From Physcomitrium patens (Eukaryota; Streptophyta; Bryopsida; Funariales; Funariaceae), in the NCBI RefSeq assembly GCF_000002425.4, contig NC_037258.1, forward strand, positions 5,636,052-5,700,051: 64,000 bases of DNA, written 5' to 3'. This document shows positions 1-64,000 of this stretch, one piece after another. The position numbers were made by a program, and so were the translations under genes. Position 1 is the stretch's first letter; every line of letters starts with the position of its first letter. Below the pieces are notes generated by a model. That model saw only the letters and a program-made list of their open reading frames with translations, was not told the origin of the DNA and ran no database searches.

Positions 1-1497
1 GGTGGTGTGCGCTCATTAATTTTATTTTGTCAGACGCTGTGTGTAATTGAGTGAGAGAGAGCGAGAGAGCGAGAGTGTGTGTGTCTTTTCTTAGCTTTGG
101 GGTTGAAGTTTTAAGATCTTTAAATGTGGAGACGAGTACACTCGAAGATCCTCAAGTAGCTTTCTGGTTTTGATTTGTAAACTAATCGATTAACATCTCT
201 GAAGAATCGCAGTTCAAAGTGAATCAGCTAGAGGCTGAATTCCCTGAGCTTTCTGTGAGGCTAGCTTTTGAGCTCGTAAGTCTAAGTGCCGACAGTGGTG
301 CCCCCGAGCTGAAGGTTCAGTGTGACATTCTCAACTCCGAACGTCTGAGTTGGTTTTGAATTAGTGAGTTGATATTCTGTTTATCTTGTCACAGTATACG
401 TATCATTTTCGATGGCTCTGTTTTTCAAGCTCCAGATTTGTTTTATCTGCACGCAGTAGGAATCGGAGGTGGTTTCTTGGCACAGATTGCAACAACCTAC
501 GCTTCACACTTGCGATGTCAATGTATAGCTTCCCTGTGGCTTCATGTTAATCAAATGGTGAGGAGTCTAATTGTATACCCCACGCGAAATGTGTCAGGTG
601 AGAGTATGTTGGATTTATTTCCAGTTTTGAAGAGACCAGAGATTGCCCGAGCAACTAAGTGAAGCTTCAATCCGACCGCACATCCCAAGAACAGGTCAGG
701 TCTTGCAACAAGTGGGAAGCATGAAGGTTATTCAATGCGGCGTTTTTAATACACAATATGCTTGTTCTCTATCTCTAAAAACGTAGACAGGATTCATTTG
801 TGGTGCTTTTGAGGAGAAAGAGGAGGGAGTGTCCGCTGTAGTTTCTGCACATCTTTGCAAATCCAGTTAGTTTGTAAGTGGCTAAGTTTCAATGTGAGAA
901 CGCTGTCGATTGGTAATGGTGACTGATAGGCGTGGATACATGCAGAGTCTATCGGTATGAGACCATCGGCAATTGTTGGAACGAAGGCGGTAGCAATCCC
1001 ATCACGGCAATCTGGGTGGATGCTTGTTGGTTAACCACATACTGCAAGTAGTTTTGGAGTTGCAGTAGTGTGTTGAGAAGGGGTGGCAGGGTGAAAGGAG
1101 GGGTGATCGAGAATTATGCAACTAACTACGTGGGTCAGATGCAAGCCCATCTCAAATGAATAAGGTCAACTAATAGAGGAAAAACAACACGTCATATCCT
1201 GTGTCGCTAAGCCTCAAGTGATCGACAGCGCGAGAAGGAAATGGAAATTAGGTGTTAAAAGCAATCGGCCATTCAGTTTTGAAGCGCTACATCCTAGAAG
1301 CCACAATTTAGCATCATTGACGTTTTGATAGCTGTCATAGCTATCTCGCCTACTTAAGACAAGAGGGTTTATCCATCGTGAGGTGCACTGACGGTAGAAA
1401 CAGGACTGCAGCTTGGAACCCAGGAATTATGAGGTCGCAGCTGCAAATGTCGTCGGGGGTGTGAGACAAATTCAATCAAACATTTTGAAGACGAGGG
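1..1497 (+). other. Upstream / 5' leader region of the glycosyltransferase gene
   Basis: No protein-coding exon is recognised here. A GA-rich then GT-rich simple stretch lies at about 51-84. Short open frames (for example 369-662) have no recognisable family content and many stops follow. The downstream gene's first ATG at 1498 is preceded by an in-frame stop at 1486, so coding does not extend upstream in this frame. The stretch probably holds the transcribed leader, possibly with a leader intron, because the neighbouring gene at 12.5 kb has one. I cannot place the transcription start. Confidence 0.4.
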
Positions 1498-4400
1498 ATG
1501 GATCGATTTTTTTTCCCCACTGAGACCAGAATGTCGAAGCCTCGGCATTTAGGGCCTTCCCCTTCACTGAATCGGTCATTATCAAGACTGTCTTCATCAA
1601 CATCTTTCTCATCGCGGCAGTCAAATTCGAGAATTCACAAATTTCTGATCGCCGGTGGACTACTCTTGTTTGCCACCGTTGCCTTCTTCCAAGTGCATCT
1701 GCCTGGGGCCCCACAAGGCTCCAAGCTTAGTCCTCTTGAGCATGGGAAGTCAGGTTTGTACCATTACTGACTTTCGATCTCAAGCGTTGACAGCCTTTCA
1801 TCGATTTTTTATTTTTGTTTTCTAACATGTACTTTTTAGAAGGTAGTTGTGTATGTCGCCTTTCTTGCACTATATTCGATGCTAGTGCTCACCAGGCAGG
1901 TTACATTTTTGATCGTACGTGTGCTGTGAAAATTCCTCGAGCATTAAGAAATCCCCTCTGTAATGTGATATGTGACTCCTATGATATGACAAGGGGATCA
2001 CGGTGATGTAACATTCGGAAGAACTCAAATTCTTTCTAACGTGTCGATACACCTGGCTGAAGAATGTATCAATTTTAGTGGAAAATGTGGCCCAGGTTTT
2101 ATTGCAATAAATGTCAGTGTTTTCCAGGAATAGTTTCTAATTGTAAATTATTCTGAAGATTTTAGTGCGATATTTACTCAGTTTTCTTGAGAATGGATTC
2201 ATTAATTTCTCGCTCACACATGTCATGGAGAGTTTCCTTTTGCATCCGTGAGGAAACCTCATTTTCTGTTCACTGTCTTTTGATGTGTTCTGGCTCTGAA
2301 TATTCATTGAGAATGATTCGACTTTTGTTTGTTTGTTTGTTTGTTTTTTTTTTTTTTGTTGTTGTTTCTTGATTTTGCTGGGGAATTATAGACAAGGGCG
2401 CTGGAGTTAAACATGCATGGTGGAAGGAGAATGTCGGGGTAAGGGATACCAGCGACTTGGATCTGGTTACTGGTAAAATCAGATCGGTTGAAAAGAGAAA
2501 GTTTGGACGAAGAATGGGAGCAGTGCAACGCGTTGAAGATGACGTAGAGGTGGGAAGTAGTGATGAAGACACAGAAACCGTAGAAGAAATGGGAGATGAT
2601 GGGGATGTAGATGAAGATGAAGATTGGGATCGCTTTGATGTTGATGAAGATGATGCAGTTGTCGAAGATGAGGATGATGACCTTGAGGACATGGATCTGG
2701 CAGTTGTTGCAGAAATGGCGGATCAGGATGGTTTTGAAAGTGTAACAAATGACCCGGACTCTTCCAAAAAATCTGGACAGGAGGGTTTTAGTAAAATAAA
2801 TTCAGCAGTGCCTGAGAAAGGGGGAGTTAAGAAAGTTGCCTCTTCCAAGTCACCAGGTCGTAATCGTGTAAATAATGAAAAAAGTAGCAATAGTAATACT
2901 GATCAACACAGGGGCAAACCAGGTAACTATAAACCCAAACATAACAAAATTGCTAAGGGAAATGCTGTTCCGGATTGGGTTCTTGATGATAAATTGCGTA
3001 TCGAACAGGGCGAAATTTCTGAGACACATCAGAAGGGTTTTGAGAAAGACCTAATAACGGGCATAGAAAAGAGGAAGAGCTCATTCTTTTGGGATCATGC
3101 ACTGGGTGTTCGCAAGAGATCTTTGGAAAATGTGGGCTCTATGGGCTTGGGAGAAATTAAGAACTCAACTGCCATCTATAAGCCTGGCGAGGTTGTGGAA
3201 GACAAACGTGTAGCAACAGGGGACAAAGAAGCAGCCAAAGTAGCTGTGCTGCAGTTGAGAGGCTTCAAGGAAGTCGTTGAGAATTGGAAGGAGCGGTTCA
3301 ACAGCGATGATGAGTTGATAGACGATGATGTTCAGCAACGCCTTGAAGGTGTGCGTGAAATTGAAGATGCTTTGTTGTTGAATGGGGATGTAGCACCAGA
3401 GAAGCCGACACTTTCCAAGAAGTTTGATGCTGCTTTGAAGAAGGGAGGAGGAAGATTTGACCCTATGAATCCTGCCAACAACCCAATGCTTCAAGATCCT
3501 GACACAGATCCCGGGACGTGGATGACGAAGACTGACAAAGAGATGTTAATGGCTATCAAAGGAGGTCGTTTCAGTGGTGGTTTGCCACCCAAGGTCCTCT
3601 TGAGGGGCAATATCCCTGGGACTGTTACTAAGACAGATGCCGAGGTGGATAGACGAGCCTCCGCAGTCGAGGCTTCCAGTTATGCAAGGCAGGAGAAAAG
3701 AGAGATTACCAAATCTATTCTAGCTGAAATCAGCGATCTACGTAGATCCGGCGAGGTACATGGTGCGGGTGGGCTGGGAAAATTCATGGAATTGAGCTCT
3801 CAGAGAAATGGAGATGAGAGGCAATCAGTATATTATCCCGGAATAGGATCTTCACTGTCCTTTTTGAATTTTACGGAAGCTTTCTTGGGGCAAGAGAGCT
3901 GCTCACTTAATGTCTTTATGGCTTGGGTTACCCCTGCACGGGATTTCACAGCCAGGCACCAACGGGCGTTAGAAAGTCTTTTTCGCATTCACCGGAATGC
4001 TTGCGTGGTCATTTTCTCAGACACACTTGAGTTTGATTTCTTCAGTACATTCGTGAAAGAAGGGTACGTCAACCACCAATACTTTCTGTTTACTGTTGTT
4101 TGTTGTTTCCGTTTGCAGCATTGATATCCCCAATTGTTTTGTTGTTTAGAAATTGGCTCCTGTTGAGTTTTAGCTTGTTTTTATCTTGATTACATCCCTG
4201 TGGATCTTTTCACTTCAGGTACAAGGTAGCTGTGGTGCGACCAAATCTGCAGGAGCTTCTAGCAGACACTCCATCTGATGTTTTCTCTGCTGTCTTGCCG
4301 AAGTTGAAAGAGAAGCCTTTGTTTCACTTGCATATTACTGAACTTCTAAGATTAGCAGCTCTTTACAGGTAAGTTTCTAAGCATCTTCGAGTTGTTTTTC

Positions 4401-5469
4401 TTCGGTGAACTGAATCTAACAATTTGAGTGGAACAATGTACGCGAAGTTTTTTTTTTTTTTTTTTTAATTATTGCTCCCTCCTTCAGATCATCTCCCCAT
4501 TTGATGGCAAGGTTCAACGATGATGAACAATTGGAATCTATGCAGGTTTGGAGGAATATATCTGGACATGGATGTGCTTGTCTTGCGACCTATGGACAAT
4601 CTACGCAATACTTTAGGTTCTGAAATCACTGCGAACGGAAACCTACGACTTAGTGGTGCTGTTTTGGTCTTCGAGAAGTCCAGGTTCGGATTGCCACCTT
4701 TGTATGAGTTGATCAAATTTCTCTTTTTCCTTGTAATACACCTACCTGAACGAATTAGCTCCTTTTTGTCCGACTGAGCATGCAGGATTGAACACAACTG
4801 AATCTGCTAACTATTTGCTTCATAATATAAATGATTTTAAAAAAAAAATAAAAAAATCCTCTGATTTGGTTCTGTTTATTAGATTGACTTCATTCAAATT
4901 GTGAATCTGAATTTGTTCACGCAGTCTATTTCTGAAGAAGTGTATGGAGGAATTCACGAGGACGTACGACGAGACATTAGATCAGTATAATGGAGCAGAT
5001 CTCTTGACACGAGTTGCCAATTCTACTGTTGATGAAGAGGGTACTACATGGACAAAGCTGCCGCATTTGTTGAAGATTCAAGGGCCGTCTACGTTTTTTC
5101 CACTGGATTCAAGTGGGATCTCAAAGTGAGTCCAATCTCTTGCTTCAAAATTAGTTGGATTTTCTGTAGTCTTGGTTCTGGTGTACTCCCCCGGACACAC
5201 AAGTCTCCATGTTAACTTACGGATTGTGTTAATCTTTCTGATTTTTCGTTTTTTCGTGTTTTTTTTTCCTCCTTGTGAACAGATTCTTTGCAGCACCTAA
5301 AGATGACATCGTGAAAGAAAAGCAACGGAACCTGCTGATCAGAATTTCCGAAGAGGCAATCACTGTCCATTTGTGGAACAGTGTTACATCGAGCCTAGTT
5401 ACGGAGCCAAATAGTCTTGTAGAAACCATTCTGAGCCGATCTTGTCTGCGATGTGAGAATGTTCTATGA
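1498..5469 (+). CDS. Type II membrane glycosyltransferase, DXD / alpha-1,4-glycosyltransferase (GT32-like) family
   Basis: Six exons, each with GT-AG borders and all joining in phase: 1498-1753, 2392-4063, 4219-4368, 4546-4683, 4925-5125 and 5283-5469 (2604 nt, 867 aa plus stop). The start at 1498 has purine at -3 and G at +4 and follows an in-frame stop at 1486; a second Met at 1531 would shorten it by 11 residues. The basic Ser/Arg-rich N-terminus leads into one hydrophobic segment (residues ~49-68, FLIAGGLLLFATVAFFQVHL), a type II signal anchor typical of Golgi glycosyltransferases. A very acidic Asp/Glu stretch follows (~133-187), then a charged stem, then the catalytic part from about residue 585. 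The sugar-nucleotide DXD motif is DMD at 700-702 within FGGIYLDMDVLVLRP. The C-terminal NGADLLTR block matches the plant alpha-1,4-glycosyltransferase conserved region (Arabidopsis At4g19900-like proteins). The family transfers a sugar from a nucleotide sugar in the Golgi lumen; donor and acceptor cannot be told from sequence. The N-terminal half is longer than in the Arabidopsis relative as I recall it. Confidence 0.88.
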
Positions 5470-7195
5470 TTGTCTCAGATTTTTTGAACCCGGAAATTGT
5501 ATAAGATTAGTATCTATGTACCATAAGATTAACATTTGTGTACCGTATATACCGCAGCAATATCTTTTCTATGTTTATTTTGTTCTCTTATTATTGTTAT
5601 TTTTATGATTTTGAAAGAAACGTAGGTAACAGCGTAGTTGGTAGGACCAATGAACGGGAACAACTGGCAGTTGGTTTAATATCAAACCGAGCTAAACGCC
5701 CAATTGACTGCTGCATCAGTGATTTCTTTTCCCAAAACCTTGTTCTAAAATATGAAGATACTTATCTGAAATGATGTCGGAGATGAAAGTTTTACACAAA
5801 GCATATAGCCAATTTTCAAGTTCGGAACGTGGATGACCTTTTTCGGCTTTTTCTATGATTCCAAGCTTTTAAGATGCGAAATCATTTTTTTTTAAAGAAA
5901 TCGGCAATTGTGAAGGCTCTATGAGACACTGACAAGTCTGGTGACTTCCATTGGAATCCTTCAAAGCCAAAATCCTAATGTCTACAGTCTGCCATCTGCA
6001 GCATTAATTCACCATAGAGCAGTTAATACCGAAATCTTACGACCTCGGCAATTGTTATGCGAATGCAGGCTTGTAAAAGCATATGAAGTGGAACAATCCA
6101 AACGGCTTTTGATGCCAACACTACCAGTTTTGAATTCTCATAAGTTTTTGTTAGCAATTTGGAAAAAAAGAGATTTAAAAAGAACCTGTGTGCCGATTAT
6201 TTGGTGAAGTACGCAGCTATTCCAACATTGCGTTCTCCGGAGCAACGCTTCCGTATTCACACCTAAGATTCCATTTCGGATATTTCCATTTTCCCCAAAT
6301 CAATCCTCACAGCTATTTTAATGAAGAAAAACCGTGGCACCGCAGCCGGATAGAACCTGGATTTTCTTTCACCCTGAGTTTGAAGAATCACTTCATTGGA
6401 CTCTGAAACTTGCAGCCGAAAAGCGAGATTTATGACATCCTCCGCTTGATGGAATAAAACTTTTAGTGCTAGGGTTTAGGAGTAGGGCTAAAAATTAAGG
6501 TTCTTTTTTCTTCGACTCAAGTGCTGTGATTCGGGTTAGTAATGGAATTTGAATCAGAACTTGGAAACTTGTCAGGCCAAGCAGGAGTATCGGAACAATA
6601 ACAAAGCATATTCTTCTTCAATCATGTGGGCATGTGACATTAGGACAGTTGCCACTACAACATTTGGGTGCCTTTTCTTTTAGTGCAATACATTAGAAAG
6701 TGAGTTATTGATGTACAATATTACACAATACAATGATGGATCACAATGCAATGAGTATAACTGGGTATCACCACACATTTTTATTAGAACCCTAACAAAA
6801 TAAAACAAAATTGGAATCAGAGCTATTTGCATTGTGTTTGAAATAGTATGTTAAAGCAAGGAGATCTTCAATGTTTATTGAAATGGTGGAAATTAATTGC
6901 TATATAAGTTTGTTCTTTAAATTAGCATTACAACAATAAAAGTGAAGTAAAACAAACACCATATATCCCTCAATAGACAATATAGTCTAAGGCCATGGAA
7001 TATGGTGCTTGGCATCAACCTTGGATGTTGAACCTCTCTCTACCTTTGTAATTTTTTAACACTTCAATGAGATGTGTATTGATGAACTAAGAGATGAATG
7101 AGGAGTATGAAGATATGTAATGCCCTTTGGATAGAATGGATAGACACTGTTGTCTTTAATATATGAGATAATGAACAAGGTAACCTCCATAAAAT

Positions 7196-7196
<1 letters not shown>
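5470..7196. other. 3' flank and intergenic DNA
   Basis: Directly after the glycosyltransferase stop. The first few hundred bases are probably 3' untranslated sequence. Open frames of 60-90 codons at 5538, 5941 and 6188 have no motif I recognise and overlap or adjoin one another in different frames, so I treat them as chance. AT content rises after ~6700. No RNA gene or element is seen. Confidence 0.4.

Positions 7197-7226
<30 letters not shown>
7197..7226. repeat. (TA)n microsatellite
   Basis: Uninterrupted alternating T and A over about 30 bases, read directly. Confidence 0.9.
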
Positions 7227-7230
<4 letters not shown>

Positions 7231-7254
7231 TTAAAAAACTATTTGAAAATCACA

Positions 7255-7600
7255 TGGACACTAAAGCTTGGAAAGTCCACCGACCGATGACCGAAGCTTC
7301 AGCCTCCCTTCGTGGAGAGACGCAGTGGGAGCAGGCCCGTGGCCTTGATTATGCACGGAACGGTCGTATCCATCCCCAGATTTCAGGCCCCCGGGTACCG
7401 AGAATGACATTACCACTTGGAAAATTGATATGACAGTTGAGATCCCCAAACGGTGGGCCTTTTCACACTGCGCGTGAGCTTTTGGCAGGCAAACAAGGGG
7501 TCTATAGTCTTGTGTTGAGCTGAGTGGAGGGGTCCCTTTGAATGGTATGCACCACCTATGCACAATATAGAGACGTGGTTTAGAGTGGCCCTTGGAATAT
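7255..7600. other. GC-rich island of unknown nature
   Basis: About 340 bases much richer in G and C than the AT-rich DNA on both sides, with sharp edges. The minus strand is open for 100 codons (7563-7261), but the product has no recognisable domain, and no intron-exon logic is visible. The plus strand contains a GGAAAGTCC string near 7269 that resembles part of the conserved region I of RNase P/MRP RNAs. The matching distal conserved region and a Pol III upstream element are not seen, so I do not call an RNA gene. It could be a gene relic or an inserted fragment. Confidence 0.3.
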
Positions 7601-8022
7601 TCTTTCTTTTTATTTTTTTGCCCTTTTTTAAAAATGGTTTTTTATTTTATTTTACAAGATTCTTAAATACATGCATCATTCTACCTTACCCTAATTTAAA
7701 TGAAATGAAACAATTTGGGATAGTTGTTATTTGAAATGACAACCTGTTTACCACCTTGCCAATGTACTTGAATCAACAAGTTGGATTACAGAAGTATATG
7801 ATAAAATTATTCCTCGAGCATTTTAAACATAAAATTTAAATCGGAATTATCTTTTGAGTGTATAATCATACATATAATAAAATAGTATTACATTTTTTTC
7901 TTAGTTTTATAATGAATTAAGTTGAAGTATTAGTAAAAAAATCGATCATATTTAAAGCAGCGATGTTTTTTTTATTAAAATTATCTCTGAGAAATTGTTA
8001 CACGCACTAAAAGTGTGTGTGT
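7601..8022. other. AT-rich intergenic DNA
   Basis: Homopolymer runs and AT-rich sequence; I see no gene, RNA or element here. Confidence 0.4.
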
Positions 8023-8038
8023 ATAAATAAATAAATAA

Positions 8039-8081
<43 letters not shown>
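8023..8081. repeat. Compound microsatellite (TAAA)n(CA)n(TA)n
   Basis: Three simple repeats follow one another directly: AAAT units, then about 8 AC units, then about 13 AT units. Confidence 0.9.
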
Positions 8082-8599
8082 CATTGAGCTAATTAAATAG
8101 AAGACTTGCACTTACAATTTCAAAAAAACGAAGCTCAAAATTGCATCAACTGTTGTGGTAGGCACAACCAATTTATAAAACTATTCACATTAGATGAGTT
8201 TTCGGTGTGTTTTTAGGATTTTTCTCAATAAGAAGGTCCATACTAATTTATAATAAAAAATCGATTGAAGAATCCACAAACACTCAACACATAGTTTTAA
8301 TAAGTCATTTGCTTGTTTTTCTACGTTATGTGTACACAACTTTCAGAAACAGATCCCGATTCGAACAGTGAATCTATTGGCTCTTGGCAACAAACACACC
8401 AATGCATAACCCCTCAAATGGTTGTAATATCAGATAAATTCCATCCAGTGTTTTACACCATAAAGAGAACTAAACACGGACCCACCAAAAAAAACACGAA
8501 AGCAAATTAAGGACCGACTGAACCAGCTCGTCAAGCATGATGTCTTTTGCTTTTTCCAATGCAAAATAAAATACTTTTTACTATTCAAGCTTCATGACA

Positions 8600-9090
8600 A
8601 ATTTGGCATTCCTGGTTAAGGGGGGTTTCCAATTCGGAATCGACGCCCGTCCAATTCTGGCAGCGTAGCCAAACATTGCCGCGCAGAATCTATCGTCCCC
8701 GCGACAGAATCGGCGTGTGTGACGTCATCGAAGAACAAAAAAGCTTCTAGCAGCGCGTATCGCGAACGTGGGGATCGTGCTCTTGGGAACGGACCTCCGA
8801 GGGCCCGGCAACTCGAGTCCCATACCGTCCTCTGGCACTGTATAGTTTTCATCCATGAGCAGTATTCATCTAGTGGATGAACATGGTGTTGGGTTATGGG
8901 ACATGTGACCGAACCGACTTGGGGGGGGGGGATTTGCATTAGACCCGTTTTGTTGTGAGGGCTTTGTGGTGAAGATGAGGCTCTCTCGCTGTTTACATTG
9001 GTGAAAGAGCTTGTCTTCTTCGTGTGTGCCCCCTTACTACGCAACTTGCGTGATTGCACTTGCCTTGACAGCAGCATCTGAAGAGGGCGC
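8600..9090. other. GC-richer island with a 153-codon minus-strand open frame
   Basis: From about 8616 to 9077 the minus strand is open for 153 codons. The predicted peptide is Ser/Arg/Pro-rich without a domain, membrane span or signal I can name. The stretch contains a run of nine Gs near 8922. The open length may simply follow from local GC content. It lies midway between the two recognised genes and could be part of a regulatory region or an unrecognised first exon. Confidence 0.25.
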
Positions 9091-9933
9091 TTGACACGTA
9101 GGAAAAATAAAACGCTGTTGATTTAGCACTGCCCACTTGATTAGCCTCGTTGACAGATATTTCATTACGAACTTTTCCTGCTTCCTCTCAATACAAGGAT
9201 CTTCTACATTTATATTTCTCTATATATTTGTGTGTCAATATATATGTATAGATATACACGTGTGATTTTCATAACATGCCAAACTTGCATTGAATGGGTT
9301 GCTTGTGACAAATGTTGTTTAACGTGTGATTGCAAGTTCTCTAGTGATAATCTCATCTAATTTCTTGCTGAGTGTGACTAGAAGAATAATATGAAAGTAC
9401 TTGCCGGAAACTATAGTTATTTTCATTTTTTTTTATAGTAATTATCGACTGCTTGCATTCCTCCAGAGAATCGTGAAAATGTTTTAGTCACTGTTTTTGA
9501 TCATAGCATCTGTGCATTACGTATGCGTTTTTTGCATTGAAAATAAAAAATAAATAAAAAAAATCTCTTAACATGGGAATTAATTAACCCTTGTGTAGAC
9601 CTCGTTTTTTAACAGCATTTTTTTTTATCACTTTCTATTCCTACATTAAACATTAGAACTTCATTCAAGCATTGGGTACATGAATTTTTAGATTTGCCTC
9701 AGAATTCACTTATAAACACTTAAAAGTTGTCATCGCTCTCAATCATTCATCTAAACATCAATTGTGTTCACCAACGACGTTTTTATTGATTCATTTATTC
9801 ATTTTTTTGCTTTGCATTTTCGGTTTTCTAATGTTACAGATAAAAGTTTAGAATCATTTATTCTGAAGAAGCAGTGTTCAATGGCGGTGACAAAGACCGC
9901 CACCATTCAAAATGCCAAAATTTGTATGTCTGT

Positions 9934-10020
9934 GTATTAGAATAACAATAGCATCAACACACACTCACACATTGTTTTATCTTATGTGAGTGTGTGTTGA
10001 TGCTATTGTTATTCTAATAC
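9934..10020. repeat. Perfect inverted repeat / hairpin, 36-bp arms, 15-nt loop
   Basis: Left arm 9934-9969, loop 9970-9984, right arm 9985-10020. The arms are exact reverse complements over 36 bases, as read base by base. An 87-nt RNA across it would fold into a near-perfect stem. It could be a small palindromic transposon relic, a young hairpin small-RNA locus, or the result of a template switch during replication. Perfect arms imply recent origin or selection. Confidence 0.85.
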
Positions 10021-10179
10021 AATGATTATTATATTTAATCTCATTTGTCTTTACTCTCTAAGCAAGTGTAATACACAATATCCTCTATTTTTAAATAGAA
10101 GAAAAGGAAGAAAGCAAAGGGATGGTTTAAGAACAAGGCAAACTATGAATGCTCTGATATTATTCTGGTTGTGTTGTCA

Positions 10180-10183
<4 letters not shown>

Positions 10184-10210
<27 letters not shown>
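10184..10210. repeat. (TA)n microsatellite
   Basis: About 13 alternating AT units, read directly. Confidence 0.9.
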
Positions 10211-10450
10211 TCCTCAAGACAGAGTTTCGCCCTGATCATTTGAATATTTCTGTGGTGAAAGACTAACCCAGCCTGGGGGGATCCATCACGATTCGGTGAT
10301 TAGGATTACGAGGAAAAAATGGAAAGTCACAGGGAGTTTTGAGCAGCCAGTAACAGGTGCCCATGTCAAAGGGATGAATCTCACCTCCCTTTGACAACTG
10401 TTGCCTACTAACCAATGTGGTCTTAATGTGAAGGCGCCTGGGGAATCAGT

Positions 10451-10491
10451 AACGAATGAATGAACGAACGAATGAATGAACGAACGAATGA
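10451..10491. repeat. GAAT/GAAC tetranucleotide microsatellite
   Basis: Ten or so 4-base units alternating between GAAT and GAAC, in the presumed promoter region of the senescence-domain gene. Confidence 0.85.
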
Positions 10492-10499
10492 TAGAAGGC

Positions 10500-12523
10500 A
10501 ACAGAATCCTGTCTAAGAATGGACCCCCCCCGTCCCCGTTCTTTTCATGATTCTCGAATCAGAAATCGGGAAACAAGGCAGGCGGCGATTATTCATCCAC
10601 AATTGGATGAACCGATCGCACGGTTGTAGGAGAACTTTTGCGATTGTGCTCCATACGGGCATGGGTTCCCGTGATGGTGTGTGTCATGGAATGGGAGCGA
10701 CATGAGGCAGTTTACGGGGGGTGAATGCGCTGGCCATGCAACGTGGAAGGCTTAGCGAGGAGAGGCATCGGTAAAGCGGCAACGAGGCCCTATAGGGAAT
10801 ATCTAACTCCGCCTTCCCATCCCTCCTCCCCTTTAGAAAGGCAATTTCGCCACCATTCCGCATTTCGTCGTCGTCATCGTCGTTGTTGTTACATCTCTTT
10901 GCTCTATTGATCAATAGTACTGTAGGAGCTAGTTGTCTGCACTAATCTTTACCTGCACGGATTCCATTAGCTATATCCCTCCTACTCACTCTCCCCTCAT
11001 TTGTCACTTTCTCAGTTGTATCATAACCAATTCTGCCCACGCTTGCCAATTCTGCACCCGATTGCTTGAACTCGCAGCAGCAGCAGCAGCAGCTTGTTAT
11101 AACAACTCCTGCAGCAAAAACATCCATCTAAGAGATCTGAGTTTTCTTGGTTTGGTGCTCGCAATTGCAGATCAGGGTTGGGTTTTGCTTTAGGTATGGG
11201 ATTCGATTTTATATCTTTTGTTTCTTCTTCTCCCATACTGGGACTGATGAATTGTCCGCGGAGGTCGGTGAGTGTGTGTGACTGCAGGAATTGGTCTGGG
11301 TGCTGTAGATTTTGAGTTTGACGTTTGGGGTTGGGATGGGTGTGTGTTTGAAGTTGAGTAGAGTGGCTTGCAGAGGGATCCTATTGTGCATGCATGGTTG
11401 TTGCTGCATTTGGTAATGCTAGAGGGCGTGTGTGTGTGTGTGTGTGTGGATGCGATGGGTCGCCTGGACTGGTTTGTAAGAATGGTGTATGACTGTGGTG
11501 CCGCGATGTTGCAGTAGAATAGTGCGGATCGTGGAGTTTGTTTGTAGTAGGGAGGATTTGAGGAGAAGCTGTGAGAATATGACGCGGGGGACGAATACCT
11601 CTCGAACTTTATCCGGTAGCCGCTGAACTGTTCTCAGGTTGTGAATAAGAATTGAATAGAGGTTCAATGGAGTTACGCATTGGATGTGAACAGTGGATCA
11701 TCGTTTGATGTTCTGAATCCGGGGAAGGTATGTCGGGTTATGAATTGGTGCAGTGGGGACTCTTGGCCAAGTCTGCACCATGATCACCATGAAGTCGTCG
11801 ACGGTCACGTGCTTTGTATCTACTTCAGATCATTGGAGGCTGTGGGTTCAGCATGGTCTGATTCTGATTCTTTAACCCCACGGATTTGGCTGCTACAGAT
11901 CACCCTCGAACAACTTATGTGCTGCATTTTCTTTCTCTTCTTTACTTGCGCATCCATGCGATGTTCTTGTCTGAACTGATTGCTTTTCGATTTGTGATGT
12001 TGTAATCTAACGACATGTTTCAATAAATTTAAATGCGGGTCCGCTGCTTTAGCGCTAAAAAAATACTCGTGTGTTTTGGACCTTTTTATAATGGCCAAAT
12101 TGCGGTCGGTGCACTTGTGCATGCGGATTTGGCCTATATGAAAGAAGCACAGTGCTCCGTCTTTCTCGTGCAGTCACTTGTACAGTTGGTTGGTTTCACA
12201 TCATTCGTGCTCGTTTCATCCATTATTTGATGTTGCGCAATTATGTTATCTCTCATAATTAGTATTTACGAAGCTGTTCTTCGTTGTGTTCTCTGGAATA
12301 TAAACTGTAGATGTGGTTCGAGCGCCTACAACTATATGAGTAGGCTGGTCAACTATGTAGCGGGAAAGGCGTTCTGAAAGGTTAAAAGTGACGAGAGTGT
12401 CGTCTGTGCGGGTGTGCGAGACATTCTGCTCATGCATGTGTTGAAAGCTTGTTTTTGCAGGTGAGGACGTGGGAAGCACATCCGTGAAGGACTTTGTAGG
12501 ATAAAGAACTTGTAAATCTGGGC
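10500..12523 (+). promoter_or_regulatory. Promoter and 5' leader of the senescence-domain gene, with a predicted leader intron
   Basis: The region is GC-richer than the surrounding DNA and contains a CAG run (11074-11093) and a TG run (11428-11448). A strong donor, AAG followed by GTATGT, lies at 11727/11728. A good acceptor, TTTTTGCAG, ends at 12460, 63 bases before the ATG. Together they predict a ~733-nt intron at 11728-12460 that would remove many upstream ATGs. The transcription start may lie near 10.9 kb, but I cannot fix it. Open frames inside this stretch (10933, 11680, 12033) have no recognisable content and I treat them as non-coding. Confidence 0.45.
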
Positions 12524-14253
12524 ATGGGCGGAGAATCTTCAAGTTCTTCCAGTGTTGAAAGTTTTGAAAGTGGAGAGTTCGAGATGGGTAGTCAAAGAGA
12601 GTTAATTAACATTAAAGGCGCTCAGTTGTACCTCATAGATGGTGAAGAAAGCGTGCTTATGCAGAGTGGTGATTTCTCTTTGAAGCTATTAAAGCAAACC
12701 CACTCGCCGCTGGCTGTTGTAGTAGCAAATGTGGCCGAGGTACAATGGCCAGTAGGAAAAGACGCGCCAGCCTTGAAAGTCTTTCATCATCGTTACACCT
12801 TCGCTCTGCCTGGTTTGGTGTACGGTATAATTTTTCCTGCTAGTACTTCGCCGGGCTCGCTATTGCGGTTGGAGACCATCCTAGCCTTATATAGTACATT
12901 TGAAGCACATCATGAGATTGCTAACGCAGGTACTGTTACTTTTGAAACCCTTAATACTCACATTTTCGCTTAGATGATGATTTTATGTCGTGTTATTATT
13001 ATTGATTCATCCGAAACTTTATGTTTTCACTACTGTTAAAAATGGTGACGAGGAGTGAAAATCTAGTGTAGTTTACAGGGAGTTTCAAATCGTGCAGTGA
13101 TAATAATATTCGCTTGTGTGGATATGAGACTAATGATAAGAATTTCGGTGTGACAGTTCAATACGAATTTTCATTAGCTGGAGATAAAGATAACGCAGGA
13201 TACTGGACAGCGGTGGCGCCTGAAGTGGAAACTTTAAGCTCACGTGTGGCACGACAGATTGATAGCACATCTACTGTAGTGGCAAGTAATTTAGTAATCG
13301 GAGGAGACTGGGCAGCGTTGGGTATTAAGCATGGAGGGTCTCTTCTGAAAAGGAATTCAGATACTTACTCTGGAGGTGGCGGTGGAGGAGTTAGCCCTCG
13401 TGTGATGAAAAGGATGCAGCAAGCGCGTCGCATGTCGGCCGTTGCAAAACTCATGTCAAGATCTCTTCTCAAGGGCGCTATAAGTGCAACAGGCCACGTC
13501 TCAAAGACCCTTGGCTTGAATGCTACTCCCTCCAGTGGGCCACAATATGGCGTATCTGAGGATACAGCTCGGAATGTTGCTGTAGCTAGTGTAGATGCTT
13601 TTGGGAAGGTGGTGGAAGCTGTGGAAACCGCTGGGAAATCGCTCATGGACGCAACTCAGAAGGTGGGCACGGACATTGTCCAGGAGCGTTTTGGCCGACA
13701 AGCTGGCCTGGTTTTGCAAGATGGACTTGGAGCCATGGGAAATGTTATCAACACCGCTTGGACATTGAATAAGATGGGTGTAATGATGCTGCTACGAATG
13801 ACTGCTGCATCTACAGCTCTGAATACACGATCTGGATCCATGAGCACATCTTCCACGACAACCGGCGATGAAAATGTTTCGTCTCCGTCGTCAACTGGAT
13901 CTAAGCCAACGAAGCAACACTTTCAGCGTCCATTACAACATCAGATTACACTTTCACCCCAGCAATCTGCTCAGTCTGTCCCTTTAAATCTCTCCTCAAC
14001 TGCTAATGTGCAAAGTGGCCAAACCCTGCAGACCTCGCAACTATTTCCCACCACGCCTGAGCAGTTGAGACATCATGCAGTAGTAGGAGTACCTGCTACT
14101 TCTCCTTTGCGCTTGCCCACTGGTAATTACACGGGGCTTGTTCCACCAACGGGTCCGCGTGGTAATAGTCCCTTCCAGCAGTACCATCGGCATGTGTCGC
14201 AACCGCAGTCTCCGTTCAGCTTTCATCCCACAGCGAACACCCAAATTGAGTAA
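12524..14253 (+). CDS. Senescence-domain (ERD7 / spartin-like) protein
   Basis: Two exons, 12524-12929 and 13079-14253, with GT-AG borders and exact phase (1581 nt, 526 aa plus stop). An in-frame TAG at 12497 precedes the ATG. The N-terminal part (about 24-135) resembles the conserved region of plant ERD7 proteins: it has GAQLYLIDGEESVLMQSGDF and an EVQWPVGKD block. The senescence domain (PF06911 type) spans about 177-380. It begins at WTAVAPEVETLSSRVARQID and holds the repeated small-residue helices expected (VAVASVDAFGKVVEAVETAG and after). A six-glycine loop interrupts it near residue 235. The tail (~380-526) is Ser/Thr/Gln/Pro-rich and likely disordered. ERD7-type proteins are reported to bind phospholipids and to act in drought, cold and senescence responses; animal spartin is a distant relative. 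The domain is seen; the stress role is inferred from the family. Confidence 0.88.
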
Positions 14254-15690
14254 AAGAACTCGAAGATAGTACATGCGTGGGTGGTACTTGCTATTGGAAA
14301 GAATGGCTGGATGAATTTAAGCCGATGATGGCGTGGAGTGGTGTGGGCTGGTCTTGCCCACACAAAGCAGCGGAATATGGCTTGGAGATTGTCACATACA
14401 TGCAAAGGAAAACTATTAAGGAAGATTCTTCTTCGTAATGAGAGAAATTAACGATTTTGGACAGAAATGCTTCAGCATGGGAGTAGAACTGAAGCCCTTT
14501 CGTACAGATGATGAAGACGACACTATGTGATTAAAGCTTGGGGTTATCTCCCTTTGGCTGTGCTTGCGCCGGTTGAAAGTTCAACGTCATCGTCTCCATG
14601 TTTACCAGCAGGTAACGTTCGCAACGAAAACCATCAATAACCGAACACACAAATACACGTACACGCATGCATATTTACGTGCGCATTTATCACACATGTC
14701 CACGGCTATTCTATTCGAATCGAAGTTGCAGGGGTATTTGACGAGAAGATGAAGAGAGTTGGTTGCTATTCCCGGTTGGGGCGTGTGGAGATTATGGCCA
14801 TCGTAGATTGGGATTGTTTTGAAGAGAGCGAGAGAGAAAAAGCGAGAGAGATTGTTGCATTTAGCGTGTAGAGTCCAGTGCACAGATTTTAGAGTATCGG
14901 TGCTGTTAGAGACGGTGTGTAAAAACTATGCCCCTCGCAGGAGGATAAATGCAATTGATATAAAGCTCGACCAACATGATCAGTATAGAGAAGAGTAAAG
15001 GGATTAGTTGGTGTGAGGAAAATGAAGATTTATGCATTCTTTGTGTACGATATCGTACATGGCATGGTGAACTTGTTGGTTATGGCAGACTACACACGTG
15101 TATACTGTCATTCATAACTCGCTGATTTACACATTTTTCATTTTGATTTTTCTTTTGGTGACACACACACACACGCACACATATATATATATATATATAT
15201 ATGTAAAGAAGTGTGCGTGCGTGCGTGCGTGTGTCTGTGTAAATGTATGTGTTAGTTTGCTGTGATTACTGCATAATGAAAGTATAGAAGTTGAAGTATC
15301 ATGTTACATGCAGTTTCTTTATTGATTTTGTATTTTGATCATATAGTTTGCGTGTTCGTTATCTGAGTTACCATCCATTTCATAAACCCATCTCAAATTT
15401 TCAGACAGTTCCATTCTATAAACAACCGTTGCAGTTTGGCGAAATGCATGTGTACGCGTGGCACATCCTCTACCTCACTTTATATCTTTAATTTGGTAAC
15501 TTCCTGTGTCATGTTCGCACATGTGGTACTTGAGAAGCTCTTCGCTTTCAAGACTTCAGTTTCACATGTTTGGGAGGGAAAGATTGTACAAATTCATGTG
15601 ATCTAGTGTCTAGGAATCATGAGAAATAAATTCGAAGCATCAATAAGCTGAACCTTTCGAGTGAAACGTTTTCATCAGTTCACTGATAAG
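14254..15690 (+). other. 3' flank of the senescence-domain gene
   Basis: Probably 3' untranslated DNA followed by intergenic sequence. It has no conserved open frame. It includes a compound microsatellite (separate entry). An AATAAA at about 15625 could serve as a poly(A) signal but is far from the stop codon. Confidence 0.35.
15160..15240. repeat. Compound microsatellite (CA)n(TA)n then (GTGC)n
   Basis: AC units, a long AT run to about 15202, then GTGC/GTGT units, all read directly. Confidence 0.85.
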
Positions 15691-15699
15691 CAATCTCAT

Positions 15700-16012
15700 C
15701 GAACTGATACCTCCACTTGGTGCTACCTTTCAATCTGACGTATTCTGAAACACCACGGAAAAGCAGGGCAAGTTGCATTCCTCATCTTGGGGAAGAAGTC
15801 CAGCCTGATTCCGATTTAGAATTTCGATACATGTCCCTACCGATGACAAGTGTAAGTCAACAACTTGGTCTCTCCTTGAGCTCATACCCACCAGGACATT
15901 TTCAGGGGAGGAATTCTTTGGGCTGTCCTCTGCGGAAAAAAAATCTAACCCACTCAGATTCGAGATTCAATCCAGCCCTCGCACTCTAACCACTCTACCT
16001 CCAATTACTTCC
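15700..16012 (-). mobile_element. Probable tRNA-derived SINE (minus strand)
   Basis: On the minus strand from about 16003 the sequence reads GGTAGAGTGGTTAGAGTGCG. This resembles the D-arm / A box of a tRNA (compare TAGCTCAGTGGTTAGAG). About 15 bases on is GGATTGAATC, a degenerate B box (GGTTCRANTCC). An unrelated body of some 250 bases follows. This is the standard layout of a tRNA-headed SINE. The 3' limit and tail are not clear and no target duplication was found. It has no coding capacity. Confidence 0.45.
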
Positions 16013-16815
16013 CCAAAAATGAATATTATCCATGTTACACAACGGATGATTGCGAGAAGCGTTGAAATAATGTTCGGAAAGATTAAACCCACGTTCGAAA
16101 ATAGAACAACGTTTGAGCTGGTTGGGTCTGCAAAACAGGTCGCCAACCCTCTAGTTGCGCTTGATTTGTCCATGTTAGACCCAGAGATGGCAAGCTACGA
16201 GGCCCCACCCGGCAACAATTGCTTGATTATCATCTCCACTTCCACGGAAAGTGAACCCATCTGTCTATCTTTCCCTCCGCGATATGAATCCCGCATCACA
16301 CTGCTGATTCCATCACTTTACCAACGAATCCAGAGCTAACGTGCACTGCGCAATCGCAAGCTCATGTTTGCGCGCTGATTACCAATCCTTTCGACTGCCA
16401 CCTTGGATACAACAATAAAACAGTGCTGGAAGGCCCCTCGAGAAACGCTGCTTGGCTTGGTCGGAGCGGGAGCTTCTCTCAAGGCACGCCCTCAATCACG
16501 ATGAGGCAAAAAAAACACTACAAAGGTCTGCTTTTTCCACGAATTTGAGGACATTCATGGAGTGGAGCGAAGACATGTGTCCCGCATGATTTGCATTGCG
16601 AATGATTGGGTTTTCTCATGTCAGGCAAGCAAAGTTCAAAACCATAAAGTGTGTTCCCAGAGCCTTTTTCCCCACACTGGCCCTCTCCCTTCCTCATACT
16701 CCCTTCCTTCCCTTCACCATCACCACCGCCGGGACAACTTCGCACCATCTTCCGAACTCAAATCCTTACAGAAGAGCAGTGTGCTGGTAAAGCTGTAGGG
16801 TTTAGGGTGATATTT

Positions 16816-16947
16816 ATGGCGGAATTGGTGAAGTTGTCAGGAATGGTTGCGAAGGGGATGATTTGGGCATACTTAGATACTACTGTTGTGTTGCGAATGA
16901 GACAGGAATCCAGAGCCCCATCACAGCGTGGCAGGTGGTTGGTATAG
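16816..16947 (+). CDS. Possible small 43-aa open frame
   Basis: ATG GCG start in a favourable context, encoding MAELVKLSGMVAKGMIWAYL and so on to a TAG at 16945. The peptide has a short amphipathic look. A CAG/GTGG string near its end could be a splice donor, so it might instead be a first exon. I do not recognise a family and nothing nearby supports it. Confidence 0.18.
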   Translation: MAELVKLSGMVAKGMIWAYLDTTVVLRMRQESRAPSQRGRWLV

Positions 16948-16976
16948 CCTCAATTTCCCATGGCCTTTTTGCTTAT

Positions 16977-16980
<4 letters not shown>

Positions 16981-17013
<33 letters not shown>
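16981..17013. repeat. (CT)n microsatellite
   Basis: About 16 CT units, read directly. Confidence 0.9.
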
Positions 17014-17018
<5 letters not shown>

Positions 17019-17293
17019 GTTCACCTCGCCGGTGCATCATTCTGGGCGCTATGGCTCCAGCAGAAGAAGGACACAAAAAGAAAGAAAGATTGAGGATGGA
17101 CGTTCCATAGTCCCTCCCTCATTCTCGACCCACTTCGGCCTCTCCCACCTTCACATCTCCAATCCCACCACCAAATAGCTGAAAGCACTGGGTGGGTTGA
17201 GAAGCTGAAGTTAAACTGTGGGCTTCAAAACTGTGAGTTTTGGGGTGAAACCATGAGGTTCCTGTTCTCTTTGATGTATGGGTCAAAAGTTAA

Positions 17294-17340
17294 GATAAAT
17301 AAATAAATAAATATGTATATATATATATATATATATATAT
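17294..17340. repeat. (AAAT)n(TA)n microsatellite
   Basis: AAAT units followed by about 13 TA units. Confidence 0.9.
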
Positions 17341-18780
17341 CTCAATTCTTACTTGGATAGCTTTAGAATTTTTTTGACAATTGCTAAGCAGCTAGTCAAA
17401 CATGCAACATACATATGAATTTAACATACATGTGACTTTAGCTCCTACAAATTCGTATTTACCAATTTATGTTTTAACTAATTTAAAGATATCTTAATTA
17501 AGTTGCTAAAAAATTGAGGTACAATTTTATATTTTTTTAAGGCCATATAATGGCAATATGTTGTTGATTTAACAATTATTAGTAGTACTTTTTCCCTTAG
17601 CTATGTTTATTGTAGAAATACTAGTTTCTAACATTTTTTTTGTTAACTAATGACTTTATTATTTTTGAAAATTATATGTGGAATTGCCCACACAATTGCA
17701 TCAGAAGTTGTATTTAAAAAATCTAATAGATCAAAATCTTATACTTAAAAACTACAATCTATAATAAATAATATATTTCTATTACAAAATTCAAAAGAAT
17801 ATTATTTTATTACAATATTTTAAAGCCACTGGATATATTAAAACCATGAATCGGTAAAAAATAATTAAAAAATATAGAATTAAAAATTGGTAAAAAAATT
17901 AAAAATATATAATTATTAATATTAAAGATAAATAAAAGAATTTATTTTTTGAATGATGACTTCCAATTACAAAAGAATAAAAAGTTTTGAAGCAAGCCTT
18001 AAGCATGAGTAAAACATTAACAAGATTGTAGATAACTTAATCTTATTTTTGTATTTACTAATCAACAAGGAATTGAAGTAGCTAGTTCTTAAAGATTGTA
18101 AGGCTTGTACAACTAACATCTAGGTTGTGAGGAGCCATTATAGAAATTATTTAAATCCAACATACTTACAAGTAATTTTTGTACAGTTGTATTTAAATAG
18201 TAGAGATGTTTGTAAAATTAAATTTTAAAATAAGTAAAACACATCAAGCCATTGTAATAAGATTTCAAGTGATAAGAACTTTTTGAAAATTTGTTCTATA
18301 AATAAATATTATGTTTGACAGTACCATTAATTGGAGTCCATAAGACTAAGAGCTCTAACTCTTTGCTATTTCATTTTAAAATTTTTACCCAAGTTCCTGA
18401 AATAGTACACCCAAAAGCTTACATGACAAGTTTCTTTCAAAGGATATACAACTTCCCAATAAATGTATTACATAAAATTTGTGAACTGCACCCGAGAACC
18501 TATAAAAAAGAAACCCACCATATCTTGTGTACTGCAAATACCACTGATCACAGATTAATTCAAGATGGTTAAAAAATATTAGGCTAGTTGAAAGCTTTTC
18601 GGACTTCCTCACCAACTCTGACAAAACTCATTTATCACTGTCATGTTAAGACTTGATACACCCCAAGCAAAGATGCCACATATACAATCATATTGTAAGC
18701 ATTGGTATGACCTCAAGTGTAAAACACAACATGCAATGAATCGAAACAAATGAGACCAGGATTATCAACACCATTTGATA
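17341..18780. other. AT-rich intergenic DNA
   Basis: Base composition falls to strongly AT-rich, with long A and T tracts. No recognisable gene, RNA or element is seen; open frames at 18315 (+) and 18385 (-) overlap on opposite strands and have no motif. Confidence 0.4.
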
Positions 18781-19707
18781 TTAATCCTCTGTGCACAAAA
18801 GTAAGAAATCGACAACACAATCTCCAGTCTCAACATGAATATGTCAATCCTCTACATCAATTCTACAGATAACCAGCAACTCTTTCACGTAGATGCAAAT
18901 ATCATTGTTTTACGCATGTATCTCTGTTCTCGATACTAAAACTAAGCAAGAAACTGTGTTGATTTCCTCTCTGCAAATCAACAAAGTTATCTCTACTGGA
19001 CGAGGATTTTAAGAACGATCCTGGCGTGCTTACTGCATAACAAGTGTAACAGATTCAGTCGCTGATCACAGTAGAAAATGAACTAGACCAAGAGGATAAA
19101 GATTGCTGTGCTTGGGTGCAGGCTGACGGTTGCAAAAGCAAAGAAAATAACATTTTCTTGCATGTCTCCTCGGCTTCACATTGGAGGCCATCAGACCTGA
19201 AAGCTTCAAGTTATTATATTTTGCCTCCCATATAATGCGTACCAAGTGCACACGTATATATTCCACGAAGGAGGAGGATGTCAGGGTAAGTTTCCAGAAC
19301 CATCCGAATTTCAGACTGGTCCTACAAAGAAAATTCAGTTGTATCTTTTTGGTGGTTATACTGTTCCAAAGCATGACTCTATTCAGAAAAATTTCAAACC
19401 TGTGGATGGCAGGAAGTCAAACAAGCATAACTTAGCATGAACAGATGACTTGACTGCGATAGTAAATCCTTCAAAAGAGTCCCACAGATGCCCCTATCCA
19501 GAGCTCTCACATACACTTCCTACATTGATACTTGAGAATCAACAGAACCAACGCAGTGCCTGATCTACATAACTCAAGCTGTGAAGGACAAAAGGGCAAA
19601 AGAACAGACCCTTTGTTGTAGACGAGGACAGTTGAGAAACAATTTGCTCGTAACTTTTCATCTTCGCTGAACCAGAACAATCACAGAAACCAGTCATGCG
19701 CATGTTC
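18781..19707 (-). other. Gene-like unique DNA, possible 3' untranslated region of a minus-strand gene
   Basis: Composition returns to that of the gene part of the window, with no transposon signature. On the minus strand it lies just downstream of the possible terminal exon at 19950-19708, so it may be its 3' untranslated region. No other support. Confidence 0.25.
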
Positions 19708-19950
19708 CTAGCTGTCGAGGAAGCTCGAGTTACTTATATAGTCCACAACTGCATAAACATTTGCGTTGATTCCATTGGCCTTCAGGAGAGAACCAGTGTC
19801 GTTCAAGAGCCATCGAGCTCCCTCGTTGCTTGCAATACCTCTCTTACACATCCAACACCCACCTGAACCAGATGCACACAAGTCTATCATGTTACTGTTG
19901 CATACCTTTTTAGGAAATAAGCTCCAGAGATGCATCTCGCTGATCAACAT
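19708..19950 (-). CDS. Possible C-terminal exon of an unrecognised gene
   Basis: The minus strand is open for 80 codons to a TAG at 19708-19710. The last ~55 residues read like a real folded protein end: CASGSGGCWMCKRG with three cysteines, then ARWLLNDTGSLLKANG, then NVYAVVDYISNSSFLDS. I do not recognise the family. Upstream on this strand there are only about 600 bases before the transposon block begins at 20571. Upstream exons are therefore missing, far away, or beyond an intron enlarged by transposons. It may be a relic. Confidence 0.3.
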   Translation of the reverse strand: MLISEMHLWSLFPKKVCNSNMIDLCASGSGGCWMCKRGIASNEGARWLLNDTGSLLKANGINANVYAVVDYISNSSFLDS

Positions 19951-20968
19951 CCTGACTCACCAACCAGACATTGACAACTTTGATAAGTGTTTCTGAATTT
20001 CTGAATCCTTAAATTTTTCTTCTAAAAAGCAAATCACAGTGAATGAATATGTGGCAACCGAAACAAGTGGTGTGAAGTCGATTTTAATGGAATTCAAATC
20101 ATTCAGAAGTAAAGATAAAAAAACTTAACATATTAATGAGACTCTAATTTAAATAAATATTAAATATTTATTTTGGATGCCTCTTTCTTAATATGATTAA
20201 TGATTTCTAGTAATCTTTATCGATAATAATTAGAAATATAAGAGTTGATATTAGAAATATTTAAATTTGAGAAGTATAAAAATTATAGTCATAAAAAATT
20301 CTATATATAATATTAATTTGGTAACATGTCATTTTTTGTTGTTTTATTAACTTAAATATATTGTACAATTTCTAAGATCTATTTTTCAAGAATCAAATAA
20401 AAAGAATATATATTTTTTGAATGCTAGAGATTGAAAGGTATTTATATTTGTATTTTTTTTTTAACTTTGTTGTTAGCTTTATATTATGAAAGTAGAGTAG
20501 AAAGTCAAAATAAAATATATAGTACGTGTGTAGGTAAATTTGAAGTTATATGGATGTTCATAAAAAATATTATTTAAATAATAATAAGATAATATTATTT
20601 TAAATAAATTGCTAATAGTCAAAAGATAGTAAAAGAATGAAGTTATTAATGTGGTGGCTAAGATTTGATATGGTAGTTAGATTAAGAGAAATCTAAGATT
20701 TAGTTAGATGGATGAAGACTATTATAGATGAAGTTCAACTACAATAGATATAAACTCTTTCTATAAGTAAAGGATGTTAGAAGAAAGATGTATCTCATTC
20801 CACACTTCTCTTATGTGCAATAATTTTGATTTCTACTTATTTATATCTTGTTTGTTGTATTACTTCAATAGGTTATGGATCCATACATATTTTTTTGTGC
20901 CATTCAAGTAAGTTGATGTTATTTTCTAGTGGTTGTATATGTGGAATAGATCCTATGGTATTTGCTGA

Positions 20969-21517
20969 TGTTAGGGTTTGTAAGATCTAAATTTATGTTT
21001 TGGCATGATGAGGTGCTAATTATGACTTTATAGATCTCTAATATTATTTGGTGGTTTCTTAATTCTTAGCATTGTGAATTTAAGACCTTATAGAAAGACC
21101 TTGACAATGTCTTTTATTGTTATAGATATCATGGACATACAATTGAAGAAGGTTTCAGAAGGTTCTAATATGGCTCTTGAAGGTTCTAGGAGGTTCTAAA
21201 AAGTTCCAGTAGATTCTAAGAAAGTTCTAGAAGGTCATAGGACGTCCTAAAAGGTTCTAGGAGGCTTTAGATGATTTAAGAAGTTGCCAAAGAAGGATCT
21301 TGGGCTTGCTTTGTTCTTAAGTCTTGTAGAAACTTTTGAAGAAGCTTCCTAGGACCTAATATATAGAGGAGTCGAGGTTGAGAAGATTCTCAGTCTCGAC
21401 AACTCACTTCTTGTGGTTCAGCCAGGACCTTCTTGCCTTATACCTAGTTGTTGTTTTAATGTCAAGTTAACTCTATTCTTTGGTCTTGAATCCTTATCTC
21501 TTATATGGTCCCTAACA
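20969..21517 (+). mobile_element. Solo LTR related to the Gypsy-1/-2 family, nested in the Copia leader
   Basis: 549 bp beginning TGTTAGGG and ending CCCTAACA, flanked by near-identical 5-bp repeats (GCTGA before, GTTGA after). The body has the repeated TTCTA/GAAGGTTC motifs and the GTCGAGGTTGA...CAGTCTCGACAA stretch downstream of a TATATA box that the Gypsy-1/-2 LTRs also have. No internal region remains, as expected after LTR-LTR recombination. It is clearly diverged from the Gypsy-2 LTR. Confidence 0.75.
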
Positions 21518-22351
21518 GTTGAAGTTATTTCACTTATCTTCTGTATATTATAAAATAATTAATTTGAAAGAGTAAAAGATCTTAATAGTAAGATTCTTTG
21601 GAGTGTACATACTTGTTAGCAACTTCAAAATTTGATTTGAGAGTGTTTTGAGTGAAAAAGTACTCCATTATTCTTAAAAGAGCATTTTAAGATTTTGTTA
21701 GTATCGAATTGATTTGATAATTTTGAGTACATAGAGACTTTTTTTTTTGATATTTTTTGATAGAATTCTTCTTAGACATGGCTTCTAGTGAGGGTGAAGG
21801 TTTGAGAATGATTGAGAAGTTTAGAGGAGACAATTTCTACTATTGGAAGGTCAAAATAGAGCTTTTGTTGGTGCCTTTAGACCTTTAGCACATTGTAGAT
21901 GAAAGTGAAGAGCCTCCAAGCATATATGAAGATAATAAAGAGAGGAAGGAATTCAAAAGATATGAAAAGAAGGCTTTTGGCATAATTGCCACTGATTTGA
22001 ATAAAACTAACTTTTCTTACATTATTTCTTGCAAAAAACTAGCAAAAGCATGAAATAACCTTTGTAACATATGTGAGAGCAAGAACTTACTGAACATTAT
22101 CTTTATAAAGAAGAAATTATTTACTTGCAAGAAGGAAGAAGGTAAAGACCTCATAGCTCATGTCAATAAGATAAAGGCTCTTGCAAATCAACTAGCAGTT
22201 GTTGAGAAGCTTTTAGAAGACAGTGATATTGTCATGACTTTGCTTATGAGCCCTCGTGAGTCCTACAACTACGTTATTGTGGCATTAGAGTCTATTAAGT
22301 TGAAAGAACTTACAATGAACTACATAAGGACAAGATTTATTCATAAAATAA

Positions 22352-22391
22352 CAAAGAGAGAGAGAGAGAGAGACAAAAAAAAAAAAAAAAA
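22352..22391. repeat. (GA)n plus A-run within the Copia relic
   Basis: About nine GA units followed by a run of A, read directly. Confidence 0.8.
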
Positions 22392-23210
22392 CTCAAAGTT
22401 AAGATTTGGCTCTCTTTTTAAGACAAGACAAAAGAAGCTATTTTAATCAATGTGGCAATGTAAGAAATTCCTTCATTTGTAAAAAATCATGTCACTTTGC
22501 ACGAAATTGCTACAAGGTAAAAAAAAGAAATAGAAAAAGTGCCAACAATGTACATGAGTGATTTGGAGGACATGATTTTACATTCATAGCAAGTGAAGGC
22601 ACTTCTATGGCTATCATATCCAAGTAGATTTTTGATTCAAGTACCACTAAGTACATGACTATATATTAGTGTTCATTTAATATTTATAAGGAAATTTTAG
22701 TAATAAATATTTTTATAAGAGACAATGACATGATACAAGCTATTAGAATAGGCTCTATTATAGTGAAGATTGTTGTAAGAGGGAAAACCAAGAAGATTAG
22801 ATTAAAAGACATCTTACATATATCCAAGATCAAGAAAAAATTCCTTTCAATGAATAAATTAATTTCATATTTTTGTAAGGTAAAATTTGATAAGAATAGA
22901 TATTTTATAAAGATATTGGGTAGAAATTATGTTCCTAAGGGCTTTAGATAAACTCTTCTTCATCAAGTATAAGAAAGTGAATAGAGTTGAAGTAGCTATA
23001 TTTGTTGAGTTTCTACATAATCAAGATAAATTTGATATTTGGTATGAATACCTTAGTCATTTGAATACTAAGAGTATGAAGGAACTTCAATCCATCATAA
23101 GTTTCTTGGATTTTGGTCAATTTATCCACAATGCCACGACTCTTGCTTATGAAGATTGTATCTAAGGCAAACAACAAAAAGCCTTGTTTTTAAGTGAAAT
23201 TACAATACAT

Positions 23211-24591
23211 TGTCATGTAGTAATATGACTATATAGTAAAAAGTAAAAATATGGATGTTATTAAGGAAGAGCCTAGTAGAAAGATTTAATAGAAAAATAT
23301 GGATAAACGATAGAAAGATAGTACAAGATTTAGTCTTAATATTGCCTTTTATAAAAGAAAGTTTTATTTACTTTGTAGAGACATGAATGAGCCAAATAAA
23401 AATAAATAAAATAAAAAATTAATATAAGCATATTTAGAAAAAAATTAAAAATATGTTAAAGTAAAACTTACTTCAAATTATCAAAAATTGATATTCAAGA
23501 AGGATCAATTGTCATTCTAGATCAAAATCAAACCTTGAGGTACAAAATCACATCCATATTGTGATTCTAGGATTCTTTTGGAGATTGAAAAATGAAATTT
23601 GACAACAAACTTTAGGAAAGATTTTTAAGCATTAGTTTCATTTGATTTAAATTAATATTGAAATATTGAGGAATTTTAAAAACTCAATTTTTGACGTTTG
23701 GATGAAATTTGAGAGCAATTCAATGGTTTAAGAAGGAAATATTGGCATTAGAAGTTCAACATTTAAGTTGGAATAAGAGGCCACCTAATACCTGATTGGA
23801 TTATCTTGTATTTCTCTCAATTGATAAGTATAATTGATTTTTTCTTTCTTATCTTTATTCTTAACTAAGATATTAATAAGTGTGTAAATTTTGAGTTGAT
23901 ATCAATAGTTTGAACTAATTAGTTGTTGAGATTCTATTATGTTATAGAATTTATTAAGAATTTACTTAAAATTTGATTTAGAATTTGGTTTAGAACTTAA
24001 TTAGGATTCAATTAAGATTTGACCTAGGATTTGATTAAGATTCAATTAAGATTTTAATTAGGATTTGATTTAAGATTTGATTAAGATTCAATTAAGATTT
24101 TAATTAGGATTTAGTTTAAGATTTGATTAAGTTTTAATTAGAGATTTAATTAAGATTTGACTTAGAATTTAATTAAGATTTATTAGAATTTTAGTTAAGA
24201 TTTGACCTAAGATCTAGTTAGGATTTATTAAGGATTTTTATTTTTAGTATTTCTTTAGGATTCTTTGTTTTTTTTTAAAGTTTTTTTTTAATATTTTTTT
24301 AAGATTATTATTATTTCTTTAAAGATTTCTTATTATTATTTTTTGACATTAGTTTAGGACTTCTTTGTTTGTTTCTTTGTTTTTTATTATTTTTATTTTT
24401 TTTGTTTATTTTTTTTTATAACTTCTTTTAAATTTATTTTGAATTAGTCAAAATTTGATTAGAATTATTAAGGTTTATTTAAAGTTCATTTAAATTCTAT
24501 TAGACTTAATAGAATTGTTGTTGAATTTCTACTTACCTTCTATAGCTAGGTGCCTAATGCATTCTCAAGTAAGAACACACATAATACAACA
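23211..24591 (+). mobile_element. TGTCGT-family non-coding LTR-like element (old copy)
   Basis: 1381 bp starting TGTCATGTAGTAAT and ending in the family's GTGCC...ATTCTCAAGTAAG...AATACAACA end, flanked by identical 4-bp repeats ACAT. The middle (about 23940-24240) is a run of degenerate GATTTGATTAAGATT-like units. It has no open frame of note. It is inserted in the Copia pol region. TG...CA ends and target repeats suit a solo LTR, but no internal region of its parent is seen in the window. Confidence 0.7.
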
Positions 24592-25688
24592 ACATGCAAG
24601 CAAGTTATTGAAAATTGTGCATTCAAATGTTTGTAGACGAATGAAAATACCATGAATTAGAAGAACAAGATATTTTGTTATATTTATTGATGGTTTTTTA
24701 AGAAAAATGTAGATTTTCATTCTCAAATTTAAGAGTGATTACTTTTTAAGGTTTAAGGATTTTAAAGCACTTGTGGAAAAGAAACGTGAATGCAAGATCA
24801 AAGTATTACATACAAACAATAGAAATGAGTATATATCAAAGGCTTTTGATGACTTCTTAAAAATTTAAGGTATTGTAAGATTAACTTCAACTCCTTAGAT
24901 TCCACAACAAAATAGAATTATTAAAAGAACAAATCAAACTATTGTAGAGATGGTAAGGAGTATGTTGCATGCTCAATACTTTGAACATGAGTTTTAGGTA
25001 CAAGCCGTAGTCAATGCGATATATACAAGGAATAAATGCCCTAAAAGTGCACTCACATCAATGACTCTAGAAGAAACATAAAGTGGAAAGAAACCTTTTA
25101 TTTTATACATAAAGGCTTTTAAATGCATTACGTATGTAAAGGTATTAAATTATATAAAGTCCAAATTTGATACAAAAGGTATAAAATGTGTATTTGTTGA
25201 ATATTATAAAGGTACCAAGGCATATAAGCTAATATTTTTGGATACCAAGAAGATTATTAAAAATCGTGATGTAAAATTTTTAGAGCATAGAGTATTTGCG
25301 AGCACTTAGAGATATATTCAAGTGGAAGTAATGATATATTTGTAGATACATTTTCAATTTCAGTAAAGAAAGTAGAACAAGATGATGAAAATAAAGATGG
25401 TAGATGTGTAAATGAAAGTAAAGAAACAATGAAGTTGAAAAAGAAGATCTCTACAATTCCTAAGACCAACAATGAAGATGTCGAAGATGATGATGAAGAA
25501 TATCAACCTTTGAGTGAAAAAGATAAGCTATAAAAGAAAAGAAGCCTAGAAGAGAGCATAGAGTGCAATAAGATGAATCTTCTTCAAATAAAAGGAGATA
25601 TCTTTTGAAATGCATCAAATGGATGTAAAGACAGCTTATTTGAATAGAAAGTTGAAAGAAGATATATACATGTATTAACTTCAAGGAT

Positions 25689-25713
25689 GTTTTGAAAAAA
25701 AAAAAAAAAAAAA
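25689..25713. repeat. Poly(A) run
   Basis: More than 20 consecutive A bases within the Copia relic. Confidence 0.85.
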
Positions 25714-27185
25714 AAACACATTGTTTGTAAGTTAAAAAAATCTTTATATAAAATAAAACAATCATCAAGAATATGATACCAAAATATTGATACATTCTTT
25801 GTTAATGAGGGATTTGTAAGGAATGAGACTGATCATATCTTATATGTGATGCAATCAAATAAGTTTATATAGATTTTTATCCTCTATGTTGATGATTTAA
25901 TCATATTAAGTAACACCATGTAAAAGATAGATTGGTTGAAGGCAAAGTTATAGAAGAAATATGAGAAGAGTGATTTTGAAGATCTCTAGTATTATTTGGA
26001 AGTAGAATTTATAAGAAATTATGTTAAAAGACCATTAAAATAAGCCAAAGAAAGTACATTGAAGAGATGCTGAAACAATTTAATGTAAAGGAATGCAAGT
26101 CCATTGAAACACCTTTAGAGGCCAATTTGAAGTTGATGAAGTTCACGGATGAGAAATTTCCTAAAGTTAAAGCTGAAATGAAAGATGTTCCATACAAGAG
26201 AGCAGTAGGCTCACTTATGTATGTAATGGTTGGTACAAGGATGGATCTGAAATATGTGGTGAGTGTTATCAATCAACACATTTTAAAAGTTGAATAAATT
26301 CATTGGATAAAAATTAAGAAAATTATGATGTACTTGAAAGGTACTTCAATCTTCTAATTAAATCTTGGAGAAGATAATATTACATTACATAGTTATTGTA
26401 ATGCGCATTGGGCTAGAGATACAAATGTTGTAAGGTCAACAACAAGATATATATATTTTTATTAAAATAGTAGCAATCTCATAAAATTACAAGAAATAAT
26501 CAACATTTATAAGGTCCAAAATGGAGGCAAAATACATAGTAGCAAGTTAAGATGCAATCAAAGAAAAATAGATGGTAGCAAGTTAAGGTGCAATGGAAGC
26601 AATTTAGCTCAGATAATTTTTAGAAGACATTAGATTTGTGCAATTGGAAGCAAATCCAATGAATTTTGATAACCAAGGATGTCTTTTTTTTGCAAAGAAT
26701 CCAAAGCAGTACTCAAGAACTAAACACATTCATATTCAACATCACTTCATAAGAGAGAAGATTGAAATGGGAGTGATTGGCATGAAGTATTGTGCAACAG
26801 AAGACATGCATGCTGATTTGCTAACAAAAACTTATAAAGAATAGGCATGAGAAGTTGAAAAATGCATTAGGTTTAAAAATCTTTGACTAATAGTAAAATA
26901 AAAATGTTAAAGTAATAATAAGATAGTATTATTTTAGGTAATTTTCTAATGGTCAAAGAATAGTAAAAAAATGAAGTTTCTAATGTGGCTACTAGATTAA
27001 GAAGAATCTAAGGTTTAGTTAAATGGATGAAGATGATTATAGATGAAGTTCAATTACAATAGATGTAAACTCTTCTTATAAGTAAAGAATGTTGGAAGAA
27101 AGAAGCATTTCATTCTACACTTTTTTTCTATGCAATAATTTTGATTTTTACTTATTTGTGTCTTATTTAATGTATTTCTTCAATA

Positions 27186-27217
27186 AATATGTCATGTATG
27201 TATTATAAATAAATAAA

Positions 27218-27257
<40 letters not shown>

Positions 27258-28140
27258 AAAAAATATTCAAATATATGGAATTTTTTTGATATTTAATATA
27301 TTTTTTTAAAAATTAGAAGTTGAAGACCTATCAAAATGAAAAAATATGAGCCTTTTCATATTAGATAATATAAGAATTTGTCGCTTAATTTAAAAAAAGA
27401 TGAAAAGAAGTAAAATTTATTTTTGAATACAATACACATATTTTGCAATAAATATTAAAAATTTTATTTTAAATTAATACAAATAAAAAAAAGTTGATGG
27501 TATGCTATTTTAAAAATTAGAAATAAATTATATAAATACAAAAGAAAAATAAGGAATCATTTAAAAAATACCATTATAATTATAGTAGTTTTGTGAGGTG
27601 GTTTATGAAATCATTAAAAATAGAGGATTAAGTGAAATATTTTGAGACAAAAAAAGACAATTTTAATAAAAGATATATTCTACACTATATAAAAAGAAAA
27701 ACGTGTAAATTACAAAGCATTAAATGTGGTGCAAAACTTCCATCAATAATTAGAGAGTACTTTAATTACTAAAAAGCCTTCCAAAAAATTATCATTTTTA
27801 CAAATTTTGAAGAACTCAATAGAAATAAAGACAATACTACTAGAATATCAATTCATAGAAAATGAAATGATTATATTAAATTCTAATATTTGATTATGAA
27901 AGAATAATTTATTAATTTTTATTCAAATTCTATAATTATAGATTAATTACAAAGTTTTATTGAACTTTATCGTAAATTTTAGAAAATGGATGATTTAAGT
28001 TTATAAACATATATATATATATATATGTATGTTAGATATATCAAGTAGTAATTATTTATACATAAGTTTTTTTGAATTGCATTTATAAAAAAATAAAAAA
28101 ATACAATAATAAATATTATATTTATATTAATATAGTTTTA

Positions 28141-28189
<49 letters not shown>

Positions 28190-28639
28190 TTATCTATATA
28201 TATATATATATATATATGTATAAATATCAAAATTAATGTATATAAAGATTATAATTGTATTAAAAACATTTCTAACTGTATGTCTTATTAAATTGGTTTT
28301 TAAATTACCAATAATTTGACAAATTCACAATTAAATTTATAATTAAGAATTGCATAGTTAGAAAAGGAAGAATCTAATAAAATAATATATTTGAGGTTTT
28401 AATATCTTAAATATTAGACTATATTATCTCTAAAAGATAATCTAATAGTATTTAGAAGTATTATGCATTTCAAAAATATAAAAATTTTATTGTATTAAAA
28501 TCAATTGGCTTTATATTTTTAAATATATTTTTTTATTGATACATATATTATAATTATTTTGAAAATATTAGAATGTAATTTTTTTTTTCAAATCTTGAAA
28601 ACGTGATTATTTTAGAAAATAAAAGTCTTAAAGTATAGT
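27186..28639. other. Very AT-rich DNA with TA microsatellites
   Basis: TA runs at 27221-27255, 28008-28026 and 28144-28218 (the last with a TG interruption). The rest is decayed AT-rich sequence. It may include the 5' part of the LRR relic that becomes readable at ~28640, but I cannot read any domain here. Confidence 0.5.
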
Positions 28640-29612
28640 TTTTAAAATTGAAAATTTTTACATTTTAATATTTTCAAAATCATTAAATCTTGCATAAATA
28701 TTATAAATAATCAAGTTTAGTTATATCTTAAATAAGATAATATATTTTAAAATGTATCAAGATATGAGAATTGAAAAGGACCATTTAAACAATTGTCATT
28801 ATTAATGTACTTAGTTATGAATAGTTTTGAGCAATTAGAGATGGTGCCAATTAGTTTCAATTACTTCACATATTTGAAAGAAATCTATTTTAATAAATGC
28901 ATGAACTTGAAGAAACTAGGTATAATATTAGACGGTATAAAATTTTTAAAATTTTTATTATTGAAATAATATAAAATATTAAAAAAAATATTATTAAAAT
29001 TTAGTAAATTTTTAAGATTAAATTTTTTATTTTTTTAAATTATGAAAACATGCAAATTTCATGAGATATATTTAAAGCATCAAAATTATTAATTTATTTT
29101 GATAAAAATAATTATAAATAATATAATACCAAATAATATTAAATACATTACATATCTTTAAAAAACTCTATTTTAATTATTATATGAACTTAAAAAAATA
29201 TATGCAAAATTTGATAGTAGGAATTTAATAAGATTGTTATTATTGAAATAATGTAAAAATCAGAAGAAACATCTTCTAAATTGAATAATTAATAAAATTG
29301 GAATAAGAAAGTTTTAAAAATTATAAGAAGACAAAGGTTGCAAATCATACATTTGTTTCAATGATTTCATTAGTTTTATTAGACATAACTAGTTGTGAGT
29401 AAATAGAGAAGATGCAAAAAAACTTTAATCACCACATCTTCTTCAAAAGAGTTTTTTTTACTAATTACATTAATTTAAAGAAAGTGGATGCAATAATTTA
29501 TTAAATGAAGGCTTAAGAATTATCATCAATCAAATGATGTGAAAATCTAAAAAAAAAACTTTTAAGATTGAACCAAATATTTAAAAGGATTTTTTTGGTA
29601 TTTGAAAGGTAT
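28640..29612 (+). pseudogene. Leucine-rich-repeat gene relic (disease-resistance type), 5' part
   Basis: An open stretch at 28778-28966 (63 codons) reads as plant LRR: it has a LVMNSFEQLEMVP block, then FTYLKEIYFNKCMNLKKLG, then IKFLKFLLLK. This matches the L..L.L..C.NLKKLP..I..LK.LK pattern of NLR-type LRRs. Further units are recognisable at about 29150-29215 (LKKLYFNYYMNLKK) and 29360-29470 (VLLDITSCE, then INLKKVDAI), separated by stops and frame changes. No NB-ARC or TIR/kinase part is readable upstream. Gypsy-1 is inserted after GGTAT (29608-29612) and the repeat series resumes at 41896. Host-gene relic, strongly AT-drifted; the resistance-gene assignment is by pattern only. Confidence 0.55.
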
Positions 29613-30058
29613 TGTCACGGACACAAAAATTATCACGGACACAGAAATACAATCTCGAGATCTAACAAGAAGTTCAAGAAGAACTGATAAGAACTAGATT
29701 AATCAGATGAATACAAGAAAAACACTAGAGAGGTGAGCTAGAGCTCCAAGAGATGTGTTGTCAAGACTGAAGAACTCTTCAACCTCGATTCCAATATATA
29801 CTCCTATTTAAGAAACTTCTCAAGTAACTTCCACCAACTAGGAAGCTTCTAGAAGGTTCCAGAGACTTGCTTCTAGAAGGTTTTAGAAACTTATCTCTAG
29901 AAGGTTCTAAGGACTATGTCCCTAACATCTTCTATCAACTAAGAAGCTTCTCAAGCAACTTCCATCAGCTAGGAAGCTTCTAGAAGGTTCGAGAAACTTG
30001 CACCTAGAAGGTTTTAGAAACTTGTCTCTAAAAGGTTCTAATGACTATGTCCCTAACA
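29613..30058 (-). repeat. Gypsy-1 3' LTR
   Basis: 446 bp, TG...CA ends read as TGTCACGG...CCTAACA on the plus strand. Contains heat-shock-type TTC/GAA arrays, for example four alternating units at 29842-29859. Confidence 0.85.
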
Positions 30059-30135
30059 TCACCCCCTCTTTTAGCATCGAGGTCTCTGAGAAGCAATGTT
30101 ATTGTTAATCAGTACCAATGCAAGAAAATGAAGAT

Positions 30136-30480
30136 CTATCGCATAACGTCTGCTATGAATTCTAACTGTTGTTCACGTGGTAAGTGGTTCATTGATCCTT
30201 GAAGCCAACGGTAGTGGCCCACGCCTTCAACTTCTGACCAAGCATGAACTTCCGTATCCTCATTGTGAAATTGTCCTACAAACACGCCTTCTGGCTGATC
30301 ATCGTAAGCAGGCTCGAACTCAAATACAATCACCAGTGATTGGTTACTCGGTATCCTCCGTCGTCGTCGTGGTGTAGGCAGTTCTTCATCTCAGGGTCGC
30401 CTTCGTGAGCTAGTCGATTGAGATAATCTGATTGGCATAGTATCTATCTCTTGGCTATCCATATCAGAAGACCGAACTAT
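30136..30480 (-). other. Gypsy-1 copy of the extra 3' frame (ORF3)
   Basis: Lies between the integrase/chromodomain region and the 3' LTR. It carries the core EVEGVGHYRWLQ and NHLPREQQLEFI found in the Gypsy-2 copy at 37175-37516. Fossil copy; function unknown. Confidence 0.6.
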
Positions 30481-32024
30481 GGCTACTAAAAAAAATTCTA
30501 CTTTATCTTGGAGAAAATAATTACATCAACTATGAATTTTGGTGGTGCTCTCCCCCTTTCTTATATTCTTAGGTGATCAAGCTTCAGAAGGAAGCTATCG
30601 TCGAACCGGCTTAGGTTTATGAGGATATTGTTGATGAAACTCCTATACTTTTTGCGATGTATTGGCAAGATTTTCAGCTAGTTCCTACGTTCGCTCATTA
30701 ATGTTGTATCCACACCAATGAACAAGATACTCCAACTTGTCCTACCTTTGCCATGAATCCAGCACCTTTTCAACCTCGTATTCATCATGGTTCTCGATCT
30801 CAATACTAGGTGGCAAACATTGCACTCTTCCAAGAAAAGATGACTCTCGATAAGGCTCCAACAGAGAAACATAAAAGACTGGATATACCTTCAAAGGAGC
30901 CGGTAATTCCAGACGGTACGCCACTAGATTGATTTGCTTCTGGATGATAAATGATCCCAATCTTCGATAGTCCAATTTATCACATGGTCGCTTGGTCTTG
31001 ATATTCCGTTGAAGAGGCCATGCTTTATCTCCAATTTTGAAAGTAAGTGCTTGATTCCAAAATCTATCTGCAAACGCCTTGTAGGATTCTTGAAAGGATT
31101 GTAATTGAAGCTTCAACGTAGTTTGAAGCTCTGATAGTTGCTTTGCAAATCCTTCAGCTGCTGGATTGTTATTTGTTGACGGACTCAATAAATCAAGCTT
31201 TGGATGATACCTATAGTTGGAAAAGAATGGAGTGTATTGAGTCAACGCATGGAGGGTGTTGTTATATGCAAACTTGGCTAGCGATAGATATGCGGTCCAA
31301 TCGTCTTGTTGATAGTTGATGCTACATCGTAAGTATTGTTCCAAGACTTGGTTCACCCGTTCCGTTTGGGCGTCAGTTTGAGGATGAAAAGCCGAAGAAA
31401 GCTTGATATCCACCTTCAGTATCTCAAAGAGAGATCTCCAAAACTTTGATACGAATTGGGTTCTTCGATCTAATACAATATCATCTGGTAGTCCATGATA
31501 TCGATATACATTATCGAGAAAAAGCCTTGCTGTGACTTCACTGGACGATGTCTTCTTGCAAGAGACAAAGTGCGTCATCTTTGTAAGCTAATCTACCATG
31601 ACAAAGATGTTGTCAAATGAGTTCGATGATGGCAGGACTGTGATGAAGTCCATAGAAACTGAAGACCATGGTTGATGTGGAATCGACAATGGCTGTAGAA
31701 GTCCATAAGGGCGATACCGAGGATTCTTAGATCTTGAACAAATGTCGTAGGAGAGGACAAAATCTCACATCCTTCCACATTTGGAACCACGAGAAATCTT
31801 GAGAAATAAGCTCCAAGGTCTTGTTGAATCCAAAATATCCCGCAATTGAAAAATCGTGGCGAGATTGAAGAACTCGGAGTCGTGTTGGTCCTTTTGGAAT
31901 ATATAACCACTCCTCAAAGTATAAAAGATCTCCCTCCACCTTGAACTTGTCATCATTGGTACGCTACTTGATATCAATGGCTACTGAATCTTCAATGGTC
32001 ACGTCATGTACCTGATTCAGGAAG

Positions 32025-32485
32025 TGTTAGGGACATAGTCCTTAGACCTTTCTAGAGACAAGTTTCTAGAACCTTCTAGAAAGAAGTCTCTAGAAACTTC
32101 CAGAAGATTCTTTGAATATTCTCTTAGAATATTCTTTAAAGATTCCCTAAAGATTCTTTGAAGATTCCCTTAGAAGGCTCTAGAAGATTCTTAGAATATT
32201 CTAGTAGATTCTAAGAAGTTACTTGAGAAGCTTCCTAGCTCTTGGGTAGTTGCTCGAGAAGCTTCATAGTTCTTGGGAAGCTTCTTGATGCGCTTCCTTA
32301 GAACCATAGGCCAGTAGTATATATAGGAGTCGAGGTTGAAGAGTTCTTCAGTCTCGACAACACATCTCTTGGAGTTCTAGCTCACCTTTCTGGTGTTGTT
32401 CTTGTACTCAACTGTTTAATCTAGTTCTGCCACTTCTTCTTGAACTTCTTATTAGATTTCAAGTCTGTATTTTGTGTCCGTGACA
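32025..32485 (+). repeat. Gypsy-2 5' LTR
   Basis: 461 bp, begins TGTTAGGGACATAG and ends GTCCGTGACA. U3 holds the heat-shock-type arrays and a TATATATA box (separate entry). Confidence 0.92.
32064..32330 (+). promoter_or_regulatory. Heat-shock-element arrays and TATA box in the Gypsy-2 U3
   Basis: Perfect alternating TTC/GAA units with 2-base spacing, the binding pattern of plant heat-shock factors, occur at 32064-32081 (four units) and 32093-32110 (four units). GAATATTC pairs follow at 32114-32121 and 32127-32134, with further GAAGCTTC pairs to about 32290. A TATATATA box lies at 32318-32325. The same order recurs in the 3' LTR. The motif is seen; heat response is inferred from the HSE consensus and from the known case of Copia ONSEN in Arabidopsis. 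Confidence 0.7.
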
Positions 32486-35400
32486 GTTTGTCGAGACTAC
32501 ACTAACTTGAGATATCAGAGCTAGTTCTTTCTTAGTAGAGTGTGGATTACCCCTCTATTTGAAGGTATACTAGCATTTTTTAGAGGTTGCGGATTACTCT
32601 CCTCTAAAACTAAAATCGTTTAGTGTTTTTTTTTTTTCTTTTCTCCGAGTAGGTTTTAGTGATAGGTAGTGCTACAATTTTTTCCAAGAGACTTAGCAAT
32701 TTTTTCTTCTCTCAAAATTTTAATCCATCTATTTTCTAAATATAGAAGTAGACCAGGTCATAGACAATGCATCTCCACAAGTAGACAGTAGAGTAGCAAC
32801 TCTTGCAGATCTTCAAGCTCTTATGAATAGTGTACGAAAGGAGATTGCATTTCTTCGCAATCCAAGTAAAGAACCTCAAATTGATCTAGTGACCGAAGAA
32901 GTTAGACGCGAAATTCATAGCCTACAATAAGAGATTATTCGACTGAGAGAAGCAAGACATGTGTCACATACGACCCCTATAGATACTTCAAGGATTAGTA
33001 CGAAAGAACCAAAAGCGAGTATGCCAGACAAGTTTGACGGAACAAGAGCCAACTTCCGAGGTTTTGTGCAACAAGTACGGCTTTACCTACGCCTATACCC
33101 TTCTCGTTATCCGAATGGATTTACCCAGGTTGCTTTCATAGGTACTCTTCTATCAGGAAATGCTCGCTCTTGGTTTGCTCCACTATTGGAGAAGGATTCT
33201 CCAATATTGTACGACCTAGAGGCTTTCATAGAGAGACTTACTGCTGCGTTTGGAAATAGCGATCGAGAAAGAGTGGCTGAAAGAAAGATACAAAATCTGC
33301 GACAAGGATCACGTTCTGCTGCAATCTATGCTGCAGAATTTCAACAGCTTACATGTGATCTTGATTGGAATGATAAGGCGTTCATGACACGATTTCGATA
33401 TGGACTGAGAGATGATGTCAAGAACTTATTGATCACCATGCCTAAGGCGGATACTTTAGAAGAACTTATATCTCAGGCAATTATTTGTGACAACCGCCTC
33501 TTTGAATTACTACAAGAAAGACGATCAGGCTGGAGAAATGATGGAGCATTTGCTACATTTTCAAAAGGTCCAGAGAATCACTCCACAGATCCTGAATCCA
33601 TGCAAATTGATGCGGTACGTTTCAAACCCCTCACAGCTGAGGAAAGGAAGCAACGGTTTGAACAAAACTTGTGTTTATATTGCGGAGAAGCAGGCCATAA
33701 AGCTGTAGATTGTCGGAAGAAACAGAAGCCTCAAACAACAAGACTCAGGAGTACAAGCATGTAGGAAAACAAGGACGCCCAGCCACAATAGGGACCGTGC
33801 GGCTGGACATCTCAACATCCAAAATTAATCAAGGTCCCTTTCTCTCAGCTCAACCTTCAGATTGTTTTATGGTACCTTTACATCAGGGTATTCAAGAACT
33901 ACAAGTCGATGCTTTATTAGACTCGGATGCATCCGCTTGCTTTATAGATGAAGAGTTTACCAAGCTTCACAATATTTCTCTTCTAAAGAAACTTAAGCCT
34001 GTCCATGTAGAAGTCATAGACGGACGACCATTGTCTTCGGGCAATGTTATCCATGAAACTAAACCATTGAAGGTACGTCTTGAAAACCATGAGAGCAATA
34101 TTATGTTTAATGTTATCAAGACCTCTTCATGTCCTATCATTTTGGGACTATCTTGGCTTGATAGATATAATCCATTGATAGATTGGAAGTTGCGGAAAGT
34201 GACATTTCCAACAAATTCCTTGAAGGTGGAATCTGCCAAGACAATGTCTAGAAACAAATCCTTGTTTATAGGTGCAAGGGCTTTCATGAAGGAAGCCAAG
34301 CAAAATACACCTCTTGTCATCTTCGCAACTCTGACTCGAGAAGATGCAACTCCGACTTTGGTTATTCCAAAGCAGTATGAAGAATTCAAAGATGTCTTTG
34401 AAAAGAAGAATGCTGATATGCTGCCAGAGCATCGACCCTATGACTGTGCCATTGAATTGCAAGAAAGAGCACAACCACCTTTTGGACCAATCTACAATTT
34501 GTCGCAGACGGAGTTGACTGAGTTGCGGAAGTACATTGACGAGAATCTAGCCAAGAACTTCATCCGTCATTCGAAGTCGCCAACTGGGGCACCAATCTTA
34601 TTTGTGAAGAAGAAGGATGGCTCACTACGGATGTGCGTGGACTATCGAGGTCTCAACAAGGTGACAAAAAAGAATGACTACCCATTGCCTTTGATCTCTG
34701 GTCTTCTAGAACAACTTGGGCGTGCAAGGATCTTTACAAAGATTGACCTAAGGGGAGCTTACAACCTTGTGCAAATTAAGAAAGGAGATGAATGGAAGAC
34801 AGCGTTCCGAACAAGGTATGGCCATTTTGAATACAATGTCATGCCATTTGGTCTTACTAATGCTCCAGCGGTCTTTCAACACATGATGAATGACATCTTT
34901 CGAGAGCATCTAGACGATTTTGTTGTCATCTATCTAGATGATATTTTGATATTTTCTAAGAACGAGGAAGAACATGAGAAGCACGTTAGTCTGGTACTCA
35001 AAAAACTACGGGAGCGAGGACTCTATGCCAAATTGGAGAAGTGCTTATTTCACCAAACTGAGATGGAGTTTTTGGGATTCATCGCGACTACGGAAGGCTT
35101 GAAGATGGATCCAAAGAAGGTGGAAGCAATCATGTCTTGGGAAGTTCCGAAGACGGTTAGGGACGTACAATGTTTTCTTGGATTTGCTAACTACTATCGG
35201 ATCTTCATCAAGAATTATTCTCAAGTTGCTGCCCCCTCACTCGGTTAACGAGTAAGGACAAGCTCGAATGGAGACCTATCGCAGAAAAAGTATTTCAAGA
35301 TTTGAAGATGGTATTTACTACAGCTCCAATCTTGGTACATCCGGACTTTACAAAGGCCTTTTATTTGGAGACAGATGCATCGGATTTTGCTTTGGGAGCT

Positions 35401-37174
35401 GTACTTTCACAGATGGGTGTAGATGAGAAGCTCCATCCAGTTCCGTTCTATTCTCGAAAATTCTCTGCTGCTGAGATCAACTATGAGATCTACGATAAGG
35501 AACTCCTTGCTATAGTAGATTCTTTCCAAGAGTGGCGCCACTTTCTCGAAGGAACTGTACATCCAGTGACCGTATATACGGATCACAAGAATTTGGAGTA
35601 TTTTATGTCGGCTCGGGTTTTGAATCGGCGTCAAGCCCGGTGGAGTATGTCGCTATCCAGGTTCGACTTTGTTATTACTTATCGGCCTGGGAAGCAACAA
35701 GGGTTGTCAGATGCATTATCAAGGAGATCATATCTCGCGCCAAAGGCTGGAGATGCAGCATTTGATCAACAGTGCACGACATTGTTGAAGCCAGAGAAAT
35801 TTCGGCTCAACGTAGCTATTGTACCAATTGATGCTGACTTCCTCGACCAGGATGTGAAAGATTTTGTTGTATCTTGTGACATTTGTTCAAGATCCAAAAA
35901 CCCTCGACATCGGCCTTATGGACTTGTACAGCCATTGCCTATTCCGTGCCGACCATGGTCTTCGGTTTCCATAGACTTTATTACGGATCTACCACCATCG
36001 AATTCATTTGACAGCATTTTTGTTGTCGTAGACCGGCTCACAAAGATGGCGCATTTTGTCCCTTGCAAGAAGACATCGTCAAGCGAAGACACAGCAAGAT
36101 TCTTTCTTGATAATGTGTATCGATATCATGGTCTACCAGATGATATCGTATCGGATCGAGGAACCCAATTTGTATCAAAGTTTTGGAAATCTCTTTTTGA
36201 AATATTGAAGGTGGATATCAAGCTTTCTTTGACATTTCATCCTCAAACGGACGGCCAAACAGAACGGGTGAATCAAGTTTTAAAGTAATATTTATGTTGC
36301 ACCATCAACTATCAACAAGATGATTGGGTTGCATATCTACCGCTAGCAGAGTTCGCATATAACAACACCCTTCATGCGTCAACTCAACAAACGCCATTCT
36401 TTTCCAATTATGGATACCATCCGAAGCTTGACTTATGGAGTTCATCAACGATTAACAATCCGGCAGCTGAAGGATTGGTGAAGGAGCTTTCGCAGCTTCA
36501 AACTACATTGAAGCTTCAATTGCAAACTGCCCAAGAATCTTACAAGGCTTCCGTGGACAAATTTCGGAATCAGGCACCTAAATTCACGATTGGAAACAAA
36601 GTTTGGCTGCTTCGACGAAATATTAAGACTAAGCGGCCATGTGACAAATTGGACTATCGGAGATTGGGACCATTTATTATCCAGAAGCAGATCAATCCTG
36701 TAGCGTATCGTCTGGAGTTACCAGCTACTATGAAGGTACATCCTGTCTTTCATGTTTCTTTGTTGGAGTCTTATCGAGAATCGTCTTTTTCTGGAAGAGT
36801 ACAATGTCCACCACCTAGTATAGAAATAGAGAACCACGAAGAATACGAGGTGGAAAAGGTCCTGGATTCACGGCAAAGACGAGGTAAATTAGAATACTTT
36901 GTGCATTGGAGCGGTTACGATATTAATGAACGAACATGGGAGCCGGCCAAAAATCTCGCGAATGCGCCACAAAAGGTACAGGAGTTTCATCGACGATATC
37001 CTGAGAAATCCAAGCCGGTTCGACGATAGCTTCTTACTGAAGCTTGCTCATCCAGAAAACAGAAAAGAGGAGAGAGCACCACCAAAATCCATAGTTGATG
37101 TAGTCATTCTTTCCAAGATAGCGTAGAGCTTTGTTAGTAGCCCAAGTTTGTTCTTATTGTTTTAGCCTTTGAAT

Positions 37175-37516
37175 ATGGATAGCCAAGATACTACACTTGT
37201 CATGTCATCTCAAGCAACTAGCTCACGAAGACGATCGCGAGATGAAGAACCGCCTGCACCACGACAACGTCGAAGGATTCCGAGCAACAGATCGCTGGTG
37301 ATTGTATTTGAGGTCGAGCCTGCCTACAATGGTCAGCCAGAAGGAGTGTTTGCAGGACAATTTCACAATGAAGACACGGAGGTTCATGCTTGGTCAGAAG
37401 TTGAAGGCGTGGGCCACTACCGTTGGCTTCAAAGACCATTGAATCACTTGCCTCGTGAACAACAATTGGAGTTCATTGCAGAGGTTATGCGACAGATCTT
37501 CATTTTCTTGCGTTGA
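37175..37516 (+). other. Gypsy-2 copy of the extra 3' frame (ORF3), 113 aa
   Basis: Separate open frame beginning with ATG about 145 bases after the pol frame and ending 56 bases before the 3' LTR. The N-terminal half is Arg/Ser-rich (SSRRRSRDEEPPAPRQRRR), the C-terminal half compact with EVEGVGHYRWLQ and NHLPREQQLEFIAEVMRQIF. Related frames sit at the same place in Gypsy-1, -3 and -4. I recognise no family. The basic stretch could bind nucleic acid or act as a nuclear signal (inference). Confidence 0.65.
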
Positions 37517-37572
37517 TATTGACTGACGATAACATTGCTTCTCGGAGACCTCGAAGCTAAAGGAGGAGGTGA

Positions 37573-38045
37573 TGTTAGGGACATAGTCCTTAGACCTTTC
37601 TAGAGACAAGTTTCTAGAACCTTCTAGAAAGAAGTCTCTAGAAACTTCCAGAAGATTCTTTGAATATTTTCTTAGAATATTCTTCAAAGATTCTCTAAAG
37701 ATTCTTTAAAGATTCCCTAAAGATTCCCTTAGGAAGACTCTAGAAGATTCTTAGAATATTTTAGTAGATTCTAAGAAGTTACTTGAGAAGCTTCCTAGCT
37801 CTTGGGTAGTTGCTCGAGAAGCTTCATAGTTCTTGGGAAGCTTCTTGATGCGCTTCCTTAGAACCATAGGCCAGTAGTATATATAAGAGTCGAGGCTGAA
37901 GAGTTCTTCAGTCTCGACAATACATCTCTTGGAGTTCTAGCTCACATTTCTGGTGTTGTTCTTGTACTCATTTGTTTAATCTAGTTCTGCCACTTCTTCT
38001 TGAACTTCTTATTAGATTTCAAGTCTGTATTTTGTGTCCGTGACA
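37573..38045 (+). repeat. Gypsy-2 3' LTR
   Basis: 473 bp, preceded by a polypurine tract (AAAGGAGGAGGTGA). Near-identical to 32025-32485. Confidence 0.92.
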
Positions 38046-41000
38046 GGAAGTCAGCATCAATTGGCACAATAGTACCACAGAGCCGAAATTGCTCTGGCTT
38101 CAACAACGTCGTACATTGTTGATCAAACGCTGCTTCTCCAGCCTTTGGTACAAGATACAATCTCCTCAATAAGACATCGGATAGTCTTTGCTGCTTTCCA
38201 GGTCGATAAGTAATAATAAAATCGAATCTAGATAGCGACATATTCCACCGAGCTTGGCGTCGATTTAGAACTCGAGCTAACATGAAATAATTCAAATTCT
38301 TGTGATCTGTATATACGATCACTGGGTATGTAGCTCCTTCAAGAAAGTGACGCCATTCTTGGAAAGAATCCACTATAGCAAGAAGTTCCTTATCGTGGAT
38401 CTCATAATTGATTTCAACAACAGAGAACTTTTGAAAATAGAATGCAACCGGATGGAGCTTCTTGTCTTCTCCTATTTGTGAAAGTACAGCTCCCAAAGCA
38501 AAATTTGAAGCATCAGTTTCTAAACAGAAGGCCTTTGTAAAGTCTGAATGTACCAAGATTGGAGCCGTAGTAAATGCTATCTTCAAGTCTTGAAATGCCT
38601 TCTCCGCTAGAGGTCTCCATTCCAGCTTATCCTTGTATGTCAACCAAGTGAGAGGAGCAGCAACTTGAGAGTAATTTTTGATGAAGATCAGATAGAAGTT
38701 AGTAAAACCAAGAAAGCATTGTACGTCTCTAACCATCTTCGGAACTTCCTAGGACACGATTGCTTCCACCTTCTTGGGGTCCATCTTCAAGCCTTCCATA
38801 GTCACAACGAATCCCAAAAACTCCATCTCCATTTGGTGAAATAAACACTTCTCCAACTTAGCATATAGTCCTCACTCGCATAGTTTCTCCAAGACCAAAC
38901 AAACGTGTTTTCATACTCTTCCTCGTTTTTGGAAAATATCAAAATATCATCCAAGTAGATGACCACAAAATCGTCAAGGTGCTCCCAAAAAATGTCATTC
39001 ATCATGTGTTGGAAGACCGCTGGAGCATTGGTAAGACCAAATGGCATGACATTATACTCAAAATGGCCATACCTTGTACGGAACGCTGTCTTCCACTCAT
39101 CTCCTTCCTTGATTCGTAAGAGGTTGTAAGCTCTCCTTAGATCAATTTTTGTAAAGATCCTTACATGTCCAAGTTGTTCTAAGAGACCAGAAATTAAGGA
39201 TAACGGGTAACGATTCTTCTTTGTTATCTTGTTGAGGCCTCGATAGTCCACACACATCTGCAACAAGCCATCTTTCTTCTTCACAAATAAGATGGGTGCC
39301 CCAATTGATGATTTTGAATGACGGATGAAGTTCTTGGCTAGATTCTCGTCGATGTACTTCCACAACTCCACCAACTCTATCTGCGATAGATTGTAGATTG
39401 GACCAAAAGGCGGTTGTGCTCCTTCCTGCAAGTCTATGGCGCAATCATATGGTCAGTATTCCGGTAGCATGTCGGCATTCTTCTTTTGAAACACATCTTT
39501 AAAATCCTTATATTACTCTAGTATACTTGCTGTCGAGATCTTCTTTCCAGTAGTTAGAGCCGCATAAATGACAAACGGTGTGCCTTCCTTGGATGATCTT
39601 ACAAACGCTCTTGCTCCAATGAATAAGGATTTCTCTATTCGGGATTTTCTACTAAGCTTGCTCTTGGATGGTTTTGTGGAAAAGGTCATCTTTTGCAACC
39701 TCCAATCTATGGATGGGTTGTACTTTTCTAACCAGGAAAGACCAAGAATAATAGGATTTGATGGGATTCTAATAATATTGACTACTATGGCCCTTAAACG
39801 TCACTTCTATAGGTTCTGATTCATAGGTGACACTACCAGACAATAAAGGTTGTCCATCTATGACCTCAATGTGAACAGGTTTGGATTTTTGTACTGAAAA
39901 GATCTTATGACGCTTTGCAAATTCTTTGTCTAAGAAACAAGTAGATGCTCTTGAATCTAATAATGCTAAGGTTCTCAGTTTTTGAGGGCCAATAAACAAA
40001 AGGATTGTAAAACAAAGGGCAGGTTGAGTGGAAAGAATGGAACCTGGTTGTTGTTGCAATATTTCACTGTCCAGCCGCATGGTTCCTATTGTGGCTGGGC
40101 ATCCTCGTTTTTCTGAACAAACGCGCTCCTTGTCCTGACAATACGTCGATTTTGCTTCTTGGGACAGTTTCCAACTTTGCAGCCTTCTTCACCATAATAT
40201 AAGCATAGACCTGCTTCCATACGCTGCTTTTTTTCTTCTAGAGTAAGAAATTTCACACGTACCGCATCAATTTACATGTCTTCTACCTCTGAATGTGAAT
40301 TCACGCTGTTTGCCGACATAGTTGGGGCGTGGCAAATCGTATGTTGTCTTGAGCGTTGATCTTAGCGACATTGAAATAGGTAGTTATCGCACTTCACAGC
40401 TTGGTTAATAGCTTCGTTGAGCGTTCGCGGATCAGAAAGAGTTAACAACAAATCCTTCACATCATCCCTTAAACCCCAATAGAATTGACTCATCAATGCT
40501 TCTTCGTTCCAATTGATGTCGCATACTAATTGCCTGAAATTCAATGCATAGATTGATGTAGAGCACATCTCTTGTCGTAGTGACCGGATCTTTGTTGTAG
40601 CCCATCGAACCTTGTCGTGTTCACCAAATGCTTCCACAAATGCCTCCAAAAAGATTTCAAAGTTGTTTAGTATGGACGATCGTTTCTTAAACAAAGGAAC
40701 AAACCATGATAGAGCTTTCCATGTAAGTAAGGTTCCAACAAGCCCAATACGTGACACCTCCATTGGATAGCGTTTGGACTGTAAAACTATTATCAACCTG
40801 ATTTGATTAGCGAATCCTTGAAACTTGGAACGCGTACCATCGAACTTGTCCGAAAGGCTAACTCGGGACTCCTTATGTTATAGAACCAGTGGTGCTTGTC
40901 GAACTTGAGGCAAAGTTGCTTCATCAAGTGCAGAAATTTGAGGTTGGTACAACCTAGATTGTGCCATCCTAGATGCTCCATCATTATGAAGCCTTGCCAC

Positions 41001-41390
41001 GACTCCTTCAATCTCTGCAGTTCTTTGCGATAACGTAGTGAGGGCATTTATGATAGCGTCCAACTTGGACTCTGAACTTTCAGTCATACTAATGTCTTCG
41101 CCTCCAGCCATTCTAAAAAAAGGATAGAAATGACTCTACAAGAAGATAATATTGGTTTAGAAGAGGATACTCTACAACCTCTAAAATGCCTTAAGAGCTT
41201 CAAGAAAAGAGTAATCCACTCTCTCCAAGAAGAATAAGACATCAATATTGTAACAAAAGAAGTATCAGTTTAGAGGAGGATAATTTGCAACCTCTAAAAT
41301 GCTAGTACACCTTTAAGCAGAGGAATAATCCACACTCTAACAAGAAAGAAACTAACTCTGATATCTGAGGTGAGTTCAGTCTTGACAAAC

Positions 41391-41890
41391 TGTTACGGAC
41401 ACAGAAATTATCACGGACACAGAAATACAATCTCGAGATCTAACAAGAAGTTCAAGAAGAACTAGCAAGAACTAGATTAATCAAATGAATACAAGAACAA
41501 CACCAGAGAGATGAACTAGAGCTCCAAGAGATGTATTGTCGAGACTGAAGAACTCTCCAGCCTCAATTCTAATATATACTCTTATTTAAGAAACTTCTCA
41601 AGTAACTTCCACCAACTAGGAAGCTTCTAGAAGGTTCGAGAGACTTGCTTCTAAAAGGTTCTAGAAACTTGTCTCTACAAGGTTCTAGAAACTTGTCTCT
41701 ACAAGGTTCTAAGGACTATGTCCCTAACATCTTCTACTAACTAGGAAGCTTCTCAAGCAACTTCCATCAACTAGGAAGCTTCTCAAGCAACTTCCATCAA
41801 CTAGGAAGCTTCTAGAAGGTTGGAGAGACTTGCTTCTAGAAGGTTCTAGAAACTTGTCTCTAGATGGTTCTAAGGACTATGTCCCTAATA
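41391..41890 (-). repeat. Gypsy-1 5' LTR
   Basis: 500 bp; longer than its partner, mainly by internal duplication of the TTCTAGAAGG-rich part. Four-unit TTC/GAA array at 41834-41851, three-unit array at 41805-41817. Confidence 0.85.
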
Positions 41891-41895
41891 GGTAT

Positions 41896-42240
41896 AAATA
41901 AATAAGGATTTTTAAGGACTTATTTAAAGCATTGATATTATTAAATTGTAGAGACTTGCATAATTGGAAGAAATTAGAGATGATACAAAAGAACTTTGAT
42001 TTTCTTATATTCTTTTGAAATATTTTATATAATTATATTATTTTTTTTAAATAGATATAATATTTAAGAGAATGAATGATTTAAAAGTATTATTAATCAA
42101 ATAATATAAGAATCTAAAGAAGATACTATTAATATAGAATAAGCTATTGAAATTAAAAATATTAAGTTTTAAAATTTGTAAAAGAATAAAAATATGAAAT
42201 AATATATTTGAAATATTGAAATTATTGATTTTTATAAACA
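41896..42240 (+). pseudogene. Leucine-rich-repeat gene relic, continuation after Gypsy-1
   Basis: Directly after the right GGTAT target repeat the plus strand reads LFKALILLNCRDLHNWKKLE then MIQKNFDFLIFF, again the LRR pattern with C in the NCRDL position. Stops then interrupt it; faint units continue to about 42240. This shows that Gypsy-1 landed inside the LRR gene or its relic. Host gene, broken. Confidence 0.5.
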
Positions 42241-42689
42241 CAAGTGGTCACATCTATTTCTTAATTCGGTAGCTCTACATTGAGCTTGCAACAATAATTG
42301 GTCTTAAATTTGGCCCAATCAATGACAAAAAGCATTGTTTTATAATCAAAAGGAAATTTAGTCCATAAAATCTTTAGAAATGCTGAGATAATAAACTAGG
42401 CTCCCACCTATGAAGAGGACTCTATTGATTTATAATCTGAAGCTTGTTTAAGAGCTTAGATAAGTAATATGTTGCTTGGTAATTCGGGCCTAATTTCAAT
42501 GGACGTCGGGCATAAAAACTTGATAATCCAAAATATTGAAGGGTTATAAGAAGATATGATAATAAAGATTGTGCTATCAATATCAAAAATAGTCTAGCCT
42601 AGCTCAATTTAATTGATAAGAGTAGCAATATTATATTTTGTAAAGTTTGCTTGAAAATATATTGGATATTTGGATATGGAAGGTAAAAT
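42241..42689. other. Unassigned AT-rich DNA
   Basis: Slightly less AT-rich than its surroundings, but I see no gene or element here. Confidence 0.35.
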
Positions 42690-43899
42690 AGAATTTGCAA
42701 CAACAAGGTCCTAATAACTCTAATAGAATACTAAATTAATTCTAATTAAATCTTACAATGCTAATCAATCTTGAATCAAATCTAAAAGAAGTCTTAAAAA
42801 AATTACAAAAAAAAAAATCATAAATTAACCTTAAGAAAATATGTATAATAAAAAAGTTCTAAAAAAATATTAAAAATAAAACCCTAAACCAACCTTAACT
42901 TATTTCTAATATAACTATAAAAAAATTCTGATGAAATCCTAATATATTCTTAAATAAATCCTAATTAAATTTTAAATCCCAAATCAAATCCTAAATAAAT
43001 ATTAAAAAAATCTAAAAAAAATCTAAATAACTATTCAATAGTTCCTATAGCCGTTTTAAAATCTCAATAATTATTAACCTTATTTATATCTATAAGTAAA
43101 TAATAAATATAAAAAATTTAAGAAAAATAAAATTCATTAATTGAAGAAAAAATCTCTTAAAAATCTTAGATGTTAGCCGCCCTCTTTTTCCAATATAGAT
43201 ATTGATCTTTAAGTAGTAATTTTTCCTTGTTTAATTATCTAGTTACTTTATAAATTAACTAATTTGTAAAAATTTATATTAATATTTTTCTCACTAAATT
43301 TTGCTTCAATCAAACTAGGGGATTTTTTAGGATTCCAAAAATCCTCACTAATCCTAAATTTTAAATATTCAAGTTCTTAATGTAATTAAAATTCTTATAT
43401 AATTGAATCTAATGATTTAATTGATATCAAATTTTTCAAATATATTCAAGACAAGTATAATAAAAAAACTCATAAAATTTCACTTGAAATTTGTTACAAT
43501 ACTCACACAACTTCAAATTTGTAAGCTTCTTTTTATTTCTTAATATCCTTAAGCACACTCTTTGATTAGCAAAAGAACTCCTAAATTTCCATGAGTATGC
43601 AATTTTGTATCTTGATATCTAATTTAGATCCATATTCTTAACTAGTCCTCTTTGGGTATCAAATTTTGGTTTATTAATGTAATATTAGATAAAAAATTAT
43701 TTCCAACTTCTTCTTAAAAATAACTATATTAATTATTTATTTGATATACTTTGATTTTTTTAATTTATGGCTATACAAAATATGTAAAATTTTCTTTTAC
43801 AAGAAGGCAATATTATCACTTACTAATTTTTATTATCTTCTTGTCTATTATCTATATTTTTTAGATAATTTATTAAAATATTTTTATTTAAGCTCTTGG

Positions 43900-43900
<1 letters not shown>
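42690..43900 (-). mobile_element. TGTCGT-family element, reverse and decayed copy
   Basis: The plus strand is the reverse complement of the old TGTCGT subtype. AATTAAATCTTA-like degenerate units occur at 42720-43010, a counterpart of the GGCCAGCCTCC stretch near 43180, and a counterpart of the 53970-54240 segment near 43690-43870. The family's 5' end is lost at the TA microsatellite. Non-coding. Confidence 0.5.

Positions 43901-43950
<50 letters not shown>
43901..43950. repeat. (TA)n microsatellite
   Basis: About 24 TA units, read directly. Confidence 0.92.
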
Positions 43951-43952
<2 letters not shown>

Positions 43953-45780
43953 AATAGATGTATTATAATATAATAATAGAGATATGAAAGTATTTGACTT
44001 CTCTAACGTTGGGCTTTAGCAACTAAATAATCAATGAGTATATGCCAAAGCAAGATGAAGGGTTAGTCTTTGAAATCCCCTCTTTTAATCCAATCAATAT
44101 CATATGGTGGTCTTGGGAGCTTCGCGTAAAGAGATAATATTGCTATAGATGACTACCTTCTTAATATTATTTCTATTATTAAAAAACTAATATTGCCACG
44201 AGCTTTGCCTAGAAGAGGAAGCAAAATTTTGATTGTAATATCCACTATTTTTTAGTTTCAAAATTATAAATCTATTATTAATACATCCCTTCAATTCATA
44301 TATATAATCATCACAACTATTACATAAAATTTCTAGGGCCTTAATAATTTCACAAAACTTGATATTGTAAAGAGTTATTATCAACCACTCTTAGCATAGC
44401 TTTCATTTTTTGTTTTTGAGACCATCAGCTCCAAAAAAATTGATTATTGGCCTTCAAAGATATTCTTTGGTTTCAAACTAGATTTTATAGAAGAGAGGCT
44501 ACAATTGGCTTTGATCATAATTAAAGTGCAATTAGAGTTGGCCAAGAAAGAATTTGCTTTTGGATCTCTTTTATAATCTAGGATTTTGATTTCAAATTTG
44601 GACTACTCAAGATGCAGACATGTGTAATGGATTTGATTCCATGAGATATTGAAGGAAGGGAGGGAGTATCTGAGTAAGTTCCACAATAGATCTTAATTGA
44701 TAGAATTGTTAAAAATATAATTTTAAGTTATTTAAATATAAAAATATTAGATTCAAAGATATTTTTGATCATTTAAGTATTTATTAGAATATTAAAATAT
44801 TTATAGGATATAAGAGTCTTATTAAAAAAAAATTTATAAAAAAAAAGTCTTATAAAGTCTTAGAGGTAATTATCTTAATTGATTTAGTATTTTTATTTAG
44901 TATTAAATATTAATTATTAATTAAAACACCAATTTTTATATTGGCCTTTTATTTATATGTATTATTTATAAAGATACTTATAAATATTAAATAATAATTA
45001 AAAGAAGCATGAAAAAGAACCTCATGTTTTTTTGATTATTTATTTTAAAAATAGAAGTTTTAATTTATTTAAATTAGTTTTATTACTACAGAAAATTACA
45101 AAGATAGAAAAATTTAGTCTTAAATTGATATTGATATTATAAAAATATTATAAGAATATTAAAGTTTACTTGGAATGTTTGGGGATTTTTTAGAGAAATT
45201 TTAAGACTTTAATAAAATTGATTTTTATCACCTTGGGAGCTATTATGAAGAAATAAAGCAAGATTTGAAAGCCATACAAGATTCTAAGGCTGATTGGATG
45301 TTTTTAAATACTATAGTGAAGTAAAAAATTCACAAAAAATAATTCTAATAATAAAAAATAGTAGGACTAGTAATTAATCTAGTCTTTGTAAAAAGAAGGT
45401 CCACAAGTTCAACATGAATTATAACATCTTGAATGTAATTAAGAAGATAAGACTAAAATATTGTGGCCTCTCTTAGACACTCATATACATTACATGTGAG
45501 CCTTTATAAGGTTCAAACCCTTGATCTATAAGTAAGTTATCATTGAGATAAAAAAAAAATTATTTAAAATTTTAATTATTTACTTATTATTTTTATACTT
45601 TTATAATTTAATCATAATAAATTGGATTTATATGTTTTTATGTCATTGAAAAGATAATAAAATTAAAATTTTAAAAATATAACTATTATTTTAAAATTTT
45701 AATTTTTATTAGATAAAAATTCATTGAACAAATTATGACTAAGTTTTGGAGTGTGTACTTGTTTAATTGCATTCATTTTA
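43951..45780. other. AT-rich repeat-like DNA without recognised features
   Basis: Decayed AT-rich sequence. A GGTTCAAACCC string at about 45511 matches the Pol III B-box consensus, but no A box is placed at the right distance. No coding motif is found. Confidence 0.4.
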
Positions 45781-45806
45781 CTTTTTTTTTTTTTTTTTTT
45801 TTTTTT
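45781..45806. repeat. Poly(T) run
   Basis: About 26 consecutive T bases. On the minus strand it is a poly(A) lying just downstream of the LINE relic, so it may be that element's tail. Confidence 0.7.
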
Positions 45807-46930
45807 CTATTTGTTCTTCTTTTCTTCTTGTTTTTTGCTTCCTTAACTTTACACCACCAATTATAAATAATTCTTAGTGGATGTCATCTTAAAATTTGGA
45901 TTAAAGGATGAAATTTATCTTTACAACTTTGTTATTATAAACTTATATGCTTCTATAATGGTTGCTATAGATGCTTATTATTAAAAAGATTATTAGCTAT
46001 ACTTTTTAAAAATTACTAGTAGAATTTTTTAAGAGATAATTTTTTTTTTAAAAATATTGATATAATAAATTGAAGTTATAAAGGAAGTTGGTGTTTGAAG
46101 GAAAGAAACACATATTTTATTTATTTAAATTTTCATTGCAAGTAGAAGATAAATTCTTCAAAATTAGCTATATCTATTTTTTTTTAGAACAATTGTTAAA
46201 AAAATAATGCTTGGATCTTATCAAGGCTTAATGAATACTAAGTTTTTTAGCAAATAAGAGCCAACATCCTATATGTAGTAGACTATCACATTTGGAGTAG
46301 TAAAAATCATATGGATCATCTTTTAGTTTAGTGCTCTATACAACTTAAATTTGTGACTAAGCATTTATTTAGGTTTAACATGAATGCAACTTTTCTAAAT
46401 GATATAGAGGTATACATCTATGTTCATGAAATTTGGACCTCTAATTTGCAGCTTAGTTTCACAAGTAAGTTAAAAAGATAGTAAAGTTTTATAGAGGCTA
46501 TTATATTCAAAAAATAGAGGCAATTTGCTAATAAGATGCACATCTTTGAGAAGAACTTACTTGATTGATTGCAAAATTATATGATAATTTGCTAGATTTT
46601 AAGGTCTAGAAGTAATTGAGCATAGTTGCTGATTAATTCTAACAATTTAAGCAACAAAAAGTTGCAAAAAGGAAGATAAGAAGTAAAATAAAGTAAATAA
46701 GTATTGATTCATAATATAAAAAATAAAAATATTAAAAATTTTATTAACCAAAGTAAAAAAATAAAGAGCTAAAGGACATCTTTTTCTTATATTTCTTTTA
46801 ATTAAGACGAATCTTATAAAAGTACTATTATTATCTACTATTATGTATAATTCTTGTAAACTAGTTTTAATTATATGAAAAAAAATAATGTCAAAATTGA
46901 AGAATATTAATCTTTTCAATATAAAATCCT
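45781..46930 (-). mobile_element. LINE (L1-type) reverse-transcriptase relic
   Basis: The minus strand 46919-46647 encodes a piece with RNIRKRCPLALYFFTLVNKI, matching the conserved RQGCPLAPYLF motif of L1-type LINE reverse transcriptases, followed by the usual hydrophobic helix. Weak downstream matches continue to about 46000, with many stops. The minus-strand poly(A) at 45806-45781 would be a fitting 3' tail. The element is 5'-truncated or unreadable above ~46930. No target repeat was identified. Confidence 0.5.
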
Positions 46931-47481
46931 ATAAAATTATATGATAAGTTTTAAAAAAATAAATTTTTAAGAAGAAATAAAGCTATTTTAAAGTCTTAAC
47001 ATAATTTATGAGTTTTTAGGTATTTAATATATTATATAAGATAATTCTTAAGAAAAGAAAGATAATATGGTCTAGGTAGATTACCTCTTTTAAAACTATT
47101 TATAAATAGCTTTGAATTATCTTAATATAAATTAATTCAAATTACAAAGATATCTTACATTACTATATATACATCTAATATATCTATACATACATCAAAG
47201 GCCTTTAATTGGCTGCTCTTGCTTGTCTTGGGATTATTCTTGGAACTTATCTTTCTCTTCTTAGTTGTAATGTAAGTCTTTGTTTCTTCCTTTAATCTTC
47301 TTTGTTTTGTTTTTGTTTTGTTTTTTTTTTTTTTTTTCATTTTTTTTATGTTCTTGCATCTATATTGAAATAAAGAAGAAAAGAAGAAAGAAGTAGAATC
47401 TTTATTTAAACAAGAAAGACAAGAAAGAAGTTCATGATTTGCATCAATATAAGAAAAGAAAGAGAAGAAGTTCCAGCCTTA
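46931..47481. other. AT- and purine-rich DNA
   Basis: Includes a T-run near 47322-47337 and an AAGAAAGAAG-rich stretch at 47370-47465. No gene or element recognised. Confidence 0.4.
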
Positions 47482-47489
47482 TGTCACGG

Positions 47490-48937
47490 TGTCGTGTTGT
47501 AACACGAGTACACAGTGAAAATAAAAAGAAAGGGGAATTTTATTAATGATTAGTTACCTCGAATATTGGGAGCAACGACCAACTCCAGTGCAAATACTGA
47601 GTGGCTAGGTTCGGTCACCCCGTTACAGTCAGCCGGGGCATACTGAAATGCTCCGTTCGATTCCAATAACGGGAGTCAGTAGGAAGGAAAAGGACCAATT
47701 CACGCGACGGGTGAGCCTGGTTTGAAGAGCCAATTGGATCTAATTTCGAGAATCCAATCCGGGTCCTCTTACCTAATATGAGACCTGAATTGGTTGAGCG
47801 ACCCAATGCAGTCTCATTTCGAGAATCCAATCTGGGTCCTCTTACCCAATATGAGACCTGTATTGGTCGGGCAATCCAATGCAGAGTAATTACGGGAACA
47901 TCCAGGTTACTACGGGCATCTTACCCAATATGAGACCTGCATTGGTCGGGCAACCCAATGCAGTCTGATTACAGGAAAATCCGGGTCTTATTACTAGACT
48001 CTTATCCAATATGAGACCTGAATTGGTCGGGCGACTCAATGTGGTCCCGATTACGGGGTTCGATTCTGTTTCAGGCTGTCCTATTCTCTGTTTTAGGGAA
48101 CGTTGTTTTCGGTAAATGGATCTCTTAAAGGTAAAAACGGAGGAGAAAGCTTTGATGGCGAGAGCCAATTTTGGATCTAAGCTCCGACGGCGGGAGCCAA
48201 TTCCGGATCCAAGACGGAAGATTAAAGAAATTCAGATGATAAGGTTAGGGGGGGAATAAGTTTTTAGGAGGTTTTTTTTTTCAGATCAAAGAGGAGGAGG
48301 GGGGGGGGTTTTTTAGATCAAGGAGCAAGCTTCAAGTTTTTTTTGAAGGTTACTAGTTCGATTTTCATTGGAGGTTTTTGAAGATCAAGGGGATTGGAGA
48401 GGAGCTTCATGCTTTGGGTCAGGGAAGAAAAGACGGAGAATTGGATTTTTCTTCTTCATAGAGTTTTGGGAAGACTGAGGCAATCGTTGCTGAAGTCAGT
48501 GTTGTAATGGTGAATCGGGATTTTTAATGAAGTGGGTGTGATCACTCCTGATTGTTTTCTGAAATCGAGTTACGTCTGTGATTGAAGGATTAAAAGGGTG
48601 TCCATAGGATTGAGTATGTGGAGTGAATGAAATTTATTGGGTTAATCTAACAAGACAGTCAATGGATACAAGATTGTAAGTACAAAGTGGTATCGGAGAT
48701 TAGTAGATTGGGTTGTTCGGGGTTCTCTGTAACGTCTAGAGACCTATCGGTTGGGGTAAAAGGGACTTCGACAAGCAGTCGAAGGGCATCCGTATAGATT
48801 TATGGTGTATTCTTGCAGTCGTTTATATTCCAGCAGTCAAAAACTGATAGACTGCTTGATTATTGGCGAATCTCCATACTACCTTCTACAGCCAGACGCC
48901 CGGCGCGTTCTCGAGTAGGAAAGCACGTAATACGACA
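47490..48937 (+). mobile_element. TGTCGT-family LTR-like element, young GC-rich copy
   Basis: 1448 bp from TGTCGTGTTGTAACACGAGT to GCACGTAATACGACA, flanked by identical 4-bp repeats ACGG (47486-47489 and 48938-48941). The ends form a short inverted repeat TGTCGT/ACGACA. It contains about four tandem 72-80-bp units at 47768-48055. No significant open frame. Much less AT-drifted than its host, so clearly younger. Best reading is a solo LTR of an element whose internal region is not in the window; a non-autonomous inverted-repeat element is the alternative. Confidence 0.75.
47768..48055 (+). repeat. Tandem array of ~72-80-bp units within the TGTCGT element
   Basis: Four head-to-tail units, each containing CCAATATGAGACCTG, ATTGGTCGGGC and CCAATG in the same order, read directly. 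The copy at 60595-61794 has about two such units (61390-61520) in reverse. Confidence 0.8.
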
Positions 48938-51900
48938 ACGGACATATATATTTATCAAAATTGTTACTTATATGATTAAGTAGAAGTAGGTAAATATAAA
49001 TTAATTTCATAAAGTCTTTTAGATAAGCTTTCTAGAATCTTGAAAGATGCGGTTGACTTTAAATATGTTTGTAGGTTAGAAATTTTCCAACAAATTAATC
49101 TTGTATTGGTAGCTTGTAGAATAAGTTAACTCTGTGTAGTAGCTTATAGAGCATGCTAACTATACAATGCATACATAGATAACTTATTTTATAAGTTAAG
49201 ATATATAGTTAATAAAGTCAACACATGTTTGAGGCCTTATAGAATATTCCTATACAGCTCCTAGTTAGAGAGTATATATGAAGGCAAGAGTGAAGCCTTC
49301 TTCACTCTTGTCAATACCTTTCTAGTCTTTAGTCTTGTTCTTACACTTTCTAGTCTCTTATTTTTTATAGTAGCTATTTTTAATTCAATATTATATCATC
49401 TTTAAGTGACTTTTTAGTTCCATTGAGTGATACAAGAGTGTATTGAAGATTTTCTTTTTTTGAGATTCATGTCCTTAACAATTTGACAAAAGTACTAATA
49501 TACTGTTTCTGTCTTGTTTTAGAAGTGAGTGGATTATCTCATTTCTATTTTTGTATTTTAAAGATTTCTAACTACCGATCGTTAAACAAAAAATCTTATT
49601 TTCTAACATTCATCTTTTCTTTAAAGAAAGTAAATTATCTCTCTTTGTGAATTTTTTTAATAAAGGTTGTAGATTACCTTCTTCTAATTTAATTTTTTGA
49701 ATTTATTTGAGTTGTTTAGGGATGCTATTCACACTAAAAGTGAGAATAGATTTGTAACTATTACAAATCTTTATGAACTTGTCAATATTCTAAAAATAGA
49801 AATCTCACGTATTTCCAATGTAAATCATGGAAGTACTATGCCTTTGGAAGAAGTTCAAAATCTATAATAAAAAGTTGTGCAGTTGAAGGAAGTAAATAGA
49901 TCGACATTCCAACCAAATCCAAGGAATTTTGCTTTTACAAGTATGATGGGCACAAGGATTAGTATATCTAAGAAGTTTTATGGAACAAAATCAAAATTTT
50001 GAGGATTTTTAAAATAAGTCAAGCTTTATCTAAAGTTGCAACTTTTCTAATATTTTGATGGATTTACTCAAGTTGGATTCATAGGCACACTTCTATCAAA
50101 AAGTGCTCTCTCTTGATTTGTATCTTTAATGAAAAAAGATTTGCAAGTCTTTTATGATTTGAATTCATTCTTAAAAGCGTTTACTGCCACATTCAGAGAA
50201 AGTGATTGAAAAAGAGTAGCAGAGACCAATCTCTTATCTTTATGGCAAGGATCACGATTAGCTACCATATATGCTCCTAAATTCTAAAACATTGCTTGTG
50301 ACATGGACTAGAATGACAAAGCCCTTAATAATCAATTTTGATATAGATTGAAGGATAGTGTCAAAGACTTGTTACTAACAATACCAAAGGTAGAATCTTT
50401 GAAATAATTTATTATTCAAGCCACTACATGTGACAATCAATTATTTGAAAGACATCAAGAACAAAGATATGATTGAAGAGGAACTAATCAAATAATAACG
50501 ACAACTCCTAAATTTTTAGAAACTTATTCTTCAAGGCCAAAAACTATGTAAATTAATATGGTATATTTTAAATCCTTCATACAATAGGAAAAGAGTCAAC
50601 GATGTCAAGAAGATTTATACTTATATTATAGAAAAGCTAAATATATTACTCAATATTTTTTAAAAAAACAATGCAATTATAAAATAAGAAGCACAATTGC
50701 CAAAGAAGACAATGTGTTGAAAAATAAGTTACTCTAGCTATAATAGGAACCATGCGGGTAGAATCATATATAATATCTAATAAAAGTTCTATTCTCTCCT
50801 TAGATTCTTAACCTTGTTTCATAATAGAAGTCTATTTAGGACCAAAAAATCACAAAGTCTTAACCTTGTTGGATTCAAGAGCCTCAACATGTTTTATATA
50901 TGAAGACTTTGTCAAAAAACAAGATATATTCTTAGTTAAAAAAATCAAACTTGTGCATGTAGAAATAATAGATGGATATTCATTGTCTTTTGGAGATGTT
51001 ACACATAAAATTCTTCTTGTAGAAGTAGCAACTGGTGGTCATAATAGTTTAATAATATTTAATATAATTAAATCTCTTTTTAATTCAATTATTTTAGAAT
51101 TATCATGGTTAAAAAGATATAATATTCAAATAAACTAGATTTCTTGTAATCTTGATTTTTTCCATAGTTTAGCCTAAGGTCCTACTAGGCAAGTAGAAAT
51201 CCATAAGTCTAGTACATCCAAATCTTTATTGCTAGATGCAAGAGCTTTCATGCATGTCGCAAATGAAGGGCCATCTTTCGTTATATATGCCACATCTATT
51301 GCTAATAGTTAGAAGATATCAAGTAGTATTCTTAGTTAGTATTAAGATTTCTAGTATATTTTTTAAAAAAAGAATGTAGATATTTTTTTGGAGCATCGTC
51401 CTTATGATTATTCCATTGATCTTCAAGAAAGAACTCAACCACTATTTAGACCAATCTATAGCATATCACAAAATGAGTTAGCTATATTCAAAGAATACAT
51501 TGATGAGAACTTAGCTAAAAAATTTTATATGCCATTCTAAATTTTGAGTCGGAGCTCCTATCTTATTTATGAAGAAAAAAGGTGCATCTTTGTGGATGTG
51601 TTTGGATTATCAAGGACTTAATAAGATCACCATCAAGAATAGATATCCTCCACCTTTGATTTTAAGACTTCTTGAATAACTAAATCAAGCAAAGATCTTT
51701 ACAAAAATAGATCTTCGAAGAGTATATAACTTGGTTTGCATCAAAAAAGGAGATAAATAGAAGACTGCTTTTCAAACTAGGTATCGACATTTTGAATATA
51801 ATCTCATGCCTTTTAGACTCATAAATGTACCAATTGCTTTTCAACATCTAATGAATGATGCCTTTTGTGAATTTCTTGATGATTTTGTCGTCTATTATTT

Positions 51901-53062
51901 AGATGACATTTTAATCTATTCTAAGAATACAAAAGGATATGAAGTTCATATTCATCATGTGTTACAAAAACTAAGAGATGTAGGATTATACATGAAGATA
52001 AAAAAAGTGCCTATTCCACACTATCCAAATTGACTTTTTGAGATACAATATTTCCAATCAAGGCCTTATGATGGATCCAAAGAAGATCCAAACTATCATA
52101 GATTCAAAGATTCCAAGAACGATAAGAGATGTATAATACTTTTTGGGCTTTTTCACTTATTACCAAATCTTTATCAAGAACTTTTTTCAAGTTGCAACTC
52201 CACTTATACATTTGAATTGTAAAGACAAACTTGAGTGGAATAAAGAAGGCAAAGCATCATTTGTTGCTTTAAAGAAAGAATTTATTTTGCACCAATTTTG
52301 TATCGCATTGACTTTTCTAAAGTATTTTTATACAAAGAAATGCATCAAACTTTGCTTTGGATGCAGTATTGTTACAAATGAAAATAGATAATAAACTCCA
52401 TCTAGTAGCTTTCTATTCCAAAAAAATTTTAACAGCCAAAATTAATTATGTGATCCATGACAAAGAACTTCTTACAATTATAGATTCATTTCAAAAATAA
52501 AATTATTATTTAGAAGGCACTTCAAGTCTAGTCACAATATATTTAGATTACAAGAATCTCGAGTATTTCATGTCGACAAGTGTTTTGAATCATTGTCAAG
52601 TCTATTGGAGCATATCTTTATCAAGATTTGATTTCAAGATCACATATTGACCTGAAAAATAATAAGGTTTATGAGATGCTCTTTCTAGATGCTCTTATCT
52701 TGTACTAAAAGAAAAAGACATGACTTTTGATCAATAAAGAGTAATCTTCTTGAAGCCAAAGCATTTTTATCTTCGAGCAATGAAATCAACATTGATTGTT
52801 GATTCGACCTTTATCAAATAAATTCAATCAAGTATGTCCTTTGATCGTCTTGTTCATGATATCAAGAATCTTTCTTCTAAGTCTCATGATGTTTCAAAGT
52901 TTGAGTTCAAGAACAACTTATTCTATTTCAAAGGACAGTTATATGTTCTAAAAAGAGAAGCACGTCTACGTATTTTTCAAGTATGTTACAACTTTCTAAC
53001 AATATGGTATTTTAGATACAACAAGACTTTAGAGCTTATATCTAGAGATTTTTGGTGGCAGC

Positions 53063-53948
53063 TATCGTATTGTAATACAATTATATGGTAAAAATATGAC
53101 TAAAAATAATTTTTTAATTAATACTCTATTAAATTAATTCAATAAGAATTCAAAATATTTTGATAGGTCTTTTATGAAAGTCTCATAGCCTATTTTCTTG
53201 TCTTAATAGCAAGTAGATAAAAGTTAATTAGTATTTTTACCTTCTAGGATATAGAAACTCTTTTATTGCCTTAGAAAGGCCATAAATTGATAAAATCGAA
53301 GTAGAAGAGATAAATGGTTAGTATGGTTGATACTAGGATCAAGTTTAGGGTAGGATTGGGCTAAAAAATCTTTAAGATAGGTTAGATTGATACCCTAGGG
53401 TCGACCATTTGTGAGACATGGTCAAAATCAGACCTTTGATCACTAAATCAACCGCCTAGAGCAAACTAGGGATTCATTTGAAGATTGAAGATTAGAATTT
53501 GAGAGCTAGCTTGAAGTTCTTTTCAAAGGCATATAGATTATTTTTTTAGAATTTTAGGGGACTTAGCAATTATTATTCAAAGTCAAGGTTTATATTGATG
53601 ATTTGGATTTTATATAATATAATTAGAACTAACAATTTTAGCTAGTTTGTGCAATTGGTGTGATATCTATAGTTCAAAATTTGATACTATTTGGATTATT
53701 GAATGTGCTAAGTATATACAAAATTTTGTGATAATCTAATAATATAATTTAGAGATATCTAGTTTTTAGCACAAGAGAGTTTCGAACGTTGGTAGTTTGG
53801 GATTGGATAGGGTTTCTATGATATTTGGAGATCTACTAATCAGATCAAGATGAAATTTGGCATGGTATTGAAGGACTTAAAGATCAAGCTGCACACCAAC
53901 AATTAAATACCTAGTGCATTTTTAAGAAAGACAACATATAATATGATA
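53063..53948 (+). mobile_element. TGTCGT-family element, first of a head-to-tail pair
   Basis: 886 bp, begins TATCGTATTGTAATAC and ends with the decayed family end near 53948. With its partner it interrupts the Gypsy-3 integrase region; the outer flanks are CAGC and CCGC. Non-coding. Its middle differs from the partner apart from shared blocks (AAAGTCAAGGTTT, GATTTGGATTTTAT). Confidence 0.6.
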
Positions 53949-53952
53949 CTAC

Positions 53953-55426
53953 TGTCGTCTTGTAATACAACTATATGATGAAAGATGATAATATGGATCT
54001 TATTATAGAAGAGCCAAGTTAAAAGAAAAGGTAGAAAAATATGGATAAAAGATAGGAAGGTAGTAAAATTTTTAATAGTAATGCTGCCTTTTTAGAAAAA
54101 TAGCTTCTACTTACTTTGTAGGGCCAAAAATAAAGTAAAATAAGATAGATTGAAAAAATAAATGATATAGACATCTTTAGGAAGAAGTTAAGAGTAAATT
54201 CTAGTAAAAATTACTTAAAAAAAACTAGATGTTGATACCCGGAGAGGGCCGGTTATGAACTAGGATCGAAATCAGACCCTGAGGCACAAAATCAAGTCTC
54301 GACGACGACTCCGGGACTCTTTGGCAGATCAGAGAGTGGGATTTGATAGAAGATTGGATAGGATTTTTATAGGCATTAATTTTGGATGATTTAGAGTTGA
54401 TATGACTTTGTAAGAGCTTTCCAAAGTCAAGGTTTGTTTCGGATGACTTGGGTTTTATGAAATAAAATAGGATTTACGTTTTGGGTGATTTTAAGAGTTT
54501 TGTAATAGATCTACGGATGAAATTTTATGGATTTATGGTTATGTTTAATATTTTTCATGAATTTGAGCTCGATCTAATGGTTGAATTGAGAGATATTGAG
54601 GTTTAAGTGGATCAAGGTCTCAAAAAGTAGAATTTTAGGTCCAGTGGGGATTTTTAAGATTTCTTGCAATCTACTAGTTGGATTGGAATGAAACTTATGT
54701 GAGAAGATATAAGACTTATTTTTCTATGTGCATGGAAATTTTGAGATCAATCGAACAGTGGAAAAGAGAGATATTGGCTCTAGAAGATTGGCATCAAGAT
54801 TAGAGAAGGAGGCTGGCCAATATCCAAGCTCATTTTTGAGGTTATGGTCAATTTGGTAACTCCGATCCTTTTTAATTTTTTTGTGCTTATTTTTAACTTA
54901 TTTTTTTAGAATTGTATAAATTTTGAGTTAAGATCAATGGTTTATTCATTAGTTATTGAGGTTTAACTATGTTGTAGGAATTACTAGGATTTGGTTAGGG
55001 TTTGATTTAGGGTTTAGGGTTTGGTTAGGATTTGGTTTAGGATTTGATTGGAATTTGGTTTAAGGTTTGTTTAGGGTTTGATTTAGGATTTAGGATTTTA
55101 TTAAGATTTAAGATTCAATTAATTTTGGCCTAAAGTCTAAATGAAGTTCAATAGGATTTTAACTAGAATTAAATTAAGATTGAATTGAGATGTATTTGAG
55201 TGATATTTGTGATCCTTTTAATATTTTTTTAAAAATTCTTATTATTTTTTTGAAATTTCTTTGAAGTTTTTTTGAATTTGATTAAGCTTACTTAGCATTA
55301 TTATGGTCTAATTAGAGCATTATTAGTATTCTATTAGAATTAAGATTTTGTTATTGCAATTTCCATTCTTCCTTCTATAGCCAAGTGCCCGGAGCATTCT
55401 CAAGTAAGACTTCACATATTACGACA
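53953..55426 (+). mobile_element. TGTCGT-family element, second of a head-to-tail pair
   Basis: 1474 bp from TGTCGTCTTGTAATACAA to TTCACATATTACGACA, separated from the first copy by only four bases (CTAC). Contains a GGTTTAGGGTTTGG-like degenerate repeat at 54970-55110. No open frame. Either a second insertion beside the first or a relic of one element with two LTR-like ends. Confidence 0.65.
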
Positions 55427-56715
55427 CCGCAAATGTAGAAGGCTGTAAAAGACTTTATCTACTCATGTGATATTTATTTAAGATCAAAAACTCCTTTTCA
55501 TTGATCCTATGGACTTCTCCAACCATTGCCTATATATAAACAACCATGATTTTTCATTTCTATGGATTTTATTGTAAATCTTTCAAATTCAAATTTATAT
55601 GATTCTCTATTGGTAGTTATAGATGGCTTCACTAAAATGGCATATTTTGTATCATGTACAAAATCTATTTCAAGTGAAGAAACAATCAAGCTTTTCATTG
55701 ATAATATCTATTGTTATCATAGATTGCCAAAGGATATTATATTAGATAGGAGGACTTAATTTGTATCAAGATTCTAGAGAATCCTATTCAAGATTTTAAA
55801 GATAGATATAAAGCTCTCTTTGACTTTTCATTCTTAAATTAATAGATAAACGAAATAGATGAATCAAGTTTTGGAATAGTATTTGTGGTATACCATCAAT
55901 TATCATCAAGATGATTAAACAACTCTTTTGCCATTGGTAGAGTTTGCATATAATAATTTGGTACATTCTTCTACTCAACAAATACTTTTCTTTGTGAATT
56001 ATGGTTATCATCCATGACTTGATACTTTTGATTTTTTCAAAGATGATAATCTTACAACAAAAGATTTAGTAAATTATTTGTCAAAACTATATGCAACAAT
56101 GAAGACACAATTAAAAAAAGCTTTAGAATGACAAAAGACCAATACAAATACCTATCACAAGGAATAACCACAATTCAATGTGAGTGACAAGATATGATTA
56201 CTTTGTCTCAATATTAAGACTACTCGTCCTTATAATAAGTTGGATTATCGTAGGTTGAATCCTTTTCCTATTTGTAAATAAGTCAATCTTATTGCTTATC
56301 AATTACATCTACCGGAGTCTATGAAGATCCACCCTATATTTCACATGTCTCTTCTTGAACCATATAAGATAGTAAATATCTCGAGAAGAAGACAAATGCC
56401 ACCTCCTCTTATAGAAGTGAATAATAATCAAGAATTCAAGGTGGAAGAAGTTTTAAATTTAAGGCGGCACCAAAATAGATTAAAATATCTTGTTCATTTG
56501 CATGGATATGATATTATTGAATGCACATGAGAGCCAAATTTAAAAAATCTTGGAAATGCACCAAAGAGAGTTCAAGCTTTTCATCGACGACATCTATCAA
56601 AATTAAGATATAAAATAGTAAATCTTTGCTATAAAAAAAATAAGATCAAAGGAAGATAACATTCTACCTTCTATTTTTTTTTGTAGCTTTTGTATATTTG
56701 TGATGCTAAAAAGAT

Positions 56716-57136
56716 GGAGAATCAACAACCAATAGATTCAACTCAAGAGCTTTCATTTTTGGACTTACCAGATAAGATATTATGATTGTCATAACCTTTA
56801 AGATAATGAAATTGAAATGAAGATCCTCAAGAATAACATGTCCTTCTTCAAATAAATGGCGAGATACAATGTGTTTGATATCATGAACTTGGAAGAGACT
56901 CTCAATATTTGGTGATTTTATTAGAAGTAGAAACAACTCTTGACAGTGTTCTGAATATTTTATTTGAAAGAACTTATGAAGGCCTCAGCAATTATCAAAT
57001 AATAGGGTGGTCTTTTCATCCTAGTATAAGCCATTATCAATGGATGAGAGGACTTATCAACCATATTCAAAGAGAACAAAGATCAAAGTATGTGAGAAAT
57101 ATAATTTGTCGGATCTTAGATTTCTTCAATATATGA
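56716..57136 (+). other. Gypsy-3 copy of the extra 3' frame (ORF3)
   Basis: Begins with MENQQ at 56716 and keeps the core SHYQWMRGLINHIQREQRSK near its end, just upstream of the purine tract. Fossil copy. Confidence 0.55.
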
Positions 57137-57175
57137 AAACCGCTCCTTATAGAACTTGTTCTTAGAAAGGGGAGG

Positions 57176-57714
57176 TAACTTAAACATACATATGTATTTT
57201 ATTAAGTATCTATATGATTAAGTAGGAGTAAATAAAAATAAATAAAAATAGATTAATTTTATAAGATCTTTTAAAAAAGCTTTATACAAGCTTCATAGAC
57301 ACTGTTTTGATTTTACATATATTTGTAGTTGATTGGTAGGTTAGAAATTTGGTCAAAAACTTAACCACGTATTGGTAGTTTGTGGAACAAGCTAATATGT
57401 TGCACATGCATAGAAAACTTAATTTGCAAGTTAAGATACCTATCTTACAAAGTCAACATGTTTTGGAGGTCCTATAGGACATCGCTATATAACTCCTAAT
57501 TAAGAGTATATATGGAGGTAAGAGTGAAGCCTTCTTCACTCTTGTCAATGCCTTTCTAGTTCTTAGTCTTATTTTAAGACTTTCTAGTCTTTTTGTTTTT
57601 GACAATAGATATTCTAGTTCAATATTATATCATCTTTGAATGACTTTCTAGTTCCATTCAGTGATACATAAGTGCATTAAAGATTTTTTTTCTTTGAGAT
57701 TCATGTCATTGACA
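57176..57714 (+). repeat. Gypsy-3 3' LTR
   Basis: 539 bp following the purine tract and ending CATTGACA. Aligns with the left LTR. Confidence 0.8.
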
Positions 57715-58109
57715 AGTAATCATTTTAGTGGTTGGAGGTTTGATTTCAAGTTTGTTCCACAAATGGTCAACCCTTGGATATCTATCTAATCTATCCTAAG
57801 AATTTTTTAGTCCAATCCTACACTCAACTTAATCTTAGTATCAATCATGTTAATTATTTATCTCTTTTAATTTGATTTTACCAATTTATGGCCTTTTTGA
57901 GGTAGTAAAAGAGTTTTTTATAACCTAAAAGATAAAATTATTAACCAACCTTTAATCTACTAGCTATTAAGATAAAAAATAAACAAAGAGGCTTTTATTA
58001 AAGCCATGTTTATATATCTTGAATTATTATTGAACCAAGATGATTAAATATTAATTAGAAATTCGATTTTGATTACATTTTCACCATATATTTGTATTAT
58101 AATATGACA
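57715..58109 (-). mobile_element. Fragment of a TGTCGT-family element (reverse)
   Basis: The reverse complement begins TGTCATATTATAATAC at 58109 and follows the 53063 subtype (GGTTGATACTA, then a GACCATTTGTGG stretch) until it stops at the Gypsy-3 edge. Truncated there, so Gypsy-3 probably landed in it or a deletion followed. Confidence 0.5.
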
Positions 58110-60359
58110 TCCATTCTCTCTAATCGTGCACATCCTCCAATATGTGCCAAATGAACCATATGTCATAATTAGCATCACACTATTTTTTAAATTTTTACAT
58201 CAATTCCTTCATTACTATTTTCACCATTTATTTCAATATAATTATCTTCTTCAAAAATATTGATATTTTCAGCATGATTGTTCACACTGATTTTTCTATC
58301 TTATCTTTTAAAAATCTTTACTTGCTTTCTAGCAATAGGTATCTTTAATCTTGTAGCATCAAACTTCTTCAATGAATATGTGGCATTATTATGGATTATT
58401 AATACAACATATGTTCCAAATTATTGTTTTAAAAACTTCTATAAAGTATCATATTAGTAATCCAAATTATTGTCATAAATAAGTATTTAATCACCTCCTT
58501 TAATTGTTCTAGGCCTCAATCAATGTTGTTTATAAAATTAAGTCTTGTTTTCTAGCCTAACCTTTTATAATCTTCTCAATGTCAGCTCCACATCTTCTAA
58601 TCTTTGCTCAAGTTGTCAAATTCTAATAGCCCATAACTCTTCTCTTGTCAATCCATCTTCTAAAGGTAGTATATTTCAAGTTGGCACATGTTCTTTAATC
58701 AGCATAATAGATTTTTGACTTGATATGAGTTCTACTAGCATATATTTTTTCATTGAAGCATATATTATTTGATTAGCCTATGATGCATAAAATAGAAGTT
58801 TAGGCTATTCCTCTACTCTTCTTTTGTAAGCTTTAACTAAGGCTTTTATAATTGGTGGATGTCCACATTATTTTCTTTGCATTTCTTTATAGATTATAAG
58901 CAGTAGTCAATGATAATTTAATTTTGTATTTCTTAAAGAAATCACAAGCTTCATGTGCATTCAATTCTTTACAATTTGTAGAAAACTTTCAGACATATTC
59001 ATAGCAACAAATAACATTTTAAAGCAAAAACCTATAAATTTCTTCTATAGACTTTGTTCTTAGTGCCTTGCATTCTACTTGGTTTGATAAATCTTCACAA
59101 GCTAAAATTAAATATCTCATTTATCATAGTCCTATCAATATAATAATAAAATCTATAATCCATTTAAAATGAATAATCAAAAGATAAAATAGATATAACC
59201 ATTTTTATGTCATATATTTGAATACATTTGATAAATTACAAAAAATTCTATAAACAAAGCTACATCTTAATGTATATTCTTCTACCAATATCATTCTTTT
59301 AATTCAGCAAAAGTAGTCCAAATTTCTTTATGCTCCACCTACATACTATCATGAAACTCCTTAAGTAGTTTCTGTTGATCTTCCTTGGTACTTACTACTT
59401 GTTGTAGCATTCCAATATTTATTTTTGGTCTCTTTCAAAGAAATCTTCTTTATGATATAAACTTGTATGCATTTTTTTTTTTAATTTGTTTAAGTTTTTT
59501 ATTTGATCAATTAGCATGTTTGGTTAATGTACTCAAATAATGTCTAATATCTAATAATTCTACTTCATAATTTTCTTCATGAAATGGCTTATCTTTTTTA
59601 TTTAATTATGAAACCAAATAAAATTTTATATCCACATTATCATTATCTTCAATCATTTCATCTTTTCCATCATATTTTTTTCAAGATAACATATTTACTA
59701 CTACATTATCTTTTTTTACAATATTCCTAAACTCTAAATTTAATGACTCAATATAAGCAATCCATCTCAATATTGTAATATCCGATATTGTACAATTAGT
59801 ATTCATTTCAAATAAAGGCAAATAATCTATTTTAATTACTATCATTGTATTTATAAAAAAATATTTTTTAGCTTTCAAAGCTAAAATAACTCTCCATTAT
59901 TCTCTTTTTACTTATAAATATGTATATTGGAAAATACTTAAATCCTCAGTTCCAAATTATACTATAAATTTGTATCCATTCAAATCACCTTGACCTACAA
60001 TCCATCCAATGGCAATCAAAATAGTATCCATTATAAGAATCATTGGTCTATTATACATATAATTAATTTTTTTCAATACTAGAGATAATATCAATAATTT
60101 CTTTAATCTTTGTATTGCTTTAATATATTTTTTTCAATTTAAACCAATAATTCTTGCATAACAATTTATACAATGAATCCACTATGTGAGCATAGTGAGG
60201 AATTCAAATATAATAAAATATACATATATCTAAAAACTTATTCATCTTTGTTAAAGAACTTCAATCCTCTTTTATTCTCTCAATTGCATCAACCTTGGTT
60301 TGATTTAGTTATTTTTTATAAAATCTACATAAATATCTAACAATTACAACTACTTTTAT
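58110..60359 (-). mobile_element. Old Gypsy pol relic of a different lineage
   Basis: On the minus strand, 59878-59681 reads as the end of a Ty3/Gypsy RNase H domain (DYLPLFEM, then ILRWIAYIESLNLEFRNI, then DNVVVNMLS). An IAIGWIVGQGDLNGY block lies upstream at ~60030-59990, with weaker integrase-like sequence down to ~58200. The wording differs from Gypsy-1 to -4, which have LETDASDFALGAVLSQ here, so it is another lineage. Heavily decayed with many breaks. Gypsy-4 sits in its upstream part. Confidence 0.55.
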
Positions 60360-62121
60360 TGTCAAGGACAAGAACTTGATAAAAAAAAATAAATAAGTAA
60401 AAAAAATTTCAAAGAAAGATGACAAAATAAAAATAACTCAATATGTATATTAAGAAAGAAATTGAAATGGCTATTGCCAAAAGACAAGAAAATTAATGAC
60501 CCTTGAAACTAGACTAGAAGCAAGAAAGGAGTTGACAAGAGTGAAGAGGTCTTCACTCTTATCTCTATATATACTATTTAACTAGGAGCTACGTTGTCGT
60601 ATTACGTGCTTTCCTGCTCGAGAACGTGCCGGGCGTCTGGCTGTAGAAGGTGGTATAGAGATTTACCAATATTCAAGCAGTTTATCGGTTTTTGACTGTT
60701 GGAATATAAACAACTGCAAGAATACACTATAAATCTATACGGATGCCCTTCGACTGCTTGTCGAAGTCCTTTTTGCCCCAGCCGGTAGGTCTCTAGACGT
60801 TACAGAGAACCCCAAACAATCCAAACTCCTAATCTTTAATACCGCTTTTTACTCACGATCTTGTATCCACTGACTGTCTTGTTAGATTAATCCAATAAAT
60901 TTCATTCACTCCGCATACTCAATCCTATAGACACCCTTTTAACTCTTCATTACAGACGTAACTCGATTTCACAAAACAGTCAAGAGTAATCAAACCCACT
61001 TCATTAAAAATCCCGATTCACCATTACAACACTGACTTCAGCAAGAATTGCCTCAGTCTTCCCAAAACCCTATAAAGAAAAAAAACCCAATTCTCTGTCT
61101 TTTTTTCCCGCCCGAAGCATGAAGCTAGCTCTCCGATTCTTCAAAAAACTCCCCAAAACTTATTCTCTCCCCCTTTCATTTCTTAACCTTAATTCTAAAT
61201 TTCTTCAATCTTCCGTCTTGGATCCGGAATTGGCTCCCACCGTTAGAGCTTGGATCCAAAATTGGCTCTCGCCGTCAGAGATTTCTCCTCTGTTTTTACC
61301 TTTAAGAGATCCTTTTACCAAAAACAACGTTCCTTGAAACGGCACAGAGAACAGGACAGCCTGAAACAGAATCGAAACCCCGTAATCAGGACCACATTGA
61401 GTCGCCCGACCAATTCAGGTCTCATATTAGCTAAGAGTCCAGTAGTAAGAGCCGGATGTTCCCAAAATTAGACTACATTGGATTGCCCGACCAATTCAGG
61501 TCTCATATTGGGTAAGAGGACCCGGATTGGATTCTTGAAATTGGATCCAATTGGCTCTTCGAACCAGGCTCATCCGTCGTGTGCATTGGTCCTTTCCCTT
61601 CCTATTGACTCTCGTTATTGGAATCGAACGGAGCATTTCAGTATGCCCCGGCTGACTGTAATGGGGTGACTGAACCTGGCCACTCAGTATTTGCACTGGA
61701 GTTGGTCGTTGCTCCCAATATTCGAGGTAACTGAACATTAATAAAAGTCCCCTTTCTTTATATTTTCACGGTATACTCATGTTACAACACGACAACATGG
61801 CAATGTTCTATAGGACCTCCAATATGTGTTGACTTTGTAAGACACATGCCTTGACTTATAAGGCAAGTTTTTCTACGTGTGGGCCATATAGTTAGCTTGG
61901 TTTCCAAGCTAACAACATGTGTGGGACATGGCCAACTTGTTGACCACGTTTTTAATCCAAAAAATCAATTAAAGACACCTATAAAATCAAAGAAGTGTCT
62001 TTAAAGTTTTTAGGAAGCTTTTACAGTAAATATTATAGAATCAACTTATTTTTACCTATTTTTACTTACTTCTATCTATTTATATATGTAATTATTGACT
62101 TACATGCGTATGTCCATGTCA
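60360..62121 (-). repeat. Gypsy-4 3' LTR, interrupted
   Basis: Plus-strand ends TGTCAAGGACAAG and GTCCATGTCA. About 558 bp of its own sequence once the insert at 60595-61794 and its 4-bp repeat are set aside. Similar to the Gypsy-3 LTR (shared GAGTGAAG.CTTCTTCACTCTTGTCAA hairpin-like stretch). Confidence 0.75.
60595..61794 (-). mobile_element. TGTCGT-family LTR-like element, young GC-rich copy (reverse)
   Basis: 1200 bp, reading TGTCGTATTACGTGCTTTCC at its left and GTTACAACACGACA at its right on the plus strand; it is the reverse complement of the 47490-48937 type. Flanked by near-identical 4-bp repeats (ACGT before, ACAT after). Open frames at 61119, 61250 and 61478 derive from the tandem units and are not taken as genes. 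Confidence 0.75.
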
Positions 62122-62159
62122 TTATCTCCTCTTCTAAGAAGAAGTTCTATGATGAGCGG

Positions 62160-62590
62160 TCATTATATATTGAGAAAATCTATGATGTGACAAATTATAT
62201 TTGCTACATACTTTGATCTTTGTTCTCTTCGAAGATGATTGATAGGGCCTCTCAACCATCAATAGTGTCCTATATCAAGGTAGAAAGACCACCCAGTTAT
62301 TTGATCGTTGTTGAGGCCTTTATAACTTCCTTCAAATATAACATTTGGAACATCATCATGAGTTGTTTCTACCTCTAATAAAATCACCAAACATTGAGAG
62401 TCTCTTCCAAGGTCATGATACCAAACGTGTTGTATCTCACCATCTATTCGAAGAAGAACATGTCATTCTTGAAGATCTTCATCTCGATTGCATTGTCTTG
62501 AAGGTTGTGACAATCGTAATATCTCATCCAGCATGTCAGTAAACAAAGGCTCTTGAGTTGAATTTGCTGATTGTTGATTCTCCATGTCCT
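62160..62590 (-). other. Gypsy-4 copy of the extra 3' frame (ORF3)
   Basis: Minus strand starts with the same MENQQ beginning as in Gypsy-3 and keeps an INHLRREQRSKYV core, ending shortly before the purine tract. Fossil copy. Confidence 0.5.
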
Positions 62591-64000
62591 CAGCATCACA
62601 ACTACAAAAAAGTTACAAACAAGGATTGAAAGTAGAATGTTATCTTATCTAGATCTTGTTTCTTTTATAAAAAAGGTTTTATCTTGATTTTGATGGATGT
62701 CGTCGATGAAAAGCCTCTATCGCCTTTGCTTCATTTGCAATATTCTTTACTGGCTTCCATGTGTGTTCACTAATATCATATCTATGCCAATGGATAAGAT
62801 ATTCCAATTTATTTTGGCGCCGCCTTGAATTCAGCACTTCTTCCACTTTGAACTCTTCATTATTGTCTACTTCTATAAGAGAAGGTGGAGCTTGTCTACT
62901 TCTTGGTATGTCCACTGTCTTATATGGTTCAAAAAGAGACACATGGAATTTTGGATAGATTTTCATTGACTTCGGTAGGTGTAGACGATATACAACTACA
63001 TTGATTTATACAGAAATAGAAAATAGTCCAAGCCTTCAATAGTCTAACTTATTTTAAGGACAAGTGGTCTTGATATTGAAACGAAGTAACCATACCTTGT
63101 CACCCAAGTGGAATGGTGGTTGTTCCTTTCGATAGACATCCGCATTGACCTTTTATTGTTTTTGAGCTTCTTTTAATTGTGCCTTCATCGTTGCATGTAG
63201 CTTTGACAAATGAATTGCCAAATCTTTTGCCATAGGATTATCAACTTTTGAAAAGTCAAAAGTATCAAATTGTGGATGATAACCATAATTAGCAAAGAAA
63301 GGTATTTGTTTTGTAGAAAAATGTACCATGTTATTCTAAGCAAACTTTGCCAATGACAAAATAGTTGTCCAATCATCTTGTTGGTAGTTTATGGTACATC
63401 TTAAATATTGCTCCAAAACTTGATTAACATGCTCTGTTTGTCCATGAGTTTGAGAATAGAATGTTGAAGATAGTTTTATATCTATTTTTAGAATCTTAAA
63501 AAAAGTCCATCAAAATCTTAATACAAATTGAGTTTTCCTATCTGATATAATATCATTGAGTAATCTATGATAGCAATAGATATTGTCAAGAAAGAGCTTA
63601 GCTATTTCTTGACCTGTGATGGATTTTATAAATGGTATAAAATATGCCATCTTAATAAAATGATCTACTATCACGAATATAGAGTCATAAGAACCTGAAA
63701 TTGGAAGAATCGTGATGAAATCCATAGAAATAGAAGATCATGGTTGTTTTGGAATGGGTAATGGCTGAAAAAGTCCATAAGGTCGATGACAAGGAGTTTT
63801 TGATCTTCAACAAACATTACAAGATTGTACAAAACTTTTGATTGCTTTCTACATTTGGGGCCACCAAAAGTCCTTGGTTATTAGTTCCAAAGTTTTATTG
63901 TATCCCAAAATGTCCTGGTATTTGAAAGTCATGATAAGCTTAAAAAATACGTAATCAAGCTTCACCTTCTAGAACATATAGGCATCCCTTGAAATATAGT

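Follow-up and report, generated by a model that had tools for sequence, protein, structure and literature searches.

A third open reading frame between pol and the 3' LTR, apparently maintained by selection, in two groups of chromoviruses of the moss Physcomitrium patens

An LTR retrotransposon is generally deemed to need no more than gag and pol (PMC7264820). Plant LTR elements, among them chromoviruses, are already known to carry further ORFs (PMC7264820, PMC11728184); the frame described here, hereafter ORF3, does not appear to be among them. The env-like third ORFs of LTR elements resemble ORF3 in their position, in lying on the sense strand and in being retained in most copies of a family, but some of them have membrane segments, whereas ORF3 has none and has no recognisable relative. 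The initial annotation of the locus had held that chromoviruses normally end with the chromodomain. The pol gene does so here, but the sunflower Tekay report already describes a chromovirus with an additional frame, the 5' aORF, which is conserved in 500 of 523 copies, has a nuclear signal, as ORF3 putatively does, and is likewise unlike known domains (PMC11728184). The two were contrasted by description only: the Tekay aORF lies 5' of gag-pol and encodes about 400 aa that are largely disordered (PMC11728184), while ORF3 lies 3', encodes 113-140 aa and contains a constrained core.

Tcn1-like chromoviruses of mosses and Selaginella also carry a chromodomain, and in the Selaginella element SM1-Galahad gag-pol is followed by two short ORFs (PMC2864245, PMC3350952). 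In SM1-Galahad, however, it is the chromodomain that the separate ORF3 encodes, whereas the pol gene of the elements described here already ends in a chromodomain and their ORF3 is unrelated to it. In bdelloid rotifers, too, LTR elements carry a third gene, and in several cases it is not of the env type; the named examples of this latter kind are a DEDDy exonuclease and a GDSL esterase, both of which, unlike the moss ORF3, have known relatives (PMC5408684). A survey of plant LTR elements grouped extra ORFs by position and strand and included the Tcn1 clade of mosses and club-mosses; its minimum was 250 codons, so that an ORF3 of 113-140 codons would be passed over (PMC6317226). The open-access literature searched contained no description of ORF3 among the matches listed, and a description elsewhere is possible.

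The window, that is, the whole 64,000-nucleotide stretch of P. patens DNA analysed here (C6:5636052-5700051), contains the elements Gypsy-1 to Gypsy-4 (Table 1). Gypsy-2 (32025-38045) is nested in the pol gene of the older Gypsy-1 (about 29613-41888, minus strand) and is bordered by the target duplication GGAAG. A comparison of its two LTRs over 461 positions showed 13 differences (K 0.029). The pol gene is in the -1 frame after gag and ends in a chromodomain (Pfam Chromo, E 3.6e-17). Candidate residues for the aromatic cage of group I chromodomains occur in the alignment, the first being F and not Y in the elements of group B (defined below). The shared sequence ATATCAGAGCT, found at 32512-32522 and at L071:939-949 of a group B element, resembles an initiator tRNA-Met primer site; in both groups it lies 22-26 nt downstream of the 5' LTR and is thus offset from it. 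A tandem repeat of about 130-160 bp is found at each end of Gypsy-1, and inverted repeat copies (47482-48940 and 60592-61802, 85-89% identical) adjoin Gypsy-3 and Gypsy-4.

Table 1. Coordinates of Gypsy-2 features and of the ORF3 copies in the window
Feature	Position	Strand	Basis
5' LTR of Gypsy-2; GGAAG directly upstream	32025..32485	+	
gag (capsid) of Gypsy-2; weak CCHC knuckle match, below Pfam cut-off	32931..33764	+	Pfam
pol piece: protease and reverse transcriptase	33701..35248	+	Pfam
pol piece: RNase H and integrase core	35191..36288	+	Pfam
pol 3' part, with stop: integrase C-terminus and chromodomain (about 36838-37026)	36289..37029	+	SH3_Tf2-1, Chromo
Spacer from pol stop to ORF3 ATG, 145 nt	37030..37174	+	Sequence reading
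ORF3 of Gypsy-2 (group A), 113 aa plus stop	37175..37516	+	ORF reading; selection data from relatives
Purine tract (PPT-like) upstream of 3' LTR	37559..37569	+	By eye
3' LTR of Gypsy-2; GGAAG after it	37573..38045	+	
ORF3 of Gypsy-1 (group A; A4 by eye), stop-broken	30109..30462 (about)	-	
ORF3 of Gypsy-3 (group B), stop-broken	56714..57136	+	
ORF3 of Gypsy-4 (group B), stop-broken	62163..62585	-	

The frame that the initial annotation had placed between pol and the 3' LTR of Gypsy-2 is real. It runs in the sense direction from an ATG at 37175 to a TGA at 37514-37516 and is read in another frame than pol (+1 relative to it), the stop codon of which is at 37027-37029. The ORF3 frame is closed three codons upstream of the ATG in Gypsy-2 and directly upstream of it in the B elements L071 and L072. 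In group A, stops interrupt all three frames of the spacer (one copy each of subfamilies A1-A4); in group B one spacer frame is open in some copies, and it is not the frame of ORF3. Because the A spacer is stopped in all frames and the ORF3 frame is closed just before its ATG, it is unlikely that a single frameshift fuses it to pol. At its other end, the Gypsy-2 ORF3 is two codons shorter than in 20 A copies picked by their chromodomain, all of which extend to WY.

The spacer also contains some short start-stop arrangements. ATGTAG, a start followed by an immediate stop, occurs at 37098-37103 in Gypsy-2 and likewise in A1, A2 and A4 copies, and is absent from the spacers of the A3 copies looked at. 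In many B copies an ATGA at the pol stop opens a second frame across the spacer and the start of ORF3 (L071:5624-5920), the ATG being missing in some other copies. As a gene this overlapping frame was rejected: although some copies keep it open over about 79-100 codons, in several others a stop ends it after only 8 to 12. In one copy (L068), pol and ORF3 are read in a single open frame of 391 aa, apparently by way of an internal deletion.

Counterparts had also been proposed in Gypsy-1, Gypsy-3 and Gypsy-4. They proved real, but all three are pseudogenes, with 2, 7 and 2 in-frame stops, respectively, within the matched stretch, and because they are stop-broken the evidence for selection cannot rest on them. 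Further copies were taken from the P. patens genome (470 Mb, 101 contigs). Searches with the A ORF3, the Gypsy-3 stretch, the B ORF3 and the Gypsy-1 stretch each gave at least 150 matches, so that copy numbers are lower bounds. ORF3 homologues occupy the same place between pol and the 3' LTR in two chromovirus groups: group A, of the Gypsy-1/-2 type, has an ORF3 of 113-117 aa, and group B, of the Gypsy-3/-4 type, one of 140 aa. The proposal that the frame predates the split of the two groups is supported. The A and B proteins share 37% identity (pairwise BLASTP, E 3e-21); elsewhere identity is 46% in gag, 65% in PR-RT, 71-73% in RH-INT and 65% in INT-chromodomain. Within group A, subfamilies A1-A4 were assigned by eye.

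Samples of 20 A and 20 B copies were picked by the chromodomain, and every copy had ORF3. In A the frame was open in 6 copies and broken in 14, in one case through loss of the ATG; in B it was open in 11 and broken in 9. The distance from the pol match to ORF3, with the stop codon counted, was 148 nt in every A copy and 90-98 nt in every B copy. The A sample was chosen by hand from at least 150 matches listed and comprised 13 long and 7 short pol frames; two of its members (L094 and L095) lie 6 kb apart and have common stops, and are therefore not independent. The B sample took about every seventh of at least 150 matches listed. Outside the moss, no ORF3 relative was found by tblastn among 56 pattern stretches from IMG/VR or among 19 from GTDB prokaryote genomes.

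The suggestion that ORF3 has been kept under selection was examined through dN/dS across genomic copies, and the values between subfamilies lie far below 1 in both groups, so that the claim passes the check that the initial annotation had set for it. Among 10 A copies, found through ORF3 similarity, ORF3 dN/dS between subfamilies was 0.04-0.24 in 33 of 37 pairs; the remaining four, all A2-A4 pairs with little synonymous change (dS 0.10-0.20), gave 0.31-0.56. At the pol 3' end of the same 10 copies dN/dS was 0.09-0.18, and 0.21-0.30 in the A2-A4 pairs. Group B (23 copies, 20 of them picked by chromodomain) gave 0.05-0.17, with a median of 0.09, in the 120 of 253 pairs with dS > 0.2. The pairs share copies and are not independent. 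Between the groups, ORF3 dS is saturated, and A-B pairs are therefore unusable for ORF3 dN/dS; in 30 such pairs ORF3 dN was 0.57-0.67 as against 0.24-0.34 for pol, about double, which indicates that ORF3 evolves roughly twice as fast over long times.

Between one A1 and one A3 copy, 28 of 36 differences fell at codon position 3, an excess over chance (binomial P 6e-8). When A1 and A3 copies were compared in six frames, only the ORF3 frame was free of stops, the others having 3-8; antisense ORFs across ORF3, with 3-8 stops per frame in these copies, were accordingly discarded. Reading the ORF3 DNA in shifted frames gave dN/dS of at least 0.88 where defined, except for antisense frame 1 (0.12), the third positions of which coincide with those of ORF3 and which contains eight stops.

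A different picture was obtained from changes carried by single copies. Singletons in the 20 chromodomain-picked A1 copies had N:S 38:12, against 127:41 for all possible C>T/G>A changes, whereas fixed differences between these copies and 3 A3 copies, the latter found by ORF3 similarity, had N:S 4:24 (Fisher 2e-7 against singletons). In the ORF3 of the A1 copies (L089-L108), 37 of 50 singletons were C>T/G>A, as expected of decay in methylated DNA. Variants shared within A1 had N:S 19:4, and 21 of 23 were C>T/G>A, a pattern that speaks for recurrent deamination or for sister copies and not for selection. In the 20 chromodomain-picked B copies, singletons had N:S 59:21, against 146:45 for possible C>T/G>A changes, and shared variants 18:40 (Fisher 8e-7). 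A first B test on old degenerate copies, chosen by ORF3 similarity and with copies duplicating another place excluded, was not significant (fixed 14.8:10.2 against singletons 172:63, Fisher 0.17); the ORF3-blind B sample was taken afterwards. From these sequence comparisons, single-copy changes appear near neutral and selection appears to act on the active lineages. We read the sum of the results to mean that inserted copies decay freely, while the protein is retained in the lines that go on transposing.

The ORF3 protein consists of a variable N-terminal tail and a core of some 75 residues under strong constraint. When each A subfamily was represented by one copy, dN/dS of the core (75 codons) was 0.02-0.17 in all six comparisons; that of the tail (40-42 codons in A) was 0.22-0.30 in five of six and 1.16 between A2 and A4. 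A 30-sequence alignment has two invariant columns, the W of WS and the Y of HY, and 14 further near-invariant ones in LVI..EV, F, WS and HY.WL....NHL..E. The synonymous divergence of A copies is uneven along the element: between A1 and A3 (among L087, L076, L079 and L073) ORF3 dS is 0.18 in the tail and 0.73 in the core, and for A1 against A2/A4 the ORF3 dS falls below that of pol. By these values the A subfamilies look mosaic, presumably by recombination.

The tail of group A is arginine-rich and shaped like a bipartite NLS, with an RRR group and an RRRRR group; 12 arginine columns are common to the four A subfamilies, and 5 of them vary in codon only. What is shared in group B is limited to a short SRRR.RDE piece, and the NLS-like character is weaker. 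The basic N-terminal half noted by the initial annotation thus holds for group A, where the net charge of the first 40 residues is +5, but not for group B, where it is -5, and a basic tail is not common to both groups. The usual hydropathy cut-off for a membrane span is about 1.6. No membrane segment was found in ORF3, the maximum over 19 residues being 0.51 in A and 1.25 in B.

The initial annotation knew of no family for the product, and none was found in the collections searched. Pfam, searched with 30 ORF3 members and E values as high as 10, gave no match; neither did NCBIfam with 3 ORF3 proteins or PADLOC with 2, and there was no relative among PDB sequences. PHROGs gave one match (E 0.035 across 19 residues), which was taken as chance. 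AlphaFold models built from 30 sequences were poor in both groups (pLDDT 51 in A, 47 in B); they concur, at low confidence, in placing strands before a C-terminal helix. Foldseek returned no fold match at E < 0.001 against PDB and viral models.

Among the alternatives considered, the one that fares best is that ORF3 is a dsRNA-binding protein that modulates silencing, a role suggested earlier for the 5' aORF of sunflower Tekay. DRBM-like features are put forward for that chromovirus aORF (PMC11728184), the beta-beta-beta-alpha order of the A model fits a dsRNA-binding domain, and dsRNA-binding structures stood at ranks 1, 8, 34 and 35 among the best 50 of 126 Foldseek rows. These matches, however, have E values of 2.3-6.6 and were obtained with a model whose pLDDT is 51, the A model lacks the first helix of the alpha-beta-beta-beta-alpha fold, no dsRNA-binding row appeared among 23 for the group B model, and the Pfam search of the 30 members also speaks against it. 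With Foldseek E > 2 on poor models, this fold was set aside as too weak, and the explanation is regarded as unlikely.

Much less probable is an env-like protein translated from a spliced subgenomic RNA, as for barley Bagy2 (PMC7264820). ORF3 does occupy the env position, the 3' end of the Gypsy-2 spacer is T-rich with TTTTAG 9 nt before the ATG, and acceptor-like sequences lie within 60 nt upstream of ORF3 in several subfamilies. Against this, the hydropathy maxima given above leave no membrane segment, and the Gypsy-2 acceptor ranks only 17th of 220 within the element by approximate weight matrices. With the same matrices, L071, a young B element whose LTRs are 99.5% alike, has a single candidate acceptor within 90 nt, 76 nt upstream and ranked 84th of 199, and the scan, made on sequence only, found no acceptor conserved across the scanned copies. 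A splice acceptor before ORF3, attractive by eye in group A, is unsupported by the ranking.

An equally slight chance is given to ORF3 being a C-terminal extension or displaced duplicate of the integrase/chromodomain, or a fragment of gag or pol. It adjoins the chromodomain, its weak model has a similar order of strands and helix, and the chromodomain structure CBX7 appeared at rank 29 (E 6.2) among the best 50 of 126 Foldseek rows. This derivation is nevertheless largely contradicted. An extension of integrase conflicts with the closure of the ORF3 frame before its ATG and with the stops in every frame of the A spacer (one copy each of the four subfamilies), and profile comparison gave probabilities of 0.4% against the chromodomain (hhalign), 0.1% against gag and 0.1% against pol. 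Finally, ORF3 lies directly before the PPT and LTR and could mainly protect a 3'-end nucleic-acid signal with the frame incidental, but this reading is already contradicted by the codon pattern, namely the 28 of 36 differences at third positions and, in each group, a low dN beside a high dS, and its probability is close to nil.

Taken together, these features suggest that ORF3 is a real, selected, intracellular accessory gene, a reading to which a probability of about 0.8 is assigned. The third gene of the two related chromovirus groups would encode a small soluble intracellular accessory protein that probably helps the element to multiply. Its translation may proceed by reinitiation, from an internal promoter or by splicing. 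The protein might act in the nucleus, on the RNA or DNA of the element or against host silencing; this role is a tentative guess, somewhat more doubtful than not.

A third gene kept by selection suggests that these elements need ORF3 to spread. RLG1, a gypsy family of Physcomitrium patens, is reported to account for 47% of the class I space of this moss and to be expressed in protonema (PMC7466625); neither A nor B is equated here with RLG1. It is conceivable, though improbable, that ORF3 founds a new family of accessory proteins that counter moss silencing or steer element RNA in the nucleus, and so helped groups A and B to fill a large share of the genome. The gene is readily testable in moss. 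As it is constrained between subfamilies like the pol 3' end, it suggests that these elements need something beyond gag and pol.
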